Assembly (NCBI GenBank): GCA_016845245.1
Contig: JAERSY010000060.1
Location: 1-59,370, forward strand
Direction of reading: 5' to 3'
Source: Phycisphaerae bacterium
Lineage (GTDB): Bacteria > Planctomycetota > Phycisphaerae > Phycisphaerales > SM1A02
DNA length: 59,370 nucleotides
A model generated the notes under the pieces. That model was not told the origin of the DNA, did no database searches, and saw only the letters and a program-made list of their open reading frames with translations. The position numbers were made by a program, and so were the translations under genes. Below, in pieces: positions 1-59,370 of this stretch. Numbering within the stretch: position 1 is the stretch's first letter; every line of letters starts with the position of its first letter.

Positions 1-1
1 G

Positions 2-388
2 TATTTAATGTATCTGTTACTTCTCATCGTTGCGATGGTCATTGGTTTTGTACTTGTTCGCCTCGTTGCAACACTTACGCTTGATGTCACTGCATCGCTG
101 GTTGGAAGCATGACGCTCAACGACTCGCTACTCACCGCGGGTTCACTCGATTCCACAATTCCACCTGCAACAGGGTTAGCGTGGTATGAGCAAGCAGGCA
201 GTGCAATCATCAATTGCTGGGAAATCATTGTTTACGATTGCATGATTGGTTGGGTGTTCAGCGGATTCTTCAGCGCAAGCACAATGGTCTATCTGTTAAT
301 GCGCCGCGCATGTGATGGACAATCGACCAAAGAGATATGGACCGAAGGGCTCATTCCCGGCACGAACATTCCAATGAATGATGAGTGA
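2..388 (+). CDS. Hypothetical membrane protein, 5' end outside window
   Basis: The reading frame is open from the window edge, so the first Met (base 8) may be internal and the true start lies upstream. The visible part is about 128 residues. It has a hydrophobic segment at its beginning (roughly residues 1-28) and a second around residues 70-98, followed by a short charged tail that looks like a real C-terminus. No catalytic motif is visible and I do not recognise the family. Its stop codon directly abuts the stop of the convergent DUF2617-like gene. I am fairly sure it is coding, because it fills the space and has clear membrane segments, but not of any function. Confidence 0.55.
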   Translation, partial: YLMYLLLLIVAMVIGFVLVRLVATLTLDVTASLVGSMTLNDSLLTAGSLDSTIPPATGLAWYEQAGSAIINCWEIIVYDCMIGWVFSGFFSASTMVYLLMRRACDGQSTKEIWTEGLIPGTNIPMNDE

Positions 389-940
389 TTACTTCAGTTC
401 TTTGATTTCAAAAATTGATTGCGTTCGTAAGACGATGCCATGCTTCGATTGAAGATGGTATGACTGAGAGTGCAATTGATTGTTGTATCGCTGAACATCA
501 ATAATGAGCGCATTCCGAGGGCTGTCTTCTTCTTGCCACTCAAGCATGTGGGCGTTGGCTTCTTTGCCGAAGTCAATGAGCTCATTGAAACTATCACCAA
601 AGAGATGGTCAGGAAGAAACTCGATTTGCATTGAGGTAATCAGTGTGACGCGGTCGCCAAAATCTTGCTCATGGTCACGCTCGCCAGCACACGCCATTGT
701 CGTGACATGGCCACGCTCTGGAAGTGTGTCAGGGTCTGGAGTGACGACTTCAGTGACGCAAGTGCCTTCATATTCAAATCGAAGAACGTGTCCACCCTTA
801 TAGAGCCACGCTTCAAAATCGTATCCGTTGTGTTGAACTTCAATACGGTCCTCAACCGGGAAAAACTCCGGATGAAGGGCAGAACGGAACAATGCCATGC
901 TGTAGATCTGTTGATCTACGATTTTTTCTGGTATCTGCAT
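389..940 (-). CDS. DUF2617-like protein of unknown function
   Basis: This 183-residue soluble protein has no signal peptide. The pattern near residues 18-30 (FRSALHPEFF), a central TEV strand, a conserved glutamine-glutamate stretch (SMQIEF) and the closing SIFEI segment match my recollection of the DUF2617 family found in planctomycetes and actinobacteria. That match is from memory and was not searched. The family has no established function. An AAGGGA sequence about 6 bases before the ATG is a plausible ribosome binding site. The gene is separated by 181 bp from the next minus-strand gene upstream, so it probably has its own promoter. That gap holds only A/T-rich sequence with no hairpin I can support. 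Confidence 0.6.
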   Translation of the reverse strand: MQIPEKIVDQQIYSMALFRSALHPEFFPVEDRIEVQHNGYDFEAWLYKGGHVLRFEYEGTCVTEVVTPDPDTLPERGHVTTMACAGERDHEQDFGDRVTLITSMQIEFLPDHLFGDSFNELIDFGKEANAHMLEWQEEDSPRNALIIDVQRYNNQLHSQSYHLQSKHGIVLRTQSIFEIKELK

Positions 941-1121
941 TTTGATCCCTTTAAGGGTGAATTCTCACTAAAAGCCAAACAAAAGTCGCCATTTAAGGCT
1001 AAACAGGGGACATGCCCACCGCTACACAGGTGTATATTGTTGCCGATTTTATTTTAAAATCAACCCTAAAAATCTCCATTTTAACAAAGAAAAAGGGGAC
1101 TTCTGTTAGTTGTTGGTATTT

Positions 1122-1799
1122 CTAAACTTGTGAAGTTTTTCCAAGCGCTTGCACTTTTTTGAGGACCTGCTGAATATCGCTCCAGACCTCTTTTCTCGTC
1201 TCTGTCGTGTAATTCCGAAGCAAGTACGCAGGGTGATAGGTCGGCATCACTGGAATCGAATCAAACCAGCCCCAATTCCCTCTGAGCCGAGTAATGCCAA
1301 CCGAAGTTTGTAACAAAAACTTGGATGCAGGAGAACCAAGCGCAACAATCACTTTGGGTTGAATACATTCAATTTGTTTGACGAGGTACGGCGCGCATAA
1401 TGCAATTTCATCTTCACGTGGCGTGCGATTGTTTTCAGGCCTCACCTTGATGATGTTTGCAATGTAAACATCATCTCGAGTCAACTTCATTGCAGAAATG
1501 ATTTCATTCAGCTTTTGACCTGCAGCGCCCACAAATGGTTCGCCTTGCTTGTCTTCTTCTTCGCCCGGCGCTTCACCAATAAACATGATGTCAGCGTGAG
1601 GGTTTCCACACCCAAAGACGATGTTTGTGTACCCGTGTTGAGTTGTGCAATGCTTGCAGTGTAAGGCGTGTGATTGTTCAACTGAATCGAGCGACGGTTC
1701 GCCCGCTTCATTTTTGCTTGACTCAGGAATTTTCGGCACAAAATCAACTCCAAACAGTTTGGAGGTTGCTTTGAGGAATGTGGCTTGGTTTACGTTCAT
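1122..1799 (-). CDS. Uracil-DNA glycosylase, family 4
   Basis: This enzyme removes uracil from DNA to begin base excision repair. The family-4 signature is clear: GEAPG (residues 75-79) followed by a Q-G-x-P-F segment and GxAG, then the C-terminal motif TYHPAYLLR (187-195). Family 4 carries a 4Fe-4S cluster. C48 and C51 (CxxC) and C135 match the first three ligands, but the fourth, expected about 16 residues after C135, is Ile151; C145 or C64 could substitute. Length (225 aa) is normal with a short N-terminal extension. Its ATG overlaps the dtd stop codon by 4 bp, so the two are probably translationally coupled. The specific substrate range cannot be read from the sequence. Confidence 0.9.
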
Positions 1800-2254
1800 T
1801 TGCTTGTAGGCCTGCGTTCGACGATGAGTGTGACTGGTCCATCATTGTGGATGTCTACATCCATATGTGCACCAAAAACTCCAGTTTTCGTTTCGATATT
1901 GTACTCTTGAGTGAGGCGGTTTCTTACTTCTTCGACAAGGGGTTCAGCAAGTTCAGGCGCAGCAGCTTTCACAAAACTCGGACGATTGCCCTTTGAGCAA
2001 TCTCCTGCAAGGGTAAATTGGCTGACAAGTAACACGCTCCCGCCAATGTCGTTGATTGACACATTCATCTTGCCCTCATCATCAGTAAAGATACGAAGTT
2101 GTGCTAGTTTGCGAGCAATCCACTCCGCTTCAGCGGAACCATCGCCTTCTTCGACGCCCAGTAAAACGCACATGCCATGCTCAATGGCGTTGACAACGTT
2201 ATGTTCCGCCACAGTCACGCTCGCTTTTGAAACACGCTGAACAACTGCAATCAT
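1796..2254 (-). CDS. dtd: D-aminoacyl-tRNA deacylase
   Basis: Dtd hydrolyses D-amino acids (and glycine mischarged on tRNA-Ala) from tRNA as a proofreading step. The 152-residue length and MxAVVQRV start are typical of the family. The two active-site motifs are present: SQFTL near residues 78-82 and NDGPVT near 137-142, matching the family's NxGPxT cross-subunit Gly-Pro motif. It is the first gene of a two-gene unit with the uracil-DNA glycosylase and overlaps it by 4 bp. There is no Shine-Dalgarno sequence; a CACAAT hexamer ends 6 bases before the ATG, so the mRNA may be leaderless. The identification is secure. Confidence 0.95.
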
Positions 2255-2260
2255 GGTTCT

Positions 2261-2266
2261 ATTGTG
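2261..2266 (-). promoter_or_regulatory. -10-like hexamer, dtd (leaderless)
   Basis: On the minus strand CACAAT is followed by 6 bases and then the dtd ATG. No ribosome binding site fits between them, and no -35 is recognisable. This matches the spacing seen before many other genes here. Confidence 0.4.
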
Positions 2267-2297
2267 GCTTTAAAATGGGGGTTGTGGTTGGGTGGTC

Positions 2298-2336
2298 AAA
2301 AAAAAGAGAACCCGTTGTCAAAAAACAGACGGGCTC
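2298..2336 (-). terminator. Rho-independent terminator for the Memo-like gene
   Basis: Read on the minus strand, a stem with a perfect ACGGG/CCCGT core (2311-2315 with 2329-2333, partly extended by a GAG/CTC pairing) is followed by CTCTTTTTTT. It lies downstream of the gene ending at 2423 and upstream of dtd, so it would end the Memo-like transcript. Confidence 0.65.
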
Positions 2337-2422
2337 CTGTGTGGGGGGTAGGATAGTCGTGCCTTGCGGCACATCCATTCATTCGTAAGGGACGGGGCAA
2401 AGGTTCCCATAATTCAGAAAAA

Positions 2423-3622
2423 TTATGAAAGCATCATTGCGCAACTCGAAACGAGCACAGCGCCTCGTTCATCACTCGCTTGCCTGTAATCAATAAGCTC
2501 GATGTCGCTCGGATTGGCAAGTTTCAAGATGGCTGACATATTGCCAATGCTGCACCATCTTGTGGCGTTATTGTTCCACTTCATTGCCTCGATGAACTGG
2601 TCGGGGTCATTTTCCATGTATTTCGCCATCATCTCGCGGTCGTGACGCTCAACGTCAAACTTTCGTTGGTCATCGACTGGGCGCGGCTCCCCAAACTGTG
2701 GTCCAACATGACTCAAGTCAGCCGATGACACGAAGTATGTTGTCCCGCCGACCTCTGCTAGCGTCTCGTTGAGGGCACTTACGAACGCATCAGTTGTGGT
2801 TCGCTCATCATCGTCTTCGATCATTTCAACAAGTGGTGAAGGGATGAGTGCGGCTACGATTGGAACGTCACCAAAGCAGTACTGAATCCATGGTAAATGC
2901 AACTCGATTGAGTGCTCTGCGATATGATCTAACTCGTCAACAGAAACGCCACTGCCTAGTTTCGTTTCAAGAGAACGCACCACATCATTGTCGATGCTCA
3001 CTGTGCCCATCGGTGTATCGAACCCAAGAGTGCTGAGCACAACGCCGTCTCCATTGCCGAAGTGATTCGTGCCGAGAATGACGACCCTGTCAGGTTTTTC
3101 AGTAGTTTGCCACGCATAGTAAGCACTTGCGTAGTTTGGCCAACCCCTGCTGTAATCGAGATGGGGTGCAACGATGCCCTTTACAGATTCTTCAATCTCT
3201 GGATCCTCAGTTTCATCAAACCACTTTTGAATGGCCGCCTTACACGCATCACCATCTTCTCCAAGGGTCGCACTCGCTTTCGCAGGGAAATATCCAATAC
3301 TTCTCAAATCCGCGAGTTTCTCTTCCTCAAGCTTCTTTGAGGTTGGTCCCCAGAGCAAGCCAACTGAGTCGAGTTTCTCAAGAAGTTCAATTAACTGGTC
3401 GGGCGGTGCTTTCGTGGCATTTGCGATTTCTTCAGCCGTCCTTGTGCCATTGATTTGTTGAATCACTGCAAAAATTGGAGCTGGCACAGCCACAGTTTCT
3501 TCAGCCAAGGCAAATACGTCTCTCAGCAATACAAGGGGGGTGTCGCCCTTTTTAATTGGAATTGGCTGCATGCCTCGCAAGGCAGGCATCTGGATATGTT
3601 CAGGAAGGTCCGAGAATGACAT
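2423..3622 (-). CDS. Memo-like protein (AmmeMemoRadiSam system protein B family) with N-terminal extension
   Basis: The C-terminal two thirds match the Memo family, which shares the fold of class III extradiol dioxygenases. Candidate metal-site histidines occur in APHLDYSRG (H154), GTNHFG (H187) and the segment ending HSIELHLPW (from H237); a SADLSH segment and a WCSIGN segment with a conserved-type cysteine follow. About 145 N-terminal residues form an extra, probably helical or winged-helix-like, domain. I chose the start at 3622 because GAGG lies 8 bases upstream; the next in-frame ATG at 3664 has no ribosome binding site. No AMMECR1-like or radical SAM partner is nearby. Biochemical role is unknown; the family assignment is solid. 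Confidence 0.8.
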   Translation of the reverse strand: MSFSDLPEHIQMPALRGMQPIPIKKGDTPLVLLRDVFALAEETVAVPAPIFAVIQQINGTRTAEEIANATKAPPDQLIELLEKLDSVGLLWGPTSKKLEEEKLADLRSIGYFPAKASATLGEDGDACKAAIQKWFDETEDPEIEESVKGIVAPHLDYSRGWPNYASAYYAWQTTEKPDRVVILGTNHFGNGDGVVLSTLGFDTPMGTVSIDNDVVRSLETKLGSGVSVDELDHIAEHSIELHLPWIQYCFGDVPIVAALIPSPLVEMIEDDDERTTTDAFVSALNETLAEVGGTTYFVSSADLSHVGPQFGEPRPVDDQRKFDVERHDREMMAKYMENDPDQFIEAMKWNNNATRWCSIGNMSAILKLANPSDIELIDYRQASDERGAVLVSSCAMMLS

Positions 3623-3726
3623 GAAGTGGTCCTCTAATCTTTTTCTATTGAATATGCTTAACAATAAGGGTTTCTATGCCGAAACAGCAATAGTTTACTC
3701 AGAATCACGTTGTATTGTGTTCAAAC

Positions 3727-3754
3727 TTGTCCTTTGTGTAATTGAACTTACAAT
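3727..3754 (+). promoter_or_regulatory. Candidate sigma70-type promoter of the DUF1573-ankyrin gene
   Basis: TTGTCC (3727-3732) and TACAAT (3749-3754) are separated by 16 bases, about 60 bp ahead of the ATG at 3814, in an A/T-rich intergenic region. The predicted leader carries a GGAAG ribosome binding site. Confidence 0.4.
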
Positions 3755-3813
3755 ACGGAATCACACTCCTTATCGAGACTTATTAAATCATCAGGATTTT
3801 TGGAAGAAAAGAA

Positions 3814-5448
3814 ATGTTTAAAAATAGATTCGCAACTTCATTATTGACTCTATCGCTCGTCTGCTTTGTTTCGGCTGAGTCCTTCGGGCAAGACAAACAA
3901 AAGCCAACTGGTCTGAGCGGAACGAAAGCACCGACTTCGGTTGGGGGACCAAAACCCACTGGCCTCTCGCCAAACAGTCGACCAGCGCAAGAGAGTGATG
4001 CTGAACAAGTCATTGTTGCTTCACCGACTTCCATCGATTTAGGTGAGATTTCCACAAGTGAAAAAGCAGATGGCGTGGTCACGTTAACGAACACAAGCGA
4101 CGCGCCTGTCAAGATTCTTCAATCAAAAGCAAGTTGCGGTTGCACGACTTCTGACTTTAAACCAAACACAGTAATCCTTCCGGGCGACTCGCTTGATGTT
4201 TCAGTCCAAATGGACGGAAAAGGTCGCGCAAGAACAATTTCAAAAACAGTGACATTTAACATCGAGGGGTACCCATCACTACGAGTTCCAGTCAAAGTGA
4301 AAACAATCGCATATGTGACAGTCGACAAAGACCCACTCACAATCGGTGAAGGTCAAACAACGAAACTGACACTTAAATCAATTGATGGGCAACCATTTAA
4401 AGTGACAAACTTGGTTCCAGCAGTTGCAACCGGCTTCTCTGAAGAAGCTGCACCCGAGCAAGTCATTGAAATCGATTGGGACAAGTGGTGGGAAGTTGTC
4501 ATGTCAACCAAAATGACAATCCGACTTGATCATCCTCTTTGTAAAGAAATCACAACGAACGTTCGCTTGAACGCGGAACAGCGTGCACGTCTCAATGATT
4601 TAATTCGGGCAAAACGAGCAAATGGCGACTTGCTCACAAAAGATCCAACGAAGCCACTCACTGGCGACCAACTTGCTCGGTTCATCAAAGCAGGTCAAGG
4701 TGCGAAGGTCATCAAATTTATCCAAGATGGCAAAGGCCAGTTTAAAGCTGTTGATAAGAGTGGTGTTTCACTGCTCAGCGTTGCAGCAGAAGAAGGTGAC
4801 GCTGACACGATTATCGGGCTGCTCGATTTGGGTGAAGATGTTGAACGTGTTGATAGAGTCAACCGAACACCTTTGATGTATGCAGCTCGTTCAAAGAACA
4901 ACGATGCAATACAAGTGTTGCTCGACGCAGGTGCAGACATTCAAGCAAGAGATACGCTTGGCAATGCACCAATCTCATGGGCGTCTGGTTTTGGCAATGC
5001 AGATGGCGTTGCACTACTGATTGAAAATGGTGCCGATGTCAATGTTCGTGACTCTGTGCTTGGTTATACACCACTTCTATGGGCTTCTGGTTTCGGCGAT
5101 GCTGACTCAATCCCGATCCTTCTCGAAGAAGGTGCAGATGTGACCGTTCGTGATAACGCCGAAGGCAGAACACCATTGATGCATGCAGTCCGTACTGGCA
5201 CGAAAGCTGGTGTTGAGCAATTGCTTGAAGCTGGCGGATCATTAAACGCAATTGACAATGGTGGTCAGACAGCACTGATGATTGCTGCAGGAAGCAACAA
5301 TGTGACGCTTGCGAAAGTTAAGTTGCTCGTCGAAGGCGGATCAGATGTTGCAGCGAAAGATAAAGCTGGCAAGAATGCACTAGATCATGCAAAAACACGA
5401 ACAGATGCTCAGGGCGAACTCATCATCGAGTATCTTGAGTCACTGTAA
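3814..5448 (+). CDS. Exported DUF1573 protein with C-terminal ankyrin repeats
   Basis: Residues 1-26 are a signal peptide with a likely cleavage after SAESFGQ, so the protein acts outside the cytoplasm. A proline- and glycine-rich spacer follows, with PTGLS twice. A DUF1573-type immunoglobulin-like domain spans about 66-150 and includes the hallmark SCGCTTSDF (C108, C110). A middle domain of about 150 residues has no assignment, and the C-terminal 230 residues contain about five to six ankyrin repeats with typical TPL, GADI and LLD signatures. GGAAG precedes the ATG. The order DUF1573 then ankyrin suggests an envelope protein-interaction scaffold; that role is inference. A strong hairpin lies just downstream. 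Confidence 0.8.
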   Translation: MFKNRFATSLLTLSLVCFVSAESFGQDKQKPTGLSGTKAPTSVGGPKPTGLSPNSRPAQESDAEQVIVASPTSIDLGEISTSEKADGVVTLTNTSDAPVKILQSKASCGCTTSDFKPNTVILPGDSLDVSVQMDGKGRARTISKTVTFNIEGYPSLRVPVKVKTIAYVTVDKDPLTIGEGQTTKLTLKSIDGQPFKVTNLVPAVATGFSEEAAPEQVIEIDWDKWWEVVMSTKMTIRLDHPLCKEITTNVRLNAEQRARLNDLIRAKRANGDLLTKDPTKPLTGDQLARFIKAGQGAKVIKFIQDGKGQFKAVDKSGVSLLSVAAEEGDADTIIGLLDLGEDVERVDRVNRTPLMYAARSKNNDAIQVLLDAGADIQARDTLGNAPISWASGFGNADGVALLIENGADVNVRDSVLGYTPLLWASGFGDADSIPILLEEGADVTVRDNAEGRTPLMHAVRTGTKAGVEQLLEAGGSLNAIDNGGQTALMIAAGSNNVTLAKVKLLVEGGSDVAAKDKAGKNALDHAKTRTDAQGELIIEYLESL

Positions 5449-5473
5449 GCGTAAAAGATTAAACTGGATTTTG

Positions 5474-5500
5474 CAGCGAACCGCCACAGGCGGTTCGCTG
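5474..5500 (+). terminator. Strong hairpin after the ankyrin gene
   Basis: CAGCGAACCGC (5474-5484) is perfectly complementary to 5490-5500, with a 5-base loop. It lies 25 bp after the stop codon and 34 bp before the next start. No T-run follows, so it may block exonucleases or work with a factor rather than terminate alone. Confidence 0.6.
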
Positions 5501-5534
5501 TCGTTATGATGGGAGTCCCAAAAAGGAGAACAGA

Positions 5535-7064
5535 ATGACGACTGCAACAGCTTCAGCTTACGAACAACTCATTAAACAATCAAAGGATGTCACAGCACTT
5601 GGCACGACGATTGCGATTTTGCACTGGGACCAAGAAGTCAAAATGCCACCGAAAGGCATTGAGTACCGTGCTGATCAGATTGCAGTTGCATCTCGCCTTT
5701 ACCACGAGTTAAAAACGAGTTCGCAGGGCAATGATTTGCTTAAAGCGTGTGAAGATGATGCAAACATCATGTCAAATCCACTAAGTGCAGAAGCCGTCAA
5801 TGTTCGTGAACTTCGGCATGCGTATGACAGAGCAACCAAGTTACCGACTTCACTTGTTGAAGAAGAAGCGATGCTCGCAAGTCGCGGGCAAAGTGCTTGG
5901 GCGGAAGCAAGAAAGAACAACGACTTTAAGACGTTTCAGCCATGGTTGGAGAAGATTGTCGCACTGCTTCAAAAGAAAGCAGAATGTTACGGTTGGGCAG
6001 AGGGCGGCGAGCCATGGGATGCACTCGCAGAAGATTATGAGCCCGGTTGCACTGCTGCACAGGTAAGTGAAGTGTTTACACCGCTCAGAGAACGATTGCA
6101 AACGCTTCTCGATGAACTCATGGGCAGTTCAACAAAACCAAGCAACGCATTCAATGAGATAAAGCTTCCGATTGAAGAACAAAAAGCATTTGTACGCAAC
6201 ATCGCACAGCAAATCGGTTTCGATTTTGACGCTGGACGCCTAGATGAATCAACTCATCCATTCTGTAGTGGTACGCATTGCAATGATGTTCGCCTCACGA
6301 CACGGTTCCATGAAAGTAACGTCAATGACGCCATCGGTTCAACGATGCATGAAGCTGGTCACGGTATTTACGAGCAAGGACTCTTGTTTGAACATGTAGG
6401 AACACCGATGGGGCATTCTGTGTCGCTCGGCATTCATGAATCGCAAAGCCGAATGTGGGAAAACCAAGTTGGGCGAAGTGAAGCGTTCTGGCGATGGTGT
6501 TACCCTCAAATGGAAAAATTCTTTGGCAGTAAAACAGCATCGCTTTCATTCGAAGATGTGTATGGTGGAGCGAACATCGTCAAGCCAGACTTCATTCGAG
6601 TTGAAGCGGACGAAGCAACGTACAACATGCACATCATGATTCGGTTTGAACTTGAACGAATGTTGATGAACGGCACTTTGGCAGTCGCAGATTTGCCAGA
6701 TGCGTGGAATCAGCGATACAAAGATTATCTCGGCATTGAAGTGCCGAGTGACACTAAAGGGTGTCTGCAAGACATCCATTGGTCAATGACTTCACTTGGC
6801 TACTTCCCAACTTACACCCTTGGCAACTTGTACTGTGCACAGTTCTTTGAAAAAGCACTCGCAGATCATCCTTCTTTGTACGAAGAGTTTGCGCAGGGTG
6901 AGTTCGGCACATTGAAGTCGTGGCTCAATACCAATATTCATGCACTTGGAAAAACGTACCGTGCTGCTGAATTGTGTGAACATGTCACCGGTGCTCCGCT
7001 TTCTGCTGACCCGCTCATGCGTCACCTTGAGTCGAAACTCAAACCGCTTTACGGACTTGCCTGA
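5535..7064 (+). CDS. Metallocarboxypeptidase, M32 family (Taq carboxypeptidase type)
   Basis: This cytoplasmic zinc enzyme removes C-terminal amino acids from peptides with broad specificity. The zinc site HEAGH is at residues 272-276 inside MHEAGHGIYEQG, and the conserved IHESQSRMWEN (300-310) supplies the third ligand Glu302. Other family marks are the N-terminal HWDQE segment and HPFCSGTH near 241. The 509-residue length is normal. The start is supported by AGGAG at 5525-5529. Its 3' end overlaps the convergent anmK gene by 16 bp. The identification is secure. Confidence 0.95.
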   Translation: MTTATASAYEQLIKQSKDVTALGTTIAILHWDQEVKMPPKGIEYRADQIAVASRLYHELKTSSQGNDLLKACEDDANIMSNPLSAEAVNVRELRHAYDRATKLPTSLVEEEAMLASRGQSAWAEARKNNDFKTFQPWLEKIVALLQKKAECYGWAEGGEPWDALAEDYEPGCTAAQVSEVFTPLRERLQTLLDELMGSSTKPSNAFNEIKLPIEEQKAFVRNIAQQIGFDFDAGRLDESTHPFCSGTHCNDVRLTTRFHESNVNDAIGSTMHEAGHGIYEQGLLFEHVGTPMGHSVSLGIHESQSRMWENQVGRSEAFWRWCYPQMEKFFGSKTASLSFEDVYGGANIVKPDFIRVEADEATYNMHIMIRFELERMLMNGTLAVADLPDAWNQRYKDYLGIEVPSDTKGCLQDIHWSMTSLGYFPTYTLGNLYCAQFFEKALADHPSLYEEFAQGEFGTLKSWLNTNIHALGKTYRAAELCEHVTGAPLSADPLMRHLESKLKPLYGLA

Positions 7065-8092
7065 GTAAAGCCAACGACGTTTTCTGACTCGCGCCTTCCA
7101 GTGACTTGCTCAAGTGTGATTGAGATGTTGTCCATATGCATTGCGCCTAGAATGGCCACCGCCATCCCTTCCCGTGCTTGAATTGGCACGCCAAGGTCTG
7201 CGACGGTGCCACTATGTTTGATATGGCTTGCGAGTTGTTGGTTTTGGCAACCGCCTCCTGCAAGGTAGATTGCATCTGCGTCCCTCGTTGCATGAGTGAT
7301 GCACGTTCCAATTGCAGCACATGCAGTTGCAGCAAGGTCAGCACTAGGTACGTCTTCCCAGTTTGAAACGAGTTGGCCGAGGTCATCTGCATGACCAAGA
7401 GATTGCTTGTCGTGATGTTGGGTCGAGAGCATTCTCGTGATTGCCTCATGCAGCGATTCAATCACTTTACCTTGGCTTGCAAGTTCGCCATTGTTGTCAA
7501 ACGATTTGCCTGTTCGCTCTTGTGCGATGCTGTTTAACAAAAGATTGCAACAACACACGTCAAAGCCCTGAATATCCTGCGGAGTGCACTGTGCAGGGAG
7601 CATCGTGACATTGCAAAAACCGCCAAGATTGACGATGGCTACATCGTGTTCTTGCGCACGAAACATGACCCAATCTGCAAGCGGTGTGATTGGTGCTCCT
7701 TCGCCGCCGAGCATTAAGTCCATTTGGCGGGGTTGGTCAAGCACGGTGCAATCAAAAGCTTCGACGACTGGCGCCGGATTGATGAGTTGAATTGATGTTG
7801 GCGGCTTGTGGTAAATCGTTTGGCCGTGAAGGGCGATGAGGTCAATTTGAGGAAGCTGTAGTGCGTCGATTGCTTGCCGTGTTCGATCGCCGATGATTAG
7901 GGCAAACTTGCTGCAAGAGTCTTGTTCGGATGCATGTAGGGCTTGAAGGTCGTCCCGAATATCATCAAATGAAACAGATGCGATGTCAATGAATGACGCT
8001 TGCATCTCAAGGCCATGTCCATCGATTGCTACAGCAACTGCGTCGACGCCATCCATACTCGTTCCAGTCATTGTGCCAACGACAGTTCGCAT
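7049..8092 (-). CDS. anmK: Anhydro-N-acetylmuramic acid kinase
   Basis: AnmK phosphorylates and hydrates 1,6-anhydro-N-acetylmuramic acid released from peptidoglycan, returning it to amino-sugar metabolism. The N-terminal ATP-binding motif [10 protein letters not shown] (residues 6-15) is diagnostic. [19 protein letters not shown] and a C-terminal AGGGxxN segment also fit. At 347 residues it is slightly shorter than the usual 370. It is transcribed divergently from the UDP-glucuronate decarboxylase gene across only 31 bp. There is no Shine-Dalgarno site; TACAGT ends 6 bases before the ATG. Its presence implies recycling of peptidoglycan. Confidence 0.93.
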
Positions 8093-8098
8093 GGCGGT

Positions 8099-8116
8099 AC
8101 TGTATCACGCTATCCT
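8099..8116. promoter_or_regulatory. Divergent -10 elements of anmK and uxs
   Basis: TACAGT on the minus strand (8099-8104) ends 6 bases before the anmK ATG. TATCCT on the plus strand (8111-8116) ends 7 bases before the uxs ATG. The whole 31-bp gap therefore seems to hold two back-to-back leaderless promoters. Confidence 0.45.
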
Positions 8117-8123
8117 ACGCACT

Positions 8124-9110
8124 ATGGCAACACGTTCATTAGTTACAGGTGGCGCAGGATTCCTTGGCTCTCATCTTTGTCAATCGCTTCTTGATCGGGG
8201 TGACGAAGTGATTTGCCTCGACAACTTGTTTACTAGCCGCAAGGAAACGATTGAGCACTTGTTTTCGCACGAGCGATTTTCATTTATTGAGCACGATGTC
8301 ACTGAGCCGTACACGGTTGAATCAGATGTTATTTTTAACTTGGCGTGTCCCGCTGCGCCCGGTCATTATCAATATGACCCAATCTATACATTAAAGATAA
8401 GCGTTCTAGGCGCGCTTCATGCACTTGAGCTAGCTAAAACAACGGGAGCAACCGTTGTACATGCTTCAACGAGTGAAGTGTATGGCGACCCGCAGGTTCA
8501 CCCGCAACCGGAGTCGTATCGAGGATGCGTCAATCCAATTGGATTGCGGGCGTGCTATGACGAAGGGAAGCGCGCTGCCGAAACGCTCATGTTTGATTAC
8601 AACCGAATGCATAATGTTGATGTCAGAGTTGCACGCATTTTTAACACGTATGGGCCGCACATGCATCCCTTCGATGGACGAGTCGTGAGCAACTTTATCA
8701 GGCAAGCAATTGCGGGTGATGCGCTGACTGTGTTTGGTGATGGAGAACAATCCCGCTCATTTTGTTTTGTGTCTGATTTGATTCGTGGGCTCGTTCGCGT
8801 GAGTGAGTGCAGTGATGCCAAAGGGCCAATCAATTTAGGGAACCCGAAAGAGTTCACCATGCTTGAACTCGCAACCCTTGTGATTGAGTTGACGCAGAGC
8901 AATTCCACGCTTGAGCATTCGCCACTTCCGGCAGACGACCCGCTGCAACGCCAGCCAGTGATTGACAGGGCAAGCGAGGTGCTTGGTTGGTCGCCAGAGG
9001 TTGAGCTCAAGGAAGGGCTTGCTAAAACCATTGAGTGGTTCTCGACAATTGATGTGAACGAATGGACGCCGCCGACCCCGAACTGGGCGGGCGGGCTCAC
9101 ACCGTCTTAA
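8124..9110 (+). CDS. uxs: UDP-glucuronate decarboxylase (UDP-xylose synthase)
   Basis: This extended short-chain dehydrogenase converts UDP-glucuronate to UDP-xylose, a precursor of surface polysaccharide. The Rossmann motif GGAGFLGS is at residues 9-16. The UXS-specific [13 protein letters not shown] lies at about 74-86, the catalytic YDEGK is at 145-149 and the RIFNTYGP motif follows. I placed the start at 8124, where the nucleotide-binding motif falls at the usual distance; the open frame extends further upstream into anmK but without support. The product is 328 aa, normal for the bacterial family. A TATCCT hexamer ends 7 bases upstream and no ribosome binding site is seen. Confidence 0.9.
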
Positions 9111-9120
9111 CTGGTCGTGC

Positions 9121-9155
9121 CCTGACAACAGTGTGTCAGGCAAAACCTCATTTTT
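9121..9155 (+). terminator. Weak terminator-like hairpin after uxs
   Basis: CCTGACA (9121-9127) pairs with TGTCAGG (9134-9140) across a 6-base loop. A TTTTT run follows 10 bases later, further away than usual. Confidence 0.35.
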
Positions 9156-9190
9156 GAATAAAAAACAATGTTTTATACCGAATAACTACC

Positions 9191-9229
9191 GAACATCGGT
9201 TGACATTGCCGATGAATTTGTCATCCTAT
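9191..9229 (+). promoter_or_regulatory. recA promoter with overlapping dyad (candidate SOS operator)
   Basis: A TTGACA -35 lies at 9200-9205. The dyad CATCGG (9194-9199) / CCGATG (9209-9214) is perfect, with a 9-base spacer that contains this -35. GAAC-N4-GTTG (9191-9202) also resembles the Gram-positive LexA box GAAC-N4-GTTC with one mismatch. The -10 is weak (TCCTAT at 9224-9229, 18-base spacing). Confidence 0.45.
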
Positions 9230-9272
9230 CAGAAACCTAACAAACGGAACTCTATTGAAGGAGCACTTTGAG

Positions 9273-10502
9273 ATGACAACAGCAACACTAAACGGCAAAG
9301 CCGACAAAAAGAAACCCGCTCGAAAAACTGCAAAAGCAGGCGTTAAAGATGAAAAGGGCGGTATCGTATGTGATGATAGAACACAAAGTGCTTCAAAACC
9401 ACGGAAGGCGAAGACATCAATGGCAACTAAAACGAAGAAGACGGACGCGAAAGCGAGTTCGATGATTGAAGACAAGGGGAAGCGGCAAGCGTTAGAAAAC
9501 GCACTTTCTCAAATCGATAAGGCATTTGGAAGTGGCGCAATCATGCGTCTCAATGGCGAAGACGCAAACGCAATTCCAGCCATCTCAACAGGTGCAATCA
9601 GTTTGGATTTAGCGCTTGGCGGAAAAGGCATGCCGCGCGGCAGAGTCATCGAGATTTTTGGCCCTGAGTCATCAGGTAAAACAACACTTGCATTGAACAT
9701 TGCGGCGCAAGCACAAAAGGGTGGCGTCGCTGCATTCATCGATGCGGAGCACGCGCTTGATCCAGTCTGGGCAAAACAACTTGGCGTCGACGTCGATGCA
9801 CTGCTTGTGTCGCAACCAGACACGGGCGAGCAAGCGCTTGAGATTTGCGAAATGCTCGTACGCTCTAACGCAGTCGATGTCGTCGTCGTTGACTCGGTTG
9901 CAGCGCTCATCCCAAGAGCTGAGATTGAAGGCGAAATGGGCGACACGCACGTTGGCTTGCAAGCACGATTGATGAGTCAAGCAATGCGAAAGCTCACTGG
10001 AGCAATTGCAAAAAGCGATTGCATGGTCATCTTTATCAACCAAATCCGTGAGAAGATTGGCGTGATGTTTGGCAATCCTGAAACAACACCGGGCGGTCGC
10101 GCTCTAAAGTTCTATTCATCCATTCGTGTGGACATCCGCCGTATCGGTTCTATCAAAGATGGCGATAAGCCAATCGGTAACAGAGTGCGTGCTCGCGTTG
10201 TGAAAAACAAAACGGCTCCACCATTTAGAACAGCTGAGTTTGACATCATGTTCAATGAAGGCATTAGTTTGACTGGCGACCTCATTGACCTAGCGTGTGA
10301 GGATGGCATTGTTGCCAAGAGCGGTTCATGGTTTAGTTATGGTGAAACTCGTCTCGGTCAGGGCAGAGAAAATGCTAAGCAGTTCATCAAGGACAATATG
10401 GAATTGTTTGATGAGATTAAGCATAAGGTCTTGGTTGCACGAGGTGTGCTTGAAGGCGATGTAGTGGAAGAGCCCTCAGCTGAGACTGAACCAGCAGAGT
10501 AA
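9273..10502 (+). CDS. recA: Recombinase RecA with long basic N-terminal tail
   Basis: RecA forms the DNA filament for homologous recombination and SOS induction. Walker [10 protein letters not shown] is at residues 130-138 and the DNA-binding loop region with the [14 protein letters not shown] segment is intact, so the core is canonical. About 65 residues rich in lysine, alanine and serine precede the core, whereas E. coli RecA has almost none. The ATG at 9273 has AAGGAG upstream. A second in-frame ATG at 9420 (residue 50) also has GGAAGG about 11 bases upstream, so a shorter form may be made. The C-terminus is acidic as usual. A strong terminator follows, so the gene is monocistronic. Confidence 0.96.
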
Positions 10503-10523
10503 GTAGAATCATTCCTGAATTGA

Positions 10524-10559
10524 GCATGGAAGGTCTAATGCGATCTTCCATGCTTTTTT
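10524..10559 (+). terminator. Rho-independent terminator of recA
   Basis: GCATGGAAG (10524-10532) pairs with CTTCCATGC (10545-10553). The stem extends inward by three more pairs including one G-U, the loop is 6 bases, and TTTTTT follows directly. Confidence 0.92.
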
Positions 10560-10586
10560 CTTGGTACAAGCATGGGTATTCTCAAG

Positions 10587-10592
10587 TATTGT
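10587..10592 (+). promoter_or_regulatory. -10-like hexamer, MFS transporter gene
   Basis: TATTGT is followed by 7 bases and then GTG at 10600. It lies just after the recA terminator and no ribosome binding site is visible. Confidence 0.3.
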
Positions 10593-10599
10593 GTGCAAT

Positions 10600-11862
10600 G
10601 TGAATGCACGCGATGTTACGACTGCGCCTCCGATTCCTCGCAAGGGGCTCGTCTCACTGCTCGTAGCGCAGTTCATGGGGGCTGCCAATGACAACATCTT
10701 AAAGACGCTTTTAAGTTTTGCAGTGGTCCGCGGCATATGGGAAGGCAAACTCGGTGAGGGCGGGCAGGGGCTCATTGCGTTGTGTTTGTTTGTGCCCTTT
10801 ATTATTTTCTCTGGCTGGGCAGGGCCACTGTCTGACAAGTATTCAAAACGGACGATTGCAGTAAGCATGAAGTGTTGCGAGGTGCCACTTGCATTGATGG
10901 GTGGACTCGGTTTCGTAACGGGCACGTTTTGGCTCACCGCACTTGCGATGGTATTGCTTGCCATTCAATCGACTTTCTTTGCGCCGTCTAAGTATGGCAT
11001 GATTCCAGAAATTGTTAATGAACAAGACGTAAGCAAAGCCAATGGTTTGCTGAATATGTTCACAAACATCGCAGTCATTGTGGGCATGCTTATTGCTGGA
11101 TTTTTAAGTGATTCAATCAACACCAATAACAATGGTCAAAACTCGTTATGGTTCCCACTCATTGCAATGGTGGGTGTTTCACTCATAGGGCTCATTGCAA
11201 TTCTCTGGCTTCCGAAATTACAAGCAATCAACCCTGAGCGTTCACTGCCGCTCAATGGTTTTGCATCGTACGCATCATCTGTTCGTGAAATGTCAAAGAC
11301 GCCTCTTCTTCGCGCTGCAATTGCTTGGGCTAACTTTTACTTCATTGCGACAGTTGCGCTTCTCATCGTAACTGAACTTGGTGTATTGCTTGATGTCAGT
11401 GATTCGATTGTGTCTTACATGCTCGCAGGCCTTGGGGTTTCTGTTGGTGTTGGCTCGATACTTTCAGGTTACATTTCCAAAGGTCATATCAATGTACGCA
11501 TTTCGAGATATAGCGCCTTTGCGATGGTCATATCGCTCTTTGGATTAGGCGTATTGCCCCCAAGTTTAGGATTTATGTCGGTTGGACTTTTTGTCGTAGG
11601 CATTACTGCTGGCATGTATGCAGTCCCTATTCAATCACTCTTGCAAGTGCTTTCAACGCCTGAGCGAAGGGGTCAGATTTTAGCGACCACGAACGCCATG
11701 TCATTTTCGTTTATGGCAATTGCTTCTCTTTTATATTGGATTGGAAGGCCATTGTTTGGCGATGCGCCCCAACACATCTTTATCGTTTGTAGCGTCGTTG
11801 CGATTCTCTGTTGGTTCCTCACGCTAAAACTGCATATCGCTGTTGTGAAGCATGAGCAGTGA
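10600..11862 (+). CDS. MFS transporter, LplT-like
   Basis: This inner-membrane protein has about twelve transmembrane helices. The first helix carries QFMGAANDNILK, and STFFAPSKYGMIPE follows helix 4; both are close to signatures of the lysophospholipid transporter LplT group, which flips lysophospholipids inward for re-acylation. Substrate is inferred only. The start is uncertain: the frame is open from 10561 (TTG), but that codon sits on the recA terminator. GTG at 10600 is preceded by TATTGT at the leaderless spacing; GTG at 10591 is the alternative. PlsC, which acylates related lipids, is encoded 15 kb away and not linked. Confidence 0.8.
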   Translation: MNARDVTTAPPIPRKGLVSLLVAQFMGAANDNILKTLLSFAVVRGIWEGKLGEGGQGLIALCLFVPFIIFSGWAGPLSDKYSKRTIAVSMKCCEVPLALMGGLGFVTGTFWLTALAMVLLAIQSTFFAPSKYGMIPEIVNEQDVSKANGLLNMFTNIAVIVGMLIAGFLSDSINTNNNGQNSLWFPLIAMVGVSLIGLIAILWLPKLQAINPERSLPLNGFASYASSVREMSKTPLLRAAIAWANFYFIATVALLIVTELGVLLDVSDSIVSYMLAGLGVSVGVGSILSGYISKGHINVRISRYSAFAMVISLFGLGVLPPSLGFMSVGLFVVGITAGMYAVPIQSLLQVLSTPERRGQILATTNAMSFSFMAIASLLYWIGRPLFGDAPQHIFIVCSVVAILCWFLTLKLHIAVVKHEQ

Positions 11863-11898
11863 ATGTTGAACTAAAATACAATATTCATTTAGAACAAC

Positions 11899-13083
11899 AT
11901 GATCTACCTCGATAACAACGCAACGACGAAACCGCTCACTGAAGTCAATGAAGTGGTGCTATCTGCAATGAATGAAAACTGGGGAAACCCATCGAGTATT
12001 CATCGAATTGGACAAGAGGCAAGGCGGCAAGTCGATTTGGCAAGAGAATCAGTTGCAAAACTGATTGGCGCAATGCCGGCTGAGATTACATTTACTTCAG
12101 GGGGAACTGAAGCGGCGAATCTAGCAATCCAGACGGCGTGCGATACGCATCGAGATCGCAAAGTGATTGTGACAAGTCATCTTGAGCATGCTGCAGTCGG
12201 AGAAAAAGCTGACGCGCTCGCTGAGTGTGGTATGGAAGTCATTCGCCTACGTAATTGTTCAAATGGCGTGATGTGTATGGAGCACCTCAAAGAAGTTTTA
12301 GAAGAGCGAGCATCTGAGATTGCCCTTGTTTCGCTTATGTGGTGTAACAACGAAACGGGCGTCATTGAGCCAATTGAAAAAGCGACTGAGCTATGTCATA
12401 AACATGATGTACTCATTCATAGTGACGGGACGCAGTGGGTTGCGAAGATGCCAGTCAATGTCCAAGACGTGCCTGTCGATTTATTGACCTTCGCTGCACA
12501 TAAGTTTCACGGACCAAAAGGTGTCGGAGCGCTTTACGCTCGTCGTGGGATCACAGTGTCACCACTTGTTACGGGTGGTCCTCAAGAACGTGGGCGACGA
12601 GGTGGAACGGAAAATGTTCCTTCAATTCTCGGTTTTGGCATTGCATGCGAAAGTGCAATTGAATGGCTCAGCGAAGAAAACATTAAGGCGATGGAAGCGA
12701 ATAAGGCGCTCTTTGAAGATACGCTCAAAGAAGCCATGCCTGAGATTTCAGTTAACTCATCCGGTGCAGACAGAGCATGGACCACATCTTCAATTCTCTT
12801 TCCGGGTGTCAAAGGTGAACTGATGCTCCTTGTGTTATCAGAGAACGGTGTGTGTGCTTCTTCCGGCTCAGCGTGTTCGAGTGGCGCACTTAAAGAATCA
12901 AAAGTCATTGAGGCGCTTGGCACACCTGATGAAGGCGAGTGGGGTGCAGTCCGATTTAGTTTCGCTCGCACGACGACCAAAGATGATTTGCTTCAGGCGG
13001 TTGAGGCAGTCAAAACATCAGTGAATACAATTGAATCAATCGTGAATGCCGCTTCGCCGGCTATTGTGCCCCAGCAGGGCTGA
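11899..13083 (+). CDS. Cysteine desulfurase, IscS/NifS family
   Basis: This PLP enzyme takes sulfur from cysteine as a protein-bound persulfide for Fe-S clusters and thiolated tRNA. The opening DNNATTKP, the PLP lysine in AAHKFHGPKG (K202), RGGTENV (235-240) and the active-site loop SSGSACSSG (C326) are all present. The 394-aa length matches IscS. No iscU, iscA or regulator is adjacent, so it may serve as the general desulfurase, including for mnmA elsewhere in the window. There is no Shine-Dalgarno site; TACAAT (11877-11882) lies 16 bases before the ATG, giving at most a very short leader. Confidence 0.93.
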   Translation: MIYLDNNATTKPLTEVNEVVLSAMNENWGNPSSIHRIGQEARRQVDLARESVAKLIGAMPAEITFTSGGTEAANLAIQTACDTHRDRKVIVTSHLEHAAVGEKADALAECGMEVIRLRNCSNGVMCMEHLKEVLEERASEIALVSLMWCNNETGVIEPIEKATELCHKHDVLIHSDGTQWVAKMPVNVQDVPVDLLTFAAHKFHGPKGVGALYARRGITVSPLVTGGPQERGRRGGTENVPSILGFGIACESAIEWLSEENIKAMEANKALFEDTLKEAMPEISVNSSGADRAWTTSSILFPGVKGELMLLVLSENGVCASSGSACSSGALKESKVIEALGTPDEGEWGAVRFSFARTTTKDDLLQAVEAVKTSVNTIESIVNAASPAIVPQQG

Positions 13084-13138
13084 TTTTAGGATTTGCGTTG
13101 ATTTAACCGCAGAAACCCTAACAAAAACCTATCAAATG

Positions 13139-13158
13139 ACTGACATGATGTTGTCAGT
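13139..13158. promoter_or_regulatory. Inverted repeat upstream of the small gene
   Basis: ACTGAC (13139-13144) and GTCAGT (13153-13158) form a perfect 6-bp dyad with an 8-base spacer, about 70 bp ahead of the start at 13230. It could be an operator; there is no T-run, so it is not a standard terminator. Confidence 0.3.
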
Positions 13159-13229
13159 GGGGTAGACGATACTTCTCTTGCACAGGAAGAAACAGTGCAT
13201 CTGGCACTTTAGCAACAGGAGAATCAATC

Positions 13230-13487
13230 ATGGTTATGCGAATCAATCACATCGAACTTCACAGAACAATTCAAGACAGCGCTGGCGTCATTGGTGGACG
13301 CGCTCGCGTGAGTCATACGCCCCAGGTTTCAACTTCAACGCCTCGGCCAGAGGATAAGCCAAGGCGTTTCTCGATTCATCTCTTTGAAACGCCCAGTTCA
13401 AACTCGGTTCGATGCATCGAACTTGATGAGACGCTACTTACAGGGCGACTTGACGATGACATTGAGATTCTGGGCATGTGTGGCTAA
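13230..13487 (+). CDS. Small hypothetical protein
   Basis: This 85-residue protein has no signal peptide or membrane segment. It is rich in arginine, serine and threonine in the middle and acidic at the end. AGGAG lies 8-9 bases before the ATG, which is strong support that it is translated; a second Met two codons on is an alternative. It sits in the gap between the cysteine desulfurase and the rRNA methyltransferase-like gene, with its own dyad-containing upstream region. I do not recognise a family and cannot assign a function. Confidence 0.55.
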   Translation: MVMRINHIELHRTIQDSAGVIGGRARVSHTPQVSTSTPRPEDKPRRFSIHLFETPSSNSVRCIELDETLLTGRLDDDIEILGMCG

Positions 13488-13501
13488 TACACATCTTGTA
13501 T

Positions 13502-13507
13502 TAAAAT
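13502..13507 (+). promoter_or_regulatory. -10-like hexamer, rRNA methyltransferase-like gene
   Basis: TAAAAT followed by 6 bases and the ATG at 13514. No ribosome binding site; no clear -35. Confidence 0.45.
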
Positions 13508-13513
13508 GTGTGA

Positions 13514-14479
13514 ATGAGCGAGATTCAATCTGCCGAATCGAAACTACCACCAAGAGCACTTGAGAGGTTGCGGGATATTCTTGGGGATGACTTTGAATCT
13601 GTTATTGAATCATTTTCTAGCGATAGGGTGGTGACGTTTAGGGTTAACACGCTCAGGGGAACACGCGATGAAGTCTTGAGTGAAATTGCAAACTCCGCGC
13701 TTAAGGTAGAGCCCATCGATTGGTGCCCCGATGCATTTGTCCTTAAAGATGGGACGATACGCGAACTGCAAGCACTCGACGTCTACCAAGAGGGCAAGGT
13801 CTACATTCAATCAACTTCAAGCATGCTTGCGGCACACCTGCTTCAAGTAAGTGAAGGTATGGCAGTCTTAGACATGTGTGCCGCGCCTGGCTCAAAGACA
13901 AGTTTGATTGCTGCGATCATGAATAACAAGGGTCGCATCATCGCAAACGATCGTTCTAAGAAACGGCTTTACCGATTACGTGAGATTCTCCAACAACAGG
14001 GCGCAACTAATGTTGAAGTGATAAACAAACCAGCAGAACTGCTTGGCAAGACGTACACAGATTGCTTTGACAGAGTCCTCGTCGATGTGCCGTGCAGTGG
14101 TGAAGGGCGGTTCAGGATGGAGAAGCCCGTTCGCATGTCACGCTGGAGTGAACAATCAATCAAAACGCTTGCCAAACTCCAACAACAAATACTTTCTTCA
14201 GCACTTAGGTGTGTAAAGGTAGGCGGTCATGTGGTGTATTCAACGTGCACGTTTGCGCCCGAAGAAAATGAAATGGTGCTTGATAAAGTGTTAAGGAAGC
14301 AGTCTGTTCATGCGAACATCATCCAAGCGCCTCAAGCAACACTAGCCAACATCGTGCGAGAACCACTCACAAGCTTTCAAGAGTGGACAACTTCGATCGA
14401 TTTATCGAATGCCCTTCGAATCGTTCCAAGTGCATTGACGACTGGCTTTTTTATCGCTGTGATTCAGCGAACGCGTTAA
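13514..14479 (+). CDS. RsmB/NOP2/Sun-family RNA m5C methyltransferase
   Basis: This SAM-dependent enzyme is expected to make 5-methylcytosine in rRNA or tRNA. The SAM-binding motif DMCAAPGSKTS is at residues 120-130. Both family cysteines are present: C194 in DVPCSGEG and the nucleophile C245 in STCTFAPEENE. The 321-aa length lacks the N-terminal NusB-like domain of RsmB and the C-terminal PUA-like region of RsmF, so the exact target is uncertain. It starts about 27 bp after the small gene with its own -10-like hexamer. Its stop shares TTAA with the convergent WYL regulator gene (4-bp overlap). Confidence 0.88.
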   Translation: MSEIQSAESKLPPRALERLRDILGDDFESVIESFSSDRVVTFRVNTLRGTRDEVLSEIANSALKVEPIDWCPDAFVLKDGTIRELQALDVYQEGKVYIQSTSSMLAAHLLQVSEGMAVLDMCAAPGSKTSLIAAIMNNKGRIIANDRSKKRLYRLREILQQQGATNVEVINKPAELLGKTYTDCFDRVLVDVPCSGEGRFRMEKPVRMSRWSEQSIKTLAKLQQQILSSALRCVKVGGHVVYSTCTFAPEENEMVLDKVLRKQSVHANIIQAPQATLANIVREPLTSFQEWTTSIDLSNALRIVPSALTTGFFIAVIQRTR

Positions 14480-15462
14480 GTCGCCTGCGCTTCTTGATAC
14501 AGGGAAAGCGTCTGCTCTGCTAAGGATTGAACTCGATTACGTAACTCAAGTGGCTTGACGACTTCACAGTTTGGTCCCATTGAAAGCACCCACCAAACAA
14601 TTTCTTCTAGACCAGAAACTGTGCATGTTAATGTGCAGGAATCATCATCATGCCATTCAATGTTTTGTGTTGGGTGCCACGTCGTATCACTCACCGTTTG
14701 AGAGAAGGGATGTTTAAAGTGAAGTTCAACTTCAAAGTCTTCTTCACCTGAAATCATGTTCCACGCATTACCCAAATGCGAGTCAAGATTAAATGAAGGT
14801 GGAATGTCATACGTCAAACTCGTTGGTTCAATTGCAATGAACCGGCTCAATTTAAGTGTGCGTATGGCGTCTCGCCCTTCATGAAAACCGACGACATACC
14901 ACGCTCGTGTTCCAAAGAAAAGCGCATATGGATGAAACAAAAAGGGTTCGTCATGGTTGGTTGAAGAGGTGCTTTCATATTTACAGTTCAGCATTGTTTT
15001 TGACAACAGTGATTGTTGCACTTTGTCATAGACATCTTCATAGCCGCCCTCGTCAGTCGTTTTTGTCGACCGGAGTTGCATGGTACTTAACCGATTCAAC
15101 AACTCATCCTTCACATCGAACGGAAGTTGAGAGAGAATCTTGTTCATCGCCATTGATGCTGGTTTTGCAAATGGAATTGCGCCTGAATCAGCAAGCGTTT
15201 CAACGAGTGTTGCAATTGATAGCGCTTCTTCAAACGTGAGTCGAACGGGTGGCATAAAGAATGCGCCGTTGATTCGATATCCTTCGTCGCCACTCCCAGA
15301 TTCAACTGGGATGCCTGCTTCACGAATCTGGTCGATATCGCGGTACACGTTGCGTTCTGATGTTTCACATTTCTCTGCGAGTGCTTTCGCAGTCCAACCA
15401 CGCTGCGCTTGGATAAGCGAAATGATTTCAAGTAGCCGGTGTATTCTTGTGTACTTTGCCAT
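14476..15462 (-). CDS. WYL-domain transcriptional regulator (YafY type)
   Basis: A DeoR-like helix-turn-helix occupies about residues 1-60 (ALAEKCETSERNVYRDID). The rest matches the WYL domain, with HPYALFFGTRAWYVVGF in the middle and a C-terminal WCX-like extension. Such proteins are ligand- or nucleic-acid-responsive transcription factors. I chose the start at 15462 (MAKYTRIHRLLEII) because it gives the usual N-terminus; the open frame runs on to 15498 without support. A perfect palindrome touches the start codon and contains a TACTCT hexamer 6 bases before it, so autoregulation is likely. The effector and regulon are not visible. Confidence 0.85.
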   Translation of the reverse strand: MAKYTRIHRLLEIISLIQAQRGWTAKALAEKCETSERNVYRDIDQIREAGIPVESGSGDEGYRINGAFFMPPVRLTFEEALSIATLVETLADSGAIPFAKPASMAMNKILSQLPFDVKDELLNRLSTMQLRSTKTTDEGGYEDVYDKVQQSLLSKTMLNCKYESTSSTNHDEPFLFHPYALFFGTRAWYVVGFHEGRDAIRTLKLSRFIAIEPTSLTYDIPPSFNLDSHLGNAWNMISGEEDFEVELHFKHPFSQTVSDTTWHPTQNIEWHDDDSCTLTCTVSGLEEIVWWVLSMGPNCEVVKPLELRNRVQSLAEQTLSLYQEAQAT

Positions 15463-15478
15463 GTGTATAGAGTACACA
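15462..15478. promoter_or_regulatory. Palindrome at the WYL regulator start (candidate operator)
   Basis: TGTGTA (15462-15467), 5 spacer bases and TACACA (15473-15478) form a perfect dyad. On the minus strand it includes TACTCT ending 6 bases before the ATG. A further TGTGTA half-site lies at 15449-15454 inside the gene. Binding here would block transcription directly. Confidence 0.5.
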
Positions 15479-15497
15479 GTGGTAGCCCCCGATGCCA

Positions 15498-15529
15498 TTG
15501 GTGTGCCGAACTTTCGTTCGGCACACCAA
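15498..15529 (-). terminator. 14-bp perfect hairpin after the PAP-CTERM gene
   Basis: Bases 15498-15511 are fully complementary to 15516-15529; on the minus strand the loop is GAAA, a stable GNRA tetraloop. It lies 12 bp after the stop of the gene ending at 15541. No T-run follows, so it could be a factor-assisted terminator or mRNA stabiliser. Confidence 0.65.
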
Positions 15530-15540
15530 CCGTCTTAAGA

Positions 15541-15999
15541 TTAAGCACGCCTTCGTTTAACGGAAGAGGCAAGCCCTATGAGAAGTAAAGGAATTGCAGA
15601 TGGAGCAGGAACAGTGCCGCCACCCCCAATACCTTTGGATCTATCATCAACCCGTGCAGCTGAAATCGCGTCGAGTTGAGGTAGCGTGAACTCAGTACTC
15701 AATGATGAAGTTGAATTAGTTTGGCTAGCAATCCAATCTTCTTTTTTATTGAGAACATCTAACTCAATGAGTGAAATGGTGCTGAGATCACTTAGGGAGG
15801 AAGGGTCTAGTGTAGGCATATCCCATTTACTGTTCGGTTTACCAATCGTTGATTTGTAAACAGGATCTTGGCCTGTGTGACCAAAGACTGTGATCTTTGG
15901 GACGTCTTTCTTGCTTAATGACGCTGGACCAGCAACTGCAATGTGTGTACAGCCGAGAATCGCAACGATGGTAAAGAAAGTGGTTTTAAAAAGTGTCAT
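15541..15999 (-). CDS. Small exported protein with PAP-type PEP-CTERM tail
   Basis: The 152-residue product has a signal peptide (residues 1-23, ending AVAGP) and a C-terminal sorting signal: glycine spacer, VPAPSA, a hydrophobic stretch and the basic end KRRRA. This is the PEP-CTERM plan processed by exosortases, in the PAP variant common in Phycisphaerae. The region between is serine- and leucine-rich with no known domain. The start at 15999 is set by AGGAGG 6 bases upstream; the longer frame overlaps the upstream gene. It starts 10 bp after the XRE-TPR gene stop, so the two are co-transcribed. A very stable hairpin follows. The role is unknown. Confidence 0.75.
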   Translation of the reverse strand: MTLFKTTFFTIVAILGCTHIAVAGPASLSKKDVPKITVFGHTGQDPVYKSTIGKPNSKWDMPTLDPSSLSDLSTISLIELDVLNKKEDWIASQTNSTSSLSTEFTLPQLDAISAARVDDRSKGIGGGGTVPAPSAIPLLLIGLASSVKRRRA

Positions 16000-16009
16000 G
16001 GGTTCCTCC

Positions 16010-17254
16010 TTAATCTTGAACGATGTTGCCACAATTAAGGATTGACCAACCCATATCTCGGAACTGAGGGAAGCGTCCCATCGTTCCAGTGATGAGTCGA
16101 ATATCTTCTTGGTCAATCACAACAGGAATATCTTGGCCAGTCCAACCAACGAGTCGTTTCCGTCCTTCAAACTGCATCGAGAATACTCGTTCTCGCATAG
16201 ACCAGTGATTCAGACAGTTTGCAATCTCGTCAGCTTTATTGGTAAAGAGTGCCATGTATCTTTGAATGTCTTTTTCATCAGCAATATGACGAAGCGTGAT
16301 GTTGCAACCGAAGATGCTCCACCAACCATAACTTTCAAGCCAATCGCCTTTGTCCATCGCATCGGGTTCGACAACATCATTAAAGTCATCGAGAATGCGC
16401 GCAATGGCCTCGCGCGCATCGACCTTACCAAGATAGACATCACACTCAAGAATCCCACCAAAACATGTGTGGGCAATACCACTGTATGAATCGTGAACTT
16501 CTTTACCAAGTACTTCATACTGCTTCGCAGATTCTTCGAGCGCTGCTTTCGCGTTTGATGCGTGTTGCGCTGCTTGCTCCGGATCGACATCAATCATCCG
16601 TCTTAGTGTGTGACCGAGCACGTACCATGCGTGGGCTGATGCAACGTTTTCACGTTCATTTTCTGGTGGCAGTTTTTCAAAATAATCAATGACACGCTTT
16701 GCCATTCCGTGCGCCTCATCAAGTTGCCAAAGTGTGTAATGCGCATTTGCTGTTGTTGATTGCAATAGCAATCGCAATCCAGCGTCGATTGGATACTCGC
16801 GTAATCCGTTTTGTGCGGCACTGAGTACCCTATTGAAACGGCCAAGCCCATCCCAACCACCAGCAAGGCGGTTGTAAGCACGCGCGCGTTCATCTGGCAT
16901 TGTTGCGACTTGCAATTGCATTTCAGCGATTTTCACAAGCCGTTCATACTCACCATTTCGATGTGCATCTTGTGCTTTTTCATCGAGCAATTCAAATGAA
17001 GTGTCCATTGGAATGTCTATTGGTTCATCACCATTCCAAATCCAATGCGCGACTTCTTCAATTGACCAATCTAAAACCTCCGACAGTTCTAAAACGAGGT
17101 CAAACTTTGGGTTCCCACTTTCTGGACACAGTTTTGTGGGATCCCGCCCAATTTTTTGCGCAAGCTCTCTTCGATTCCACCCTCTATAAGCTTGCGCAAG
17201 ATCGAACAGTTGTTCGAGCCTACCCTTCCTGTTTGCTTGAAGTGTTTGTGACAT
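16010..17254 (-). CDS. XRE-type HTH protein with TPR-like C-terminal region
   Basis: Residues about 10-65 form an XRE-like helix-turn-helix (GWNRRELAQKIGRDP, then VLELSEVLDWSIEEVA). The remaining 340 residues are helical with TPR-like spacing, for example AHRNGEYERLVKIAE and ARAYNRLAGGWDGLGRFNR. The product is 414 aa, near the size of peptide-sensing RNPP regulators such as NprR, but I see no specific RNPP residue pattern and the resemblance is architectural. AGGAG lies 6 bases before the ATG. It precedes the PAP-CTERM gene by 10 bp in one operon. It probably regulates transcription in response to a protein or peptide partner; that is inference. Confidence 0.7.
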   Translation of the reverse strand: MSQTLQANRKGRLEQLFDLAQAYRGWNRRELAQKIGRDPTKLCPESGNPKFDLVLELSEVLDWSIEEVAHWIWNGDEPIDIPMDTSFELLDEKAQDAHRNGEYERLVKIAEMQLQVATMPDERARAYNRLAGGWDGLGRFNRVLSAAQNGLREYPIDAGLRLLLQSTTANAHYTLWQLDEAHGMAKRVIDYFEKLPPENERENVASAHAWYVLGHTLRRMIDVDPEQAAQHASNAKAALEESAKQYEVLGKEVHDSYSGIAHTCFGGILECDVYLGKVDAREAIARILDDFNDVVEPDAMDKGDWLESYGWWSIFGCNITLRHIADEKDIQRYMALFTNKADEIANCLNHWSMRERVFSMQFEGRKRLVGWTGQDIPVVIDQEDIRLITGTMGRFPQFRDMGWSILNCGNIVQD

Positions 17255-17613
17255 TAGTTACTCCTTGTCTCTTCAATACAACATGAAACTCAAACTCGTT
17301 CTGCCCGCGGCAGTTGTGAAATTCTCATTGATCGTTACACGCATACCGAGATTGAGTGAAAGAACACAGCAAGTTACAAGTGATTAATCTGAATCGAAAA
17401 CTTACTGCGGTTTTTCTTACGCCACACTTTTCTCTAATGTTTGCGAAAACTAAAGGGAATCTTTTAAAGCAACAAATTTCAGTTCTGCCAAATTGTCAGT
17501 CAACAATACATGCTTCAGAAACAACGATGGAATGTTGTTTCATAAGTGTTTTATTCGTGCGATGTTGATGACAACGCTCAATTGACAGTGGTTGCACAAT
17601 GGAAGGAGAATGT
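17255..17613. other. Intergenic region between divergent genes, no gene seen
   Basis: This A/T-rich stretch separates the XRE-TPR gene (minus) from the lipoprotein gene (plus) and should hold both promoters. TTGACA occurs at 17581-17586, close to the plus-strand gene. A 70-codon open frame at 17356-17568 lacks a ribosome binding site and protein-like composition, so I do not call it. No hairpin or repeat stands out. Confidence 0.5.
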
Positions 17614-18345
17614 ATGCATTTGATACATAAAATAATGGCTACAAGTTTGCTTGCTTGTTTAGGAAATGTCGTGGGTTGTCAAACAACTCCGTTTGAACTT
17701 AGGGTGGTATCGAAGGATGGCGAATTCCACTTTGTCTTGCGATACCCGCCAATGGAAGAAAACAGGCGATATGATTTAGATGGTCTTGAGCATATTATCA
17801 TTGTCAATGATGGTGTGACGTATCGTTTTTATCCTCACCTTGGCATTGCTGTTGAAGTCGGCACGAACAGGGTTTACCGGCTCGACATTGAAGATTTACA
17901 ACGCTTACTTGATGCATTAGGAATTGACGGCTTACAACATTTTGCCAGCGTAGCCACGATGAATGAAACAACCACGATGAACAGCGTCGGTGCAATTGGT
18001 GGTGTTGAAGGCGTTTTTGAATCAGACAATCAAAATGTCACGCTTGAGCTCAAGCTACGGGGTGATGTGCCTATTCCCCAACATAGTGATGAACAATGGC
18101 CATCTCTTGAACAAGAACTTTACATTTTCCCTGATGGCGTGAAGGGGTCACCTGATGAACTTTTGCTTGCGTTGTCTGGAGATCGGGAAGACGTTCTTCG
18201 ATACCTATTAAAACTCGGCATCGAAGAAGCCACATTTAATGTTGGAGAGAGTGAGTGGCTCATTCAGTGGAGTAAAGAAGCAAATCTCATTGATGTCTTT
18301 TGTAACGAAATCTTGATGTTTTCAGTAGACCCAGAGCAAAACTAA
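17614..18345 (+). CDS. Putative lipoprotein of unknown function
   Basis: The N-terminus has a short basic start, a hydrophobic core and the lipobox-like VVGC with Cys22, followed by QTTP, so the protein is probably lipid-anchored. The mature part (about 220 aa) is rich in acidic and hydrophobic residues and shows no domain I recognise. The ATG at 17614 follows GGAAGGAG by a normal distance; the ATG at 17599 overlaps that site and is less likely. The next gene begins 3 bp after its stop, so they form a unit. Function unknown. Confidence 0.65.
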   Translation: MHLIHKIMATSLLACLGNVVGCQTTPFELRVVSKDGEFHFVLRYPPMEENRRYDLDGLEHIIIVNDGVTYRFYPHLGIAVEVGTNRVYRLDIEDLQRLLDALGIDGLQHFASVATMNETTTMNSVGAIGGVEGVFESDNQNVTLELKLRGDVPIPQHSDEQWPSLEQELYIFPDGVKGSPDELLLALSGDREDVLRYLLKLGIEEATFNVGESEWLIQWSKEANLIDVFCNEILMFSVDPEQN

Positions 18346-18348
18346 ACA

Positions 18349-18795
18349 ATGGTTACTCAAATTCCTCTCTTTCTCATTCATGCAGCAGAAATCGCAGCAT
18401 GCCGTGCCCTGAACAATTCTTCAGGGTGCGGTGAGATTTCTGGCTCAGTAGGCATTACAACTTCTGGAGAAGTCGTACTCACTGCGAAACTCGAACGTTG
18501 GACGATTGAATTAGAAGTTACAGTCGTCACGAATGAGGAGGGCAATGCCTTGTATCGTTGTAAACCTCAATGCGTCTCGATTGGTATACATGAGATATTG
18601 CTTGATGACAAACATCACTTTGTAACACGCAATGCCGAAGAAGCAATCATGAAATGCACAAACCTAGTTCGAACGGTTTGCCCCGTGTTAATGCCACTTA
18701 CCGTAGATACGATACCTCGGGCAATTCACCGAGCTTGGAAAGAACCAGAAGCGACGGAGAAATTGATTGTTTCCATTGTGAACGAACATTCTTAG
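18349..18795 (+). CDS. Hypothetical protein, partner of the putative lipoprotein
   Basis: This 148-residue protein has several cysteines and no clear signal peptide (the N-terminus is only mildly hydrophobic) and no transmembrane helix. It begins 3 bp after the stop of the lipoprotein gene, so it is almost certainly co-transcribed and may be translationally coupled; there is no separate ribosome binding site. The HWE kinase gene starts 55 bp downstream. I do not recognise a family. The tight spacing and lack of competing frames make it probably real. Confidence 0.6.
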   Translation: MVTQIPLFLIHAAEIAACRALNNSSGCGEISGSVGITTSGEVVLTAKLERWTIELEVTVVTNEEGNALYRCKPQCVSIGIHEILLDDKHHFVTRNAEEAIMKCTNLVRTVCPVLMPLTVDTIPRAIHRAWKEPEATEKLIVSIVNEHS

Positions 18796-18837
18796 GAGTT
18801 TTCGCCACGGATAACCCAAAAGGTATTCTGCAGGAAG

Positions 18838-18843
18838 TATCGT
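18838..18843 (+). promoter_or_regulatory. -10-like hexamer, HWE kinase gene
   Basis: TATCGT followed by 7 bases and the GTG start at 18851. No ribosome binding site at a usable distance. Confidence 0.35.
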
Positions 18844-18850
18844 AGAAGTT

Positions 18851-20680
18851 GTGAGTGCATCAACTGTCCATGCGAATGACATTAATCACCTGTCATCAGG
18901 TATTCAATCCGTTGCTAAACAAGCTGATTGGGTCACAGTTAAAGCGTCTGACAATTTGTCAACGGTACTTGGGCTCGGCGGACTATCACTCGTTGATAAC
19001 CCAGACTTGTGGATTGGCAGAATCCATCCGGGTGATGTTGATGCGATTCGTGCTGCGCTCGATTCACTTGAACCGAATCAAGAAAAACGACTTGCATATC
19101 GATTTCGAGATGCCAATGATCGATATCGCTGGATGGGTTTTACATGCGGCGTGAACAATGGTTGTGTCACGGGCATCGTTGCAGACCTTACACATTTAAG
19201 AAGTCAAGAATATGCAAATCGCATCCACTTGGCAGGACGTGAATCACTCTCTCGACTGATTGAATCAAGTGACTTAAACCGTTCAATCAATGAGTTTTTA
19301 CACATTTTAGGCGTGGGCCTCGTCGTAGACAGGGCGCGGCTCGTTCGATTCAGAACTGATGGAAGGGCATTCATTACCCATGAATGGGTAAAGCATCGGG
19401 AGCAAGCATCAGCAGAAGTTCCTGAAGCAGTTGAACCCGATGCCGTTCATTGGTCAAAGGCACAGCTTGAGCTGAATCAGCACATCGTGATTGAGTCATG
19501 CAAAGACCCACAACTTCCAAGTGCTGTAGTAAAGACGTTGTCAAACAACAATGTTGGGGCAATTCTCGCAGTTCCGGCAATCATTAATGGCGTCGTTGAA
19601 GCGATGGCGTGTTTTGATGTTCCAAGTGAGCGGACGTGGTTGTCCATGGAAATTGAAGAAGCAACAGTCGTTTTAAATGGATACGCCAGAGCAGTAGAAC
19701 GAAGAATTGAAGACCGTAAAAGCGCCGCTGAAGAGTTTGAACTGAGGCGTTCGGAAGAACAATATCGATTGATAACATCACACTCGCCAGTTGTTTTGTT
19801 TGGCATTGACGTTCACGGCATCTTCACACTCAGCGAAGGTCAGGGGCTTGGCATCATGGGGGCCGAGAGCGGCAGCGTTGTTGGCAAAAGCATTTATCAC
19901 ATTTACCGTAATCATCCAGAGGTGCTGAGGCACGTGAACAAGGCACTTGGAGGTGTCGAATCGCATGGGCGTATTGAAATCGGTAACCATGTGATTGAAG
20001 GGTGGTTTACACCAGTGCTAGATGAAGACAAACTTGTTGTTGGCGTCTCTGGTGTTGCTGTTGACATCACGCTTAGGCACGAACTTGAGAAACAACAAAC
20101 GATCATGATGAGCGAGCTTGATCATCGAGTCAAGAACAACATCGCATCAGTCATGTCGCTCGTCATGCTCTCTCGTCAAAATGCAACTTCTATAGATGAG
20201 TTTGCAACCGCCCTTGATGGTCGGCTCAACGCGCTGGCAATTGCACATTCATCCCTTGCAAAAACACATTGGAGTGGAGCAGAGTTGGGCGAGATTCTTC
20301 GGCTCACACTCCAACCGTACATGGATGGCAAAGAAGACCGCATTCAGATTCACGGCGATGAATTGCAGTTGCCCGGCACTTACGCTCGCCCGATGTGTAT
20401 GGTGATTCACGAACTTGCCACAAATGCAATGAAGTATGGCTCATTATCTTGTGAAGAAGGCACAGTCATCATTGCATTTGATACAAGCGATTCATTACTC
20501 TGCCGGTTCTCTTGGACTGAGCGTGGTGGACCTCCAATTGATTCCGCGATTGAAGAGGGCACTGGAACTTCCTTGCTTGAGGGGTTGGTTTCACATGAAC
20601 TTCATGGCACAATTGATCGAAGTTATGAGCGGGAGGGTTTCCAATGCGAAATCAAAATCCCTGTTCAAGATGAGACCTAA
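18851..20680 (+). CDS. HWE-family sensor histidine kinase with PAS and GAF domains
   Basis: The order is a PAS-like domain (about 25-125), a GAF-like domain (about 130-285), a second PAS domain (about 300-415) and an HWE/HisKA_2 kinase core. The phosphoacceptor His425 is in SELDHRVKNNIASVMSL. The ATPase part has HELATNAMKYG (H520) and the W-x-E motif (W555), which define the HWE family. There is no membrane segment, so the signal is sensed in the cytoplasm, as in photosensory or general-stress kinases. No response regulator is adjacent, so its partner is elsewhere. The GTG start has no Shine-Dalgarno site but a TATCGT hexamer 7 bases upstream. Confidence 0.88.
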   Translation: MSASTVHANDINHLSSGIQSVAKQADWVTVKASDNLSTVLGLGGLSLVDNPDLWIGRIHPGDVDAIRAALDSLEPNQEKRLAYRFRDANDRYRWMGFTCGVNNGCVTGIVADLTHLRSQEYANRIHLAGRESLSRLIESSDLNRSINEFLHILGVGLVVDRARLVRFRTDGRAFITHEWVKHREQASAEVPEAVEPDAVHWSKAQLELNQHIVIESCKDPQLPSAVVKTLSNNNVGAILAVPAIINGVVEAMACFDVPSERTWLSMEIEEATVVLNGYARAVERRIEDRKSAAEEFELRRSEEQYRLITSHSPVVLFGIDVHGIFTLSEGQGLGIMGAESGSVVGKSIYHIYRNHPEVLRHVNKALGGVESHGRIEIGNHVIEGWFTPVLDEDKLVVGVSGVAVDITLRHELEKQQTIMMSELDHRVKNNIASVMSLVMLSRQNATSIDEFATALDGRLNALAIAHSSLAKTHWSGAELGEILRLTLQPYMDGKEDRIQIHGDELQLPGTYARPMCMVIHELATNAMKYGSLSCEEGTVIIAFDTSDSLLCRFSWTERGGPPIDSAIEEGTGTSLLEGLVSHELHGTIDRSYEREGFQCEIKIPVQDET

Positions 20681-20691
20681 GAGGGTTTTGG

Positions 20692-20697
20692 TACAAT
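20692..20697 (+). promoter_or_regulatory. -10 hexamer, purD (leaderless)
   Basis: TACAAT followed by 6 bases and the ATG at 20704, within a 23-bp gap after the kinase gene. This is one of the clearest leaderless-type starts here. Confidence 0.5.
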
Positions 20698-20703
20698 ACC
20701 CAA

Positions 20704-22152
20704 ATGGGAAAAAGAGAATGTCCAGAACAATGTAACGTCCTCCTCATCGGTGGCGGTGGCAGAGAACATGCACTTGCATGGAAGATGTCGCAATCTGAGC
20801 GCCTTGGAACACTCTACGCAACTGATTGTTCAAATGGTGGGATTGCAAAACTTGCGAAACCATGTGAAGAGAAGTGGGATGCGAGCCGTTCTTTTTTCCT
20901 TGGGAGATGGTGTGACCAACATGACATTGATTTGGTCGTTGTCGGTCCCGAAGTACCGCTTGCAGAGGGCATCGTTGATGAATTGACAACTGAGACGCGA
21001 CTCGTCTTTGGCCCCTGCAAAGAAGCTGCGAAAGTTGAAGCAGATAAATCGTTTGCGAAAGAACTCATGAGGCAGGCGTCAATTCCAACTGCAGATGCTC
21101 GTTCATTTTCAGATATCCAGTCAGCCAAACGTTATGTATTGCGTGGGCTTGATCGAGAGTTTGAATCTGAAGGCAAGGAACAACTTGCTGCAGAGATTAA
21201 TACGTTCATGGACGAAGTCCAAACTGAAGGTGCGGGAGGGACTGAAGCATTTTCAGATGAGCTGAATGAGATTCTCAGTAAACGCGAAGAACCCTGCGTC
21301 GTTAAAGCATCTGGCCTTGCTGCTGGAAAGGGCGTCATTCTCTGTCAAACCATCGGTGAGACGCTCGAAGCCATCGAACTCATCATGCAAGATAAAGCGT
21401 TTGGGGAAGCAGGCAACACGCTACTCATTGAGGAAATGATGACGGGACAAGAAGTAAGTGTGCTCGCACTTGTAGATGGTGAAACCATTTGGGTGTTAGA
21501 CCTCTGTCAAGACCACAAGCAAGTAGGCGAAGGGGATGTTGGTCCAAACACAGGCGGTATGGGCGCATTCTGCCCAGCACCACTCTTAAATGAAACAATG
21601 ATGGCTCAAGTTGAAAAAGAAATTCTTGTGCCAGCGATTGACGCAATGCGCCGAAATGGTGTGACGTATCGCGGTGTGTTGTACGCAGGGCTCATGCTCA
21701 CACCTGCAGGTCCAAAGGTGCTCGAGTTCAATTGCCGTTTTGGCGATCCAGAAACACAGCCACTGATGGCACGGCTCAATGGCGACTTGGTTGACATCTT
21801 ATGGAGAACAGCTGCAGGTACCTTAGACGGTTCATTAATCACATTTGATGACGTCACGACATGCTGTGTTGTCATGTGTAGTGAGGGATATCCCGGTTCT
21901 TATCACAAAGGTAAAACGATTGAGGGTATCGACAGCGTTGAGTCGGACAACCTCATCGTCTTTCATGCTGGCACAACAGTCACTGAAGATGGACTGCAAA
22001 CATCAGGCGGTCGCGTCCTCGGCGTGACAGCGATTGCTGACTCACTAGAAGATGCGAAAACGCAAGCAACTGAAGCGTGTTCTTCAATTCATTTTGACGG
22101 TGCATTTTGGCGCAAAGACATTGGCTGTCGACTCCAGCCAGAAGTCACGTAG
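20704..22152 (+). CDS. purD: Phosphoribosylamine-glycine ligase with an insertion
   Basis: PurD joins glycine to phosphoribosylamine in step two of purine synthesis. The N-terminal LLIGGGGREHALAW, GPEVPLAEGIVD, the ATP-grasp KASGLAAGKGV (201-211) and EFNCRFGDPETQ are all present. The protein is 482 aa, about 50 longer than usual. The excess is one acidic insertion at about residues 146-193, just before the ATP-binding lysine region. The rest aligns normally, so it should be active. The 3' end overlaps uvrB by 8 bp on the opposite strand. PurN for the next step is encoded 31 kb away. Confidence 0.93.
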   Translation: MGKRECPEQCNVLLIGGGGREHALAWKMSQSERLGTLYATDCSNGGIAKLAKPCEEKWDASRSFFLGRWCDQHDIDLVVVGPEVPLAEGIVDELTTETRLVFGPCKEAAKVEADKSFAKELMRQASIPTADARSFSDIQSAKRYVLRGLDREFESEGKEQLAAEINTFMDEVQTEGAGGTEAFSDELNEILSKREEPCVVKASGLAAGKGVILCQTIGETLEAIELIMQDKAFGEAGNTLLIEEMMTGQEVSVLALVDGETIWVLDLCQDHKQVGEGDVGPNTGGMGAFCPAPLLNETMMAQVEKEILVPAIDAMRRNGVTYRGVLYAGLMLTPAGPKVLEFNCRFGDPETQPLMARLNGDLVDILWRTAAGTLDGSLITFDDVTTCCVVMCSEGYPGSYHKGKTIEGIDSVESDNLIVFHAGTTVTEDGLQTSGGRVLGVTAIADSLEDAKTQATEACSSIHFDGAFWRKDIGCRLQPEVT

Positions 22153-24136
22153 ACTTTTGACGCAGAGCAGTAATATCGTCCCGCAGCATTGCTGCTTTTT
22201 CAAACTCAAGATTGTCTGCTGCGTCAAGCATTTCATTCTCTAGCATTTCGATTCGCTCATCGATATCAAACTCTTCATCTGTACCGTCAGCATGAAATGC
22301 CTCGCGAGCAATTTTTCTCGCGGCAAGTTCTGTTTCAATACCCTTCCGAATTGCTTTCTTAATCGACGTTGGTGTGATGTTGTTTGCTTCGTTGTACGCA
22401 AGTTGAATCGCTCGGCGGCGATTCGTTTCATCAATCGCAATCCGCATGTTTTCTGTAATCTCATCGCCATACAAAACGACTGATGCATCAACATTTCGAG
22501 CAGCACGTCCAATTGTCTGAATGAGACTCGTCACGCTCCGAAGAAACCCTGACTTATCCGCATCCAAAATGCAAACAAGAGAAACTTCTGGCAAATCCAA
22601 CCCTTCTCTCAACAGATTGACTCCGATGAGCACATCAAACAGGCCTTCGCGGAGTTCACGCAAAATCTCTATCCGTTCTAGCGTGTCGATATCGCTGTGG
22701 AGATACTTACACCTGAGTTTCGTTTTATCAAGGTAACTGGAAAGTTCCTCCGCCATCCGTTTGGTCAGCACAGTGACAAGAACGCGTTGGCCTTTTTCTG
22801 CTCTTAACTTTGCTTCCTCGATGAGGTCAGGAACTTGGTTTTCAGCCGGTTTTACTTCGATGATTGGGTCGAGTAAGCCAGTTGGTCGAATGACTTGCTC
22901 CGCGACCTCGCCGCCAGATTGTTCTAGCTCAAAGTCAGAAGGCGTTGCAGATACGTACACTGTTTGAGGCACGAGGTCATTAAACTCATCAAACATGAGC
23001 GGGCGATTATCAAGCGCGCTAGGTAGACGGAAGCCATGTTCAACGAGCGTTCTCTTTCGTGCTTGGTCGCCGTTAAACATCGCACGAATCTGTGGAACTG
23101 TGACATGTGACTCATCAATAAACAGTAACCAGTCATTTGGATCTCGGTTTGGAATGTGCCTGAAGTAATCGAGTAAACAAAATGGTCTCGACCCTTCGGG
23201 TCTGTCCTCTAAGTGTCTGGCATAGTTTTCAATGCCGTTGCAATAGCCAACTTCCTCAATCATCTCTAAGTCATATTGCGTCCGAGCAAGAATTCTTTGG
23301 GCTTCTAACAATTTCCCATTATCTTTAAGCATATTCACGTGTTCCATGAGTTCTGCGCGAATGGCTTTTGTTGCACGTTTCAACCCTTCTTGCGGCATGA
23401 CGTAGTGAACTGCAGGGAAGATAAAGACATCCGTTTCTTGGGCGAGTGTTTCGCCACTCACAGGATGAATGAATTCCACACGTTCAATCTCATCACCAAA
23501 GAACTCCACGCGGATGCCGAACTGTTCATATGCGGGATAGATTTCGAGAACATCACCGCGGAGCCGGAAGGTGCCTCGTTCAAAATCTAAGTCATTGCGG
23601 CGGTACTGCATATCGCTGAGTTCAAGGAGTAAACTGCGTCTATTCTTGGTTTGGCCAACACTTAAGTGCACGATGCGATTTTGGTATGAATCAGGTGAAC
23701 CAAGACCATAGATACAACTGACTGAGGAAACAACGATGACATCATCACGACCGATGAGACTGCTTGTTGTTTTCAATCGAAGACGGTCGAGGTCGTCATT
23801 TCGTGCAGCATCTTTTTCGATGTAAATATCACGTTGAGGAATGTACGCTTCGGGTTGATAGTAATCGTAATAACTTACAAAATACGTCACTGCGTTATTG
23901 GGGAAGAGGGATTTCATCTCTTCAAAGAGTTGCGCAGCAAGCGTTTTGTTGTGACTTAGAATCAGGGTGGGTTTATTGACATTTGCGATGACGTTCGCCA
24001 TCGTAAATGTCTTACCCGTTCCGGTTGCTCCAAGGAGCGTTTTGTGTCGTTCCCCATCTTGAATCCAATTTGTGAGCGTTTCAATCGATTGTGGTTGATC
24101 ACCACATGGTTTAAATTCGCTGACAAGTTGGAACAT
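22145..24136 (-). CDS. uvrB: Excinuclease ABC subunit B
   Basis: UvrB verifies DNA damage after UvrA loading and positions UvrC for incision. The Walker A GATGTGKT is at about residues 37-44, and the beta-hairpin segment YYDYYQPEAYIP is intact. The helicase motifs (including DEAD-like DES in LFIDESH) and the C-terminal UVR motif (DNLEFEKAAMLRDDI) are present. The 663-aa length is standard. It begins 7 bp after the gcvH stop with no ribosome binding site, so it is expressed with gcvH, an unusual pairing. No LexA-like site is visible upstream of the pair. Confidence 0.97.
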   Translation of the reverse strand: MFQLVSEFKPCGDQPQSIETLTNWIQDGERHKTLLGATGTGKTFTMANVIANVNKPTLILSHNKTLAAQLFEEMKSLFPNNAVTYFVSYYDYYQPEAYIPQRDIYIEKDAARNDDLDRLRLKTTSSLIGRDDVIVVSSVSCIYGLGSPDSYQNRIVHLSVGQTKNRRSLLLELSDMQYRRNDLDFERGTFRLRGDVLEIYPAYEQFGIRVEFFGDEIERVEFIHPVSGETLAQETDVFIFPAVHYVMPQEGLKRATKAIRAELMEHVNMLKDNGKLLEAQRILARTQYDLEMIEEVGYCNGIENYARHLEDRPEGSRPFCLLDYFRHIPNRDPNDWLLFIDESHVTVPQIRAMFNGDQARKRTLVEHGFRLPSALDNRPLMFDEFNDLVPQTVYVSATPSDFELEQSGGEVAEQVIRPTGLLDPIIEVKPAENQVPDLIEEAKLRAEKGQRVLVTVLTKRMAEELSSYLDKTKLRCKYLHSDIDTLERIEILRELREGLFDVLIGVNLLREGLDLPEVSLVCILDADKSGFLRSVTSLIQTIGRAARNVDASVVLYGDEITENMRIAIDETNRRRAIQLAYNEANNITPTSIKKAIRKGIETELAARKIAREAFHADGTDEEFDIDERIEMLENEMLDAADNLEFEKAAMLRDDITALRQKST

Positions 24137-24143
24137 TGTGTTG

Positions 24144-24524
24144 TTAGGCAGGGTATTTCCCGTCGTAGGTTTCTTGGTTCATCAATTCTTCCAATGATGA
24201 AGCATCACTGATTTTGATCTTAGACAACCACCCCGCACCAAAAGGATCGCTATTCAATAAAGCAGGGTCATCTGACACCGCGTCGTTGATTTCTATGACT
24301 TCTCCATCAAACGCTGAAATGACATCGCTTGTCGTTTTGACAGACTCGACCTCACCCATTGAATCACCTGCTTGAACAGCGGTGCCAACGGGTTGCATTT
24401 CAACATAAGTAATGTCTGTTAATTCATTTGCGGCAAACTGGGAAATACCAACAGTGACGATGTCACCTTCGACGGTATACCATTCATGAGATTCTGAAAA
24501 ACGACATTCGGATGGACTTGGCAT
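24144..24524 (-). CDS. gcvH: Glycine cleavage system H protein
   Basis: GcvH carries the lipoyl arm that shuttles the aminomethyl group of glycine between GcvP, GcvT and the L protein. The lipoylation site is Lys63 in GEVESVKTTSDV. SHEWYTVEGDIVTVGIS and the C-terminal GAGWLSKIK segment are typical. The product is 126 aa, normal size. The start at 24524 is supported by AGGAG about 11 bases upstream. The genes gcvT and gcvP are not in the window. It forms a two-gene unit with uvrB. Confidence 0.95.
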   Translation of the reverse strand: MPSPSECRFSESHEWYTVEGDIVTVGISQFAANELTDITYVEMQPVGTAVQAGDSMGEVESVKTTSDVISAFDGEVIEINDAVSDDPALLNSDPFGAGWLSKIKISDASSLEELMNQETYDGKYPA

Positions 24525-24557
24525 TAGAAAATTTCTCCTTATGTGGGTTTGGAGAGG

Positions 24558-24564
24558 TATAGTA
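24558..24564. promoter_or_regulatory. Candidate divergent -10 for gcvH and the TIM-barrel gene
   Basis: TATAGT on the plus strand (24558-24563) overlaps TACTAT on the minus strand (24559-24564), midway between the divergent genes. No good -35 is seen on either side. Confidence 0.3.
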
Positions 24565-24615
24565 CCGCTTCGTAAAGAATCACATCTCAAATTCGAGCGA
24601 AGAACTCAAATTTAC

Positions 24616-25386
24616 ATGTCAATTTTATTTACTTTAGCCATGCAATCCATGAACTCCCTGTTGTCAAAGGGAGAGGTGCAGATTGAGGACATACCGAGCA
24701 CTTCCTCTGAGAAACTCGATTTGAGGGGCATTGTTGTGGATGCTGACCATCTTGCGGGGTGGTCACTAGAAACGTATGACAAGTTCCGGAACTTTGCAGA
24801 TAAAGCGAATGCCCCATGCCTGCTCGTCAGAGACAATACAGTCCTTGAGTTTGGTGGCTCAAAGAGCGAAGAATCTATCGAACGCATACGCCGGCTGTCT
24901 GTGGCGGCGAACAGATTGGGTTGCAATGCGATTGGGATTACACCCCATTTTCCAGATGATGAACATCAAGTGACGCACATCATTGAGTCCCTTCGTTCAA
25001 CCATGCAATACGTAGAGCGACTGGAGTTGAATTTACTCATTCAGCCAAGTGAAGGCAAAACCAGTGAGCCAGATGAGCATATTGAAATTATTAAACAAGT
25101 GGGTGGATTTAGAATTGGAGCACTTCCTACATTTTCTGCTGCCATCGCAACGGGTGATGGAATTGGGGCACTGCAAAAATTAGCGCCATATGCAGGTGCA
25201 ATCATTGCTGATTTTCCAACAGGTCGTGGAAAGAAGGCAATTTCCCTAGAGGCAGGTCTGCAGGCAGTGATTGATGTTGGTTACTCCAACACGATTGCGT
25301 TGAATTACACTGGTTCTGGTAATCCAATGCCTCAACTCACGAAAGCTTCAAAGGCGTTGTATGCTTACTTAGAGCCGGGGGATTGA
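24616..25386 (+). CDS. TIM-barrel protein, sugar phosphate isomerase/epimerase-like
   Basis: This 256-residue soluble protein has alternating strand-helix pattern with GIVVDADHLAGWS near the start, ITPHFPDDEH and a C-terminal TIALNYTGSGNP segment. These loosely fit the xylose isomerase-like TIM-barrel superfamily, but I cannot identify all metal ligands and the call is tentative. The ATG at 24616 is the first Met that gives a sensible N-terminus; the open frame begins at 24541. No ribosome binding site is clear. It is followed by cmk after 3 bp and plsC by overlap, so it belongs to an operon. Substrate unknown. Confidence 0.55.
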   Translation: MSILFTLAMQSMNSLLSKGEVQIEDIPSTSSEKLDLRGIVVDADHLAGWSLETYDKFRNFADKANAPCLLVRDNTVLEFGGSKSEESIERIRRLSVAANRLGCNAIGITPHFPDDEHQVTHIIESLRSTMQYVERLELNLLIQPSEGKTSEPDEHIEIIKQVGGFRIGALPTFSAAIATGDGIGALQKLAPYAGAIIADFPTGRGKKAISLEAGLQAVIDVGYSNTIALNYTGSGNPMPQLTKASKALYAYLEPGD

Positions 25387-25389
25387 TGT

Positions 25390-26073
25390 ATGACCGCTCG
25401 CTCTATCATCACAATTGACGGAGCTGCTGGAACTGGAAAGTCTTCAGTGGCAGGGCTTCTTGCAAAAAAACTAGACGCGGGGTGTTTAGATTCCGGTGCG
25501 ATGTATCGCGCAGTTGCTGTCTTAGCAATCGATTTTGACATTAAGCCAACCGATGGGCTCGCCCTTGCCAATAAAGTGAACGAGGTAGGGATTTCATTCA
25601 ATTGGGAAAAAGACCCTCCAACAGTGATGCTTGGTGGAGTTGATGTTTCAGAGCGTATTCGCGAACTTGATATCAGTGGTATCGTCTCTTCAGTTGCAAA
25701 ACAGCCAGAGGTACGCGCAGTGTTGATGGATCAACAACGAATCATCGCAAGCACGCATCCACTTCTTGTGACAGAGGGACGTGATCAAGGTTCGGTTGTG
25801 TTTCCTGAAGCGATTGTTCATTTTTTCTTAGAAGCTGATTTAGCGGAGCGAACGAAACGAAGAACAAAGCAACTGCAAGAATCTGGTAATGACGTGCACC
25901 CAGACGTCGTCGCAGAAGATATAAAAAATAGAGACCACATTGACTCGACGAGAAGTGATGGCCCACTGATTTGCCCAGAAGGTGCAGTCGTGATTAACAC
26001 GTCTAACCACACACTTGAAGAAGTCGTTGAGAAGATGGAACACATTGTTCGTCGCACGCTCAGTAACCAATGA
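25390..26073 (+). CDS. cmk: Cytidylate kinase
   Basis: Cmk phosphorylates CMP and dCMP to the diphosphates. The P-loop is GAAGTGKSS (residues 9-17), a mild variant of the usual GPAGSGKST. LDSGAMYRAVA binds the nucleotide, TEGRDQGSVVFP matches the GRDIGTVVFP motif with Gln for Ile, and the lid carries the ERTKRRTKQL arginines. The 227-aa length is normal. It lies between the TIM-barrel gene and plsC; cmk-plsC is a common bacterial pair. Its stop overlaps the plsC start by 4 bp. Confidence 0.93.
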   Translation: MTARSIITIDGAAGTGKSSVAGLLAKKLDAGCLDSGAMYRAVAVLAIDFDIKPTDGLALANKVNEVGISFNWEKDPPTVMLGGVDVSERIRELDISGIVSSVAKQPEVRAVLMDQQRIIASTHPLLVTEGRDQGSVVFPEAIVHFFLEADLAERTKRRTKQLQESGNDVHPDVVAEDIKNRDHIDSTRSDGPLICPEGAVVINTSNHTLEEVVEKMEHIVRRTLSNQ

Positions 26074-26756
26074 GAAGTATTTTTGAGATCAAACGTCGAG
26101 GTGCTGGAGCATCAATGTGGAAGGTGCTCTTTTGGTGGACGTTATTGCTGTGGCTATTGAGAGTCTGGCTTCGAGTGTGCTATCGATGTCGTCGATTTGG
26201 AATGGAGCACATTCCTGCATCCGGACCATTCATCATCGCAGCAAACCATCAATCAAACTTTGATCCCATGATCGTTGGGGCGGTTGCTCATGATCGTGTG
26301 TATCACTCAATTGCGAGGGCTACGCTTTTTAAATCAAAAGTGCTTTCATACCTCATGGAAAAGTTTGGTGTTATAGCAATCCGCAGAGGCGAGAGCGATA
26401 CCGTTGCGATTCGCCGTGCAATTGAAGTTCTCAAAAGCGGACAAGGAGTGATGATTTTTCCAGAGGGCACACGAACATCTGATGGAGAGGTCGGAGAATT
26501 CCAACGAGGATTATGGCTACTCATTAAAAAGAGTAGGGTGCCAGTTGTTCCAGTTGCTTTCGATGGCGCCTACGACGTTTGGAAGATTGGCACAAAACCG
26601 AAAGCAAGGGGTTGGATTGAAGTCCGCGCCGGTCAACCACTGAGCGGGGAAGCGCTTCTTGAGATGGGCGAAGAAGATGGGATGAAGGCGATTCGTAGTT
26701 CGATTGTGACGTTAAACGAAGCGTGCAAATCGTCCATTCAAAAACGCTCACATTAG
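26070..26756 (+). CDS. plsC: 1-acyl-sn-glycerol-3-phosphate acyltransferase
   Basis: PlsC adds the second acyl chain to make phosphatidic acid at the inner membrane. A hydrophobic anchor covers about residues 15-35. The catalytic H-x4-D motif is NHQSNFDP, and FPEGTRTSDG is the glycerol-phosphate binding motif. The 228-aa length is usual. Translation is coupled to cmk by a 4-bp overlap. Its end overlaps the convergent TauE-type gene by 9 bp. Confidence 0.92.
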   Translation: MRSIFEIKRRGAGASMWKVLFWWTLLLWLLRVWLRVCYRCRRFGMEHIPASGPFIIAANHQSNFDPMIVGAVAHDRVYHSIARATLFKSKVLSYLMEKFGVIAIRRGESDTVAIRRAIEVLKSGQGVMIFPEGTRTSDGEVGEFQRGLWLLIKKSRVPVVPVAFDGAYDVWKIGTKPKARGWIEVRAGQPLSGEALLEMGEEDGMKAIRSSIVTLNEACKSSIQKRSH

Positions 26757-27557
26757 ATCATTAAACGCATCTGAAATCAGTTTGACAGATGCGAGTGCAA
26801 CAAGCAATCCAAACACAATTCTGATGAGCTTGACTGGCAACAAGTTTGTCAGCCAAGCGCCAACAAAACCGCCGACTATCGCGCCAGGGATGAGCCAGAG
26901 TGCTTTAAGGAGGGCGTCTAGTGCGGTTAGTCCAAGTGATTCTCCGCTTGCATCGACGCAGTTTGGAAGCGATAAGTCTTTTACTGTCGCGCCAAAGATT
27001 GCTGTTATAAACATCACTGATGAGGATGTACCGATAGCAACTTTCATTGGAAGCCCGCACACTCTATTGAGAAGTGGCACTTGAATCAATCCACCACCAA
27101 TCCCAAGCAGGCCAGCCATGGTTCCAGTTGAGCCGCCAGTCACGGAACTTCTCGTCAATGATGGTGTCCCTTCAGGGTGAACGTCTGGCTCGGTTCTTCC
27201 TAACACCGACTTGCATTGATCAATGAAGACCCAGATGAGAAACACGCCAAAAAGTAACTCTAAATAATGGCTTGGGATTTGATTGCTAAACCATGCTGCA
27301 ATACAGATACAAATGAGGGCTACAGGCAGAACGACTTTCGTTGTTTGCCAAGAGACGTTGTTGTTTTTCTGATGTTTGTAGGTTGCAGAAACTGCGACAG
27401 CGGGATTTACAGTCATGGCGACGGCTTGCGCAAGATGAAAGGGCCAACCGAGGAGTAACGCCGTCGCAGGAATCATGATGACTGAACCACCAATGCCAAG
27501 CAGGCCACCGAGCGTGCCTGCGACGAATCCAACTGATAGAAGAATCACAATTTCCAT
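26748..27557 (-). CDS. TauE/SafE-family membrane permease
   Basis: This 269-aa inner-membrane protein has about eight helices arranged as two similar halves, each beginning with the family glycine motif (GGLLGIGGSVI near residue 18 and GLLGIGGGLIQVP near 148). The family exports sulfite or organosulfur compounds, but members vary and the substrate is not visible here. TAAAAT ends 8 bases before the ATG on the minus strand and no ribosome binding site is seen. It is divergent from the Kef-type gene across 61 bp. Confidence 0.88.
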   Translation of the reverse strand: MEIVILLSVGFVAGTLGGLLGIGGSVIMIPATALLLGWPFHLAQAVAMTVNPAVAVSATYKHQKNNNVSWQTTKVVLPVALICICIAAWFSNQIPSHYLELLFGVFLIWVFIDQCKSVLGRTEPDVHPEGTPSLTRSSVTGGSTGTMAGLLGIGGGLIQVPLLNRVCGLPMKVAIGTSSSVMFITAIFGATVKDLSLPNCVDASGESLGLTALDALLKALWLIPGAIVGGFVGAWLTNLLPVKLIRIVFGLLVALASVKLISDAFNDLM

Positions 27558-27605
27558 TCAACTGTATTTTACTTCAATGACGCAATGATGCGTTTGTGAC
27601 TGAAG

Positions 27606-27611
27606 TATGAT
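27606..27611 (+). promoter_or_regulatory. -10-like hexamer, Kef-type antiporter gene
   Basis: TATGAT followed by 7 bases and the ATG at 27619. A minus-strand TAAAAT for the TauE gene lies at 27566-27571 in the same gap. Confidence 0.4.
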
Positions 27612-27618
27612 GCTGCCT

Positions 27619-29256
27619 ATGGAATTTTGGCATATTCTCAGTGAGATTACCATTCTTCTAAGCGCGGCCGTCGTGCTTGGCATGTTGTGTGAAAAAATTG
27701 GATTAAGTGGGATTGTTGGCTATCTGATTGCTGGCACATTGCTCGGTCCCGGTGTGTTCAATGTGCTTACTGCCGGCGAAGAAGCCATCCACTCCATCGC
27801 TGAGATTGGTGTTTCATTGTTGCTCTTTACAATCGGGCTCGAAATTAATAGGGCAAAGTTAACCGAGTTGGTCGGCAAAGGGTTTGTGCTTGGGGTGTTA
27901 CAAATTGTGGTGACCGGAGCCATCGGTTTTGCGGTTGCTCGTTATTATTCAATCGATGTCGCTGGTGCACTCGTGATTGGTGCAATGGCGGCGCTGAGTT
28001 CAACAGCGGTCGTCATTAGAGTATTGCAAGACAGATCAGAGTTTGATGCTCAACATGGCCGGCTCGCGTTTATGGTACTTCTGGTTCAAGACCTCGCCAT
28101 TGTGCCCTTGATGATTATGGTTGCATTTCTTGGAAAGGGTTCAAGCACTGAACTTTCATCTGAACTTGGAATGGCAGGTGTAAAGTTCATTGCGCTTATT
28201 GTGACGCTCATTCTTTTTGGAGCACTCATCCTTCCAAAGTTCTTTGGTGCTGCGCTCATCAAGCGTTCAAGTGAGTTTCCAGTCTTACTCGGTGTCGTGA
28301 CATGCTTGTCAACGATGTGGCTCTCGCACCTGCTCAGTTTTTCACCTGCGCTCGGCGCGTTTGTTGCGGGCCTCGTTCTTGCGGGTTCTCCTTACGCGGC
28401 GCAAGTACGAGGCGATGTTGCACCGCTCCGCTACATATTTCTCGCACTCTTCTTTGGGGTAACAGGAACGCTTGCTGACATTCCATGGATTCTTGAGGGG
28501 ACCCACGCCATTCAAGTGCTCATTCTTGTGACTGCAATCATCATTGGTAAGTCAGTCATCGTTTGGTTAATGAGTTCATGTTTGAAATACCCACGGCGAC
28601 TATCGGTTGCAAGCGGATTATGTCTGGCCCAGATTGGCGAATTTAGTTTTGTCTTGGGTACTGAAGCGTACGGTAGTGGACTACTCAGCGATGATTTGTT
28701 CCAACTCTTCATGAGTTCATCGCTGATTACGCTCTTGGTCACGCCATTTATGATTTCCCGCGCGAGACAGATTGCACAATCAATTGATGTGTTACTTGGA
28801 AGACAGGAATCGTCAATTGTAAGTGTTGTTGATGACACGGGTGACCATCACGTCATCGTCATTGGGTTTGGTGTTGCTGGAAAACGAATTGTTCCTGACT
28901 TGCTTGAGTCTGGAAAAAGAGTTGTGGTGATCGACATGGGGGAGAATGGGATTCGTGACGCTCAAAAAGTTGGGGCGATGACGGTTCTCGGCAATGCGCA
29001 AAGGCGAGATGTCCTTGAACATGCGGGAATTCAATCAGCCCAGTTATGTATCTTGACAATTCCAGACCACCGAACAAGTGAACAGACCATTCATCAGATT
29101 AGGGCATGCTCGCCAACGGTCCCAATTGTTGCACGGTCACGGTATTCCATACATACAACGTACTTAGAAGCAGCTGGCGCCGATGTCGTCGTCGATGAAG
29201 AAGAAAGTGTTGGTTATACCGTTCTAAGAAAGTCACTTAGACAGCTTGGTTTATAA
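27619..29256 (+). CDS. CPA2-family cation/proton antiporter with TrkA-N domain (Kef type)
   Basis: Roughly residues 5-390 form the multi-helix Na+/H+ exchanger domain, with LSSTAVVIRVLQD and the LVQDLAIVPL motif. A C-terminal RCK/TrkA-N domain begins at about 415 (VIVIGFGVAGKRIVPDLLE) and likely binds NAD(H) or a related nucleotide to gate transport of K+ or Na+. The total is 545 aa from the chosen start; three Met codons lie at 27607, 27610 and 27619. I prefer 27619 because TATGAT sits 7 bases before it. The end overlaps putA by 6 bp. The transported ion is not determined. Confidence 0.88.
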   Translation: MEFWHILSEITILLSAAVVLGMLCEKIGLSGIVGYLIAGTLLGPGVFNVLTAGEEAIHSIAEIGVSLLLFTIGLEINRAKLTELVGKGFVLGVLQIVVTGAIGFAVARYYSIDVAGALVIGAMAALSSTAVVIRVLQDRSEFDAQHGRLAFMVLLVQDLAIVPLMIMVAFLGKGSSTELSSELGMAGVKFIALIVTLILFGALILPKFFGAALIKRSSEFPVLLGVVTCLSTMWLSHLLSFSPALGAFVAGLVLAGSPYAAQVRGDVAPLRYIFLALFFGVTGTLADIPWILEGTHAIQVLILVTAIIIGKSVIVWLMSSCLKYPRRLSVASGLCLAQIGEFSFVLGTEAYGSGLLSDDLFQLFMSSSLITLLVTPFMISRARQIAQSIDVLLGRQESSIVSVVDDTGDHHVIVIGFGVAGKRIVPDLLESGKRVVVIDMGENGIRDAQKVGAMTVLGNAQRRDVLEHAGIQSAQLCILTIPDHRTSEQTIHQIRACSPTVPIVARSRYSIHTTYLEAAGADVVVDEEESVGYTVLRKSLRQLGL

Positions 29257-32250
29257 GCCAGGAGCGAAGCCGCGCCGCATCGTGTTTTCACATATTGCAC
29301 GTGGTTCTACAAACTGCAATAGATAATCTTTGCCGCCTGCTTTTGAACCAACACCAGACATGCCGAAGCCGCCAAATGGTTGCCGGCCAACGAGGGCGCC
29401 TGTGCTTGTGCGATTGAGATAGAGATTACCAACCCTAAACTGACGACGCGCTTTTTCGAGGTGTGCCGGTTTTCTGCTGTAGACAGCGCCAGTTAACTTG
29501 TAGGGAGTTGAGTTCGCAACTTCAAGCGCCTCGTCGAAATCCTTCACCTTGATGACCGCGAGAACTGGACCAAAGATTTCCTCTTGAGCAATCACATCAT
29601 CACCGGAGATGCCAGAGAAAATGTGAGGATTGATGTAATCTCGTCCGGTTTGAGCTTCAAGATCAGTCGGCGTTGGTTCACCAAGTTCAAGCTTGCCTTC
29701 TTTCTTTCCGATTTCAATGTAGTTACGGATTTCAGTTGCTGCGTTTTTATCGATGACTGGGCCCATGTCAGTGCCCGGATTCATGACATCACCAACAACC
29801 AATGTTCTTGTTGATTCAACGAGCCGCTCAAGGAACTGGTCGTGTGCAGACTCAACAACAATTGCGCGACTGCACGCAGAACATTTCTGTCCTTGATAGC
29901 CGAATGCTGATTGACGCACGCCTAGAACAGCTTCGTCAAGGTCTGCAGAGGCATCGATGATGATGGCATTCTTGCCACCCATTTCACACACAACTTTCTT
30001 CACGAATGGTTGATGCTCAGGTGTTTGACCAGCCGCTTCAAGGATATCTAAGCCGACTTTTTTAGAACCAGTAAATGCAATGATTGCAACGCGTGGGTCA
30101 CGCACAAGAGCTGAGCCGATGACGGAACCCGGACCACACACAAACTGTAAAACATCTTTCGGTGCACCAGCATCCCAAAGCATCTCGCACACAATTTTTG
30201 CGATGCCTGTTGTTTGACCCGCTGGTTTAACGATGACGGAGTTGCCTGTGACAAGGGCAGCAACGGTCATGCCGCAGCAAATTGCCATAGGGAAGTTCCA
30301 TGGGCTGATGACTGCGGTGACGCCGCGTGGCTGATAGAACTGTTGGTCAAGTTCGCCGATGAACTCGCCGAGTCGATCATATGAGAACAACTCAGGCGCC
30401 ATTCTTGCGTAATACTCACAGAAGTCGATTGACTCACAGACGTCGCCATCTGCTTCTCGCCATGTTTTTCCTGCTTCTTGCATAATGATGCCTGCGAGTT
30501 CATCTCTGCGATCGCGCATCAACTGTGCTGCTTTTACAAGAACGTTTGAACGAACTAATGGATCTTCGTCACGCCATGTGTCAAATGCTTTTTCAGCAAC
30601 GTCGACGAGTGCAATTGCTTCTTCCTTCGTTTCGATTCGGTCGACAGAAGGAACCTTGGAGGTGGCAATTGCGCTTGCAAAATCTTCTCGATGTTTTGCG
30701 TCTGCAAAATCTCTGTAGGGTTCTGTGAAGAAGGGACGACCATCTCCTACACCTTCAACTGCGGGGGAGAGTTGATGTCGCTCTGGCGCTTCAGTGATTC
30801 GTGCGACGCCTGGATCAACTTCTTCGTGTTGAATGTGTGGTGATGCAAGCAATACAGATGCATCCGCATCATCAACGAAGCTTGACCGTAGCCATGATTC
30901 GTTTGAAGTGTTTTCAAGTAGTCTTCGAACGAGGTACGCCATACCCGGAATCATTTCGCCTACTGGAACGTATTCCCGTAACCGGAGACCCTCAGAAAGC
31001 ACAGCAGATTTGAGTTCATCAGCCATGCCTCTAAGCATTTGAAGTTCAAGTGCTGCGGTCGGCAATCCTCGTTTTTCTAGAAGTGCAAGTGCAGTTGCAA
31101 TGGATCGAATGTTGTGTGAACCAAGTGCAAGTTTTACGCCGCCTTCGTTTTGTTCTTTTGGTGTTGATTCAATGAATTGTGCAGCCATTCGTTCAAAGCA
31201 CGCATCAGTATCAACTTTTCTGCTCCAGACAGGGACAGGCCATCCCATTTCTTCAGCATGAATCGTTTCGTAATCCCAGTACGCGCCTTTCACGAGTCGT
31301 ACTGTGACCTGTCGACCTGTTCGCTTAGACCATTCGATGATGCGTCTTGCGTCATCATCTCCACTTCTGAGATACGCTTGCATTGCAATGCCCGCAGGGA
31401 AATCAATTTCGTCACAACATCGCATGAACAATTCAAGCGTTAAATCTTTATACTCAAACTGTTCCATGTCGAAGTTAATGAGCGTGCCGTTTCGGGCCGC
31501 TTCTTCAAGAATCGGACGGAGTGCTTCTAAAAGTCCTTCAATGGATGCATCGTGTGCGATTGGGTCGGTATTCGCAAAGAGTGAACTGATTTTGATTGAT
31601 ATATTTGTTCGTGGAATTGGACCGAGGTGGTCATTTTCAAGAACGGGTTTTGGTTCCCATTGCTTTACCGTCTCTGGAAGATTTGTAAGCAGATCAAGGT
31701 ATCGTTGGCGATACTCTGCAGCTTCTGCATTACTCACGCATGCTTCACCAAGAAGGTCAACGGAAAATGCGACGCCCTCATCCCAAATCTTTTCGAGTGA
31801 TGGGAGTGCGCTCACTGCATCAGTGCCTGCAATAAACCGTTGCGCCATTTTTGTGATTTGATTCGTCACAGTTTTGGTCATGGTGCCTTGCATCATGCCG
31901 CCAGCTTTGAGTCCAAGACCCATTCCCGGTGGAAGTTTTACGCCTGGCTGACTAAGGTAATCCATGAGATGGTCATGGACTTGCTCAGGCGTAACAAGCG
32001 TTGGGAAAGTGTCAACGAATCTAAAGAGTTGAATCTTGAACTGTTCGTCTTCCATGGCCCAGTCCATCAACTTGTCAGACCAGAACGCAGTTGATAACCA
32101 ACTTTGTTTTTGATTACGTGCATGGTCAAGAATGCGGGTGCCAATTGCTTGGATGCGTTGTTCCGTTGCAGCATCAAAGACGCTGTGTGCATTCAGTGCA
32201 TTGACCTCGACCTGTCTCTGTGTTTTTTGCTTTTTCTTAAAGAGTGCCAT
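29251..32250 (-). CDS. putA: Bifunctional proline dehydrogenase / glutamate-semialdehyde dehydrogenase
   Basis: PutA oxidises proline to glutamate in two steps with FAD then NAD+. The N-terminal half (about 80-430) is the proline dehydrogenase barrel, with MRCCDEIDFPAGIAMQAYL and RLVKGAYWD. The aldehyde dehydrogenase part (about 500-980) has SPWNFPMAI, FTGSKKVG and the catalytic Cys in GQKCSACSR. At 999 aa it is a minimal PutA without a DNA-binding domain, so it should not autoregulate. TACAAT lies 9 bases before the ATG inside a 35-bp gap after prmC. No putP transporter is adjacent. Confidence 0.95.
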   Translation of the reverse strand: MALFKKKQKTQRQVEVNALNAHSVFDAATEQRIQAIGTRILDHARNQKQSWLSTAFWSDKLMDWAMEDEQFKIQLFRFVDTFPTLVTPEQVHDHLMDYLSQPGVKLPPGMGLGLKAGGMMQGTMTKTVTNQITKMAQRFIAGTDAVSALPSLEKIWDEGVAFSVDLLGEACVSNAEAAEYRQRYLDLLTNLPETVKQWEPKPVLENDHLGPIPRTNISIKISSLFANTDPIAHDASIEGLLEALRPILEEAARNGTLINFDMEQFEYKDLTLELFMRCCDEIDFPAGIAMQAYLRSGDDDARRIIEWSKRTGRQVTVRLVKGAYWDYETIHAEEMGWPVPVWSRKVDTDACFERMAAQFIESTPKEQNEGGVKLALGSHNIRSIATALALLEKRGLPTAALELQMLRGMADELKSAVLSEGLRLREYVPVGEMIPGMAYLVRRLLENTSNESWLRSSFVDDADASVLLASPHIQHEEVDPGVARITEAPERHQLSPAVEGVGDGRPFFTEPYRDFADAKHREDFASAIATSKVPSVDRIETKEEAIALVDVAEKAFDTWRDEDPLVRSNVLVKAAQLMRDRRDELAGIIMQEAGKTWREADGDVCESIDFCEYYARMAPELFSYDRLGEFIGELDQQFYQPRGVTAVISPWNFPMAICCGMTVAALVTGNSVIVKPAGQTTGIAKIVCEMLWDAGAPKDVLQFVCGPGSVIGSALVRDPRVAIIAFTGSKKVGLDILEAAGQTPEHQPFVKKVVCEMGGKNAIIIDASADLDEAVLGVRQSAFGYQGQKCSACSRAIVVESAHDQFLERLVESTRTLVVGDVMNPGTDMGPVIDKNAATEIRNYIEIGKKEGKLELGEPTPTDLEAQTGRDYINPHIFSGISGDDVIAQEEIFGPVLAVIKVKDFDEALEVANSTPYKLTGAVYSRKPAHLEKARRQFRVGNLYLNRTSTGALVGRQPFGGFGMSGVGSKAGGKDYLLQFVEPRAICENTMRRGFAPGL

Positions 32251-32259
32251 GGACCGCGT

Positions 32260-32265
32260 ATTGTA
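32260..32265 (-). promoter_or_regulatory. -10 hexamer, putA
   Basis: TACAAT on the minus strand, 9 bases before the putA ATG. No ribosome binding site is visible. Confidence 0.4.
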
Positions 32266-32285
32266 TCTATCTACGCGCGTGTTCG

Positions 32286-33155
32286 CTAGGATTTATAGGC
32301 GCGAAGGAAGCGCTCATCCCCATATTGATCCTTCAGAATTGCACTGTCTCTGAGGGTCGTTGTGGCAGATAAAACGGAGGCGATTTCAGTCCTAATTGAA
32401 GGGGATATCTCAATGAGAAGGCAACCGTTTTCTTTGAGGAATGTATGGGCGTGTTCAATCATTGGCCTGATCACATGGAGCCCATCTCTCCCGCCATGGA
32501 GCGCTAGGTCTGGCTCCCAATCTTTGACATTAGGCGCGAGCGATTCCATCTCGCAACTTGGAATGTACGGAGGGTTCGAACACAAGACGTCATACAACCC
32601 GCTGAGCGGTTCAAGGCCATCGCCTTGGGCAATTGTGAGTCGGTCTTCTAGCCCGAGTGATTGAGCATTCTCTTTCGCGAGTTCAAGTGCCTCGGAACTG
32701 ATATCTGTAAGCGTCACATCGACATCTTTGAGTTGGTTTGCAATTGTTAAGCCAATGCAGCCGCTTCCGGTGCCGATGTCTGCAATTCGAGGCGTGTCTT
32801 GCACAGTTTTGCAATGTTCAATCGTCTGCATGACGAGGACTTCTGTGCAGCTTCTTGGAATCAGCGTCGATTGATTGACAGAAAACTCGTGACCAAAAAA
32901 TAGCGATCTGCCAAGAATGTACTGCACTGGCTCATGCTTCATCGCCCTTGTGACGAGTTCCCTCAGTCGCTCTCGCTCTGATTCGGTTGCGACCCTTTGA
33001 GCGTTTGCATACAGGTCAATCCTGTTACCACCATATACTTCAGTGAGAAGCATTTCGGCAAGAACGCGGGGCGAATCGACGTCGTGTGATTCGAACGATT
33101 GGGTCATCCAATCAAGGAGTTTGCTTGTCGTCCATTGGTCACTCAATTGAGACAT
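32286..33155 (-). CDS. prmC: Peptide chain release factor N5-glutamine methyltransferase
   Basis: PrmC methylates the glutamine of the GGQ motif in release factors RF1 and RF2. The SAM-binding motif DIGTGSGCIGLTIA and the catalytic NPPYIP (in SNPPYIPS) are present, with the family's N-terminal helical domain. The 289-aa length is standard. The usual neighbour prfA is not in the window. TACAAT lies 6 bases before the ATG in a 32-bp gap after the GAF-REC gene, so it may have its own leaderless transcript. Confidence 0.93.
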   Translation of the reverse strand: MSQLSDQWTTSKLLDWMTQSFESHDVDSPRVLAEMLLTEVYGGNRIDLYANAQRVATESERERLRELVTRAMKHEPVQYILGRSLFFGHEFSVNQSTLIPRSCTEVLVMQTIEHCKTVQDTPRIADIGTGSGCIGLTIANQLKDVDVTLTDISSEALELAKENAQSLGLEDRLTIAQGDGLEPLSGLYDVLCSNPPYIPSCEMESLAPNVKDWEPDLALHGGRDGLHVIRPMIEHAHTFLKENGCLLIEISPSIRTEIASVLSATTTLRDSAILKDQYGDERFLRAYKS

Positions 33156-33161
33156 CGCAGA

Positions 33162-33167
33162 ATTGTA
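33162..33167 (-). promoter_or_regulatory. -10 hexamer, prmC (leaderless)
   Basis: TACAAT on the minus strand, 6 bases before the prmC ATG at 33155; identical in sequence and spacing to the purD element. Confidence 0.5.
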
Positions 33168-33187
33168 GGGGGGTTTACTTTACGGTG

Positions 33188-34477
33188 TTAACAATCAGCG
33201 GTTTTTCGAACGGCTTTTGTGATTGTTTCAATGAGCTGTTCAGTTCTGAAGGGTTTGAACAGAACAGCGTGCATGCCTTCTTGGCTTGCTCGCATGATTG
33301 AATGGTTCGGGTCATACCCGAACCCAGTCATCAAAATGACAAGTTGATCAGGCCAGATTTCTGTTGCCGCTTGATAGACTTCATAACCATTACAGCCAGG
33401 CATGCGAATGTCAGAGAGAATGATGTCATACGGGGAATCATCGCTCTTTGCTTGATTGATTGCATCAATTGTTGCAAGTCCATCTTCACAAACAGTCACG
33501 GTGCAACCAAGTCTTGTGAGAACATCATGAACGCCGCTTCGTACGGCTTCTTCATCATCAGCGACAAGCACACGCTTCCCTTGCATTGCTGGGTCAGGTT
33601 TTACAAAGTTGGCGCGATCTGCGTCGATGATTGTTTGAGGTCCTGATGTGCACGCAGCAATTCGGTCTTGGATTTCTTTGATTGTTCGGCTGAGTTGTTC
33701 TCCAACCGTTGCATCTGATTGCGTCACTGTTTTTGCGAGTTCAGCGAGCTCTTCGATGGGGTCTTGGATTTCTTCAGCGATGATGTTTGAAAGTTGCTCG
33801 TTGGTTGTGTACCGCTCGATGACAAGTAAGTCGAGCGTATGCATTGCGCTTGCAATGTACCTGCCGAAAATTTCTACTAACCGCCGGTCGCTGTCATCAA
33901 AAGCACCTCGTTGATAGGACTCAGCATTAAAGACGCCAATGATTTGGTCATTCATCCATAGAGGTACAGTTAAACTTGATGCCGCCTCATCGAGCCCTTC
34001 TCTGTAGAGGGGTTCATTTGAAACATCTTCACAAATGTAACTTTGACCGGTCGCGGCGACATATCCGCAAATGCCATGACCGCTTTCTTCGGCTTTGATT
34101 GTTTCACCGATCTTGAGCGGAGATAGATTTTCAGCAATGACGAGTTCTAGATTCCCTGTGCGCCTGTCGAGTAATCGAACCTCGAAATTGTCCATGTCGA
34201 GCAATTCGTGGACATACCGAACAACCTTCTCTTCCATGAGTCGCAGGCGCTGGGCGACATTGAGTGATTTCACTTGAGACGCATCAAGTTGGGTGAGTTC
34301 AATCCCCGCATCACAAATGGCGTTTATCTTTGCTTGCATTTGCCCGCCGCCAGTGAGCTGAATATCAGCATCAGAGGAGTTCTCTACAAGATCAAAATGA
34401 GAAGACAGCGCGGCTTCAATCTCTGGGGAGATTGAAACATCAAACGAGATGTGCAAGCGTCTTTTTTGGTCGGACAT
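33188..34477 (-). CDS. GAF-domain protein with C-terminal response-regulator receiver
   Basis: From the start at 34477 the product is 429 aa. An N-terminal region of about 80 residues is unassigned, a GAF domain spans about 85-220 and a helical linker follows. A receiver domain covers about 301-422, with acidic residues D307/D308, phosphoacceptor D356 in SDIRMPG and the conserved lysine in LFKPF. There is no kinase or output domain, so it probably senses a small molecule and relays phosphate in a phosphorelay. It could partner the orphan HWE kinase; that is speculation. The ribosome binding site is weak, and in-frame Met codons lie upstream. Confidence 0.8.
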   Translation of the reverse strand: MSDQKRRLHISFDVSISPEIEAALSSHFDLVENSSDADIQLTGGGQMQAKINAICDAGIELTQLDASQVKSLNVAQRLRLMEEKVVRYVHELLDMDNFEVRLLDRRTGNLELVIAENLSPLKIGETIKAEESGHGICGYVAATGQSYICEDVSNEPLYREGLDEAASSLTVPLWMNDQIIGVFNAESYQRGAFDDSDRRLVEIFGRYIASAMHTLDLLVIERYTTNEQLSNIIAEEIQDPIEELAELAKTVTQSDATVGEQLSRTIKEIQDRIAACTSGPQTIIDADRANFVKPDPAMQGKRVLVADDEEAVRSGVHDVLTRLGCTVTVCEDGLATIDAINQAKSDDSPYDIILSDIRMPGCNGYEVYQAATEIWPDQLVILMTGFGYDPNHSIMRASQEGMHAVLFKPFRTEQLIETITKAVRKTADC

Positions 34478-34630
34478 TGTTCTAACGCTCTCTAACAAGC
34501 TTAACCCCATTTTTATGGGATGCAATCCACCTTGAATCGGAGTTATATCCCTTGGGGCTTGACAAACTCCACAATAAGGCAAGAATGAGGCACTTCTGAG
34601 CATCATTTCTCAAACATCCGCTCTTTTTAT

Positions 34631-35524
34631 ATGTTAAACGCTGAAAAACTTTCCAAACGATATGGCTCTTCAACGGTTGTTGATGGGCTTGATGTGTCTG
34701 TGGAAATTGGCCAGATTCGAGGATTACTCGGGCCTAATGGAGCGGGAAAAACAACAACCCTCAACATGATTTGTGGAGTGCTCGCACCAACTGAAGGCAA
34801 GGTGGTTGTGGATGGCTTTGATTTAGAAACAGATGCGTTAGAAGTGAAACAGCGAATCGGATACGTCCCAGATGGCGCGCCACTTCCGCCAGAGTTGTAC
34901 CCAATGGAGTATTTCAGAGCAGTTGGGCGAATGTATGGCTTGCCAACATCTGAATTGATGACGTCAATTGAGAAGTGGTCAGAACGGCTTGACATTGAAG
35001 ATGTGCTTGAAAAACCAATTGAGACGTTGTCTCGCGGTTACAGACAACGCGTTGCAATCGCAGGTGCGCTTCTTCATGAGCCACTGCTCTTAGTCCTTGA
35101 TGAACCATCAACTGGTCTCGACCCAGAGCAGCACCTTACCTTTCGGTCATTGTTAAAAGGGTTAACGAAGTACATCGCTATTTTGTATTCATCGCACAAC
35201 CTTGCTGAAGTTGAAGCGACGTGTGATGTTGTGACCATTCTTTCACGAGGGAAGTGCGTTGTTGATGGAACATTTGATGAACTCTCAACGGCAGTTTCAG
35301 CATTGCAAGTTGAAGTCACCCCTCATGCAGTTGCGGATTCGATCACACATTCAGATGCGACGATTATTGATGTCGATTGGATTCGACTAGTGGTTCCCAT
35401 TGATGAGCAGGAATCGATTGCGAAGAATGTTGCTGAGCTCGGTGGTTCGGTTCGTCTGATCAACCCCGTCAAACCATCGCTCGAGGAATCATACGTGCGA
35501 CTTGTCACAGAGGCGGGAACATGA
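34631..35524 (+). CDS. ABC transporter ATP-binding protein, GldA-like
   Basis: This is the nucleotide-binding subunit of an ABC-2 type system. Walker A GPNGAGKTTTLNMI is near residue 35, the signature is LSRGYRQRVAIAGALL and Walker B is LLVLDEPSTGLDPEQ. The 297-aa length includes a C-terminal extension typical of this group. It overlaps the next gene by 4 bp (ATGA) and heads a three-gene operon with the fused permease and a DUF4340 protein. The order matches the Gld-type transporter clusters of planctomycetes and Bacteroidetes. The transported substrate is unknown. No ribosome binding site is clear. Confidence 0.88.
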   Translation: MLNAEKLSKRYGSSTVVDGLDVSVEIGQIRGLLGPNGAGKTTTLNMICGVLAPTEGKVVVDGFDLETDALEVKQRIGYVPDGAPLPPELYPMEYFRAVGRMYGLPTSELMTSIEKWSERLDIEDVLEKPIETLSRGYRQRVAIAGALLHEPLLLVLDEPSTGLDPEQHLTFRSLLKGLTKYIAILYSSHNLAEVEATCDVVTILSRGKCVVDGTFDELSTAVSALQVEVTPHAVADSITHSDATIIDVDWIRLVVPIDEQESIAKNVAELGGSVRLINPVKPSLEESYVRLVTEAGT

Positions 35525-38199
35525 TGAATCAAGAGTGCTCAATTTTCCTCCGTGATGTGCGTTCCTTTTTTGTTGTTCCAACAGCAGGAATTATTGCAGC
35601 GCTCTTTACGCTCGTCTGCTCAATCATATTTGTTGGACAAGTGTTTGTTCCAAATGGCATTGCTTCAATGCAGCCAGTCTTTAATGGCGCAACTTGGCTG
35701 CTCATCATTCTTTGCCCTGCAATCACGATGAGACTCATCGCAGAAGAACGTCGAGTGGGTTCGTGGCAATTGACGCTTGCGTCACCAGCAAGTGCGCTTT
35801 CAATTGTGAAAGGGAAGTTTTGGGCAGCATGGCTCATTTTGATTTGTTTATTGCTGACAACGCTACCGCTTTTGGTTGTGTTGATGTTCTATGCGTCCGT
35901 TGATTTTGGTGCAGTGTTATCTGGGTATCTAGGATTGCTGCTGTTTGGTGGGGCAGTGTTGTCGACAGGGTTAATGGTATCTGCATGTACAAATTCACAA
36001 ACCGTTGCCTACATCGTCACAACGTTTTTCTGGCTTACGGTTTCACTTGCCGCAAAAGCACTCCCCCAATATGTTCCGGCAGAGTATTCAAACTGGTTTT
36101 TCTACATCGACCCAGAACTAAGGGTTTCAAAGTTCTCGATTGGATTGATTGACACAGCGAACATCGTGTACTTCTTTGTGATTATCAAAGCGTTTGGCTG
36201 GCTCACGATGCTCGCAGTCCGGAACACAAGGCAGGGAAGAGTCCCCATCATTGGATTGCTGAGCTCATGCGTTTTATTGCTTGCGTGCGTCGTTTCATTG
36301 AACGTCATTGCGTTGCAAGAGCCCGTGAGGTGGCGATTTGACGCAACTGGTTCACAATCGTACACGCTAAGTGAGCAAACAAAGTCGCTCATTAGCGATA
36401 TTGATGGACCGTATCAAATCACCGTGTTGCTTGACGATACGCAAGCGTCGAGGTCTTCAGTGGAACAAATTGATGAAGTGCTTCGAAGAATTCAGCAAGA
36501 GTCTGAATGGATTTCGGTGAATCGAATCAATCCTTCAGACCCTACTGCAATCTCTGAATATGAATCAATCGTTCAACAACTTAGAGTGAGATATGCAGAG
36601 GAAATCTCACGTTGTGAAGCAGAGATTGAATCAAGTATCGAGACTTTTTACACATTGCAACTCTTCGCTGCAAGCATGTCATCGGTCTCTGAGACCCTTC
36701 TTCAAGCAACACGCAACCAAGAAGAACAAGCGACGCTACAAACGCTCACAAGTTCACTTTCACTCCTTGCTCAAGAAGGCGGTTTGATTCTTGCTGAAGT
36801 TGAAAAGGCGTTGAAAGTTGACATTAACGCACCACTACCAAGACTTGATTTTGCAAGAGACATACTGCTGACAGCAACAAGCAGGTGGGCAACTGAGCTT
36901 GCTGAGGTCGCATGGTGGCTTCGTGCAAATCGTTCGGCAGAGATTGCTGAATTCTGCATGCGAGAATCAATTGCGTTTGAAGAGATGGCAAGATCTCTCA
37001 AGAAAACAGAATCGGCGCTTCTTGCAATCGGCGATATCGAAGTTGGTTTACTTGCCACCCAGCTTCAATCAGGTGAAGGGGCTATTCTGATTAGCCAAGA
37101 CAAAGCAGCAATGATTCCAGCACGTTTGTTGTTTCCTGAGAAGCAGTTAGAAACAACAGTCGCAGCTGACAGAAGATTTAGAGGCGAGCAAATCATTTCT
37201 TCTGCGATGCGAAAGTTGCATTCGGAAGCAACGCCAACAGTCATCTTTGTTCATGGTGAACAGGGCTCACTCTTTGGGATTCGTCCAAACAATGCAGATT
37301 TGTTGTCAGCGAGAACGTTGTTAGAAGCTTCAAGGTTTGAAGTCCTTGAGTGGATGCCGCATCAAGACGCGAAGCCAGAAGTGCAAGGCGATAATGTCGC
37401 ATGGATTGTGATTCCACCAGCAGCAAGAGCGGGTCTTGAACCAACTGCAATCGAACTGGGACTCATCGACGCAACAAGGCAACTGTTTGCAACGGGCGCA
37501 AACGTGATGGTGAACTTGCAGCCAAGTTTGCTTCCCAAGTACGGACAAAAAGATCCTTGGGCGAATCTTGTGCAGCAGTTAGGTGTCAGCGCAGAGACGG
37601 GCATTGTCGTGCTTGAACAAGTGGCAACGGGTCCTCATCAGTTTGATATTCGTCGCAGTCAAACATTGCATCATACGAATGGCGATTCGCTCGTTGCCCG
37701 CGCGTTAAACGGAAGGGCAATCTTCTTTCCACTTCCAATCGAGGTTTTGGGCGGGACAACTTTGTATGAAATCGAAGCAAGTTCAGACCGCTGGCTTGAT
37801 GATGCTTGGGCGAATGATTCTTTGACATTTGCGGATCAAGAACCCATAGAAGAGGCAGTGCCAATCGTGTCACTCGTTGAATCTGGAACGCAACGCGCTG
37901 TTGTCGTTGGGTCAGGTGGCTGGCTCTTTTCTTGGGCACTTGACAGAGGGACGCAACTTGGTGGTCAAAATGTCATGATGGCGAATGCTGGCAACTCTGA
38001 GTTCTTACTTTCTTCAGTTGAATGGTTATCAAATCTTGATTCTTGGATTGCTGCAGGACCAATTGGAAATCAAATTGGACGAATCACGGGATTATCTTCA
38101 AAAGCACATATGTATTGGTCAATTGGACTTGTGTTTGGTATTCCCCTTGATTTCATTGCGTGCATTTTTGTGATGCGAAAGTGGAGGTATGCCGCATGA
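35521..38199 (+). CDS. GldF-GldG-type fusion: ABC-2 permease plus extracytoplasmic domain
   Basis: The first 260 residues hold about six membrane helices of an ABC-2 permease (GldF-like). A GldG-type region follows, starting near 270 with RFDATGSQSYTLSEQT and LLDD, and includes a long coiled-coil-prone insert (about 330-520) before the second half of the domain. A final helix lies near 865-885. At 892 aa this fuses two proteins that are separate in Bacteroidetes. It overlaps both neighbours by 4 bp, so all three genes are translated together. Planctomycetes with such clusters do not glide by the Bacteroidetes route, so the role is unknown. Confidence 0.82.
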   Translation: MMNQECSIFLRDVRSFFVVPTAGIIAALFTLVCSIIFVGQVFVPNGIASMQPVFNGATWLLIILCPAITMRLIAEERRVGSWQLTLASPASALSIVKGKFWAAWLILICLLLTTLPLLVVLMFYASVDFGAVLSGYLGLLLFGGAVLSTGLMVSACTNSQTVAYIVTTFFWLTVSLAAKALPQYVPAEYSNWFFYIDPELRVSKFSIGLIDTANIVYFFVIIKAFGWLTMLAVRNTRQGRVPIIGLLSSCVLLLACVVSLNVIALQEPVRWRFDATGSQSYTLSEQTKSLISDIDGPYQITVLLDDTQASRSSVEQIDEVLRRIQQESEWISVNRINPSDPTAISEYESIVQQLRVRYAEEISRCEAEIESSIETFYTLQLFAASMSSVSETLLQATRNQEEQATLQTLTSSLSLLAQEGGLILAEVEKALKVDINAPLPRLDFARDILLTATSRWATELAEVAWWLRANRSAEIAEFCMRESIAFEEMARSLKKTESALLAIGDIEVGLLATQLQSGEGAILISQDKAAMIPARLLFPEKQLETTVAADRRFRGEQIISSAMRKLHSEATPTVIFVHGEQGSLFGIRPNNADLLSARTLLEASRFEVLEWMPHQDAKPEVQGDNVAWIVIPPAARAGLEPTAIELGLIDATRQLFATGANVMVNLQPSLLPKYGQKDPWANLVQQLGVSAETGIVVLEQVATGPHQFDIRRSQTLHHTNGDSLVARALNGRAIFFPLPIEVLGGTTLYEIEASSDRWLDDAWANDSLTFADQEPIEEAVPIVSLVESGTQRAVVVGSGGWLFSWALDRGTQLGGQNVMMANAGNSEFLLSSVEWLSNLDSWIAAGPIGNQIGRITGLSSKAHMYWSIGLVFGIPLDFIACIFVMRKWRYAA

Positions 38200-39488
38200 T
38201 TCCAAAGAGAGAATTCATCCTGCTCCTCCTGATTTCGATTGCAACGGTCATCACAGCGGTTGTGATGTATCAAGGCAAAGGGCAACAACAAGACTCCGTT
38301 CGAAAAACGCTTCTTCAATCCTCTTCGCTTATGCCATCTACAGTGAACTCTATTCATCTCACGAAAGATGGGGAAGCGTTTACATTTGTTAAAGAGGGCA
38401 ATGCATGGTCTCAAGTCCAGCCATTTGCAATGTTGTTGGATGCGGCCTCAATGCAAGGACTCATCGATGCCGCGTTTGGCACAGTTCTTTTTGGTACTGT
38501 TGATGGCGGCGATGCTGAACTCTTAACACTAGATGGTTTGAACGCAATTGAGTTTTCAGACGGGAGCACCAGCGTTTCAATCGTACTTGGTCGTAAGACG
38601 CTCGGCGGCAGAGCATACGCTCAAGTGGATGGGGCTTCACCAACAGTCATTGGACAACAACTACACTCTTTTGCAATCGATATGGACCATAAGTATTGGC
38701 GAGACGCACGCGTCTTCCCAGATTTTGCAGTTGATGGAGAACGAATGGTTCGCGAAGTAGGTGGGGACAGACTCGTTCTTGAGCAAGGTGACGAGGGTTG
38801 GAGATTAAGAGAACCAGTCGCCACTCGCGCCAATCAATATCTTGTTCAAGAGTGGATTGGTCAAATTGCTGGCGCTCGCGCCAGTGCTTTTGTAGCAGAT
38901 GAACCAGAGAATTTAGAGTTGTTCGGACTGCGTCATCCTCAGGCATCTTTTTCAACGACAAACAGAGCGGGCGTTGAACGTACACTCCTTGTCGGTTCAA
39001 GAATTGCAGCAGGGACGCAAGACCGTTACGTCATGATTGAGGGTCAGCCCATGGCATTCGCAATGAAGTGGGATGTCCTGTCTCAGTTGTTCCCAAGAGC
39101 AGAGTTGCTCATCGACCCAACAGGAAGCGGCGTGTCGAAGTTTGATGTGAAACAGATGATTGTCCGTACAGACGCTGATGAATGGACATTTGAAAAAGGC
39201 ATTGATGCATGGAATCTTGTCGGTGGCGAAGGCGTCTTTGATTCAGCTCAACTTGATTCGTTACTCAATCTAGCAATCGATGCTCAAGCGCTTTCAGTTG
39301 GCATTTCAAACTACCCTGATGAATCCGAAGTCGCGACAGTGACGCTTGTTGGGTATGATTTTATGCCGATGGATACAGTCAGAGTCGCAAAGAGTGAAGA
39401 GGGTAAACTCATTCTAGAAAATGGCGACAACGTACTTCGGATGCATGCTGAAGACACGCTTGATCTCATTCAACCATTTATCAGATAA
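38196..39488 (+). CDS. DUF4340-containing protein, partner of the Gld-like ABC system
   Basis: The 430-aa product has one N-terminal membrane anchor (about residues 7-27) and an extracytoplasmic region made of beta-rich DUF4340-type repeats, with SIHLTKDGEAFTFVKEG and later W-x-L strands. I chose the start at 38196 because it overlaps the previous stop (ATGA) and yields the anchor at the usual place. DUF4340 proteins regularly follow GldG-type genes and may be an accessory of the transporter. Its end overlaps ribD by 19 bp on the opposite strand, the longest convergent overlap here. Confidence 0.8.
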   Translation: MIPKREFILLLLISIATVITAVVMYQGKGQQQDSVRKTLLQSSSLMPSTVNSIHLTKDGEAFTFVKEGNAWSQVQPFAMLLDAASMQGLIDAAFGTVLFGTVDGGDAELLTLDGLNAIEFSDGSTSVSIVLGRKTLGGRAYAQVDGASPTVIGQQLHSFAIDMDHKYWRDARVFPDFAVDGERMVREVGGDRLVLEQGDEGWRLREPVATRANQYLVQEWIGQIAGARASAFVADEPENLELFGLRHPQASFSTTNRAGVERTLLVGSRIAAGTQDRYVMIEGQPMAFAMKWDVLSQLFPRAELLIDPTGSGVSKFDVKQMIVRTDADEWTFEKGIDAWNLVGGEGVFDSAQLDSLLNLAIDAQALSVGISNYPDESEVATVTLVGYDFMPMDTVRVAKSEEGKLILENGDNVLRMHAEDTLDLIQPFIR

Positions 39489-40528
39489 CGAAACTCTGTG
39501 TCAACTCCCGAGGGACGTTGCAAAACACATGAAGTCTTTGTTTGTTCAACCAACTTGTTCATATTGAAATACGAATCGCAGTTCGTGTTGAGTGGATTTT
39601 TGAATACCCAGAACTCATTTGCAAGTGATGCCTTTACAAGCCGCTGAATGGTTTGAGCGCCACCTTCAACGATGAGGTTTGTCACGTCATACTTCGTGGA
39701 TAAGATGTTTAGCACATCGTCCAAGTTGCATTCGCCTTCTGTGATGGAGACCGGTATCGCCTTACAAGGGTAGTGACTCGCGTCAAGCGTATCTGAGTGA
39801 ACAAGAAGCGTTAGGGCATCACTGTTGAAAATGTTGGATTCGATGGGCGAACGCAATGAAGGGTCAAGAACAATGCGAATTGGGATTCTTCTTGGCTCAA
39901 CGCCTCTTGGTGTGAGCGTTGGATTATCTTCGATCACTGTGTTTACGCCAACGAGAATGGCATCAACACAGCCACGCTCTTCATGGACCCTCTTTAAACT
40001 CTCCTCGCAACTAATCCATGGCGATTCATCTTCTGGGGTTACTGTTGAACCATCTACAGTTTGTGCCCACTTGCAAATGACCCACGGGAGCTGAGCGTTA
40101 ACGCGCCGTGCAAATGGAGCAATAAGCATGTTGCAGGATGAGTCGTTTAAAACATCTACTTCTATGCCAGCATCTTGTAATGTTTGAATGCCGCCAGTTG
40201 AGAGTTGGTGAGGGTCGACTGAACCGACCACGACTTTGCGGACGCCTGCTTCTAGAAGGGCGAGAGCGCAGGGTGGGGTTTTTCCCTCATGATTGCAGGG
40301 TTCAAGCGTGACGTATGCTGTTGCATTACTTGCTCGCTTGCCTGCCATCTTTAATGCATTTACTTCTGCATGCCCATCTCCAAACTTCTCATGGAATCCC
40401 TCGCCGACAACGTTGCCATTGTCATCAACAATGACACAACCCACCATTGGGTTTGGTTCGGCAGAACCATGACCGAGCTTTGCGAGCTCGATGGCACGTG
40501 TCATGTATTGTTGTGCATCATTTGGCAT
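39470..40528 (-). CDS. ribD: Bifunctional riboflavin biosynthesis deaminase/reductase
   Basis: RibD deaminates and reduces the pyrimidine intermediate of riboflavin synthesis. The deaminase half has GHAEVNAL and the zinc cysteines in EPCNHEGKTPPC. The C-terminal reductase half starts near LPWVICKWAQTVDGS and has a NPTLTPRG segment. From the start at 40528 the protein is 352 aa, normal. The open frame extends to 40603 but would run through the fusA terminator. No Shine-Dalgarno site is seen; TATACA lies 4-5 bases before the ATG. No other rib gene is nearby. Confidence 0.92.
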   Translation of the reverse strand: MPNDAQQYMTRAIELAKLGHGSAEPNPMVGCVIVDDNGNVVGEGFHEKFGDGHAEVNALKMAGKRASNATAYVTLEPCNHEGKTPPCALALLEAGVRKVVVGSVDPHQLSTGGIQTLQDAGIEVDVLNDSSCNMLIAPFARRVNAQLPWVICKWAQTVDGSTVTPEDESPWISCEESLKRVHEERGCVDAILVGVNTVIEDNPTLTPRGVEPRRIPIRIVLDPSLRSPIESNIFNSDALTLLVHSDTLDASHYPCKAIPVSITEGECNLDDVLNILSTKYDVTNLIVEGGAQTIQRLVKASLANEFWVFKNPLNTNCDSYFNMNKLVEQTKTSCVLQRPSGVDTEFRYLING

Positions 40529-40548
40529 AAGGTGTATAGAGGGTATAA

Positions 40549-40588
40549 CAAAAAAAGAATCCCCGTCACAAGCGTGAGTGGGGATTCT
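40549..40588 (-). terminator. Rho-independent terminator of fusA
   Basis: On the minus strand AGAATCCCC (from 40588) pairs with 40556-40564 as a 9-bp stem, has a smaller inner stem, and is followed by a run of seven T. It lies 27 bp after the fusA stop. Confidence 0.92.
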
Positions 40589-40614
40589 AAAGGAGGGAGG
40601 CAATGTTTAATTGA

Positions 40615-42726
40615 TTATGCTTTCAAAACTTCCTTTTTGAGGTTTTCAGGCATTAATCTGTACTCTGCTGGTTCCATTGAACTTGCAGCTCGACCTTGAG
40701 TCATGCCACGAAGAACAGTTGTGTAACCGAACATTTCTGAAAGTGGTACGTCAGCGTTAATGATTCGTACAACACCTCTGAGTTCAGAGTCATTGATTTG
40801 ACCGCGACGACTCGCTAGGTCACCAGTCACACTACCGAAGAATTCTTCGGGAGTTGTAATTGTGACTTTCATAATTGGCTCAAGAAGCGCAAGACCCGCT
40901 GAGGTGCATGCTTCTCTAAAGCCGAGTGCGCCAGCTTGCTCGAATGCTACTTGGCTAGAGTCAACTTCGTGGTATGAACCGTCAATCAGTTCAACACAGA
41001 CGTTAACCATTGGGTAACCACCAAGGATGCCAGAAGCAGCAGCGTTTCTCACACCAGTTTGTACTGATGGAATGTAATCACGTGGAATAGAACCGTGTGA
41101 AATCTTGTCAACAAAGACGATACCGTCTTTCATGTTGAGTTCTTGTTCTTCAGCTTCAGCTTGTGTCATTGGTTTAACGTTAAGGACAACGTCACCGAAC
41201 TGACCACGACCACCAGATTGCTTCACGAATTTGCCGCGAATCGCATCAGCAGCGCCTGTGATTGTTTCACGATATGAAACACGAGGTGTGCCAACGTTTA
41301 CGCCAATCTTCATTTCTCGAAGCAACTTGTTTTTAACGATTTCAAGGTGAAGTTCGCCCATGCCGGAGATAATCGTTTCACCAGTTTCATCATTGTAGTT
41401 TGCTCTAAATGAAGGGTCTTCACGAGTAATTGTCGTGAGTGCTTCACCGAGTTTCTTTTTATCATCATTTGTGATTGGTTCAATTGACATTGAAATCACA
41501 GGATCAGGGAAGTGCATACGCTCTAGGATGATTGGATCATTCGTATCACAGAGTGTGTCACCTGTACCTGAGTTTTTCAAACCAATGACAGCAACAATTG
41601 AGCCAGCACCTGCATAATCAAGTGCTTGACGGTCTTTTGCGTGCATCTCATAAATTCGTGAGACGTTTTCTTTTCTGCCATTGCCAGGATTGAGTACCCG
41701 GCTGCCTTTTTCAAGTCGACCTGAGTAGACTCGAACGTATGTGAGATCGCCGTGTGAGTCACTGACAACTTTGAATACAAGACCTGAGAATGGTGCATCA
41801 TCAGTATGTGGACGAGTCAGTTTTTCGTCTTCATCCTTCGGGTTTGTACCTTCAACGTCAGGAACCTCAGTTGGATTTGGAAGATACTCAATCACACCAT
41901 TGAGGACGCGTTGAACACCAATGTTTTTCAAAGCTGAGCCACAGTAAGTCGGGAACGCTCGCATGTCGAGTGTTGCACGACGGAGTGCTGCTTTGAGTTG
42001 TTCTGCAGTAATTGCTGCTTCATCTTCAAGATAAAGTTCAGTTAACTCATCATCAAGTTCAGCGATTCGTTCAACGATGTCATGTCGCCAGAGTTCAGCC
42101 ATTTCTTTCATGTCATCTGGAATGTCACGTTGTTCAACAACAGCACCGAGTTCAGAACTGTCGAAGTAGTAAGCTTGCATTTCGATGAGGTCGATGATGC
42201 CTTCGAATGAGTCGCCTGCACCGATTGGAAGTTGGACTGCAACTGCGTTTGCACCTAAGCGCTCACGAATTGTGCCAAAACTAAACTCGAAATCAGCGCC
42301 AACTTTGTCCATTTTGTTGATGAGACAAAGTCTAGGAACGTTGTAACGATCTGCTTGACGCCAGACTGTTTCAGATTGAGCTTCGACGCCTTCTTTGCCG
42401 TCAAAGACTGCTACTGCACCATCTAGAACACGCATTGAGCGTTCCACTTCGATGGTGAAGTCCACGTGACCAGGAGTGTCAATGAGGTTAATGGTGTATG
42501 TATCACCATTGAATTCCCATGGACATGTTGTCGCAGCGGATTGAATTGTAATTCCACGCTCTTGTTCTTCTTCAAGGAAGTCCATTGTTGCAGTGCCTTC
42601 GTGCACTTCGCCAATCTTGTATGACTTGCCTGTGTAGTACAACACACGCTCAGTAACTGTTGTTTTACCTGCGTCGATGTGTGCGCAAATTCCGATGTTC
42701 CGTACTTTTCTTAGATCGCTTTCCAT
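40615..42726 (-). CDS. fusA: Elongation factor G
   Basis: EF-G is the GTPase that translocates the ribosome. G1 AHIDAGKTT, switch [11 protein letters not shown] and NKMD are present. The C-terminal domains IV-V ([22 protein letters not shown]) complete a canonical 703-aa protein. Planctomycetes often carry several EF-G paralogues, so this may not be the only copy. It is not in a str operon: no rpsL, rpsG or tuf is adjacent. GAGGT lies 9 bases before the ATG. Just upstream are a small hairpin, a TAATAT -10 and the structured noncoding region described separately. Confidence 0.96.
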
Positions 42727-42735
42727 TTTTATAAT

Positions 42736-42790
42736 ACCTCAGCCAAAAGTTGGCTTTTTCCTATATTAGACACACGCAACGCGGTGTTCA
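42736..42790 (-). promoter_or_regulatory. fusA proximal promoter, leader hairpin and ribosome binding site
   Basis: On the minus strand TGAACA (42785-42790), a 16-base spacer and TAATAT (42763-42768) form a candidate promoter. The leader then folds AGCCAA-CTT-TTGGCT (42741-42755), which abuts GAGGT. The hairpin could modulate ribosome access. Confidence 0.45.
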
Positions 42791-42799
42791 TTAACAAAT

Positions 42800-43021
42800 A
42801 TTTCTTGCTTTACCCAATCCACTGGGTGAGCTGTAACTTTGGTTGCCCGACTTTCCGTCGAGCTGTTCATTGCATTTGCTGCAATGGGGTGCCGTCAGTT
42901 CAGCCGGGCCTCTTCTTCATCATCTTCTAGCAACGGGTGTTCTCCTTCCGCTGCGTCACTTGCGTGACAGGGGCCGTGGGTTGTCTGCCATCTAAATGCA
43001 CATTGCAAAAAGAGGGCTAAG
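42800..43021 (-). ncRNA. Unidentified structured RNA between rnhB-like gene and fusA
   Basis: No reading frame of useful length crosses this region on either strand. On the minus strand there are five successive helices. They are GTCAC with a GCAA tetraloop (42955-42968), a 7-bp stem with one G-U (42930-42954), a perfect 7-bp stem (42868-42886), a 6-bp stem with a GGAAA loop (42846-42862) and a 5-bp stem (42812-42827). ACAGCTC occurs twice (42828-42834, 42860-42866). A promoter-like pair lies just upstream. I compared it by eye with RNase P, tmRNA, SRP and 6S RNA and with common riboswitches, and none fits. It is either a small RNA or a fusA leader. Confidence 0.45.
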
Positions 43022-43027
43022 CCCCGT

Positions 43028-43055
43028 ATTTTATACGAAGCAGAGTACGAGTCAA
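43028..43055 (-). promoter_or_regulatory. Candidate promoter of the structured RNA
   Basis: On the minus strand TTGACT (43050-43055), 16 bases and TAAAAT (43028-43033) form a good sigma70-type pair right after the rnhB-like stop. Just downstream, GGGCT-T-AGCCC followed by TCTTTTT (about 43007-43024) could instead be a weak terminator of rnhB. Confidence 0.45.
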
Positions 43056-43061
43056 TCGTTT

Positions 43062-44024
43062 TTATGAAGAACGGACAAGTTGTTCTTGCGGAACGCCATT
43101 TTTCGCCAATATTGGCTCAATTTCTTTCAAAAATCGGCGACCATCTTGCACATACCCCGCTGTTGGCTTCAAATCAGGGATTTGAGTAGAGAAGTAGCGA
43201 TTGAACCGAATCATGTGCAATTCACGAGTGAACTTCGCAAGCATCGATGCGAGCGCGACGGGCATGTGCTTTTCATCGCTTTTTGAAGCAAATGTAAGAG
43301 TGACCATCTTGGAGCCGATGCTCAATCGATATCTGCTCATTGACTTGTTTTCAGCGAGAATCTGGATTGTTGCCTCAGGCCAGCAGAGTTGCAACTCTTC
43401 GCGGTATTGCACCCTTCCGCCATGGCGGTCAATCATGATTCGAGGATGCTGATTTCCAAACTCGGTTAACAGCCCATCAACGTGTTTCATTGCAGTTGAG
43501 AAATTCAACGATGCTTTTGATGCTTGTTGCGTTTGCTTGTTGTAATCGTCAACGTCGATTGATGTGCATTTCAACCAAGGGCACGATATGTTTGCACGCT
43601 GCAACTGTTTTCGCAGCATCGCAATATCAATCTTTAACACATTCGCATCATTACCAAGTGGCAACGGTGTTTGGCCTTTGTACCACTCCTTTTCATGATT
43701 GACAGATTCGGTTGATTGAAAAAACTCGCTGTCGTTGGTTGGGATTGAAGCAGTGGACGAAGCGAGAAAACTAAGCACACCACGTTCGAGATGTGTCAGT
43801 GCTTTGTGCTTCGCATTCGATTTCAATTTTTTCGAGTCATTGACCGCGATTCGCGGCACCGATTCACTTCTCGTTCGGCATATTGCTTTCGAAAGAAGGG
43901 ACCACATGTCGGGCTCGCCATCAGCAGGGTCATAATCATGAAGGACAAATGCGCTAGATGCGACACAAAGGGGGCCAAACATCGGTCCATACCCTGCCTC
44001 ATCAATGCCTGCGTAAATCAACAC
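43062..44024 (-). CDS. rnhB: RNase HII-like protein, enlarged
   Basis: The N-terminal GIDEAGYGPMFGP and VNDSKKL match RNase HII, which nicks DNA at ribonucleotides and RNA-DNA hybrids. IMIDRHGG supplies another acidic residue and ASMLAKFTRE corresponds to the last motif, where Glu replaces the usual Asp. At 320 aa it is about 100 longer than typical, with extra sequence between the first motifs and the third. I chose GTG at 44024: TATGAT ends 6 bases before it, whereas TTG at 44030 has no support. It is divergent from mnmA. It may be a planctomycete-specific variant with altered activity. Confidence 0.72.
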   Translation of the reverse strand: MLIYAGIDEAGYGPMFGPLCVASSAFVLHDYDPADGEPDMWSLLSKAICRTRSESVPRIAVNDSKKLKSNAKHKALTHLERGVLSFLASSTASIPTNDSEFFQSTESVNHEKEWYKGQTPLPLGNDANVLKIDIAMLRKQLQRANISCPWLKCTSIDVDDYNKQTQQASKASLNFSTAMKHVDGLLTEFGNQHPRIMIDRHGGRVQYREELQLCWPEATIQILAENKSMSRYRLSIGSKMVTLTFASKSDEKHMPVALASMLAKFTRELHMIRFNRYFSTQIPDLKPTAGYVQDGRRFLKEIEPILAKNGVPQEQLVRSS

Positions 44025-44030
44025 GCCCAA

Positions 44031-44089
44031 ATCATACCCACACTTCTAAGCAGGATGATGCGAAAAAGTAATCAGATACCTTGTAAAAT
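44031..44089. promoter_or_regulatory. Divergent -10 elements of rnhB-like gene and mnmA
   Basis: TATGAT on the minus strand (44031-44036) ends 6 bases before GTG at 44024. TAAAAT on the plus strand (44084-44089) ends 9 bases before ATG at 44099. No ribosome binding site precedes either start. Confidence 0.4.
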
Positions 44090-44098
44090 ATGTGTTCA

Positions 44099-45181
44099 AT
44101 GGCAAAAGTACTTATGGCAATGTCAGGAGGGGTAGACTCATCTGTCGCTGCGGCGCTGCTGCAGGAAGAGGGACATGATGTCATTGGTTGCTTCATGCGA
44201 CTGGGGAATGTCGGAGATGAACTTGATGAGCAGGCGGATATCTCGATTGGACACAAGGGATGTTGTTCAATCAATGACGCGCATGATGCTCGTCATGTCA
44301 GCGCGAAACTTGGCATCAACTTTTATGCGCTCGACTTTAAGCAAGATTTTGGTCGGATCATCGATTACTTCGTAGATGAATATAACTCTGGCAGAACGCC
44401 AAACCCATGCGTGCGATGTAACGATTGGCTGAAGTTTGGGCGATTACATGAGTACGCGCATTCAGTCGGTGCTGAGTATGTCGCTTCAGGTCACCACGCA
44501 CAAATCAAACAAGGTGACGATGGAGCAGAATTGCACATGGGTGCAGACGCATCCAAAGACCAAAGTTATGTCCTGTTTGGCGCAAAGAGAGAACGCGTCA
44601 GTGAAATGATGTTGCCAATTGGACATCTCCAAAAGAGTGAAGTCAGGGAACTTGCGAAATCATATGATTTGCCAGTGTTTAACAAGCCAGATTCACAAGA
44701 GATTTGTTTTGTGCCAGATGACAATTACGCAAACCTCATCGACAAGCGCGCGCCGGGAAGTTTGACTGAGGGTGATGTGCTCGATGTTGACGGGAATGTG
44801 ATTGGCAAACATCAGGGGCAACAAAAATTTACAATTGGACAACGCCGTGGTCTTGGCATTGCTTCTCCAAAACCACTTTACGTCGTCAAGAAAGATCCTG
44901 TACTAAACACAGTGACGATTGGCGGCGAAGCATTGCTTGACACGCACCGAGTGATTGCGGGCGAGCAAAATTGGCTCATTGATGAGAGCAGCGATTGGAT
45001 TCCTTGCATTGCAAAGATTCGGTACAACACTGAACCAGCAAGTGGGCGAGTGCGTTCACAAGGTGGAAAACTTGAAGTTGAATTCGATGAGCCACAGCGA
45101 GGTGGTGCAGCAGGACAAGCCGTCGTTTGTTACCAAGGCACGAAAGTGATTTGTGGTGGTTGGATTACTGAGGTTTCATGA
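44099..45181 (+). CDS. mnmA: tRNA-specific 2-thiouridylase
   Basis: MnmA makes 2-thiouridine at wobble position 34 of Lys, Glu and Gln tRNAs using persulfide sulfur. The PP-loop SGGVDSS is near residue 9. HKGCCSINDAHDAR, the first catalytic Cys in NPCVRCN and the second in SQEICFVPDD are all present. The 360-aa length is normal. I chose ATG 44099; an ATG three codons earlier overlaps the likely -10. The sulfur donor may be the cysteine desulfurase at 11.9 kb. The stop overlaps the next start by 4 bp. Confidence 0.95.
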   Translation: MAKVLMAMSGGVDSSVAAALLQEEGHDVIGCFMRLGNVGDELDEQADISIGHKGCCSINDAHDARHVSAKLGINFYALDFKQDFGRIIDYFVDEYNSGRTPNPCVRCNDWLKFGRLHEYAHSVGAEYVASGHHAQIKQGDDGAELHMGADASKDQSYVLFGAKRERVSEMMLPIGHLQKSEVRELAKSYDLPVFNKPDSQEICFVPDDNYANLIDKRAPGSLTEGDVLDVDGNVIGKHQGQQKFTIGQRRGLGIASPKPLYVVKKDPVLNTVTIGGEALLDTHRVIAGEQNWLIDESSDWIPCIAKIRYNTEPASGRVRSQGGKLEVEFDEPQRGGAAGQAVVCYQGTKVICGGWITEVS

Positions 45182-46749
45182 TGGAGCAAACGCTGCCTTA
45201 TCCTTCCAACCGAGAACCAGTTTACGCATCAAACATCGTTGCAACATCACAACCACTCGCAGCCCAATCGGGCATCGAGATCTTAAAGAGGGGCGGGAAC
45301 GCAGTTGATGCTGCAATCGCAACAGCAATCACGCTCACGGTCGTAGAGCCATGTGCAAATGGAATTGGGAGTGATGCCTTTGCAATCGTAAAAGACAACG
45401 ATGGGCTCCATGGGTTTAATGGTTCAGGTAAATCACCAGCACTTATGCCCACCGAGTTAGACGGAGAGATTCCTTCAGTTGGCTGGCTTCCAGTAACGGT
45501 TCCGGGTGCAGTGTCCGCTTGGTCAGCATTACACAAACGGTTTGGCAATCTTCCATTTGACAGTCTGTTTGAATCTGCAATTCGCTACGCGAGAGACGGA
45601 TTCCTGCTCTCTCCTCAAACTGCTGTTGGTTTTGCAAGGGGAGCGACGCGATACTCAGAATGTGAAGAGTGGAAGAGCACTTTTTTAAACAATGGAGAAG
45701 TGCCAGTCGCAGGTTCACTTGTAAAACTTCCACACCATGCAACGACATTAGAAAGTATTGCATCAACCTACGGAGAGTCCTTCTATCGAGGAACGCTTGC
45801 AGAGCGAATGGACGAGGCATCGATTGAGCAGGGCGGTTATCTTCGGAAAAGCGATTTGGAATCGCATGAGCCGATGTGGGTCGACCCAATCTCAATCAAT
45901 GTCGATGGGCATGTGTTTTCAGAGTTGCCTCCCAATGGTCAAGGCATTGCCGCGCTGATTGCAATGAAGGTGTTACAAAAGCTTGAGTTGGATTTGTCAA
46001 AAGTTGATGATCCCAAAGTGCTTCATGCACAAATCGAAGCAATGAAGTGTGCGTTTGCAGATACGCATGCGTTCGTGGCTGACCCAGATTGCTGCGGTCG
46101 ATGTGACTCACTTCTTGATGATGAACGAATTGAAATGCACGCACAATCAATCACTTGCGCGGCATCAGGAATTCGCGAACAGACGATACCCCGTTACAGT
46201 TCTACGGTGTATTTGGCAGTGGGTGACAGTAGTGGCATGCAAGTGTCATTCATCCAAAGTAACTTTGAGGGGTTTGGTTCAGGTGTGGTGATTCCAGACA
46301 CTGGGATTGCGATGCAAAACAGAGGCCGTGGTTTTTCGCTTGATGCCTCACATCCGAATGCTATCGGACCATCCAAGCGACCGTTTCACACAATCATTCC
46401 TGCGTTCATCGAACTCGCACAAGGGGGAAGCGTACCAATGGGTGTAATGGGTGGACCAATGCAACCTCAAGGCCATGTTCAGGTTGCGTGTCGACTTCTG
46501 TTTGCAAAACAAAACCCGCAAGCAGCGCTTGACGCGCCTCGCTGGCGTGTCGAAGCAGGGAGAACAGTACACTTGGAATCTGGATTCGATTCACAAGTGT
46601 ACGCTGCGCTCAGGGAAATGGGACATGATGTCCAGATTGCAGAAGAGCGAAGTGTTCAGTTTGGTGGAGGACAAGTGGTGTATCAATTACAAGACGGATA
46701 CGTCGCGGGCAGTGATTCGCGTCGCGACGGGCAGGCAATTGGCTACTAA
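45178..46749 (+). CDS. Gamma-glutamyltransferase family protein, YwrD-like
   Basis: This Ntn-hydrolase family cleaves gamma-glutamyl bonds or related amides after self-processing. RGGNAVDAAIA and the N-terminal VEPCANGIGSD motif are conserved. The processing Thr lies in SSTVYLAV (near residue 343), and QSNFEGFGSGVV follows. The T-V-Y pattern resembles the YwrD subgroup rather than periplasmic glutathione hydrolase. There is no signal peptide, so the enzyme is probably cytoplasmic. The 523-aa length is usual. It overlaps mnmA by 4 bp, so they are co-expressed although no functional link is obvious. Confidence 0.87.
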   Translation: MMEQTLPYPSNREPVYASNIVATSQPLAAQSGIEILKRGGNAVDAAIATAITLTVVEPCANGIGSDAFAIVKDNDGLHGFNGSGKSPALMPTELDGEIPSVGWLPVTVPGAVSAWSALHKRFGNLPFDSLFESAIRYARDGFLLSPQTAVGFARGATRYSECEEWKSTFLNNGEVPVAGSLVKLPHHATTLESIASTYGESFYRGTLAERMDEASIEQGGYLRKSDLESHEPMWVDPISINVDGHVFSELPPNGQGIAALIAMKVLQKLELDLSKVDDPKVLHAQIEAMKCAFADTHAFVADPDCCGRCDSLLDDERIEMHAQSITCAASGIREQTIPRYSSTVYLAVGDSSGMQVSFIQSNFEGFGSGVVIPDTGIAMQNRGRGFSLDASHPNAIGPSKRPFHTIIPAFIELAQGGSVPMGVMGGPMQPQGHVQVACRLLFAKQNPQAALDAPRWRVEAGRTVHLESGFDSQVYAALREMGHDVQIAEERSVQFGGGQVVYQLQDGYVAGSDSRRDGQAIGY

Positions 46750-46771
46750 AACGAGGTGCTTTTTCCTCAGG

Positions 46772-46796
46772 TATAATGTCAATCTCAAAAGAGAGG
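46772..46796 (+). promoter_or_regulatory. fbaB -10 element and ribosome binding site
   Basis: A consensus TATAAT lies at 46772-46777 and GAGAGG at 46791-46796, 7 bases before the ATG. The -35 region is poor. This gives a leadered mRNA, unlike many neighbours. Confidence 0.5.
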
Positions 46797-46803
46797 TTTA
46801 GCA

Positions 46804-47868
46804 ATGACAACGACAGTCCAACAATATTTACAATCTGAGAGCGATGACCTTCTGGGTTACAAGGCGAAGGTATCGAGCGATTTGCTCCATCTTCCGGGTT
46901 CGGATTTTCTTGACCGAACATGGAGGAACAGTGATCGAAGTCCTCAGGTCCTCAGAAATCTCGCATCGATTTATGGACACGGCCGACTCGCTGGAACGGG
47001 ATATCTTTCAATTCTTCCAGTGGACCAAGGCATCGAACACTCTGGTGGGGCATCGTTCACACCAAACCCGCTCTACTTTGACCCATCAAACATCGTCGAC
47101 CTAGCGATTGAGGGTGGATGTAACGCCGTTGCAACGACCTATGGAGTTCTCGGCTCAATTGCGAGGACATACGCTCACAAGATTCCATTCATTGTCAAAA
47201 TCAACCACAATGAGCTCATCACGAGTCCAAACAACTTTGACCAGATTATGTTTGGCACTGTTGAAGAAGCATGGAACCTCGGTGCTGCAGCAGTTGGCGC
47301 AACAATCTACTTTGGTTCTGAGGAATCAGATCGCCAGATTCAAGAAGTTGCCCACGCCTTCGCAATGGCTCATGAGTTAGGCATGGCAACAGTGCTCTGG
47401 TGCTACTTGAGAAACAGCGATTTCAAAGTGAACGGGACTGATTACCATGCTTCCGCAGATTTAACTGGGCAAGCGAATCATCTAGGCGTGACGATTGAAG
47501 CCGACATAATCAAACAAAAACTCGCGACGAACAATGGCGGTTACGTCGCATTGAATGAAGGCGGGGCGTCTTACGGGAAGTACAATCAAGGGATGTATGA
47601 CGATCTCTGTAGTGATCACCCGATTGACCTTTGCCGTTATCAAGTCTTGAATTGTTACAGTGGTCGAGCGGGACTCATTAACAGCGGCGGCGCATCAGGC
47701 GATGATGACTTTGCTCAAGCTGTGAGAACCGCGGTGATTAACAAGCGTGCTGGAGGCAGTGGTCTCATCTCAGGCCGTAAAGCGTTCCAGCGACCAATGG
47801 CTGAGGGCGTTGAGTTACTCAATGCGATTCAAGATGTCTATCTTGATGACTCCGTGACGATTGCTTAA
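46804..47868 (+). CDS. fbaB: Class I fructose-bisphosphate aldolase, FbaB type
   Basis: This enzyme interconverts fructose 1,6-bisphosphate with the two triose phosphates through a lysine Schiff base, in glycolysis or gluconeogenesis. The protein closely follows E. coli FbaB as I recall it: [57 protein letters not shown] and NSGGASG. The 354-aa length matches. It has a consensus -10, a good ribosome binding site and a strong terminator, so it is monocistronic and probably well expressed. Confidence 0.95.
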
Positions 47869-47892
47869 CAAGCAATGCATTTAAAAAAAACA

Positions 47893-47918
47893 AAGCCCCT
47901 CAGTTGAGGGGCTTTTTT
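47893..47918. terminator. Bidirectional rho-independent terminator (fbaB and P-type ATPase)
   Basis: AAGCCCCTCA (47893-47902) pairs with TGAGGGGCTT (47905-47914). TTTTTT follows on the plus strand, and on the minus strand TTTGTTTTTTTT follows. It serves both convergent genes. Confidence 0.95.
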
Positions 47919-47941
47919 AGTGGTTTACATGTTAAACATTG

Positions 47942-49963
47942 TCACGCAGAAGCGATTTGCCGTGTTGGTTTTGCAACTCTGCTTTCTTCCATACGCCGTT
48001 GAGATTCAACGACAGTTGTGAAATCTTCTCCGAATCGAATGAGTCTTAGACTGTTTGCGATGACGACAACATAGCCAAGTGCATAATAGAAGGGAGTCAC
48101 CCAAATATTGATGTTTCCTGTTGCGGCAAGGGCAAGGCCTACAATGGCGAGTACCAGCGATGCGCCAATGTTCTGGCCAATGACGGACTTTGTTTTTCTT
48201 GCAAGTGAAATGAGGAACGGGATGTTTCTGAGTTCATCATTCATGAGCGCTACGCCCGCTGAGTTTGTTGCAATGTCTGAGCCGCTTAAACCCATCGCAA
48301 CACCAACGTCAGCAGTCGCAAGGATTGGACCGTCATTGATACCGTCGCCAACAACAAGTGTGCTGTGACCACGACTAATGAGGTACTTGAGTTCTTCATG
48401 CTTTTCTTCAGGTAAGCATTCCGCTTCGATTGAGTCGACGCCCACAGACTGTGCAACACGTTTTGCAACGTCAAGGCGATCGCCTGTGAAGATTGAAACT
48501 CTTCGAACACCATTTCTGCGCATCTCTTCGACGGCTTCTGCTGCGTGTGGTCTCAACTTGTCTTCTAAACCGACTGCACCGAGATACTGTGTGCCTCGCA
48601 TGATGTGGACTGAAGACATGCCTTCAATTTTCTCTGAAACGGCTTGGACTTGTTTACTAACATCTTTGTTCAATTCAACGAGCCAAGCTCCTCGGCCTGC
48701 ATAGATTTCAGCATCTTTTGCATGGGCGATAACACCTCTGCCGTGGACTTCTTCGTATTTGGCAACTTCACCCGGTGTGATGTTTGCTTGAGTCGCAGTT
48801 TCTAAAATTGACTTTGCAAGTGGGTGGTTTGAATGTTGCTCAGCATCAGCTGCGGCTTTCAATAGCGCTGCACCCTCAACGCCTTCAGCAGGTGCAAGGC
48901 GGCTTACGGCAAATTTGCCAGTTGTGAGCGTACCAGTTTTATCCATGATGACGGTGTCGACACCTGCGGCAGCTTCAAGCGTCATTGTGTGTTTAATCAT
49001 GATGCCTAAACGAGCGGCAGCTGCGAATGCAGCAACCATTGCAGTTGGGTGTGCGATGAGTAAACCGCCAGGGCACGTCACGACAAGAACTGTGATCGCG
49101 CGCACTGCTGCAGCGGCGCGTATGGCTTCATCAGCGCTTCTGCTTGTGAAGAACCAAACAACTGCAGCAACCATGACAACGATTGAGAAGTAGTAACTAG
49201 CGAGCTGTTCAATGAGTTCTTGTTTTTGCGTTCGGGTCGACTCAGCTTCGCGGATGAGTGATTCAACTTTACCGATGGTTGTTTCTGCTGCAACTGCAGT
49301 GACTTTGACATCGATTTGACCAGTTAAGTTGGTTGTACCCGCGTACACTTCTGTGCCTTCTTGCACTTCGACAGGGACTGCTTCACCAGTGAGTGATGCT
49401 TGATTGATATCAGAATGCCCAGAGATGATGACGCCGTCAGCAGGTAAGTTTTCACCTGGACGAACTCGAATGACCATGCCAATTACAACTTCTTTTAACT
49501 GTGCAGTTCGCTCTTTACCGTTTTCAATAATGCGAGCTTGTCCCGGTGTTAAATCGATGAGGTCTCTGATTGCACGTTGCGCGCCCCAAGCAGTTCGACT
49601 CAGGATGAGATTCGCCATCCAAAGGAAGAGTGCTAAGAAGCCAGCAGCGAGATACATTCCCGCTGACAGGGCAGCAACAACTGCAAGTGATGCAAGTGCG
49701 TCACTTGAGGGATGACCCTTTTTCATCTCTTTCCACGAGCCACCAAGCAGTGGGACAACTAACACAATTGCGCCAATCGCCGCAGGAATCTCTGAGATGA
49801 GTTGATGGGCACCAAACAGATGGCCAATCCATGAAACAGCGAGCAAAACACCGCCACCAAGTGCGACAAGCAAACGTCGTTCAAGACGTTGTGCACCTTC
49901 CATTGCGCCTTCAATTGATGGTTCAAAGTCGTTATTCGGTTCAGAAATAGCCATTTCAGACAT
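47942..49963 (-). CDS. P1B-like heavy-metal P-type ATPase with atypical membrane metal motif
   Basis: This membrane pump has the phosphorylation motif DKTGTLT (D341), the P1B-specific HP at 380-381 and GDGINDGPILATADVG. It has two N-terminal helix pairs but no soluble HMA domain. The membrane motif, usually CPC, is TCPGG (296-300), and the last helix reads YYALGYVVV without the Asp typical of zinc/cadmium pumps. The 673-aa length is normal for a P1B pump without an HMA domain. Metal specificity is therefore unknown. It is transcribed alone and shares a bidirectional terminator with fbaB. No metal regulator is adjacent. Confidence 0.88.
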   Translation of the reverse strand: MSEMAISEPNNDFEPSIEGAMEGAQRLERRLLVALGGGVLLAVSWIGHLFGAHQLISEIPAAIGAIVLVVPLLGGSWKEMKKGHPSSDALASLAVVAALSAGMYLAAGFLALFLWMANLILSRTAWGAQRAIRDLIDLTPGQARIIENGKERTAQLKEVVIGMVIRVRPGENLPADGVIISGHSDINQASLTGEAVPVEVQEGTEVYAGTTNLTGQIDVKVTAVAAETTIGKVESLIREAESTRTQKQELIEQLASYYFSIVVMVAAVVWFFTSRSADEAIRAAAAVRAITVLVVTCPGGLLIAHPTAMVAAFAAAARLGIMIKHTMTLEAAAGVDTVIMDKTGTLTTGKFAVSRLAPAEGVEGAALLKAAADAEQHSNHPLAKSILETATQANITPGEVAKYEEVHGRGVIAHAKDAEIYAGRGAWLVELNKDVSKQVQAVSEKIEGMSSVHIMRGTQYLGAVGLEDKLRPHAAEAVEEMRRNGVRRVSIFTGDRLDVAKRVAQSVGVDSIEAECLPEEKHEELKYLISRGHSTLVVGDGINDGPILATADVGVAMGLSGSDIATNSAGVALMNDELRNIPFLISLARKTKSVIGQNIGASLVLAIVGLALAATGNINIWVTPFYYALGYVVVIANSLRLIRFGEDFTTVVESQRRMEESRVAKPTRQIASA

Positions 49964-50082
49964 GGTAAATACGGGTCTCTCTAATTAACTCTATTACTAT
50001 AGGCATCTCATAGCCCATTTGTTCGATAAGGAATACGGTTATCTTATTGGAAATTGAGCCTTATAGAGGACTTTCAGACGCA

Positions 50083-51087
50083 ATGACTTCAAGAGCAACA
50101 ATTTTAGGTGACGGGCAGATGGGTCTCGTGCTTGCTGACGCCCTTCATGAGCGTGGAATTGAGGTCACGCTATGGGGTCCATTCCAAGACCATGTCGATG
50201 ACCTAGCGTCTTCGCGAGTCTCCCCGAGATTGCCCTCAATGCGCTTGCCTGAGGCCATTCAGGTTTCTGGGAATAAAGAAGAAGCACTCAGTGAGTCAGA
50301 TTGCGTCATCAATGCAATTCCAACTCAGTTTGTCAGGGGCGTTTGGCAAGATGTGAAACCCCATATTGCAGATGGCGTACCGATTGGTTGTGTTGCAAAG
50401 GGAATTGAGATTGAGTCGTTAATGTTGCCAACTCAGATTATTGAATCGTGTGTTGGCGAGAACCATTCAACGTGCGTGTTATCTGGTCCTACGATTGCAA
50501 CAGAACTTGTGTGTCGAAAGCCCGCTGCGCTTGTTTCAAGTTCGACGGATGTCGCAACAGCAACATACTTTCAAGATTTGTTTGATGTTCCATGGTTGAG
50601 GTTATACACACACCATGATCCACTTGGTGTTGAACTTGCTGGCGCATTAAAAAATGTGATTGCTATTGCTGCAGGAATATGTGACGGCTTATCGCTCGGT
50701 GACAATGCGAAATCAGCAATGTTGTCGAGGGGACTTGCAGAGATTTCGCGGCTAGGTGTTGCGATGGGCGCGCAACTCGAAACATTTTTCGGAGTCGCTG
50801 GCGTTGGTGACTTGGCGACAACATGTTTCAGTCCTTATGGAAGAAACAGAACGTGTGGCCAGCGGCTAGGTCAGGGTGAATCACTGAAAGAGATTGAGTC
50901 GAGTATGGGTAGTGTTGTAGAAGGAGTCGCAACAACAAAAGCTGTGCGAACGCTTGCAGGGACTCACAACATCGATATGCCGATTTCAGAAATGATGTAT
51001 CAAGTTCTTTACAACGAATTGCCTCTTCAGGAAGCAATTCATGGTCTCATGTCGAGAGACCAAATCGAAGAACAACTTGGGAAATGA
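50083..51087 (+). CDS. gpsA: Glycerol-3-phosphate dehydrogenase [NAD(P)+]
   Basis: GpsA reduces dihydroxyacetone phosphate to glycerol 3-phosphate for phospholipid synthesis. The Rossmann motif is ILGDGQMGLVLADAL (usually GxGxWG, with Gln-Met here). VAKGIE, the catalytic-lysine ALKNVIAIAAGICDGL segment and GVAGVGDLATTCFSPYGRN are conserved. From ATG 50083 the protein is 334 aa, normal. GAGG lies about 13 bases upstream, rather far. The frame is open from a TTG at 50047, which I reject. Its stop abuts the ptsH stop on the other strand. Confidence 0.93.
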   Translation: MTSRATILGDGQMGLVLADALHERGIEVTLWGPFQDHVDDLASSRVSPRLPSMRLPEAIQVSGNKEEALSESDCVINAIPTQFVRGVWQDVKPHIADGVPIGCVAKGIEIESLMLPTQIIESCVGENHSTCVLSGPTIATELVCRKPAALVSSSTDVATATYFQDLFDVPWLRLYTHHDPLGVELAGALKNVIAIAAGICDGLSLGDNAKSAMLSRGLAEISRLGVAMGAQLETFFGVAGVGDLATTCFSPYGRNRTCGQRLGQGESLKEIESSMGSVVEGVATTKAVRTLAGTHNIDMPISEMMYQVLYNELPLQEAIHGLMSRDQIEEQLGK

Positions 51088-51360
51088 TTATTCGTTAAAT
51101 CCAGCTTTGATGAGTGATTCAAGTTCTTGAATCGCTTCGTTTGCATCATCGCCTTCTGCTGTGATGTGCAATTCAGTTCCGCTCGTTGCCGCAAGAAGCA
51201 TGAGTTGCATGATTGATTTAGCGTCAACTGGATCATGTGTCGCGTGTGAAACGAAGATAGAGGCATCGAATCGACCAGCAACTTCGGCAAGTAACATCGC
51301 TGGGCGTGCGTGCATGCCCAGTTCATTAACTATGGTTACGTTGGTTGTTGCGGTAGTCAA
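51088..51360 (-). CDS. ptsH: Phosphocarrier protein HPr
   Basis: HPr relays phosphate in the phosphotransferase system. The active His17 is in ELGMHARPA and the regulatory serine Ser49 in DAKSIMQLML, so both phosphorylation sites are kept; the second suggests an HPr kinase elsewhere. The start is TTG at 51360 with no ribosome binding site; no ATG or GTG fits the family N-terminus better. The 90-aa length is typical. It follows ptsN by 97 bp on the same strand. No enzyme I or sugar permease is in the window, so a regulatory PTS is likely. Confidence 0.93.
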   Translation of the reverse strand: MTTATTNVTIVNELGMHARPAMLLAEVAGRFDASIFVSHATHDPVDAKSIMQLMLLAATSGTELHITAEGDDANEAIQELESLIKAGFNE

Positions 51361-51457
51361 AGTGTTTGTTAGAGATACGTCGTTAAAGAAAAAATAGAGG
51401 GAGGAATAGCGAGTACAGTGATGAAACTGTTCCGCGACACTGAGTTTTTGAGGGGGG

Positions 51458-51928
51458 TTATCTCACTGCTTCGTCGGTTTCGGTGAGCAGTGTGAGTACT
51501 TCCTCTGATGATGATGCTTGCCGTAAGAATCTTCTGAAAGTGTCTTGGCTAAGATTGCTAAAGATCGCTTCCATCGCATCTAAGTGATTCTCTGGTTGAT
51601 CTTCTGGGCTAAGAAGCAAGACGATTGAGAAGACCGGCTCACGGTCAAGTGATTTAAAATCGATTCCTTCAGGACTGTTACCGATTGCAATCTTCATCTC
51701 TTTAATGTCTGGATGTTTGATATGGGGAACAGCAACGCCATGACCGAATCCGGTTGATCCTTTGTTTTCACGTCGAATGATGGCTTTTGTAAACTCATCA
51801 CGTTGGTCTTCGGTCGCGCACCCTGCTGCAACAAGTGCATCAACGAGTTCAGCAATGACGCCGTCTCGTTTAGTTGCTGCAAGTTCAGGAATGATTGCTT
51901 CCTTTACAACAATGTCCATCAATTTCAT
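51458..51928 (-). CDS. ptsN: PTS EIIA component, PtsN/fructose type
   Basis: EIIA accepts phosphate from HPr. The acceptor His69 lies in GVAVPHIKHP, and GSTGFGHGVAVPH is typical of EIIA-Ntr/fructose domains. It is a stand-alone 156-aa protein, which favours the regulatory EIIA-Ntr type over a sugar permease. It overlaps hpf by 4 bp, the same hpf-ptsN order seen near rpoN in proteobacteria, but rpoN and rapZ are absent here. The ptsH gene follows. Its targets are not visible. Confidence 0.9.
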   Translation of the reverse strand: MKLMDIVVKEAIIPELAATKRDGVIAELVDALVAAGCATEDQRDEFTKAIIRRENKGSTGFGHGVAVPHIKHPDIKEMKIAIGNSPEGIDFKSLDREPVFSIVLLLSPEDQPENHLDAMEAIFSNLSQDTFRRFLRQASSSEEVLTLLTETDEAVR

Positions 51929-52248
51929 CGTTCTTGGCCTCCAGTTGGCGTGTTATGTTTGTTGTCTTTGGTTTTTGATTTTAAGTCAGTTAACTGACGA
52001 ACGCTTTTATCGATGCATGCGTCAATCGAAGCGTAGACGTCGTTTTCTTCACTTGTTGAAACAATTGGATCATGATGTTCAACATCACAGATGATTTCAA
52101 TGATGTAACCATGAGTCGTTTTTTCGATCTTTACGTCAATTTGTTCCGTCCGGTCATAGTATCTCGTGAGCTTCTCAGCTTTGGTACGAGCATACTCCTC
52201 AATTGAACTCGACAAATCGATATGTTTTGCAGTTATGGTTACTTGCAT
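51925..52248 (-). CDS. hpf: Ribosome hibernation promoting factor (short form)
   Basis: HPF binds the small ribosomal subunit in stationary phase and stabilises inactive ribosomes. The 107-residue protein shows the beta-alpha-beta-beta-beta-alpha S30AE fold pattern: MQVTITAKHIDLSSSIEEYA, then YDRTEQIDVKIEK and a final YASIDACIDKSVRQL helix. It lacks the C-terminal dimerisation domain of long HPF, so it would need a partner for 100S formation or act on 70S ribosomes. It overlaps ptsN by 4 bp and the DUF502 gene by 10 bp. Confidence 0.9.
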   Translation of the reverse strand: MQVTITAKHIDLSSSIEEYARTKAEKLTRYYDRTEQIDVKIEKTTHGYIIEIICDVEHHDPIVSTSEENDVYASIDACIDKSVRQLTDLKSKTKDNKHNTPTGGQER

Positions 52249-53105
52249 TGCTCTTCACTTCCTGAAGCATCTGTCACTTCCTCTTCTATTCTATCAGGAA
52301 GTGCAGAACCGCCGTTTTCGTCGTTTAATTGGTGTTCTGGCTTCAAAACGCCGCCACTGACTGCAAATCGAATTGCTTCTTCAACAGTGATTGGCAAGTC
52401 GATGAGTTCAGAACGAGGAATCGTAATGGTGTAACCTGTAAATGGAGTTGGGGAACTTGGAACAAAAACTGTGACGGAGTCAGGGAGTTTTGATTTCAGT
52501 GAGTTCATCGATTCTCCAGTGAGAAAACCGACTGACCAAATGCCTTTTCGAGGATACTCAACGGCAACGACGCGACTAAATTTTGGTTTGTCGCTGTCGC
52601 TAATCAAGAAGTCAACGAGTTGTTTGACGTATGGATACACCTTGCTGATGACTGGGATTGAGCTCATGACCTGCTCAAGTTTCTTATAAAGCGAACGACC
52701 GAGGAACCCGCCAACAAGTCTGCCGCAAACATACACGATAATCGCTGCAACGATGAGGCCAAGAAAATTCATGTAAGGATGCTCTGCCCACCATGTGTTG
52801 ACATTCTCTGTGAGCAATTGATGTGTGATGAGTGCGACTTCATCTGTTTGGCTCATAGACACAAACTGCGTTTCAGCAGCTTGCTCAATGGCCTCTTTAG
52901 ATGGCATGATTCCAAACTGATTTGCAAGGGGCTTCGCGACTGATGCAATCTCAATAAATGCTGCTCGGATTCCACGATTAATTGGTTCTGCGATTGCGGA
53001 ATCAATAAATTGATAGGCCTTTACGAGTAGCCACAACGTCAATACTGAAGGTAAAAGGACTGCAAGTCCCCTCAAAAATGGTCTGCTTCTTTTCTGTTCG
53101 CTCAT
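52239..53105 (-). CDS. DUF502-family membrane protein
   Basis: This 288-aa protein has an N-terminal helix (about 10-30) with the family pattern FLRGLAVLLPSVLTLWLL. A second helix spans about 118-140 (FLGLIVAAIIVYVCGRLVGG). The conserved soluble part includes IPVISKVYPYVKQL, VAVEYPRKGIWSVGFLTGE and VFVPSSPTPFTGYTI. Those features define DUF502, whose biochemical function is not established. It sits in a tightly packed minus-strand series between purN (12 bp) and hpf (10-bp overlap). A TATGAT hexamer 11 bases before the ATG may be an extra start signal. Confidence 0.88.
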   Translation of the reverse strand: MSEQKRSRPFLRGLAVLLPSVLTLWLLVKAYQFIDSAIAEPINRGIRAAFIEIASVAKPLANQFGIMPSKEAIEQAAETQFVSMSQTDEVALITHQLLTENVNTWWAEHPYMNFLGLIVAAIIVYVCGRLVGGFLGRSLYKKLEQVMSSIPVISKVYPYVKQLVDFLISDSDKPKFSRVVAVEYPRKGIWSVGFLTGESMNSLKSKLPDSVTVFVPSSPTPFTGYTITIPRSELIDLPITVEEAIRFAVSGGVLKPEHQLNDENGGSALPDRIEEEVTDASGSEEQCK

Positions 53106-53117
53106 AACTTTAGACCA

Positions 53118-53702
53118 TCATACCTTGAGTTCATGTGCAACTTTAGAAATTGCTTCAACATACGCTTCACATTCAAGTTGAAAAACTTTGTCAGCAAGAG
53201 ACTCGGCGGTGTCAGACGATTCAACTTGGCACGTTTTCTGAACAATGGCTTCACCATGGTCATAAAAATCATCAACGAAATGGACAGTGCAACCAGATTG
53301 CGCATCACCACTTTGAATGACTGAATCATGAACGTTCATGCCGTACATTCCCTTCCCGCCATGCTTTGGTAGCAGCGAGGGATGAATGTTTAATACTCTT
53401 CCTTCCATCCAAGGACTGAGTTGAAGGTGTCGTAGATAGCCACATAAGCAGATGAGAGAAGGACGCAGTTCTTCAAGCCAAGCGATGGTTCTTGAATCTC
53501 CAATCTCTGGAGACTCATCTTGAGCCCTTGCAATCGCTACTTCAACGCCACGTTCTGCGAGTTTGTCTATCCCTTCAAGTCCATCCTTAGACGCGATTGC
53601 GAGCGTGATGTTTGCATCAAGGTTTCCCGCTTCAATGTGGTTGAGTAGATTCAACACAGTTCGACCACCACCACTGAATAGCACTGCAATGTCAATAGTC
53701 AT
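53118..53702 (-). CDS. purN: Phosphoribosylglycinamide formyltransferase
   Basis: PurN transfers the formyl group from 10-formyl-tetrahydrofolate to GAR, the third purine step. The N-terminal SGGGRTVLNLL binds phosphoribose (usually SGxGSN). The catalytic residues appear as NIHPSLLPKHGGKGMYG and VDDFYDHG, with the Asp and His in place. The 194-aa length is normal. It overlaps the thioesterase gene by 4 bp. The RT in SGGGRT instead of SN is a modest departure but the active site looks intact. Confidence 0.87.
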   Translation of the reverse strand: MTIDIAVLFSGGGRTVLNLLNHIEAGNLDANITLAIASKDGLEGIDKLAERGVEVAIARAQDESPEIGDSRTIAWLEELRPSLICLCGYLRHLQLSPWMEGRVLNIHPSLLPKHGGKGMYGMNVHDSVIQSGDAQSGCTVHFVDDFYDHGEAIVQKTCQVESSDTAESLADKVFQLECEAYVEAISKVAHELKV

Positions 53703-54091
53703 GATTGACTTTCGTGTGCAGTTGGGGAAGAGAGAAAGGGAATTGTGTTTCCGTCAGCGTCGATACTGACCATTGTTAACTCAGCTTTCGTAACTTCTTC
53801 TTGTTTATTACTGTTGAATCGCTCAGCGATGACAGTCACCTCGACACTCACAGATTTTGTGCCAGTCTTGATAGTTTCTGTGTAGAAACGAACGACATCA
53901 CCAACAAATACGGGCCTCTCAAAATCGACTCGATCCATCGAGGCAGTGACCCATCGATGGACTCCATGTTTTCTTGCTTCGATGAATCCCGCTTGGTCAA
54001 TGTACGACAAAATAATGCCACCGAAAATTGATCCGTAAGCATTCGCATCTCTTGGCATCATGACAACGCTAAGGGCAATTGAATTCGTCAT
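53699..54091 (-). CDS. Acyl-CoA thioesterase, YciA-like hotdog protein
   Basis: A single hotdog domain of 130 aa contains MPRDANAYGSIFGGIILSYIDQAG, with the catalytic-type Asp in the central helix, and MDRVDFERPVFVGDVV. Such proteins hydrolyse acyl-CoA thioesters; chain preference is not visible. The gene overlaps purN by 4 bp and the upstream exported-protein gene by 23 bp, so it lies within a long minus-strand transcription unit. Confidence 0.88.
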   Translation of the reverse strand: MTNSIALSVVMMPRDANAYGSIFGGIILSYIDQAGFIEARKHGVHRWVTASMDRVDFERPVFVGDVVRFYTETIKTGTKSVSVEVTVIAERFNSNKQEEVTKAELTMVSIDADGNTIPFLSSPTAHESQS

Positions 54092-55061
54092 TCTGTAATC
54101 CTTGATACATCAGGTAGCCACATTTAAACTTTTGCCACCAATCTGCCCTAGATTTTACCGTACTTAAGCCCTGTGTTGGCAATTTCGATGTAACCAATGG
54201 GTAAAACCGTTTTGCAAGTTCAATTGGATGTTCTGGGTGAGCCCATTGCTGTGATTGCGCGCTCTCAATGAGTTTATCTGTGAATGCGTTTCTATTGAGT
54301 TTTAGGCAAACGAGCATTTGATTTGGCTGGATTGTTCCATCTTCATTGTGGAGTGTTCGCCACGCTAAGCGCTCGTCTTTTGTAGCCAAGATTGTTGAAA
54401 TCGTATGAACTTCAGGGCTCACTGCGTTGGCAGTTACATTTGTGTCATCAGAAAGACAAGATAGGAGAAGTCCAGTCAATACGTCATCATGATCAGTGGA
54501 ATCAAGTAATTGTTTCGTTATTCGTTTTCGCTCTCCATCCTGAAGAAACTTATCTAAACAAAGTGCAGCAATGATGACGCTGCCGTCTCTGTCGTGCATT
54601 GGCATTTCGGTGAGCTTTTTTGTTCGGTCTATTGAGAGTTCATTCTGTTGTAACGCAGCAAGTCTATAGAGCCACGGAGTGATGTCTTCAGGCATCGGCG
54701 CTGGTGTTTGTGCATAGCGGTTTGCTGATGAGCACCACCAAGCGAGCGCTTCAAGCATTTCACTTGATAGGGGAAGTTCATGGAGCTCTTGCTGGCGGCG
54801 TTCCATGCATGCAAGGGGAATGATGATTTCCTCGCAGTCTGAGGCATATTCAGGATGTTTAAGTAAAAGGGGAACAAACAACTTTTTACATTCATCGAAT
54901 GACAGTTCATTGGCACGAGCAATGCCTCTTTGAACATCAATTGAGGATTTGGATTCAATTAATGCGTGAACCGAATCGTTTGCGTCTTTTGTATGAATAG
55001 TGACCGCTGCAATCACTGCAAGAATGAGTGTCAATGAGATGGTCACGCTACGTTGAGTCAT
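54069..55061 (-). CDS. Hypothetical exported or membrane-anchored protein
   Basis: The 330-aa product begins with a hydrophobic stretch (about residues 8-22) that is a signal peptide or anchor. The rest is mainly helical, with many leucines and a HEAT/ARM-like feel, and several cysteines, but no motif I recognise. It overlaps the DUF4159 gene upstream by 14 bp and the thioesterase gene downstream by 23 bp, so it is tightly coupled to both. The pairing with the DUF4159 protein suggests a shared envelope function. That is inference only. Confidence 0.65.
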   Translation of the reverse strand: MTQRSVTISLTLILAVIAAVTIHTKDANDSVHALIESKSSIDVQRGIARANELSFDECKKLFVPLLLKHPEYASDCEEIIIPLACMERRQQELHELPLSSEMLEALAWWCSSANRYAQTPAPMPEDITPWLYRLAALQQNELSIDRTKKLTEMPMHDRDGSVIIAALCLDKFLQDGERKRITKQLLDSTDHDDVLTGLLLSCLSDDTNVTANAVSPEVHTISTILATKDERLAWRTLHNEDGTIQPNQMLVCLKLNRNAFTDKLIESAQSQQWAHPEHPIELAKRFYPLVTSKLPTQGLSTVKSRADWWQKFKCGYLMYQGLQNDEFNCP

Positions 55062-56925
55062 GTTCCTTTACTATCGTATCGAGCAACTCCAATGTTGTTT
55101 GTCTATCGAATCCATGAATTTGCCACGATGTCGTTGAAGAGAATGCGTGTCTGATATCAAAGTGCGCAAAGTAGATGCGTCCGCTTCCGATTTCAACGTA
55201 GAAGAGCGGTTGCACTTGTTGCTGATGTTGCAAAGACCATCCTCGCCGATTTGATGATTGGTGAAACATAGTTTCTTGTTGCAACTCAATGTCTCCATCC
55301 ATCATGATGTGTTCTTGCACGTTTTGCGTGAATTGATTTCGGTGACCCAGCGATTCGACAATGATGGTTCCACCGCGTGTCGCAAAGTCAATCATTTGAG
55401 TGATCAACTCAGTAGTGATCACGGCACCTCGCAATCCTCCAAGCAAGATTGCGCCGCTTGTTGGTATTTGTGAATCTTCAGTGAATTCATCTGCTAAGAA
55501 GCAGGGAATAGAACATTGAGCGTCTTTCACTTCACTCCTATCTTTGAGTTGTCCGAGTTCACTAACGCCTAATGCAATATTGGTTAGCGCGTCCATGCAG
55601 TTTGGAGGGAACTTGCCTCTGTTATTGAGAGTGCCTTCAAAGCAGATGACGACATCACGGACGCCATTTTCCCAAACACTCCCGCGGATTCGAGTCGTTT
55701 TGTTAAACAATTGTTGAGACCAATGTTGATTTGTGATGTCACGCTTGCTGAAATGTGGAAAAGATTGATTCATCAATTCTGAAAACTGTTTTCTTTGTGA
55801 TTTTGATATGACTGCCACGACTGTTCCGCCACTGTTTACATACGACTTCATGTGTGACGTTGGAATTGCAATCGCATTTTCGTTCACACACAAGAGAAGG
55901 GGGGCGTCAAGCCAATGAAGCACTTCCTCGTCGAGTGTTACTTGTTTCCACGTCGCGTCTTGTTCCGTCGTTGATTCGTAGTTGTTTGAAACGTGTTGGC
56001 TTAGCTGGCCTCTGGGGATTGTTCCATGCTCTTTTGTAAACTCGCAAACGAGATATGGCGCATCACCTCGAGCGAGAAATAGCAAGGCAAACGCAAGGTT
56101 GACGTTTGCTCCTCTTATCGTGCGGGGTTTGCAATGGCTCTTTAAGACTTCTTGTTTGCCAAGGAGATACCAATCTTGCCCACCGACTCTTGTGAATCCG
56201 CAGCACATGGCAACTCGTTCTAATGTGAAAAAGAAACTCATAAATGACGTTCCCCCAGGATTTGTTGTCGGTAGGGGGTTGTTCTGAAGCCAGTCTGCAG
56301 CTTGTTGAGAATGCTGAGAAATGGTTTCATGTTGCGATTGAGTCAACGCATGTTGAGCGGATTCAGTGATTGCAAGAAGGCAGTTTAGGCCTGCAACTGT
56401 GAGGTTATGTTTAGAATCCTTTTGTTGTGGATATCCCCATCCACCGTCATGACGCTGTTCATGTAAGAGTTGTTCTGCAATCTGTTTCCAATAACTTGAG
56501 TTGATTTGAATACCATTGCGATGTGATTCTTGAAGAGCCATCAAACAAAACTGAAGTTGAAGCAACGAGTCAGTATTGAACCGTTGAACGAGTGCTTTAA
56601 CATCCGCTGTCGCTCGTTCGCGATATCGTTCGATGTTTGTGTTCCAAAGGAGCAACCTCAGCGAACGAACATATGCATGTGGCGATTGGATGGACCACAA
56701 TTGGTTTGCAGCGTTTTCAACATCTTTTCCTGCTGAAGCGAGTGCTAAAGTGACAACTGCAGTTGTGCCTCCCTCGTGTTTAGACAACCAACTTGAAGTT
56801 GGCGAGGAGGGTTCCCAGAACAGGGTGTCATGTTTTCGCGCAATGAGTTCATCAGCAATCCGAATGACAGGATCGCTGTTTGCACTCGTCAAACAGATGA
56901 GTAATGAAAGGAGTTTAAAAAGCAT
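55048..56925 (-). CDS. Exported DUF4159 protein with terpene-cyclase-like toroid
   Basis: Residues 1-17 are a signal peptide. Residues about 30-330 resemble the alpha/alpha-toroid of squalene cyclase and prenyltransferases: repeated helix pairs with a QW-like HDGGWGYPQ. The C-terminal part (about 410-620) matches DUF4159, a domain with a glutamine-amidotransferase-like fold, including GAILLGGLRGAV and GGTIIVESLG. I see no cyclase DxDD motif, so the toroid is probably a binding module. TATTCT lies 8 bases before the ATG. DUF4159 proteins usually sit with MoxR/BatA-type clusters, which are absent here. Confidence 0.75.
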   Translation of the reverse strand: MLFKLLSLLICLTSANSDPVIRIADELIARKHDTLFWEPSSPTSSWLSKHEGGTTAVVTLALASAGKDVENAANQLWSIQSPHAYVRSLRLLLWNTNIERYRERATADVKALVQRFNTDSLLQLQFCLMALQESHRNGIQINSSYWKQIAEQLLHEQRHDGGWGYPQQKDSKHNLTVAGLNCLLAITESAQHALTQSQHETISQHSQQAADWLQNNPLPTTNPGGTSFMSFFFTLERVAMCCGFTRVGGQDWYLLGKQEVLKSHCKPRTIRGANVNLAFALLFLARGDAPYLVCEFTKEHGTIPRGQLSQHVSNNYESTTEQDATWKQVTLDEEVLHWLDAPLLLCVNENAIAIPTSHMKSYVNSGGTVVAVISKSQRKQFSELMNQSFPHFSKRDITNQHWSQQLFNKTTRIRGSVWENGVRDVVICFEGTLNNRGKFPPNCMDALTNIALGVSELGQLKDRSEVKDAQCSIPCFLADEFTEDSQIPTSGAILLGGLRGAVITTELITQMIDFATRGGTIIVESLGHRNQFTQNVQEHIMMDGDIELQQETMFHQSSNRRGWSLQHQQQVQPLFYVEIGSGRIYFAHFDIRHAFSSTTSWQIHGFDRQTTLELLDTIVKEHDST

Positions 56926-56979
56926 CGACGCCTAGAATAAGTAGGTAGATGAGGCGCTTTAAATTACTTGCTTTAATTC

Positions 56980-57585
56980 TTAATCGTGAACTTTAGTAAG
57001 AACGATGGTTGCGTCATGTCCATCGAGATACGTCTGGTTAAACGAGACATTCCGTGTTAGTTGGAATGCTTGTTCAAGCATTTCAAGGGTGTCAAACCGG
57101 CTTGCTGGAGTTAAATCTTCCTCCAAGTTTGGCTTGCATTGATTAGAAAGAAAGTTGTATGCGATGCCAATAGAACACGAAGCAAATGCATCTGAAACAA
57201 GGTCCATTGCAAGGTGTTGTGGCATGGCGTTAAGCGTTCCAGACATCGTTATCCAGTCATATCCATTGAGTGATTGTCTATTTTCAATCACATCATCGAT
57301 TGAAAAAGTGCACCGTGGAATAGATTTCTTTGTTGCCTCTTCAACCATTAACTCCATCGCATCGATGCCGTGGAAGGAGTTGAATTGAATGCGTTGCATG
57401 TGTAAAAACTCCGCAAAATCTCCGAGGCCACAGCCAACGTCGAGAATCGTTGCGTTGGAAAAATCGATGGCATCGCACATCGCCTGGAATCTAAGTTGTT
57501 GACCTTCTTTTGACCTCCAAAGAGTTGCGTAGAACGAGCCCCCGTGTTCCTTCGCTGCCTCCCTATACGGTTCGAGATAGTCCAC
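56980..57585 (-). CDS. Class I SAM-dependent methyltransferase
   Basis: The SAM-binding motif is ILDVGCGLGDFAEFL (near residues 47-61), followed by the acidic GIDAMELM loop. The 201-aa protein has a single Rossmann-like domain and no substrate-specific motif I recognise. The start codon is GTG at 57585, 5 bp after the stop of the amidotransferase gene, so the two are co-transcribed. The substrate is unknown. Confidence 0.82.
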   Translation of the reverse strand: MDYLEPYREAAKEHGGSFYATLWRSKEGQQLRFQAMCDAIDFSNATILDVGCGLGDFAEFLHMQRIQFNSFHGIDAMELMVEEATKKSIPRCTFSIDDVIENRQSLNGYDWITMSGTLNAMPQHLAMDLVSDAFASCSIGIAYNFLSNQCKPNLEEDLTPASRFDTLEMLEQAFQLTRNVSFNQTYLDGHDATIVLTKVHD

Positions 57586-57590
57586 GGGGA

Positions 57591-58322
57591 TTACACTCGT
57601 TGTCGATGCAACCGATTGTGGACTGGCATGAGGATTTGAGAGACTGCATCATAAAATCTGTTTGTGAGTCGTTCGTACTCAGGGTACAGATCATCAGACT
57701 GCTGCTCTAACTCATCTTTTGAGATGTTTTTATCGTGTAGGAGTCTAGAGTCATCATCAATCCACGCAGTGATTGTGTCACGGCTACACTCGGGATGAAA
57801 CTGAATGCCGAATGTGTTGATGCCGTTTGACCATGCTTGCACTTTACAGTCACTGCTTGAAGCAAGTAATGTTGAATCAGCGGGTAACTCAGTGACGCCA
57901 AACGCGTGCCATTGCAATTGTTTTCCGAACCACGGTTGGCCTGCGAACAAGACACACTCACGTCCTTGTGGCGTTAGATTTAAATCATGCCATCCATATT
58001 CCGGAGTGTCTAACTCTGCAACATTGCCGCCTAATGCTCGTGCAAGCAATTGACATCCTAAACAAATGCCAAGGACGGGAATCTCACGTTCGTTTGCTTC
58101 CTTTAGCAGGGCAAGTTCTTGTTCCATCCATGGCTCATCAGTTGAAAGAGGCGATTGTGGACCGCCGCAACTAATCACACCATCTAACTCGTCCAAGTCT
58201 GATGGAAGTTGTTCGCCAAGATGAACTCTGACAGTCACAAGCCGATGGCCATCCTTTAGAAGGCGTTCGCCAAGTCTGTGTGCCCCAGTTAAATTGCTGT
58301 GTTCGATAATGAGAATTGCCAT
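57591..58322 (-). CDS. Class I glutamine amidotransferase-like protein
   Basis: A triad-type amidotransferase domain of 243 aa: nucleophile Cys87 in GICLGCQ, and His176 and Glu178 in FGIQFHPE. These proteins resemble the GMP synthase amidotransferase domain but act alone, often on gamma-glutamyl compounds or as unassigned hydrolases. It lies 12 bp after dxs and 5 bp before the methyltransferase gene. TAAAAT occurs 9 bases before the ATG but overlaps the dxs stop codon. Substrate unknown. Confidence 0.87.
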   Translation of the reverse strand: MAILIIEHSNLTGAHRLGERLLKDGHRLVTVRVHLGEQLPSDLDELDGVISCGGPQSPLSTDEPWMEQELALLKEANEREIPVLGICLGCQLLARALGGNVAELDTPEYGWHDLNLTPQGRECVLFAGQPWFGKQLQWHAFGVTELPADSTLLASSSDCKVQAWSNGINTFGIQFHPECSRDTITAWIDDDSRLLHDKNISKDELEQQSDDLYPEYERLTNRFYDAVSQILMPVHNRLHRQRV

Positions 58323-58334
58323 GATGTGGAGATT

Positions 58335-59370
58335 TTACTGCGTTACGAATGCTTGTGTATCTTTTAGGAGGTTTAACATCTCTGATGTTTTTGATGCAAT
58401 CCCTTTCGCATCAATCCCAACCTCTTCAAGTTGTTCAGCCCTTGAGCCATGTCCAATCCAATGGTCTGGCAGACCAATCGACTCAATCTGGGTGGTGTCA
58501 CACCCTCGCTTGACTGCTTCTTCGACGACCGCCGCACCAAAACCACCGATTAGCGCGTGGTCTTCAACAGTTAAGATTGAAACACCTTGTTTAGTGAGCC
58601 CTTCAATAAGTTCGCCATCAACTGGTTTTGCGAATCGTGCGTCGTAGACTTCAACATGTTCTGGTGAAATCCTTTTTGCTGCGGTGATTGCATCGTATGC
58701 CGGTGTCCCGTACGCAAGAATCGCGAGTTTCGGTTCTTGCGTACATTCATGGAGTTTGACTGCTTGTCCATAGACAAATGGCTGGCATGAAACGGGTTGC
58801 TCTTGAACCGTATCGCGAGGATAGCGAACAGCGGACAATCCTTCGTCATACTGCAGCATCCACTGCATTGCAGCTTGTAAACTTGGTTCATCGATTGCCG
58901 CAAGGAGTGCCGCATTTGGCAGAACTCGAAGGAGGGCGATGTCGCAGAAACCGTGATGCACAGCACCGTCGCCGCCGACTAAACCTGCTCTGTCTAAGCA
59001 CAGTCGGAGTGGTAAGCCCTGTAATGCAACTTCTTGGAATGCTTGATCAAATGCTCGTTGCAAAAAGGTTGAGTACACAGCGAAAAATGGTTTGCAACCA
59101 CTCTTTGACATGCCAGCAAGCATGTCCATCGCATGTGATTCGCAAATGCCAGTATCCCAAACACGCTCGGGGAATTCCTTCATGACTTTATCAATGCCAG
59201 TGCCGTCTGGCATCGCGGCAGTTGCTGCAACGACCGCTGGGTCTGCCTTCATGCAATCAATCATGCTATCTGCAAATGCTGCTGTAAATGAACGACCTGA
59301 CTTTTGTACTTCCACCGAACACTTTTTCACTTCAAATGGCTTTGGGGAATGGAATGCGGTTGCATCATTC
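58335..59370 (-). CDS. dxs: 1-deoxy-D-xylulose-5-phosphate synthase, C-terminal part
   Basis: Dxs condenses pyruvate and glyceraldehyde 3-phosphate in the first step of the non-mevalonate isoprenoid pathway. The window holds the pyrimidine-binding and C-terminal domains: AFHSPKPFEV at the edge, the IGICESH-like TGICESHAMDMLAGM, LDRAGLVGGDGAVHHG and the terminal EDHALIGGFGAAV. The reading frame continues past base 59370, so the thiamine-binding N-terminal half is outside. The apparent GTG start at 59330 is internal. Isoprenoid synthesis fits the bacterial lineage. Confidence 0.93.
   Translation of the reverse strand, partial: NDATAFHSPKPFEVKKCSVEVQKSGRSFTAAFADSMIDCMKADPAVVAATAAMPDGTGIDKVMKEFPERVWDTGICESHAMDMLAGMSKSGCKPFFAVYSTFLQRAFDQAFQEVALQGLPLRLCLDRAGLVGGDGAVHHGFCDIALLRVLPNAALLAAIDEPSLQAAMQWMLQYDEGLSAVRYPRDTVQEQPVSCQPFVYGQAVKLHECTQEPKLAILAYGTPAYDAITAAKRISPEHVEVYDARFAKPVDGELIEGLTKQGVSILTVEDHALIGGFGAAVVEEAVKRGCDTTQIESIGLPDHWIGHGSRAEQLEEVGIDAKGIASKTSEMLNLLKDTQAFVTQ

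Follow-up and report, generated by a model that had tools for sequence, protein, structure and literature searches.

The stretch of DNA that precedes the elongation factor G (EF-G) gene, fusA, in a Phycisphaerae bacterium raises the question of what is encoded in an intergenic gap that appears to be filled with RNA structure. The window analysed was the whole stretch of 59,370 nucleotides of contig JAERSY010000060.1, in which fusA and an RNase HII-like (rnhB-like) gene, both on the minus strand, flank the gap 42727–43061. The initial annotation, which correctly placed this gap between an RNase H-like gene and the EF-G gene, described it as free of reading frames and as the possible site of either a new small RNA or a translation-factor leader. 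The absence of reading frames turned out to be wrong, as the gap holds a 12-codon open reading frame (ORF) with AAGGAG at 42947–42942, eight bases, UUG at 42933 (presumably read as fMet) and the stop codon UGA at 42897–42895, which escaped the list of open reading frames because that list holds only frames of at least 50 amino acids. Comparison among relatives gives good support to the reading that leader and ORF are real and that the RNA of the gap is a fusA leader with a tiny acidic ORF. The features are collected in the table.

Features of the fusA leader and its neighbours, in window coordinates
Feature	Position	Strand	Basis or remark
RNase HII-like gene, upstream neighbour, outside the element	43062–44030	minus	
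Promoter, TTGACT (43055–43050), 16-nt spacer, TAAAAT (43033–43028)	43028–43055	minus	promoter scan and genus comparison
5′ leader part, GGGCUU(A)GCC start and small internal hairpin (P1/P1a)	42976–43024	minus	genus conservation
P2 5′ strand, GGCCCC	42970–42975	minus	possible partner: ORF bases 42912–42907 (GAGGCC)
P3 hairpin, GUCAC-GCAA-GUGAC	42955–42968	minus	genus covariation
P4 hairpin, GCAGCGG...CCGUUGC, Shine-Dalgarno (SD) in loop, UUG start in 3′ strand	42930–42954	minus	
SD of the leader ORF, AAGGAG	42942–42947	minus	sequence, pattern searches
Leader ORF, 12 codons and UGA, peptide LLEDDEEEARLN	42895–42933	minus	comparative coding evidence, SD, context
Helix H1, ORF bases 42909–42902 (GCCCGGCU) with 42852–42845 (AGUCGGGC) and inner pairs	42845–42909	minus	
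P6 hairpin, GCUCGAC-GGAAA-GUCGGGC	42845–42863	minus	alternative to H1 for the shared 3′ arm
fusA, EF-G, 703 aa, presumed target	40615–42726	minus	start 168 nt 3′ of the leader stop

Two outcomes had been named that would refute the proposal, a significant match to an Rfam family and a lack of conservation among relatives. Neither occurred, as Rfam gave no such match and the element is kept in 13 of 13 genomes of the genus. When 60 relatives were searched at the DNA level, homologous DNA (E < 1e-4) was recovered in 11 of the 12 other genus members, each time between the rnhB-like gene and fusA, while the twelfth (G002, locus L044) was found by a pattern scan and then by the covariance model R1, which detects all 13 members with E values of 6.8e-19 or better, all 13 having been in its training alignment. 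The annotated promoter TTGACT-N16-TAAAAT is present, with both hexamers kept in 13/13 genus members (TTGAC, judged by eye, and a −10 of TATAAAAT or GATACAAT), and about one such site was expected by chance in the stretch scanned. Promoter, structured leader and 12-codon ORF together span 43055–42845 of the minus strand, ahead of fusA. Of the two identities first suggested, the translation-factor leader is borne out by the position directly 5′ of fusA in 13/13 genus genomes, with the conserved promoter; an independent small RNA is not favoured, since the ORF is the most constrained part and the minus strand showed no terminator-like site from the ORF to fusA.

Coding constraint on the ORF is well supported by sequence comparison within the genus. 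The ORF is kept between rnhB and fusA in all 13 genomes with a length that differs by one whole codon, and the peptides (11–12 codons, stop UGA or UAA) follow the pattern M-[QL]-E-D, three to four Asp/Glu, A-[RQ]-L-[HNR]. Among 232 in-frame pairwise codon differences, 92 were synonymous and 116 conservative (208 together), compared with 0 synonymous and 6 conservative of 216 in the +1 frame, and 96 and 0 of 232 in the +2 frame. The pattern SD, start, x and four Asp/Glu codons was matched exactly once in each of the 13 genus genomes, always at the fusA leader, and its reversed control gave 0 matches in the same genomes. No second leader copy scored above chance in the organism's own genome by DNA, model or pattern searches. 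Conservation of the peptide within the genus might also be expected of a functional microprotein acting in trans, but this is scarcely credible for a product of 11–12 residues that is linked to fusA, whose sequence is not kept between families and whose codons overlap an RNA helix.

The minus-strand RNA, to which the initial annotation had assigned its helices, was predicted to fold at −106 kcal/mol (z −3.63), with 0/100 shuffles as good; the plus-strand RNA was less distinct (z −1.71, 6/100 shuffles as good) and was set aside. Positions 42845–42700, which include the first 27 fusA bases, did not outdo shuffles in folding (z 0.33), which places the end of the structured part near 42845. The hairpins with GCAA (42968–42955) and GGAAA (42863–42845) loops can both form, as had been annotated. 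Two copies of the annotated ACAGCTC repeat do occur (42866–42860 and 42834–42828), but they were not seen by eye in the rows of the other genus members, and the doubling looks incidental. The covariation analysis that had been advised gave a divided answer in the genus alignment, with a covariation score above that of all shuffles (0/500 reached it) and a count of pairs with two-sided changes (4) that was reached by 81/500. Two-sided changes affect three pairs of P3 in the 10 genus members where this hairpin is present (three are without it); P1/P1a shows no two-sided compensation and P4 no two-sided change in the genus. In P2, the window has one C-A mismatch, and one pair, C-G in 10 of the 13 members, is reversed to G-C in the other three. 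The RNAalifold consensus gave another long-range pairing (columns 1–6 with 123–128), with no two-sided changes. One branch of the genus (L012, L011 and L044) is without the P3 hairpin; in L012 the ORF end finds its best partner about 49 nt downstream (AUGCAGCC), and L011 and L044 show GUGCAGCC at a similar place.

In agreement with the annotated lack of fit to known RNA families, no family of Rfam 15 was matched at the gathering score; five weak matches at E up to 10 (E 2.2–6.1, four of them snoRNA-like) were rejected, and no tRNA or tmRNA was found. A structured leader (z −3.6 to −3.7) with a conserved 5′ part and conserved P6 arms could also be a riboswitch or the binding site of a protein (r-protein or EF-G), with an incidental ORF. 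This was judged very unlikely, in view of the missing Rfam match, the coding constraint with its whole-codon length change, and the acidic ORFs of unrelated sequence found in families f2 and f3 (see below).

The strongest structural result concerns H1, the pairing of the final ORF codons with an arm further downstream, which sequence comparison shows to be species-matched. In the swap test, the last 18 ORF bases were paired with the arm within 75 downstream bases, and own partners were compared with swapped ones in 20 genera, those with delimitable leaders (g4, g24 and g49 being left out). Own partners gave −21.7 kcal/mol versus −17.4 kcal/mol for swapped ones, with 0/2000 permutations as good, and own pairing beat both swap means in 15/20 genera. 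The subset of 14 genera with the A-x-x-[RHN] end again gave 0/2000 permutations, and H1 was weaker in the 12 f2/f3 leaders (41/2000). Several base-pair types occur at ORF-end positions 8–12 across 14 of the 20 genera, these types being taken from the minimum-energy duplex, for which the swap test serves as the fair control. When upstream parts were paired with downstream parts as a control, 818/2000 permutations did as well. Cross-genus swap tests were not significant for P2, P4 and P6 (374, 1269 and 750 of 2000, respectively), nor for P2 restricted to ten UUG-type leaders (729/2000); those of P4 and P6 are uninformative because the arms are too alike between genera. Beyond the genus, P2 is a candidate pairing only, and P4 is a putative hairpin.

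When folded with the ORF end (42933–42844; −30.6 kcal/mol, z −3.73), the RNA places that end in H1; folded alone, 42894–42845 puts the downstream arm of H1 into the P6 hairpin (−19.5 kcal/mol, z −3.71). Since H1 forms with the ORF end and P6 without it, a ribosome over the ORF end would be expected to switch the RNA from H1 to P6. Stable sequestration of the fusA ribosome site was not seen in folding of the window; in the best fold, GAG is the only part of the likely fusA SD that is paired, with CUC 42830–42828, and the centroid fold is without this pairing.

The distribution of the element was followed by model and pattern searches. R1 had matches in 33/181 genomes of the family at E up to 0.5. 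Its context check covered the 18 non-genus loci L062–L079, of which 13 lie directly upstream of fusA; the other five (L071, L072, L077, L078 and L079; E 0.0024–0.3) showed no fusA and were taken as chance. A pattern search gave 42 places, of which 13 within the genus and 14 spread over nine other genera of its family (f1) are leaders, the remaining 15 having no acidic run and being taken as chance; the reversed pattern gave about 34 matches, so the pattern alone is no proof. In a pattern scan of named genomes, fusA and/or rnhB stood beside the match at 12/18 loci, and L031, L037, L039, L042, L045 and L047, with neither gene in the fetched stretch (that of L037 ends just after its match), were taken as chance. 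The fusA loci sampled came from 30 f1 genera (28 with a fusA start), three of which (g4, g24 and g49) owed their selection to pattern matches, and from 29 other genomes of the order.

The related peptides of the R1-located fusA leaders were LLDEDKDARLR, LQDDDEDAPLR, LPEIDKEARLR, LPDEDEDAPLRC, LLEEAEEAHLR, LLDEAENARLR and MQFEDDEETARSR. Further acidic leader ORFs at the sampled loci encode MPNEEDDDARPR, MPSDEDNDARSR, MQHEEDEHARLR, VSSGDDSDARLR, MPGDDEEDPG and others, and two begin without a clear SD (MTLPSDDDPPPDDDEPT and MPGDDDDPDPNTQPP...). Family f2 contributed MDSIDEDADAGSSS, MESRDEDDEAGSH, MQDDSDPDPA, MDEDPDNEPD, MSDSDDDDSDPR and others, and the one genome of family f3 contributed MCDTDETGLR. 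By a strict count (SD 5–16 bases before the start, 6–30 codons, at least four Asp/Glu in residues 2–13), 12/36 f1 loci and 10/15 f2/f3 loci (from 14 genera) passed, compared with 0.08 and 0.16, respectively, expected from shuffles of the same stretches, with 1/36 and 0/15 on the reverse strand, and with 1/14 in families f4–f6. R1 had supplied eight of the 36 f1 loci; of the remaining 28, six pass with at least four acidic residues and nine with three, and the excess of acidic ORFs stays large. Outside the order, 0/19 planctomycete genomes reached even three acidic residues, in a sample of one fusA copy per genome drawn from the better matches, one of 20 stretches being too short. Judged from these loci, many genera of uncultured Phycisphaerales carry the element, in two families and, for a third, in one genome.

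With three acidic residues, 17/36 f1 loci pass. Among the 19 that do not, g4 and g49 have their leader on another contig, and g3, g10, g17 and g51 have weaker or SD-less ORFs. No leader is visible at 13/36 f1 loci, several of which have an rnhB–fusA gap of only about 85–120 nt by eye (at L128, L129, L130, L133 and L136, fusA follows the rnhB-like gene at this distance, with no leader ORF). The short-gap genera point to loss or gain of the element within the family, and the leaderless loci show that it is dispensable in some lineages. Some f1 leaders, that of g3 (MDQIKEGNIQAPLR) for example, are hardly acidic and yet keep their C-terminus; the acidic run is thus perhaps not the sole sensor. The leader of g24 (L111) reads LQEEDW-stop, with the homologous ...NAHLR end in another frame, either through a sequencing error or as a decayed copy. 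In f5 and f6, EF-G appears to be N-terminally extended (MSTQATPQ..., MTTATTIDP...) at L151, L154, L157–L160, L162, L163, L165, L166 and L168, and no clear acidic leader was seen at those fusA loci. A possible acidic ORF (MLAEGSLPLNDEDD) lies about 340 nt before fusA at L140 (f4), and its inner start (LNDEDD) is the one f4–f6 locus that passes the strict count.

The conserved C-terminus admits a different explanation, in which an end of the type A-[RPH]-[LPS]-[RHN] stalls the terminating ribosome and the acidic run is secondary. Such peptide-specific arrest is known from the TnaC and Erm leaders. The A-x-L-R-type end is indeed kept in 14/20 f1 genera compared, including the poorly acidic g3, and the end codons also form H1. 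The latter pairing, however, constrains these codons and could explain their conservation without arrest; at the level of the family, a coding test of the last five codons was reached by 31/500 column shuffles and is only suggestive. Moreover, 11 f2 leaders are without this end (AGSH, DPDPA and EPD, for example) and the f3 leader ends in GLR, while 10 of the 12 f2/f3 leaders have at least four acidic residues in positions 2–13 by the strict count. Arrest was regarded as rather unlikely.

Control by termination was considered as well. On the minus strand, no intrinsic-terminator-like site (GC hairpin and U run) was found between the ORF and fusA, the only such site on this strand being a 5-pair hairpin at 43025–43013, at the 5′ end of the leader. 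A Rho-dependent attenuator as at mgtA, where translation of the leader would decide termination before fusA, could draw on the Rho that the genome encodes; from the ORF to fusA, 24/34 leaders have more C than G, the best 78-nt C-over-G bubble has a median of 12 on the transcribed sense strand versus 4 for G over C, and some relatives (g47 and g51) are extreme in this respect. Nevertheless, the first 600 fusA bases contain a bubble at least as large (median 14), C/G has a median of only 1.15, and the three leaders of the window's genus that were measured have C/G values of 0.55–0.85 and show no C-rich, G-poor Rho loading stretch after the ORF, the picture in the family being mixed. An attenuator of this kind was found to be quite improbable, and in the window's genus the data do not favour control by Rho. 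Two Rho-like genes were noted (G000:C59:47201-48442 and G000:C25:47886-48998), only the first of which passes the cut-off of the Rho model.

Several known systems resemble the fusA leader in part. In classical leader-peptide attenuators, alternative helices are gated by the position of the ribosome; the fusA leader differs from them in having no run of cognate-amino-acid codons and no intrinsic terminator found. PMC8092293 describes MgtQ, from the mgtC–mgtB intergenic region of Salmonella, as having eight codons, acidic residues 2 and 5 and overlapping alternative stems, and its abortive translation was proposed to free the ribosome site of the next gene. MgtQ is similar to the fusA leader in its very short ORF, its early acidic codons, its mutually exclusive RNA stems on the ORF, the proposed destabilisation of the ribosome and its position ahead of the controlled gene, within 219 nt of untranslated sequence. 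It differs in having two acidic residues rather than up to six, in lying within an operon of enterobacteria and in having a Mg2+ transporter instead of the EF-G gene as target; occlusion of the ribosome-binding site was shown there and was not seen in the folds of the fusA leader. MgtL, the leader of mgtA, carries EPDP just after its start, where ribosomes drop off at low Mg2+, according to PMC11282234 and PMC8934632. Some f2/f1 leaders likewise have DPDP, DPDN or DDDDPDP, that is, Glu/Asp with Pro after the start, but MgtL acts via Rho-dependent termination in response to Mg2+, whereas the leaders measured in the window's genus have no Rho signature. High EF-G was reported to provoke peptidyl-tRNA drop-off on slowly reacting residues, and acidic peptides were suggested to induce drop-off likewise (PMC8934632). 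This drop-off and reinitiation ties the EF-G level to early peptidyl-tRNA drop-off; it was demonstrated with Pro and D-Ala, both in vitro and in cells, and not as gene control (PMC8934632). No sequence relation was seen between the fusA leader peptides and MgtL or MgtQ. A search for EttA gave 37 TIGR03719 matches, the best of 299 bits and below the cut-off of 806.75; these matches make an ABC-F-like protein likely and an EttA orthologue at most a candidate.

A conserved short ORF with a ribosome-binding site lies upstream of the presumed target gene, as in ribosome-gated leaders, and acidic residues, with or without Pro, stand at the start of the nascent chain, as in the IRD type (MgtL, MgtQ), a few leaders being poorly acidic. 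The comparative data make it probable, in our estimation, that the element is a cis-acting leader of the fusA mRNA in which a short, highly acidic, ribosome-gated upstream ORF tunes EF-G. Ribosomes starting on the ORF would meet the Asp/Glu run within the first residues, become destabilised and often drop off; those reaching the ORF end would open H1, so that P6 can form, and the balance between H1 and P6 would set EF-G output, most likely via fusA translation. Speculatively, the signal could be EF-G activity, with high EF-G favouring early drop-off, or Mg2+/ribosome stability, and in either case the leader would become a feedback loop on translation capacity. The signal, the sign and the route of regulation are what we infer here. 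In the simplest reading, by analogy with the systems above, the leader may report the survival of ribosomes in early elongation and adjust EF-G to it. A more specific proposal, which was regarded as possible though tentative, is an EF-G homeostat, in which the peptide would measure EF-G activity directly and EF-G-driven mistranslocation would lead to drop-off at the acidic codons and reset fusA expression, selection having kept the chemistry of the peptide (acidic, with or without Pro) and not its sequence across the families of one order.

Neither a fusA leader peptide of this kind nor an acidic planctomycete leader was found in the open PMC literature; the passages of PMC4833913 on leader genes deal with Planctomycetes broadly, without naming fusA. 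Ribosome-gated leaders whose peptides destabilise the ribosome form a known kind, and it is the downstream gene and the lineage that are new. If the proposed mechanism is true, EF-G synthesis would be tied to ribosome drop-off, and the leader would provide direct feedback on elongation. To our knowledge, little is known of how the amount of EF-G is set outside the classical str operon. Control by acidic peptides, familiar from the Mg2+ transporters of enterobacteria, would then also serve a core translation factor of planctomycetes.
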